Shown piece after piece: positions 1 to 13,651 of a stretch of 13,651 nucleotides of DNA. Position numbers and translations under genes: made by a program. The notes under the pieces are model-generated. The model made no database searches. It was not told the origin of the DNA and saw only the letters and a program-made list of their open reading frames with translations. Source of the DNA: a bacterium (GTDB taxonomy: Bacteria > JAHJDO01); the NCBI GenBank assembly GCA_030611945.1, contig JAUWOV010000049.1, forward strand, positions 1-13,651, given 5' to 3'. Positions within the stretch are counted from its first letter, which is position 1. Each line of letters starts with the position of its first letter.

Positions 1-57
1 TGATGCTTCTTTCTTTATCTCCTTAAATATTCCCGTAGATACTATTAATATTTTCCT

Positions 58-89
58 GACCCCATCCCGAAAGCTTTCGGGATGGGGTC
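58..89. repeat. Perfect 32-bp palindrome, hairpin-type repeat
   Basis: The arm GACCCCATCCCGAAAG is followed immediately by its exact reverse complement, giving a 16-bp stem with no spacer. It is much more GC-rich than its surroundings and no T-run follows it, so it is a poor Rho-independent terminator. The shape fits a short dispersed palindromic element of the kind scattered through many uncultivated bacterial genomes. I see no second copy of this exact sequence in the window. Confidence 0.8.
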
Positions 90-226
90 CCTTGTATCCT
101 CCACCTAGGGGGTAAGGATGTATCTTACCATTTCCAACAGGCTATGAATTTCTTATTGCATATTTAAATAATGCGGCGCAGAGCTCCTTTGAAAAGCGAA
201 AATGTGTGAGATGCGGTTTTTTATTA

Positions 227-254
227 TTGGCAAACGATAAAAATGATATATTAT
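227..254 (+). promoter_or_regulatory. Candidate sigma-70 promoter for the SDR gene
   Basis: TTGGCA at 227-232 and TATTAT at 249-254 are separated by 16 bp, giving a reasonable housekeeping promoter. The predicted start near 261 leaves a leader of about 40 nt containing the AAGGAGG ribosome site. This is a pattern match only. Confidence 0.4.
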
Positions 255-300
255 GTGTGCATAAAAAGCACAAAGTTATTTACTTAAGGAGGAAAGAAAG

Positions 301-1110
301 ATGCTAGAACATACAAAAAGATTCAGTTTGGTTGATAAAACTGCAATTATTACAGGCGGGGGTGGAACTTTGTGTGGAGCGATGGCCACTGGATACGCCC
401 TTGCTGGAGCAAATGTTGTTCTCTGGGATATTCGCCAGGAGGCTCTGGATGCCAAAGTTAAAGAAATTTCCGGGATATGCGGAGATCCGGCAAGAATCAC
501 CGCTGTGCAGGTTGACTTAATGAACGAAGATTCTATTATTAAAGCCATTGAATCGTCTGTCAGTAAATTCGGGCAGATTGACATTCTGATAAACGGAGCC
601 GGCGGCAATAAAACAAAATCTCCGCTGGTTGAAGTGAATGAGGATGATTTCATGTTTGTTTTAAAACTCAACCTGATGGCTGGTTGTATTTTGCCCACCA
701 AGCATGTAGCAAAATACTGGATTGATAATACCATAAAAGGAGTGATTGTAAATATTGCTTCAATGGCGGCATTTAATCCGCTTTCCGGCGTCTGGGCGTA
801 TTCCGCAGCCAAAGCGGCTGTTATGAACCAGACCATGGCTCACGCTAAAGAGTTTGCTGCTGACGGAATCCGTGTCAATGCGATTGCCCCGGGTTTTTTT
901 ATTGCAGATCAGAACAGGAAACTCCTGCTTAACGATGATGGTTCTCTGACAGATCGCGGCAAAGATGTTATTGCTCACACCCCGATGGCGCGATTCGGTG
1001 AACCGGATGATTTGGTTGGTACCGCAATCTTCCTAGCATCTGACGGCGCAAGTTTTATCTCCGGAATCACTATGCCGGTTGATGGAGCGTATCTGTGCCA
1101 AAATATTTAA
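301..1110 (+). CDS. SDR-family NAD(P)-dependent oxidoreductase, D-mannonate oxidoreductase/gluconate 5-dehydrogenase-like
   Basis: A 269-residue classical short-chain dehydrogenase, cytoplasmic. The cofactor loop TGGGGTLCG is at residues 18-26, and Asp43 at the end of beta-2 favours NAD over NADP. The NGAG motif is at 98-101. The catalytic set is Ser154, Tyr167 and Lys171 (YSAAK), followed by the family PG motif at 197-198 and a C-terminal ARFGEPDDL segment at 230-238. The glycine-rich loop form TGGGGxLCGAMA and overall length resemble bacterial SDRs annotated as D-mannonate oxidoreductase, which interconvert fructuronate and mannonate; that substrate is my inference and another sugar acid or polyol is possible. 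The start is fixed by AAGGAGG 8 nt upstream. No uronate-pathway partner lies nearby. By hand count, sampled stretches are 43-58 % GC, clearly richer than the next gene (about 35 %), which hints at separate acquisition. Confidence 0.85.
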   Translation: MLEHTKRFSLVDKTAIITGGGGTLCGAMATGYALAGANVVLWDIRQEALDAKVKEISGICGDPARITAVQVDLMNEDSIIKAIESSVSKFGQIDILINGAGGNKTKSPLVEVNEDDFMFVLKLNLMAGCILPTKHVAKYWIDNTIKGVIVNIASMAAFNPLSGVWAYSAAKAAVMNQTMAHAKEFAADGIRVNAIAPGFFIADQNRKLLLNDDGSLTDRGKDVIAHTPMARFGEPDDLVGTAIFLASDGASFISGITMPVDGAYLCQNI

Positions 1111-1132
1111 TATCTGAATGGATAAGTGGTGA

Positions 1133-1945
1133 GTGGAAGTGAAAATTATTAAATATGTTGTTGGGACACTGATTGTTGTTTGTTGTCTTTATCTATATTT
1201 CAGATATTTTGAATGGAAGAATATTTATTATCCTACGCGTGAGATTAGCACAACTCCAGAAAGTATTGGTTTGAAGTTTGAAGATATCTTTTTTGAAACT
1301 GATGATAATGTTAAGCTGAATGGCTGGTATGTCCCCTGTGAGAAAGCAACATCAACTCTCCTTTTTTGTCATGGTAATGCTGGGAATATAAGCGACCGCC
1401 TTGATAGTATAGACATATTTCATAGTCTTGGCCTAAATGTTTTTATATTTGATTACAGGGGCTATGGCAAAAGCAAGGGATTTCCAACAGAAAGAGGCAC
1501 CTATCTGGATGCAATGGCTGCATATAGCTGGCTCATCTCAGAGAAAAAGCTAGATGAGGATAAGATTATCATATTTGGACGTTCTCTTGGGGGTTCAATA
1601 GCGATTGACCTTGCGGCAAAAATTAATAAAGGCTTACTTATTTCAGAAAGTACGTTTACGTCTATAGTTGATATTGGTAAGGAATTTTATCCGTTTCTTC
1701 CCATTAAATATTGCGCAAGCATAAAATATGACAGTATTCAAAAAATAAAAAATGTAAGAATTCCAAAGCTTATAATACACTCAGAGGATGATGAGATAAT
1801 ACATTTTCGCCATGGAGAGAAACTCTTTAAAGCTTCCCTTTCACCTAAACAATTCTATAAAATGCACGGTGGACATAATGATGGTTTTATAGTAATGGGT
1901 AAAGAGTATGGGGATACAATTAAAAACTTTATTAAGAGAAAATAA
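1133..1945 (+). CDS. Membrane-anchored alpha/beta hydrolase (BEM46/YqkD-like)
   Basis: A 270-residue serine hydrolase. Residues 7-23 form one hydrophobic N-terminal helix, probably a signal anchor with the catalytic domain outside the cytoplasm. The oxyanion-hole motif HGNAG is at 80-84, the nucleophile elbow GRSLGG places Ser151, and the likely acid and base are Asp220 and His248 (HGGHND). The family contains esterases and peptidase-like enzymes, and the substrate cannot be read from sequence. The start is GTG at 1133; an in-frame GTG at 1139 with GGTGAG upstream is equally possible and removes two residues. There is no strong ribosome site. It begins 22 bp after the SDR gene, so the two may be co-transcribed, though their base composition differs. 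Confidence 0.85.
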   Translation: MEVKIIKYVVGTLIVVCCLYLYFRYFEWKNIYYPTREISTTPESIGLKFEDIFFETDDNVKLNGWYVPCEKATSTLLFCHGNAGNISDRLDSIDIFHSLGLNVFIFDYRGYGKSKGFPTERGTYLDAMAAYSWLISEKKLDEDKIIIFGRSLGGSIAIDLAAKINKGLLISESTFTSIVDIGKEFYPFLPIKYCASIKYDSIQKIKNVRIPKLIIHSEDDEIIHFRHGEKLFKASLSPKQFYKMHGGHNDGFIVMGKEYGDTIKNFIKRK

Positions 1946-1979
1946 AATAAGATGGAACGATTATCAGTGCCCCTACAAA

Positions 1980-1999
1980 ATATTTAATTTTGTATAATC
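1980..1999 (+). repeat. Left copy of 20-bp direct repeat flanking the ATPase gene
   Basis: ATATTTAATTTTGTATAATC is identical to 3351-3370. CCTGA follows in both copies (after 4 nt here, 3 nt at the right copy), so similarity extends a little further downstream. The copy contains a TATAAT hexamer at 1993-1998 but no good -35 box at the right distance. Confidence 0.85.
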
Positions 2000-2015
2000 A
2001 TATCCTGAAAAACTA

Positions 2016-2044
2016 TTAGCTTAATGTCAAAAATACTGTATAAT
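2016..2044 (+). promoter_or_regulatory. Candidate promoter for the AAA/DUF4143 ATPase gene
   Basis: A consensus -10 TATAAT at 2039-2044, directly preceded by TG, sits 17 bp after a weak -35-like TTAGCT at 2016-2021. The -35 matches only half the consensus, so this rests mainly on the -10 box. The TATAAT at 1993-1998 is an alternative. Confidence 0.3.
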
Positions 2045-2089
2045 ATACATAAAGATAACAATTATTCATGAGTTATTGAGGTATTTGAA

Positions 2090-3316
2090 ATGCATGCTAT
2101 TATGTCTCGTTGGATAGAGCAAAAGTTAAGAAGTTCATTATCGCTGCATAAGGTGCGTCTTATCTTTGGGGCGCGCCAAACAGGGAAGTCTACTTTACTT
2201 CGTAGGTTAGCTCCATCAAACGCTTTGTTTATAAATCTCCAGGATCGTCGGGTTCGGCTGCGTTTTGAAAGGCAGCCGGATGAACTGATAAGAATGCTTA
2301 AGGCAGAATCAAGGAAACGAACAGTTCTAATTGATGAAATCCAGAAAGTACCAGCCCTGCTTGACGATATTCAATTACTGTATGATGAAGATCCTGAGAG
2401 ATTTGAATTTATTCTTACAGGAAGTTCAGCGCGTAAATTACGCTATTCAACAGCCAATCTCTTGCCAGGACGAGCGCACCAGTATCATCTTTTTCCACTA
2501 ATTTCTACAGAGAGGCAAGATGCAAACTCTTCAATCATATTACCTATGGCAATTGATAAATCATTACATCATGGTTTCCCAAAAGTAGATATAGAAACAC
2601 TCCTTTTGTATGGAAACCTTCCAGGGATAGTTATGGAACAGGAACCTACCCGAAAAGCAACATTAGAATCCTATGCAGAAATTTATTTGGAAGAAGAAAT
2701 ACGTTGGGAAGCATTAGTGCGAAATGTGGGTCATTTTAGTAAGTTTCTGGAGTTAGCCGCATTAGAATCAGGACAAATAATGAACCTGACTAAACTTTCG
2801 CAACAGTCAGGAATAGCTGTAGCTACTTTACGTTCTTTTTATCAGGTTTTGATAGATACATTCATAGGTTATTGGCTGCCACCGTTTAGAGGCAGAACAA
2901 GAAAGCGGTTATTGACTACACCTATGTTCTGCTTTTTTGATTTAGGAGTACGTAATGCGCTGGCGCGAATTTCACTAACAAAACAAAGTCTGCAAATACA
3001 GGCAGGGACATTATTTCAGCAGTGGGTTCTTACTGAGTTATGGCATCGGTGTGGCTATCTTGGTCGGAATTACTGTCTTTATTTTTGGCGAACTGTATCG
3101 GGAGCTGAGGTTGACATTGTCCTTGAAACACCTGATGAAGTTATACCTATTGAGGTTAAATGGACAGATAATCCCAGAGAAACAGATGCTAGACATGTAA
3201 AATTATTTATGCAAACTTACCCTAATCGCGCGAAACGCGGCTTTATCGTCTGTCGCAGTCCGCATAGATTACAAATCACCAAACAAATAACAGCCATACC
3301 ATGGCAGGAAATGTAG
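2090..3316 (+). CDS. AAA-type ATPase with C-terminal DUF4143 / nuclease-fold domain
   Basis: A 408-residue ATP-binding protein. Walker A GARQTGKST is at 27-35 and Walker B TVLIDE at 78-83, with FILTGSS at 107-113 as the sensor strand. From about residue 200 the sequence matches the DUF4143 layout. It ends with a PD-(D/E)XK-like core: GAEVDIV (Glu340, Asp342) and PIEVKW (Glu355, Lys357). Proteins of this type are common, patchily distributed and mostly uncharacterised; roles in mobile-element or defence biology have been suggested, but none can be assigned here. The start at 2090 has TGAGG 8 nt upstream; an in-frame ATG at 2102 (residue 5, MSRW) is an alternative. No partner gene is present, and the gene is bracketed by a 20-bp direct repeat. 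Confidence 0.9.
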   Translation: MHAIMSRWIEQKLRSSLSLHKVRLIFGARQTGKSTLLRRLAPSNALFINLQDRRVRLRFERQPDELIRMLKAESRKRTVLIDEIQKVPALLDDIQLLYDEDPERFEFILTGSSARKLRYSTANLLPGRAHQYHLFPLISTERQDANSSIILPMAIDKSLHHGFPKVDIETLLLYGNLPGIVMEQEPTRKATLESYAEIYLEEEIRWEALVRNVGHFSKFLELAALESGQIMNLTKLSQQSGIAVATLRSFYQVLIDTFIGYWLPPFRGRTRKRLLTTPMFCFFDLGVRNALARISLTKQSLQIQAGTLFQQWVLTELWHRCGYLGRNYCLYFWRTVSGAEVDIVLETPDEVIPIEVKWTDNPRETDARHVKLFMQTYPNRAKRGFIVCRSPHRLQITKQITAIPWQEM

Positions 3317-3339
3317 GTTTTTTAAGCAGACAAAAACCT
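3315..3339 (+). terminator. Weak hairpin just after the ATPase stop codon
   Basis: AGGTTTTT (3315-3322) pairs with AAAAACCT (3332-3339) around a 9-nt loop. The stem is AT-rich and is not followed by a T-run, so it is at best an inefficient terminator. It lies immediately upstream of the gap promoter, where a boundary would make sense. Confidence 0.2.
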
Positions 3340-3340
3340 G

Positions 3341-3369
3341 TTGAAGTTTGATATTTAATTTTGTATAAT
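3341..3369 (+). promoter_or_regulatory. Sigma-70-like promoter of the gap-pgk-secG operon
   Basis: TTGAAG at 3341-3346 and a perfect TATAAT at 3364-3369 are separated by 17 bp. Transcription would begin near 3376, giving a leader of about 50 nt that ends in the strong AAAGGGAGGG ribosome site. The -10 box lies inside the right-hand copy of the 20-bp repeat shared with 1980-1999. Confidence 0.6.
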
Positions 3370-3370
3370 C
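3351..3370 (+). repeat. Right copy of 20-bp direct repeat flanking the ATPase gene
   Basis: Identical to 1980-1999 and also followed by CCTGA. This copy supplies the -10 element of the gap promoter, so it is probably the ancestral one and the left copy the duplicate; that order is inference. Confidence 0.85.
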
Positions 3371-3386
3371 CAGCCTGAGTTAATAA

Positions 3387-4430
<1,044 letters not shown>

Positions 4431-4436
4431 AAAAAC

Positions 4437-5627
4437 ATGAGTAAATTGTCTTTAAGAGATATAAAAGTCAAAGATAAGAAAGTTTTAATGCGGGTAGACT
4501 TTAATGTTCCTCTTGATGATAACTGTAATATAACGGACGATACCCGCATAAAAGCAGCTTTACCGAGTATTGAATATCTGATAGAAAAAGGAGCCAAATT
4601 AATACTTGTTTCTCATTTATGTCGTCCAAAGGGGAACATAATTGAGAAAATGAGATTAACGCCCGTAGGTACAAGACTTGGTGAATTATTAGGTATAAAA
4701 GTTACCAAGCTGAATGATTGCATTGGGACTGAAGTTGAAAAAGAAGCAGATAAGTTGAAAAGCGGCGAAGTATTACTTCTTGAAAACACGCGCTTTCATA
4801 AAGAAGAAGAAAAGAATGATGCAAACTTTTCTCAGTCTATGGCAAAGCTGGCAGATATTTATGTTAACGATGCTTTTGGAACTGCTCATCGCGCGCACGC
4901 CTCAACAGTCGGAGTAACAAAGTTTATTAACAAGGCTGTATGCGGCTTTCTAATGGAAAAAGAGATAAAAGCTTTAAACAAATTAACAAAAAATCCTGAG
5001 AAGCCTTTTACTCTTATCATGGGCGGGGCTAAGCTTTCTGATAAAATACCAGTTATGGAAAGCCTTGTTGACAAAATAGATACTTTACTGCTCGGAGGTG
5101 GGGTAGCATACACCTTTTGCAAGGCAAAAAACTGGCCAGTTGGAAACTCTCTTGTAGATGAAAGCAAAATAGACGTTGCAAAAGAAATAATAACAAAAAT
5201 GCGTAAGAAACGTGTAGTTTTACACACTCCTTTAGACCATGTAATAGCTCAGGAAATCTCTGAAGGCGCGCAAACAATAACAACTGATAGAGGAGCAGTT
5301 CCCGCAGGCTGGATAGGGGTTGACATAGGACCTCAGGCAATAGAAGAGTATGAAACTGAGATTGGGCTTTCAAAAACTGTCTTTTGGAATGGACCTGTTG
5401 GTGTGTTTGAGATAGATAAATTTGCAAAAGGCTCTATTGCTATTGCCAAAGCGCTTGCCAACAACGCAGACGCGTATACCGTCGTTGGAGGAGGAGATTC
5501 CATAGCAGCGGTAAATAAGGCAGGTGTTGCTGATAAGATCAGCCATATATCTACTGGCGGCGGCGCATCTCTTGAATATCTTGCAGGCATTGAGCTGCCA
5601 GGCATCGCTGCATTAACGGAGAAATAA
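4437..5627 (+). CDS. pgk: Phosphoglycerate kinase
   Basis: Converts 1,3-bisphosphoglycerate and ADP to 3-phosphoglycerate and ATP, the step after Gap. The 396-residue length is typical of monomeric bacterial enzymes. The substrate-binding VDFNVP is at 20-25, ENTRFHKEEE at 116-125 and FGTAHRAHAS at 147-156. The nucleotide side shows GGAKLSDKI at 196-204, WNGPVGVFE at 317-325 and GGGDS at 351-355. The usual SHLGRPKG motif reads SHLCRPKG, with Cys62 where glycine is normal; it lies next to a substrate-binding arginine and is worth noting, but nothing else suggests loss of function. It starts 6 bp after gap with a modest AAGGCAG inside the gap 3' end, and is followed by secG after 4 bp. Confidence 0.97.
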   Translation: MSKLSLRDIKVKDKKVLMRVDFNVPLDDNCNITDDTRIKAALPSIEYLIEKGAKLILVSHLCRPKGNIIEKMRLTPVGTRLGELLGIKVTKLNDCIGTEVEKEADKLKSGEVLLLENTRFHKEEEKNDANFSQSMAKLADIYVNDAFGTAHRAHASTVGVTKFINKAVCGFLMEKEIKALNKLTKNPEKPFTLIMGGAKLSDKIPVMESLVDKIDTLLLGGGVAYTFCKAKNWPVGNSLVDESKIDVAKEIITKMRKKRVVLHTPLDHVIAQEISEGAQTITTDRGAVPAGWIGVDIGPQAIEEYETEIGLSKTVFWNGPVGVFEIDKFAKGSIAIAKALANNADAYTVVGGGDSIAAVNKAGVADKISHISTGGGASLEYLAGIELPGIAALTEK

Positions 5628-5631
5628 TTTT

Positions 5632-5964
5632 ATGTTTACCTTTATAAGTGTGATCCATATTATAGCTTGTATAAGTCTGATCTTAATTGTTCTCCTTCAG
5701 GTGGGAAAAGGTGCAGATCTTGCCAGTATGTTTGGCGGAGCAGGAACTCAATCTCTATTTGGAACAAGTTCTGAGACATTTATGACAAAGCTCACCACAG
5801 CAATGGCTGTAATCTTCGTCCTCACGTCCATCTCCCTGAGTTTTATGTGGGTTTCTCACTACAGCGGCACCTCCATAATGAAAAAGGAAGGGATAAAGCA
5901 GGTAGAAGCTGAAGCTGTAAAAGAAGAAGCACCTGATGGAGATAAAATAACAAATAACAAATAA
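5632..5964 (+). CDS. secG: Preprotein translocase subunit SecG
   Basis: A small inner-membrane subunit that assists SecYE during protein export. In 110 residues there are two hydrophobic segments (about 3-23 and 55-75), joined by the diagnostic loop GKGADLASMFGGAGTQSLFG at 25-44. After the second helix is a charged tail of roughly 35 residues. Its last few residues (KITNNK) are encoded by a tandem AAATAAC repeat that runs on past the stop, so the C-terminus may be a recent extension. The ribosome site CGGAG (5617-5621) is inside the end of pgk, indicating coupled expression. Linkage of secG to the lower-glycolysis operon is common, but tpiA often sits between pgk and secG and is absent here. 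Confidence 0.93.
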   Translation: MFTFISVIHIIACISLILIVLLQVGKGADLASMFGGAGTQSLFGTSSETFMTKLTTAMAVIFVLTSISLSFMWVSHYSGTSIMKKEGIKQVEAEAVKEEAPDGDKITNNK

Positions 5965-5969
5965 CAAAT
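5945..5969 (+). repeat. Tandem AAATAAC repeat at the secG stop
   Basis: Three exact copies of AAATAAC (5945-5951, 5952-5958, 5959-5965) plus a partial fourth unit span the secG stop codon. The tract continues to about 6008 as an A/C-rich, G-free stretch (CAAATCTCAAACAAATTC and similar). A related sequence, ACAAATAACAAAA, occurs on the minus strand near 8480-8492 at the thiE/lipoprotein junction. Confidence 0.7.
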
Positions 5970-6030
5970 CTCAAACAAATTCAAAATTCCAATTTCTAAA
6001 ATTCAAAAACAGAGCAGTTTTAATCATTTC

Positions 6031-7620
6031 ATGAAAAGAATGTTACCGCTTCTTGCGGTATTTTTTTTATTTATAAATACACACCCAATCTCTGGCGAGC
6101 CTTATTACGGCGATGCAATAATTGCAGGTTCAATAGGGGATGCTTCAACGCTTATTCCAATACTGGCATCAGATAGTGCTTCTCAAGATATTGTAGGACT
6201 GGTGTTTAATGGTCTGCTCAAATATGACAAAAACATAAAACTGGTTGGGGATCTGGCAGAATCATGGAAAGTCTCTTCCGATAAACTTACCATTACATTT
6301 CATTTGCAGAAAAACGTTAAATGGCACGATGGTTTCCCCTTTACAGCTTCTGATGTGATGTTTACGTATAAGAAACTTACAGATCCGGATGTTCCCACTC
6401 CATACAGCGGCGACTTTGAGCGTATAGAAAAAGCAGAAGTTGTTGACTCATATACATTCAAGGTAACCTACAAAGAGCCGTTCTCTCCAGCCCTTGCAAG
6501 CTGGGGAATGTGGATTATGCCTGAGCATCTTCTAAAGGATAAGGATTTAATCAAGTGCAGTTTTGCTCGGCATCCAATAGGAACAGGTCCATATAAATTT
6601 AAAGAATGGAAAACCGGACAACGAATTATTCTTGAGGCAAATAACGAATATTTTGATGGCAGGCCATACATAGATAAGTATGTTTATCAGATAATTCCCG
6701 ACGATGCGACAATGTTTCTTGAACTTAGCGCAGGGAATGTTGATTGGATGGGGCTTAATCCTGTTCAATATACCTATCAGACTAATAAAAAATGGTTTAA
6801 AACAGGTTTCATCAAATATAAGTATCCAAGCTTTGGTTATACATACTTGGGTTATAACCTTAAAAACCCGTTATTTAAAAATAAACTCGTTAGACAGGCT
6901 TTAACGTACGCAATTAATAAGCCTGAGATTATCAAAGGGGTTTTATTAGGCTTAGGAGAGATATCAACAGGTCCTTTTCCTCCTGAGTCATGGGCATACA
7001 ACAAACACGTGAGAAGATATCAGTATAATCCGCTAAAGGCAAAAGAAATGCTGAAACTATGCGGGTGGAAGGATCACGATGGAGACGGCTGGATTGATAA
7101 GAATAGTAAAACATTTGAATTTGAAATTATAACAAATCAGGGTAATGCGCAGAGAAAGAAATGCGCAGAGATCATACAGCAGAATCTTAGACTTGTTGGT
7201 ATCAAGGTAAATATAAGGATAATTGAATGGGCGTCTTTCATAAATGAATTCATCAATAAAAAAAGGTTTGACGCTGTTCTACTCGCATGGGGTCTTGGCA
7301 GAGATCCTGACTGTTATGATATCTGGCATTCATCCAAGACAAAAGCGGGAGAGTTTAATTTTATTTCTTATAGTAATCCAGAGGTAGATAAGCTCATGGA
7401 AGAGGGAAGAGGAGAATTTGAAATAGAGAAAAGAAAACATATCTATCACAGAATCCATGAGATCATAGCCGAAGACCAGCCTTGCACGTTTTTATATGTG
7501 CCTGATTCACTTCCTGTTGTTCATGCGCGGTTTAAAGGCATAGAAGTCTCTCCAATCGGAATAAGCCATAATTTCATAAAGTGGTACGCGCCGAAGCAAT
7601 TGCAGAGATATACGCAATGA
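6031..7620 (+). CDS. ABC-transporter solute-binding protein, family 5 (peptide/oligopeptide type)
   Basis: A 529-residue exported binding protein of the SBP_bac_5 (DppA/OppA) family. Residues 1-22 form a signal peptide with a Lys-Arg n-region and hydrophobic core, probably cleaved after SG at 21-22. No lipobox cysteine is present, so a soluble periplasmic protein is likely. Family landmarks are LAESWKVSSDKLTITFHL (75-92), KWHDG.P.TASDV (97-109), GTGPYKF (184-190) and VRQALTYAINK (287-297). The loop DHDGDGWID at 348-356 is an EF-hand-like, possibly calcium-binding insertion seen in some members. The ligand (peptide, nickel, sugar or other) cannot be told. No permease or ATPase genes adjoin it, so its transporter must be encoded elsewhere. 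It follows secG after 66 bp of A/C-rich repeat with no clear ribosome site. Confidence 0.9.
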   Translation: MKRMLPLLAVFFLFINTHPISGEPYYGDAIIAGSIGDASTLIPILASDSASQDIVGLVFNGLLKYDKNIKLVGDLAESWKVSSDKLTITFHLQKNVKWHDGFPFTASDVMFTYKKLTDPDVPTPYSGDFERIEKAEVVDSYTFKVTYKEPFSPALASWGMWIMPEHLLKDKDLIKCSFARHPIGTGPYKFKEWKTGQRIILEANNEYFDGRPYIDKYVYQIIPDDATMFLELSAGNVDWMGLNPVQYTYQTNKKWFKTGFIKYKYPSFGYTYLGYNLKNPLFKNKLVRQALTYAINKPEIIKGVLLGLGEISTGPFPPESWAYNKHVRRYQYNPLKAKEMLKLCGWKDHDGDGWIDKNSKTFEFEIITNQGNAQRKKCAEIIQQNLRLVGIKVNIRIIEWASFINEFINKKRFDAVLLAWGLGRDPDCYDIWHSSKTKAGEFNFISYSNPEVDKLMEEGRGEFEIEKRKHIYHRIHEIIAEDQPCTFLYVPDSLPVVHARFKGIEVSPIGISHNFIKWYAPKQLQRYTQ

Positions 7621-7643
7621 CCAATGAACATGGTCATATGACC
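7617..7643. terminator. Palindromic segment between convergent genes
   Basis: ATGACC at 7617-7622 is repeated as the right half of the perfect 12-bp palindrome GGTCATATGACC at 7632-7643. The central GGTCAT (7632-7637) can therefore pair with either flank. It occupies the whole gap between the converging solute-binding protein and lipoprotein genes and might act as a bidirectional transcription boundary. The stems are short and no strong T-run follows. Confidence 0.3.
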
Positions 7644-8494
7644 TATTTTGTCAGTAGGTTTCTTATATGCTCCTGCCACTTCTTATCAAGACGTGCTAGA
7701 TTCCCAAAATCAAATTGATAACTGCTTCTAAGCGCGTCTTCAAAACTCTTTCCGTCACGCAAAGCTCTGCAGAGATTAGTAAATCTATACTGCCCTTTGC
7801 TTCTCAGAAAATTTACAATGGAATAGGATACGCTGTAGAAAAGCAGGACTTTTCCCTCGTCTTCAGGATAATTAGTTCTATCAAGCACTTCGTAAATGGA
7901 AAGAATTTCCCCTTTTTTTAATTCTTTTTTTATTGCGTTTATATATCCTGATTTGCTTGTTAGCTCCATATTCACAGCAAGCCCTTCATTGAACCATAAC
8001 GGAATATTGTTCCCCATATAATCTGCAAGGATTAGATGGGTCATTTCATGAGGCAGAAGAGAGGTTAAAAAATTTACTGACTCTTTATAGCTTTTTATCT
8101 CTCTTTTATTATAATTAGCAAATCCTGCTGACCAGGATGGGATGTCGTTGTTTTCCAGATAATTCTTCTTATTTGCATATATGTATATCTTACATCTTTT
8201 ATCAAAAGTCCAAAATTTCCCAAATCTGGTAAAGCCTACGTTTCTGTCCAACTGCTTATAATATTCCTCTGCTTTGTATCCAACACGCTGAGCAAAACTT
8301 AAATTGTCTTCATAATATACTGAAAAATGATCGGATTTATAGATTTCCCAGTCTTCAGCTAGTATATTACATCCTAAAAAAAGAAAAAATATAAGCGCAA
8401 AAAATAATGTCAAATGCACATTAGGGCAGGTGCAAGGCCTGCCCCTACATTTCCCGATTAAACCTTTGAGCATTTGGATTTTGTTATTTGTCAT
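7643..8494 (-). CDS. Putative zinc metallopeptidase lipoprotein (peptidase MA-like, gluzincin)
   Basis: The open frame is 283 codons. HEMTH at residues 149-153 and WFNEGLA at 167-173 form a gluzincin zinc site (His149, His153, Glu170, catalytic Glu150), as in peptidase MA-like/DUF1570-type proteins. Residues 28-42 are a hydrophobic run ending in the lipobox FLGC, so Cys42 would be lipidated and the enzyme membrane-tethered outside the cytoplasm. The substrate is unknown. The start is uncertain. The ATG at 8494 overlaps the thiE stop by 11 bp, suggesting coupling, but residues 13-27 are encoded by a dispersed hairpin repeat, giving a strange Cys/Pro/Arg-rich n-region. GTG at 8419 or TTG at 8413 would begin directly at the signal sequence. 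The ligand spacing appears complete, so an active enzyme is likely. Confidence 0.82.
   Translation of the reverse strand: MTNNKIQMLKGLIGKCRGRPCTCPNVHLTLFFALIFFLFLGCNILAEDWEIYKSDHFSVYYEDNLSFAQRVGYKAEEYYKQLDRNVGFTRFGKFWTFDKRCKIYIYANKKNYLENNDIPSWSAGFANYNKREIKSYKESVNFLTSLLPHEMTHLILADYMGNNIPLWFNEGLAVNMELTSKSGYINAIKKELKKGEILSIYEVLDRTNYPEDEGKVLLFYSVSYSIVNFLRSKGQYRFTNLCRALRDGKSFEDALRSSYQFDFGNLARLDKKWQEHIRNLLTK
8416..8459 (-). repeat. Dispersed GC-rich hairpin repeat, copy A
   Basis: On the minus strand this 44-nt unit matches 13466-13509 at 41 of 44 positions. Its core forms a hairpin: GGGCAGG (8424-8430) pairs with CCTGCCC (8438-8444) around a 7-nt loop. It lies inside the 5' end of the lipoprotein open frame. 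Confidence 0.85.
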
Positions 8495-9134
8495 TTATTT
8501 CCAGATATTTCTGAATATTCTTTATTTTTTGCTGAATGTTAGGAGCTTCTGTGATTTCTGTAACTAAACTTACACAACTAGCACCAGATTCCAATACTTC
8601 AGCTATATTATGCTCTTTAATCCCCCCTATTGCCACAAAAGGAACATCAATGTTCTTAGACACGTATCTTATATATTCAAGTTCTGTTGCCTGAATAGCG
8701 TTCTTTTTAGTCTGAGTTTCATAGATTGGGCCGACTCCTATATAATCGGCTCCTGTTCTCAGCGCTTCTCTGGCTTGCTCTGGATTATGTGTGGAAAGTC
8801 CAATAAATTGGTCTGGTTTAATTAATTTACGGACCTCTTTGAGAGGAAGATCATCCTGCCCAATATGGATACCATCTGTCTTACAAAGAATAGCAAGATC
8901 AATATCATCATTTACAATAAATAGAGCATTGTATTCTCTAGTAATCTTTCGCAACCAACAACATTCTTCATATTTAATTCTCTTTGTGCGGAATTTTTCT
9001 CTGTATTGAATAATTTTAATCCCGGCTTTAAGCATCTCGCTAACCACATATTTATTTCCTCTTCCACAACTGGTTTCGAAACATGTGATTCCATAAATTT
9101 GTCCGGAGAATATATTTTTTAGATTAGGTTTCAT
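8484..9134 (-). CDS. thiE: Thiamine-phosphate synthase
   Basis: Joins the pyrimidine (HMP-PP) and thiazole phosphate halves to form thiamine monophosphate, in the cytoplasm. The 216-residue TIM barrel has all the expected landmarks: QYREK at 43-47 (pyrimidine site), FIVNDD at 72-77 (magnesium and diphosphate), DGIHIGQDDLP at 87-97, IGLSTH at 111-116, GVGPIYETQTKK at 133-144 and AIGGI at 168-172. The ATG at 9134 has no ribosome site, while a minus-strand promoter at 9143-9172 would start transcription within a few bases of it, so leaderless translation is plausible. The downstream lipoprotein frame overlaps its end by 11 bp. No other thiamine genes are present, but dxs, which both needs TPP and supplies the thiazole precursor, lies 2.4 kb away. 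Confidence 0.95.
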   Translation of the reverse strand: MKPNLKNIFSGQIYGITCFETSCGRGNKYVVSEMLKAGIKIIQYREKFRTKRIKYEECCWLRKITREYNALFIVNDDIDLAILCKTDGIHIGQDDLPLKEVRKLIKPDQFIGLSTHNPEQAREALRTGADYIGVGPIYETQTKKNAIQATELEYIRYVSKNIDVPFVAIGGIKEHNIAEVLESGASCVSLVTEITEAPNIQQKIKNIQKYLEINDK

Positions 9135-9142
9135 TTGTGGTT

Positions 9143-9172
9143 ATTGTATATGTGTCAGGGTTGCTAAATCAA
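9143..9172 (-). promoter_or_regulatory. Candidate minus-strand promoter for thiE
   Basis: Reading the minus strand, TTGATT (9172-9167) and TACAAT (9148-9143) are 18 bp apart. An overlapping TATACA gives 16 bp spacing. The predicted transcription start is about 9136, almost at the ATG at 9134. The -35 falls within the repeat motif shared with 9847-9865. Confidence 0.4.
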
Positions 9173-9178
9173 TGAAAA
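9160..9178 (+). repeat. Left copy of 19-bp repeat flanking the toxin-antitoxin pair
   Basis: GTTGCTAAATCAATGAAAA matches 9847-9865 at 18 of 19 positions, including an exact 14-mer (9160-9173). The two copies are in the same orientation and lie outside the toxin-antitoxin genes on both sides. Confidence 0.75.
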
Positions 9179-9252
9179 AATACATAAAAATCGTTGCATT
9201 AACGTGTAGAATATACTAATCTATGACAAGTGAGATTAAAGCAAATGATGAA

Positions 9253-9280
9253 TTGACATTATATGCTAATTTACTATTAA
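9253..9280 (+). promoter_or_regulatory. Candidate promoter of the toxin-antitoxin operon
   Basis: A perfect TTGACA at 9253-9258 is followed 16 bp later by TATTAA (9275-9280). A start near 9287 would fall within the ribosome site, so the upstream alternative TTGCAT (9194-9199), 17 bp, TAATCT (9217-9222) may be the real promoter. I cannot separate them. Confidence 0.3.
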
Positions 9281-9298
9281 CAACAGGAGGCATAAGAA

Positions 9299-9529
9299 AT
9301 GTTAGCGAATTTAAAGGAATTTGAAGCCAAAGCCCTAAAATTGCCGTTGACGGATCGGGCTCTATTGGCTGAACACCTTATAGAGAGTCTTGACACCGTA
9401 GATGATGTTGAAAACGAGCGTTTATGGGTTAAAGAAGCTGAACACCGTTATCAGGAATACAAAAAAGGCAATATCTCTGCTCGCCCCGCAGATGAGGTTC
9501 TTCAAGATGCGCGTTTAAAAATCAGATGA
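9299..9529 (+). CDS. Antitoxin, putative addiction-module component family
   Basis: A 76-residue, highly charged, mostly helical protein. The pattern EFEAKALKLPLTDRALLAEHL (from residue 7), the ESLD at 29-32 and LWVKEAEHRYQEYKKG at 42-57 match the small antitoxin family often annotated as 'addiction module protein' (Unstab_antitox type). Such proteins neutralise a RelE/ParE-fold toxin and usually also repress their own operon. ATG 9299 has a strong AGGAGG (9285-9290) 8 nt upstream. The gene overlaps the toxin by 4 bp (ATGA), so translation is coupled and antitoxin is made first. GC content is somewhat higher than in the following gene. Confidence 0.88.
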   Translation: MLANLKEFEAKALKLPLTDRALLAEHLIESLDTVDDVENERLWVKEAEHRYQEYKKGNISARPADEVLQDARLKIR

Positions 9530-9819
9530 AACCAGTCCATTTTCTTTTACCCGCAGAGCAAGAAATGCTTGAAGCGGCTCGTTATTACGAAGTGCAAGCC
9601 TCTGGGCTTGGCGTTGACTTTTTAGCCAAAATCGATTCGGCAATTCAAGACATCTCTGAACAGCCAGAACTCTGGCCAGTTTTACGCTTTCATATTCGTC
9701 GTCGCCTTGTCCACCGATTTCCATATGGTCTTCTATATCGAATTGATCCAGAGGAGATTGTAATATTGGCAGTTATGCATTTGCGTCTTCATCCGAATTA
9801 TTGGATTAACAGAATATAA
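9526..9819 (+). CDS. Type II toxin of the RelE/ParE superfamily
   Basis: A 97-residue protein with the RelE/ParE plan: an N-terminal strand (HFLLPAEQEMLEAARYYE, residues 5-22), a helical hairpin, then the C-terminal sheet with RRRLVHRFPYGLLYRI (58-73) and AVMHLRLHPNYW (82-93). Members either cut mRNA on the ribosome or poison gyrase. The HPNYW ending and the paired antitoxin family resemble the ParE-like branch, but activity cannot be decided from sequence. It starts in the last codons of the antitoxin gene (ATGA overlap). Sampled GC is 43-47 % against about 37 % in the next gene. Full length with no visible damage. Confidence 0.9.
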   Translation: MKPVHFLLPAEQEMLEAARYYEVQASGLGVDFLAKIDSAIQDISEQPELWPVLRFHIRRRLVHRFPYGLLYRIDPEEIVILAVMHLRLHPNYWINRI

Positions 9820-9846
9820 TTTTTGAACCAATCGATGAAGCTTAGT

Positions 9847-9865
9847 GTTGCTAAATCAATAAAAA
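9847..9865 (+). repeat. Right copy of 19-bp repeat flanking the toxin-antitoxin pair
   Basis: GTTGCTAAATCAATAAAAA differs at one position from 9160-9178. Its TTGCTA supplies the -35 box of the promoter for the downstream homocysteine/dxs operon. Confidence 0.75.
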
Positions 9866-9876
9866 CTTGATATATT
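9848..9876 (+). promoter_or_regulatory. Sigma-70-like promoter of the homocysteine-dxs operon
   Basis: TTGCTA (9848-9853) and TATATT (9871-9876) are exactly 17 bp apart. The leader would be about 45-50 nt, too short for a known methionine-pathway riboswitch, and I see no such fold in it. Confidence 0.5.
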
Positions 9877-9929
9877 TCAGACAATGTCGGAGTGTAATAA
9901 GTTCTCTGTAATCTTTGTGGGAGATTAAA

Positions 9930-11087
9930 GTGAAGACATATAAAGAAATAAATGAAAAAATTAGAAAGGGCGAAGCGGTAGTTGTAACTGCTGAAGAGAT
10001 TATTGATATAGTTGAAGAAAAAGGCACAAAAAGAGCTGCAAAGGAAGTGGACGTTGTAACAACGGGAACATTTGCTCCAATGTGTTCATCAGGCGCTTTT
10101 ATTAATTTTAAAAATTCAACACCAAAGATAAGGGCTCAGAAAGTATGGCTGAATGGTGTTAATACATACGCCGGGCTTGCTGCTACTGATGTTTATCTCG
10201 GAGCGACAGAACTTCCTGATGAAGATTTATTAAACAAGGTATTCCCTGGCAGCTTCAAATATGGAGGCGGCCATGTCCTAGAGGATTTAGTCGCCGGCAG
10301 ACATATAAAACTTAGAGCAATATCTTATGGAACAGATTGTTATCCGAAGAGGGAGATTGAAACTGTAATAGACATAAAAAGTGTAAATCAGGCTATTCTG
10401 ACAAACCCGAGAAACGCATATCAAAATTACAATGTTGCAATAAATAAATATTCTGAGAGAACCATATACACCTACATGGGAATCCTGAGGTCGAAGATTG
10501 GAAATGCGAATTACTGCAGTGCCGGGCAATTAAGCCCTTTACTGAATGATCCTTTTTACAAGACTATTGGTATCGGAACAAAAATATTCCTTGGCGGAGG
10601 GGAAGGATTTGTCTATTGGGAAGGGACGCAGCATAATCCCTCTGTTAAAAGAGGTACTAATGGTGTAGTAAGAGCTCCGGCAGGAACTCTCGCTGTAGTC
10701 GGAGATTTAAAACAAATGTCTCCGGAATGGCTGAAAGGCACAAGTATCACAGGGTATGGGGTAACTTTAACTATTGGCATAGGCATTCCAATCCCTATTT
10801 TAAGCGAGGATATAGTTAAATATACAGCTGTAAAGGACAAGGATATTTATACTCAAATTGTGGATTATAGTAAAGACTATCCTAATGGAGTCAACAAAAG
10901 CTACGGCGAGGTTAATTATAAGCAGTTAAGAGATGGATATATAGAGATAGAAGGGAAACAGGTTCCTACAGGCGCATTGTCAAGCTATAAAAAGGCAAGA
11001 GAAATAGCAGAAATTCTCAAAAACAAGATTAAAAAAGGAAGATTTGAGCTGACAAAGCCGGTTAAATCTCTTTCTTCGGGAGAATAA
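9930..11087 (+). CDS. L-aspartate-semialdehyde sulfurtransferase (homocysteine biosynthesis protein, DUF39/HcyBio)
   Basis: Homolog of the archaeal/bacterial DUF39 protein that, with a ferredoxin partner, inserts reduced sulfur into aspartate semialdehyde to make homocysteine, bypassing activated homoserine. The product is 385 residues and lacks the CBS domains found on the methanogen version. The signature AVVVTAEEIIDIVEEKGTKRAA starts near residue 16. GTFAPMCSSGAF at 46-57 holds Cys52 and GTDCYP at 134-139 holds Cys137. Two family cysteines are reported as catalytic, and I infer that these are the equivalents. LGGGEGFVYWEGTQHNP at 221-237 is also conserved. GTG 9930 is preferred because GGGAG (9919-9923) lies 6 nt upstream; TTG 9915 would run through that site. 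The NIL-ferredoxin partner follows after 2 bp. Confidence 0.9.
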   Translation: MKTYKEINEKIRKGEAVVVTAEEIIDIVEEKGTKRAAKEVDVVTTGTFAPMCSSGAFINFKNSTPKIRAQKVWLNGVNTYAGLAATDVYLGATELPDEDLLNKVFPGSFKYGGGHVLEDLVAGRHIKLRAISYGTDCYPKREIETVIDIKSVNQAILTNPRNAYQNYNVAINKYSERTIYTYMGILRSKIGNANYCSAGQLSPLLNDPFYKTIGIGTKIFLGGGEGFVYWEGTQHNPSVKRGTNGVVRAPAGTLAVVGDLKQMSPEWLKGTSITGYGVTLTIGIGIPIPILSEDIVKYTAVKDKDIYTQIVDYSKDYPNGVNKSYGEVNYKQLRDGYIEIEGKQVPTGALSSYKKAREIAEILKNKIKKGRFELTKPVKSLSSGE

Positions 11088-11089
11088 TA

Positions 11090-11497
11090 ATGATTAAGAA
11101 AAGGGTTGTTTTAACTTTTCCACACGAAATAGTCAGCCAGCCAGTCGTATATCATCTTGTCAAGGATTACAATTTGATGATAAACATACTCAGAGCCAGA
11201 GTTACCCCACAGGAGCAGGGGAGACTGGTAGTAGAAATAAGCGGCAGTAAAAAAGAACTGGAAGCCGGTATGAATTATTTAGCAGAATTAAATATAGATA
11301 TTCAGTCTCTTGCACGCGATATTAAATGGCACGAAAATAAGTGTGTTCATTGTACTGCTTGTATACCGCATTGCCCGACAGATGCTATATCATTAGATAG
11401 AGATACAATGAAAGTATCGTTTGATAAGGAAAAGTGTATAGCATGTGAACTCTGTATCTCTGCCTGCCCATATCAAGCAATTGAAATAGTGATTTAG
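11090..11497 (+). CDS. NIL domain-2x[4Fe-4S] ferredoxin, partner of the sulfurtransferase
   Basis: A 135-residue protein. Residues 1-78 form a NIL domain, the small ACT-like fold otherwise seen at the end of methionine ABC importer ATPases. Residues 82-133 are a two-cluster ferredoxin with Cys85, 88, 91 and 95 (followed by Pro) and Cys116, 119, 122 and 126 (followed by Pro), both motifs complete as CxxCxxCxxxCP. In methanogens the equivalent protein is genetically required with the DUF39 protein for homocysteine synthesis, apparently supplying electrons. The NIL domain may sense an amino acid, which is inference. It starts 2 bp after the sulfurtransferase stop with GGGAGA (11078-11083) in the preceding gene, so the two are translationally coupled. 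dxs begins 3 bp after its stop. Confidence 0.92.
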   Translation: MIKKRVVLTFPHEIVSQPVVYHLVKDYNLMINILRARVTPQEQGRLVVEISGSKKELEAGMNYLAELNIDIQSLARDIKWHENKCVHCTACIPHCPTDAISLDRDTMKVSFDKEKCIACELCISACPYQAIEIVI

Positions 11498-11500
11498 TTT

Positions 11501-13372
11501 ATGTATTTAGAAAAGATAGAAACTCCAAAAGATTTAAAAAAACTGGATATTAAAACACTTCCTTTGTTGGTCTCTGAAGTAAGGAAACTGATAATCGAAA
11601 CCGTTTCTCAAACTGGCGGGCATCTTGCTTCAAACCTTGGGGTTGTTGAACTCACAATAGCTCTGCACTATGTCTTTAATTGCCCTGATGATAAGATAGT
11701 CTGGGATGTTGGGCATCAGGCATATACACATAAAATTCTTACAGGAAGAAGAAACCAGTTTCATACACTTCGGCAATTTGGAGGAATGAGCGGTTTTACA
11801 AAAATAGAAGAGAGTGAGTATGACGCTTTTGGCACAGGGCATGGAAGCACCTCAATCTCAGCCGCTCTTGGTATGGCATGCGCGCAAAAATTAACAAGCA
11901 ACAACGATAAACTTATAGCTGTAATTGGAGACGGAGCGCTTACAGGAGGTATGGCATTTGAGGCTTTAAATCATGCAGGACACATTAAAAAAGATATAAT
12001 TGTAATCTTGAATAGTAACGAGATGAGTATATCTCAGAATGTTGGAGCATGGTCTCAGTATCTAAATAGAATTACAACTAATCCAATATATAACAGAGTT
12101 AGAGGCGATCTGGAAGTAGTTCTAAAAAGAGTCCCAATGTTTGGCAGTCGGTTAGTTGATAGCGCAAAGAAATTAGAAAAAAGTCTTAAACTGCTTCTTA
12201 CGCCCGGAATATTATTTGATGAATTAGGTTTCCGTTATATTGGCCCAATTGATGGACATAATATCCCATTGCTTATAGAAACGCTTGACAATATCAAAAT
12301 TTTTAAAGGGCCTGTATTAGTGCATGTATTAACAAAGAAAGGAAAAGGATATAAGTTTGCAGAAAAGAATCCCACAAGATTTCATAGCGCAAAACCATTT
12401 AATATAAACACAGGTATATGGAGAGATGAAACTTCAGGGAATAAACTTCCAACATATACAGAAGTATTTGGAAATACACTGGTAAAATTGGCGCAAAAAG
12501 ATAAAAGAATAGTAGCAATAACTGCAGCTATGCCGGACGGAACAGGACTTAGAGAGTTTGCTCAAAAATTTCCGGACAGATTCTTTGATGTCGGCATGGC
12601 AGAACAGCATGCTGTTACATTTGCAGCAGGCTTAGCTTTAAAAGGGTTAAAACCTGTTGTTGCGATATACTCAACATTTCTACAGCGCGCATATGATCAG
12701 ATCTTGCACGATGTATGCTTACAAAAACTGCCTGTAATTTTCGCAATTGACAGGGCAGGTATAGTAGAAGGAGATGGGCCGACACATCACGGCGTTTTTG
12801 ACCTTTCATATCTTTCAATGATTCCAAACATGACGATTATGGCTCCAAAGGACGGGGGTGAATTTACGAGCATGCTTTCTAAAGCAGTAGAATATAATCA
12901 GCCCGTTTCTATAAGATATCCAAAAAATTATGCTGCGAAATCCAGTTCGGTTGAGGAGATTGAAATTGGGAAAGGAGAAATAGTCAGAGACGGTACTGAT
13001 ATTGCGATATTAGCAATAGGAACAATGGTCTATCCTGCCTTAGAAGCAGCAGAAATATTAGAGAAGAAGAACATAAATGCTTCAGTAGTGAATATGAGAT
13101 TTGTTAAGCCGTTGGATACGGAACTAGTTCAGAAAATAGCTTCTAAGGTAAAAAAGATCGTAACAGTTGAAGAAAATGTTGTTGCCGGCGGATTTGGTAT
13201 GAACGTTGCAGAATATGTAGAGGCGCAAAATTTTGCGTCTCCATGTCTTGCGTCTCTACATATCGGATTACCAGATAAATTTATTGAACAGGGCCCGCGG
13301 CATCTCCTGTTGAAGAAGTATAAACTGGATGGTGCTGGTATTGCAGAAACTATCCTGAACTGGGTCAATTGA
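11501..13372 (+). CDS. dxs: 1-deoxy-D-xylulose-5-phosphate synthase
   Basis: A TPP enzyme condensing pyruvate and glyceraldehyde 3-phosphate to DXP, entry to the MEP isoprenoid pathway and source of thiamine thiazole. 623 residues, normal length. SQTGGHLASNLG is at 36-47 and WDVGHQAY at 68-75. The TPP/metal motif GDGALTGG is at 143-150 with NSNEMSIS at 171-178; the middle Asp of the common NDNEMSI reads Ser172, but the metal ligand Asn173 is kept. The activating Glu368 is in AEQHAVTFAAG and DRAGIVEGDGPTHHG at 417-431. Residues 572-587, between GGFG (563-566) and IGLPDKFIEQG (588-598), are encoded by a palindromic repeat that keeps the frame. No ribosome site precedes ATG 11501, 3 bp after the ferredoxin stop, so translation probably depends on coupling. 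Confidence 0.96.
   Translation: MYLEKIETPKDLKKLDIKTLPLLVSEVRKLIIETVSQTGGHLASNLGVVELTIALHYVFNCPDDKIVWDVGHQAYTHKILTGRRNQFHTLRQFGGMSGFTKIEESEYDAFGTGHGSTSISAALGMACAQKLTSNNDKLIAVIGDGALTGGMAFEALNHAGHIKKDIIVILNSNEMSISQNVGAWSQYLNRITTNPIYNRVRGDLEVVLKRVPMFGSRLVDSAKKLEKSLKLLLTPGILFDELGFRYIGPIDGHNIPLLIETLDNIKIFKGPVLVHVLTKKGKGYKFAEKNPTRFHSAKPFNINTGIWRDETSGNKLPTYTEVFGNTLVKLAQKDKRIVAITAAMPDGTGLREFAQKFPDRFFDVGMAEQHAVTFAAGLALKGLKPVVAIYSTFLQRAYDQILHDVCLQKLPVIFAIDRAGIVEGDGPTHHGVFDLSYLSMIPNMTIMAPKDGGEFTSMLSKAVEYNQPVSIRYPKNYAAKSSSVEEIEIGKGEIVRDGTDIAILAIGTMVYPALEAAEILEKKNINASVVNMRFVKPLDTELVQKIASKVKKIVTVEENVVAGGFGMNVAEYVEAQNFASPCLASLHIGLPDKFIEQGPRHLLLKKYKLDGAGIAETILNWVN
13216..13260 (+). repeat. Palindromic repeat embedded in frame in dxs
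   Basis: TGTAGAGGCGCAA (13216-13228) and TTGCGTCTCTACA (13248-13260) are inverted copies with 12 of 13 matches. An inner near-palindrome GAGGCGCAAAATTTTGCGTCTC shares the left arm, so two alternative hairpins are possible. The first ten bases TGTAGAGGCG equal the start (minus strand) of the hairpin repeat at 13434-13459. Confidence 0.75.
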
Positions 13373-13433
13373 CTTTTAAGCAATGTTAAAATAGAATAGC
13401 TAATAGAAAATGATAAAAATTTAATCTGGGGAT

Positions 13434-13459
13434 GGGCGGAGGCAAGCCCCGCCTCTACA
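13434..13459 (-). repeat. Dispersed hairpin repeat, divergent copy C
   Basis: Read on the minus strand, this 26-nt core (TGTAGAGGCGGGGCTTGCCT followed by CCGCCC) matches the core of copy B (13476-13501) at 21 of 26 positions. It can fold through GGCGG/CCGCC. It lies only 6 bp from copy B in the opposite orientation. Confidence 0.65.
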
Positions 13460-13465
13460 ATGTGG

Positions 13466-13509
13466 AATCGGGAAATGTAGGGGCAGGCCTTGCGTCTGCC
13501 CTAATATGC
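13466..13509 (+). repeat. Dispersed hairpin repeat, copy B
   Basis: Forty-one of 44 positions match copy A (8416-8459, minus strand), beginning AATCGGGAAATGTAGGGGCA. The core folds as GGGCAG with CTGCCC. No T-run follows. Confidence 0.85.
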
Positions 13510-13579
13510 TAATAAGACTCCTGCAAAATAGGGAAATAGTGGAAGACAGGTAGGGAAACTGAGGGTAAAAAAGATAAAA

Positions 13580-13648
13580 ATGCCAACGGAAGATAGAAAA
13601 GAAAGAATAAGAAGAATTTCAGAAGAAATTAGGCGAATTAAGGCATAG
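13580..13648 (+). CDS. Possible 22-residue basic peptide
   Basis: An ATG at 13580 opens a 22-codon frame ending in TAG at 13646-13648. The product would be a highly charged Arg/Glu/Ile-rich peptide beginning MPTEDRKERI, compatible with one amphipathic helix. GAGGG at 13561-13565 is 14 nt upstream, farther than usual for a ribosome site. A purine-rich sequence easily yields such a peptide by chance, so this is a weak call. Confidence 0.15.
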   Translation: MPTEDRKERIRRISEEIRRIKA

Positions 13649-13651
13649 TTT

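Follow-up and report, generated by a model that had tools for sequence, protein, structure and literature searches.

A REP-like palindrome in frame within dxs is shared across a bacterial genus and probably derives from a GTAG REP/RAYT system

Introduction

How does a palindromic repeat come to be read as part of a core enzyme? The question is raised by dxs, the gene for 1-deoxy-D-xylulose-5-phosphate synthase, on a bacterial contig of 13,651 nucleotides (G000:C26; this whole stretch of DNA is referred to as the window) from a genome of 1.66 Mb in 119 contigs (G000). A preliminary description of the window had noted inverted arms of 13 bp inside this gene, and had interpreted them as a mobile palindromic element, related to hairpin repeats just downstream, that had landed in dxs without breaking its frame. 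Here we compare the locus with four sister species of the same genus (G001-G004), whose Dxs proteins are 88-90% identical; the remaining genomes that were searched are related at the domain level only.

Results

An in-frame palindrome within dxs

The features of the gene and its palindrome are as follows.

11501..13372 (+): dxs, 1-deoxy-D-xylulose-5-phosphate synthase, 623 aa, intact (TIGR00204, 863.6 bits, cut-off 466)
13213..13263 (+): palindromic element, in frame, wholly within dxs (inverted-repeat search)
13220..13241 (+): nested palindrome GAGGCGCAAAATTTTGCGTCTC, the first hairpin of the dxs element, with its GTAG head at 13217-13220
13233-13241 and 13248-13256 (+): 9-mer TTGCGTCTC, present twice in the dxs element, spacing 15 nt

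The dxs product contains the Pfam domains DXP_synthase_N, Transket_pyr and Transketolase_C. The palindrome is confirmed and extends beyond the 13 bp originally noted: its outer arms, at 13213-13228 (ATATGTAGAGGCGCAA) and 13248-13263 (TTGCGTCTCTACATAT), are 16 nt long, complementary at 15 of 16 positions and 19 nt apart. Its core, GTAG...CTAC at 13217-13259, codes for V573-L587. The element thus lies wholly inside the gene, keeps the frame and contributes protein sequence to a core enzyme, in agreement with the preliminary description. Among 100 dinucleotide-shuffled versions of the whole window, none contained an inverted repeat as good as the dxs palindrome (arms of 16 with at least 15 matches, loop 3-30).

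In G000 the element is organized as GTAG-hairpin-CATGTC-half hairpin-CTAC, in which a complete hairpin is followed by half of a second, inverted hairpin. RNA folding gave z = -2.8 for a 76-nt stretch and z = -4.9 for the element alone, and in an alternative fold (hairpin 13220-13241) the GTAG is left unpaired. No terminator pattern was found in 13150-13651, and no Rfam family matched in the window.

The C-terminal domain is confident in an AlphaFold model of the G000 Dxs. Because the whole-chain comparison with Dxs in the PDB gave a TM of ~0.57 and an rmsd of 21, we used the model for local secondary structure only. The element segment is predicted to take in the last part of helix 565-575, a loop and the first part of strand 584-590. 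In E. coli Dxs (2o1s), the corresponding sequence, which precedes IGLPD, is SGVNEVLMAHRKPVPVLN.

The palindrome is as old as the genus or older

The element is not specific to the G000 lineage, as had been considered, since all four sister species have a palindrome at the same dxs codons. It is perfect in G001 (GTAGAGACGCAAAATTTTGCGTCTCTAC), has one change in G003 (GTAGAGATGC) and one in G002 (GTAGAGACGCAG), and reads GTAGAGACGCAAGATGTTGCGTCTCTAC in G004; close relatives have kept the palindrome rather than eroding it by synonymous changes. Its age is therefore at least that of the genus. No empty dxs site is present among the five genus genomes, and the entry event itself was not seen.

The length of the segment between the conserved GGFG and IGLPD motifs is 18 or 19 residues in 59 of the 67 Dxs sequences from outside the genus, 15-16 in the sisters, and 21 in G000 only. 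Because the sisters are shorter here than the outgroups, the element must have replaced native sequence. The idea of an extra insertion into Dxs, which the preliminary description had favored, or of an additional loop, is ruled out by these segment lengths.

The G000 element is 15 nt longer than that of the sisters, and the extra length has copies of the 9-nt direct repeat TTGCGTCTC at its borders; deleting one 15-nt unit between the repeats turns the G000 element into the sister form. We built joint trees of Dxs and LpxK (FastTree) with two distant outgroups. On nucleotides, G000 branches first (support 0.95); on proteins, it adjoins the outgroups (0.90, one weak node). The trees are compatible with a gain of the 15 nt in G000 as well as with their loss in the sisters.

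The hairpins downstream of dxs are of a different type

Arm sequence is indeed shared with the repeats downstream of dxs, where TGTAGAGGCG is found exactly at 13450-13459 (-) and CTTGCGTCT at 13489-13497. These hairpins are not the same repeat as the dxs element, however, but asymmetric REPs, with an unpaired GTAG head, that belong to the same superfamily. The window contains the following copies.

13434..13458 (-): asymmetric REP GTAGAGGCGGGGCTTGCCTCCGCCC, downstream of dxs, GTAG head unpaired, half of an inverted pair (BLAST copies)
13477..13501 (+): asymmetric REP GTAGGGGCAGGCCTTGCGTCTGCCC, the other half of the inverted pair, GTAG unpaired (BLAST copies)
8424..8448 (-): asymmetric REP GTAGGGGCAGGCCTTGCACCTGCCC, within the N-terminal end of the ORF 7643-8494 (-)

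The two REPs in 13434-13501 are inverted and close together, as in BIME/REPIN. The copy at 8424-8448 and its flanks match the 13477 copy at 93% (BLAST), and a first pattern for asymmetric REPs matched two places.

A dispersed family of symmetric palindromes

A search of the G000 genome for the arms of the dxs element gave different results for the two sides: the exact 10-mer TGTAGAGGCG occurs only in the window, whereas the other arm, TTGCGTCTCTAC, forms a perfect pair again in lpxK (G000:C53; identified with TIGR00682). The dxs and lpxK elements share an identical 12-bp arm pair. The lpxK element is 28 bp long with perfect arms, is also present, identical, in G001 and G003, and shares the reading frame of the dxs element (VETQDFASLR).

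A looser symmetric pattern matched 24 palindromes in the five genus genomes, compared to 2 with a reversed control, and thus further copies of the motif exist. They are 28-29 bp long and have the form GTAG-hairpin-CTAC, with stems that vary in sequence while complementarity is kept. About 20 of the 24 lie in frame within genes and 4 are intergenic, although for the few copies near N-termini the true start codon is uncertain. The genes with in-frame copies include those for an O-antigen ligase/TPR protein and pyruvate:ferredoxin oxidoreductase, plsC, comEC, xseA, a gene for an epimerase, an hsdM-like gene and two Y1 transposase genes; the reading frames of dxs, lpxK, plsC, xseA and comEC are open through the element. 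GTAG is paired with CTAC in the dxs of the sisters and in lpxK. Because of the paired GTAG in symmetric copies, we refer to them as REP-derived or REP-like, and not as REPs.

Outside the genus, palindromes of this kind are widespread. At least one was found in 100 of 385 genomes across the domain, and some genomes have dozens (66, 74, 69 and 157), against at most 4 per genome with the reversed control in the 385 genomes. Among 64 sampled copies from outside the genus, 26 lie within an ORF of at least 150 aa, a loose test in which some ORFs are surely spurious. The intragenic placing looks stronger in the genus (20/24) than outside, the two counts having been made by different rules. An identical or near-identical 28-mer, GTAGAGACGCAA-NNNN-TTGCGTCTCTAC, is present in G331 and G064, which are unrelated genomes from other families; G064 has 69 palindromes of the GTAG...CTAC pattern.

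Filled and empty orthologues

Comparison of orthologues within the genus shows filled and empty sites. In lpxK, the identical 28-mer of G000, G001 and G003 stands where G002 and G004 have 27 unrelated nt, with a net difference of 3 nt (filled +3). The lpxK-empty species are nested among the filled ones in the tree, which requires loss, recombination or repeated gain. The plsC gene is filled in G001 and decaying in G003, and is shorter in G000, G002 and G004, where the site reads GTAAAGAC. In xseA, only G001 is filled, at the C-terminus, and the others have GTAGAGA with a stop codon soon after. The comEC site is filled in G001 and in G003, which also lacks ~50 residues upstream, has a half palindrome in G002, and has none in G000 and G004. 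The comparisons of these four genes show replacement and decay, not clean insertions.

RAYT-type genes carry GTAG hairpins inside their reading frames

Y1_Tnp genes are present in all five genus genomes. Within one group of these genes, seven loci of the genus (L179, L181, L182, L185, L186, L237 and L227) contain GTAG hairpins in their coding frame. The hairpins occupy either or both of two sites flanking the HUH motif, and are inverted where both are present; the same scan found no internal GTAG hairpins in the Y1 genes L175-L178, L180 and L184. With the NCBI model NF047646 (REP-associated tyrosine transposase; curated cut-off 80 bits), L179 (83.8), L182 (81.1) and L177 (82.9), the last without an internal REP, score above the cut-off, and L181 (71.8), L185 (67.4), L186 (65.6), L237 (65.0) and L227 (51.5) below it. 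L227 has lost the sequence between the two sites, including the HUH motif, and retains one symmetric palindrome, GTAGGGGCGAACGGCTGTTCGCCCCTAC. In two RAYT-like ORFs from other genomes (L275, L289), the second site likewise holds a symmetric palindrome.

Discussion

Origin of the dxs element

The dxs palindrome is probably an old REP-derived copy (~28 bp) that entered the gene before the genus diversified, and a GTAG REP/RAYT system is its most likely origin. An inverted pair of GTAG REPs would have been placed by a Y1 (HUH) transposase of the RAYT type, and deletion between the two hairpins would then have shrunk the pair to one symmetric palindrome, GTAG-hairpin-CTAC. Such a deletion is possible because each hairpin is itself palindromic, and inverted hairpins are therefore also direct repeats. 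The single palindrome left in L227 is the basis of this collapse model. In essential genes only frame-keeping events would survive. The G000 dxs copy may represent a partly collapsed pair and the sister copies the fully collapsed form, and the element would have taken the place of native codons in the C-terminal domain of Dxs, where a helix ends and a loop leads into a β-strand. Beyond tolerated protein sequence, no function is needed for the dxs element. The earlier proposal of a mobile element holds in that the palindrome is a copy of a dispersed family; its movement by RAYT, and the order of events in dxs, we infer from the sequences. Against an origin from REPs, a pure REP insertion would not explain the loss of native codons of similar length, and GTAG is unpaired in the published GTAG REPs, as the available text describes them (PMC3733652), but paired in the sisters. 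More broadly, we tentatively speculate that inverted REP pairs in RAYT frames may collapse into symmetric coding palindromes that replace host codons, and may thereby have fed peptides repeatedly to core enzymes such as Dxs and LpxK, not only in this genus but perhaps in several phyla as well.

Replacement of native codons could also have come about if the palindromes spread, transposase-free, by template switching during replication or by gene conversion between hairpins. Microhomology at the left end is consistent with this route, as native xseA has GTAGAGA and plsC has GTAAAGAC where the element begins, and so are the small net length changes (lpxK +3 nt); moreover, many genomes have such palindromes, perhaps not all of them with RAYT genes. 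Yet the genus does have RAYT-type genes that carry these hairpins, and the native GTAG-like starts may be what is left of decayed copies, as is the comEC half palindrome in G002, so that we consider spread of this kind somewhat doubtful. Recent transposition into dxs of the G000 lineage alone, with the addition of a peptide, would account for the 21 residues of the G000 segment, above most Dxs, but the palindrome occupies the same codons in all four sisters and only 15 nt differ, which makes this reading very improbable. Equally hard to credit is a chance palindrome that arose in situ under protein constraint and is related to no element. The peptide agrees tolerably with the Dxs pattern that precedes IGLPD (e.g. 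...LH), but against chance stand the absence of a match in all 100 shuffles, the identical 12-bp arm pair in lpxK and the symmetric cousins in many genes.

A different possibility is that selection retains the hairpin for its base pairing, which would serve the dxs mRNA or DNA (through stability, pausing or protein binding), with the peptide as a by-product. The arms remain paired in all five species. In the dxs element, 9 of 10 codons keep the same third position across these species (28 of 604 windows are as good or better), 9 of 10 codons are identical in the three filled lpxK genes (14 of 355 windows), G-U pairs remain in RNA after both of the arm changes seen in dxs (A to G in G000, C to T in G003), and the elements fold strongly (z from -4.9 to -9.0). 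These observations are suggestive of selection on pairing in the dxs and lpxK elements. However, the pairing statistics are weak, and gene conversion, hairpin-templated self-correction or protein constraint would look alike. The family also occurs in unrelated genes, the plsC and comEC copies decay, and translating ribosomes would melt the hairpin. We therefore regard retention for such a function as unlikely, and any RNA role of the dxs hairpin would be a reading of its base pairing.

Relation to known systems

An origin of the dxs palindrome in a GTAG REP/RAYT system builds on published features of such repeats. GTAG REPs inside genes, their in-frame translation and their association with RAYT have been described (Di Nocera et al., 2013; PMC3733652). 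In the available text of that work, these REPs resemble the elements studied here in being dispersed hairpins of 20-40 bp with GTAG at one end and compensatory stem changes, some of them intragenic and translated, and in their association with RAYT. They differ in that here GTAG pairs with CTAC, the symmetric copies in the genus are mostly intragenic, and the dxs copy persists genus-wide at one site, where it replaced native codons. The available main text of the same paper names DNA repair and other genes, and does not name dxs or lpxK. RAYT proteins are described as cleaving single-stranded REPs beside the hairpin, with the GTAG being important (PMC8266576). RAYT genes flanked by inverted REPs are known as REPtrons (PMC2817692; PMC3116915). 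As in the available accounts of REPtrons, RAYT-type genes of the genus are accompanied by inverted REPs; here, in contrast, the inverted REPs do not flank the gene but lie within the RAYT frame, to either side of the HUH motif.

Rickettsia palindromic elements (RPE), in the account that PMC3733652 gives with reference to Ogata 2002 and Claverie and Ogata 2003, are likewise palindromes translated in frame inside core genes. By that account they differ in having a CGTC tag, compared to the GTAG/CTAC ends here, and no tie to a transposase, and RPE-1 is longer. A literature search by element sequence gave nothing relevant, and a search for REPs inside RAYT frames gave no paper beyond PMC3733652, although others may have seen them. 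As far as the available literature shows, the symmetric copies with paired GTAG, the persistence in dxs through the genus, the replacement of native codons and the REPs inside RAYT frames are new.

The genus provides a clear case in which a tiny repeat has been durably incorporated into essential enzymes, and for lpxK, plsC, xseA and comEC it offers filled and empty orthologues side by side. It makes testable the distinction between insertion and overwriting, the keeping of the frame, and the feeding of protein evolution by REP/RAYT. Symmetric 'extragenic' palindromes are, in this genus, mostly intragenic. Very small dispersed hairpins are reportedly also present in cyanobacteria, where Elhai et al. 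are said to have described, in 2008, small dispersed repeats that are thought to be mobile; we liken these to the present elements by description, not by sequence.

Other observations in the window and in the genus

Near residue 295 of xseA, a stretch of 23 residues, KKEKLFSLLSSYALRHPEERLFQ, is present in G002:C127 (L257) and G004:C8 (L256) and missing in G000 and G001; it is not palindromic as far as seen. Shortly 3' of dxs, the sisters have a frame that looks, by eye, like uvrB, and in G000 the region 3' of dxs (13373-13651) has the REP pair and then the contig end. The ORF 7643-8494 (-) encodes a Peptidase_MA_2 protein, in which the REP at 8424-8448 is read as GKCRGRPCTCP, just before a likely signal peptide; an alternative TTG start past the REP would leave it non-coding. 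A perfect 32-bp palindrome of a different type, GACCCCATCCCGAAAGCTTTCGGGATGGGGTC, is located at 58-89 of the window, 5' of the first gene.
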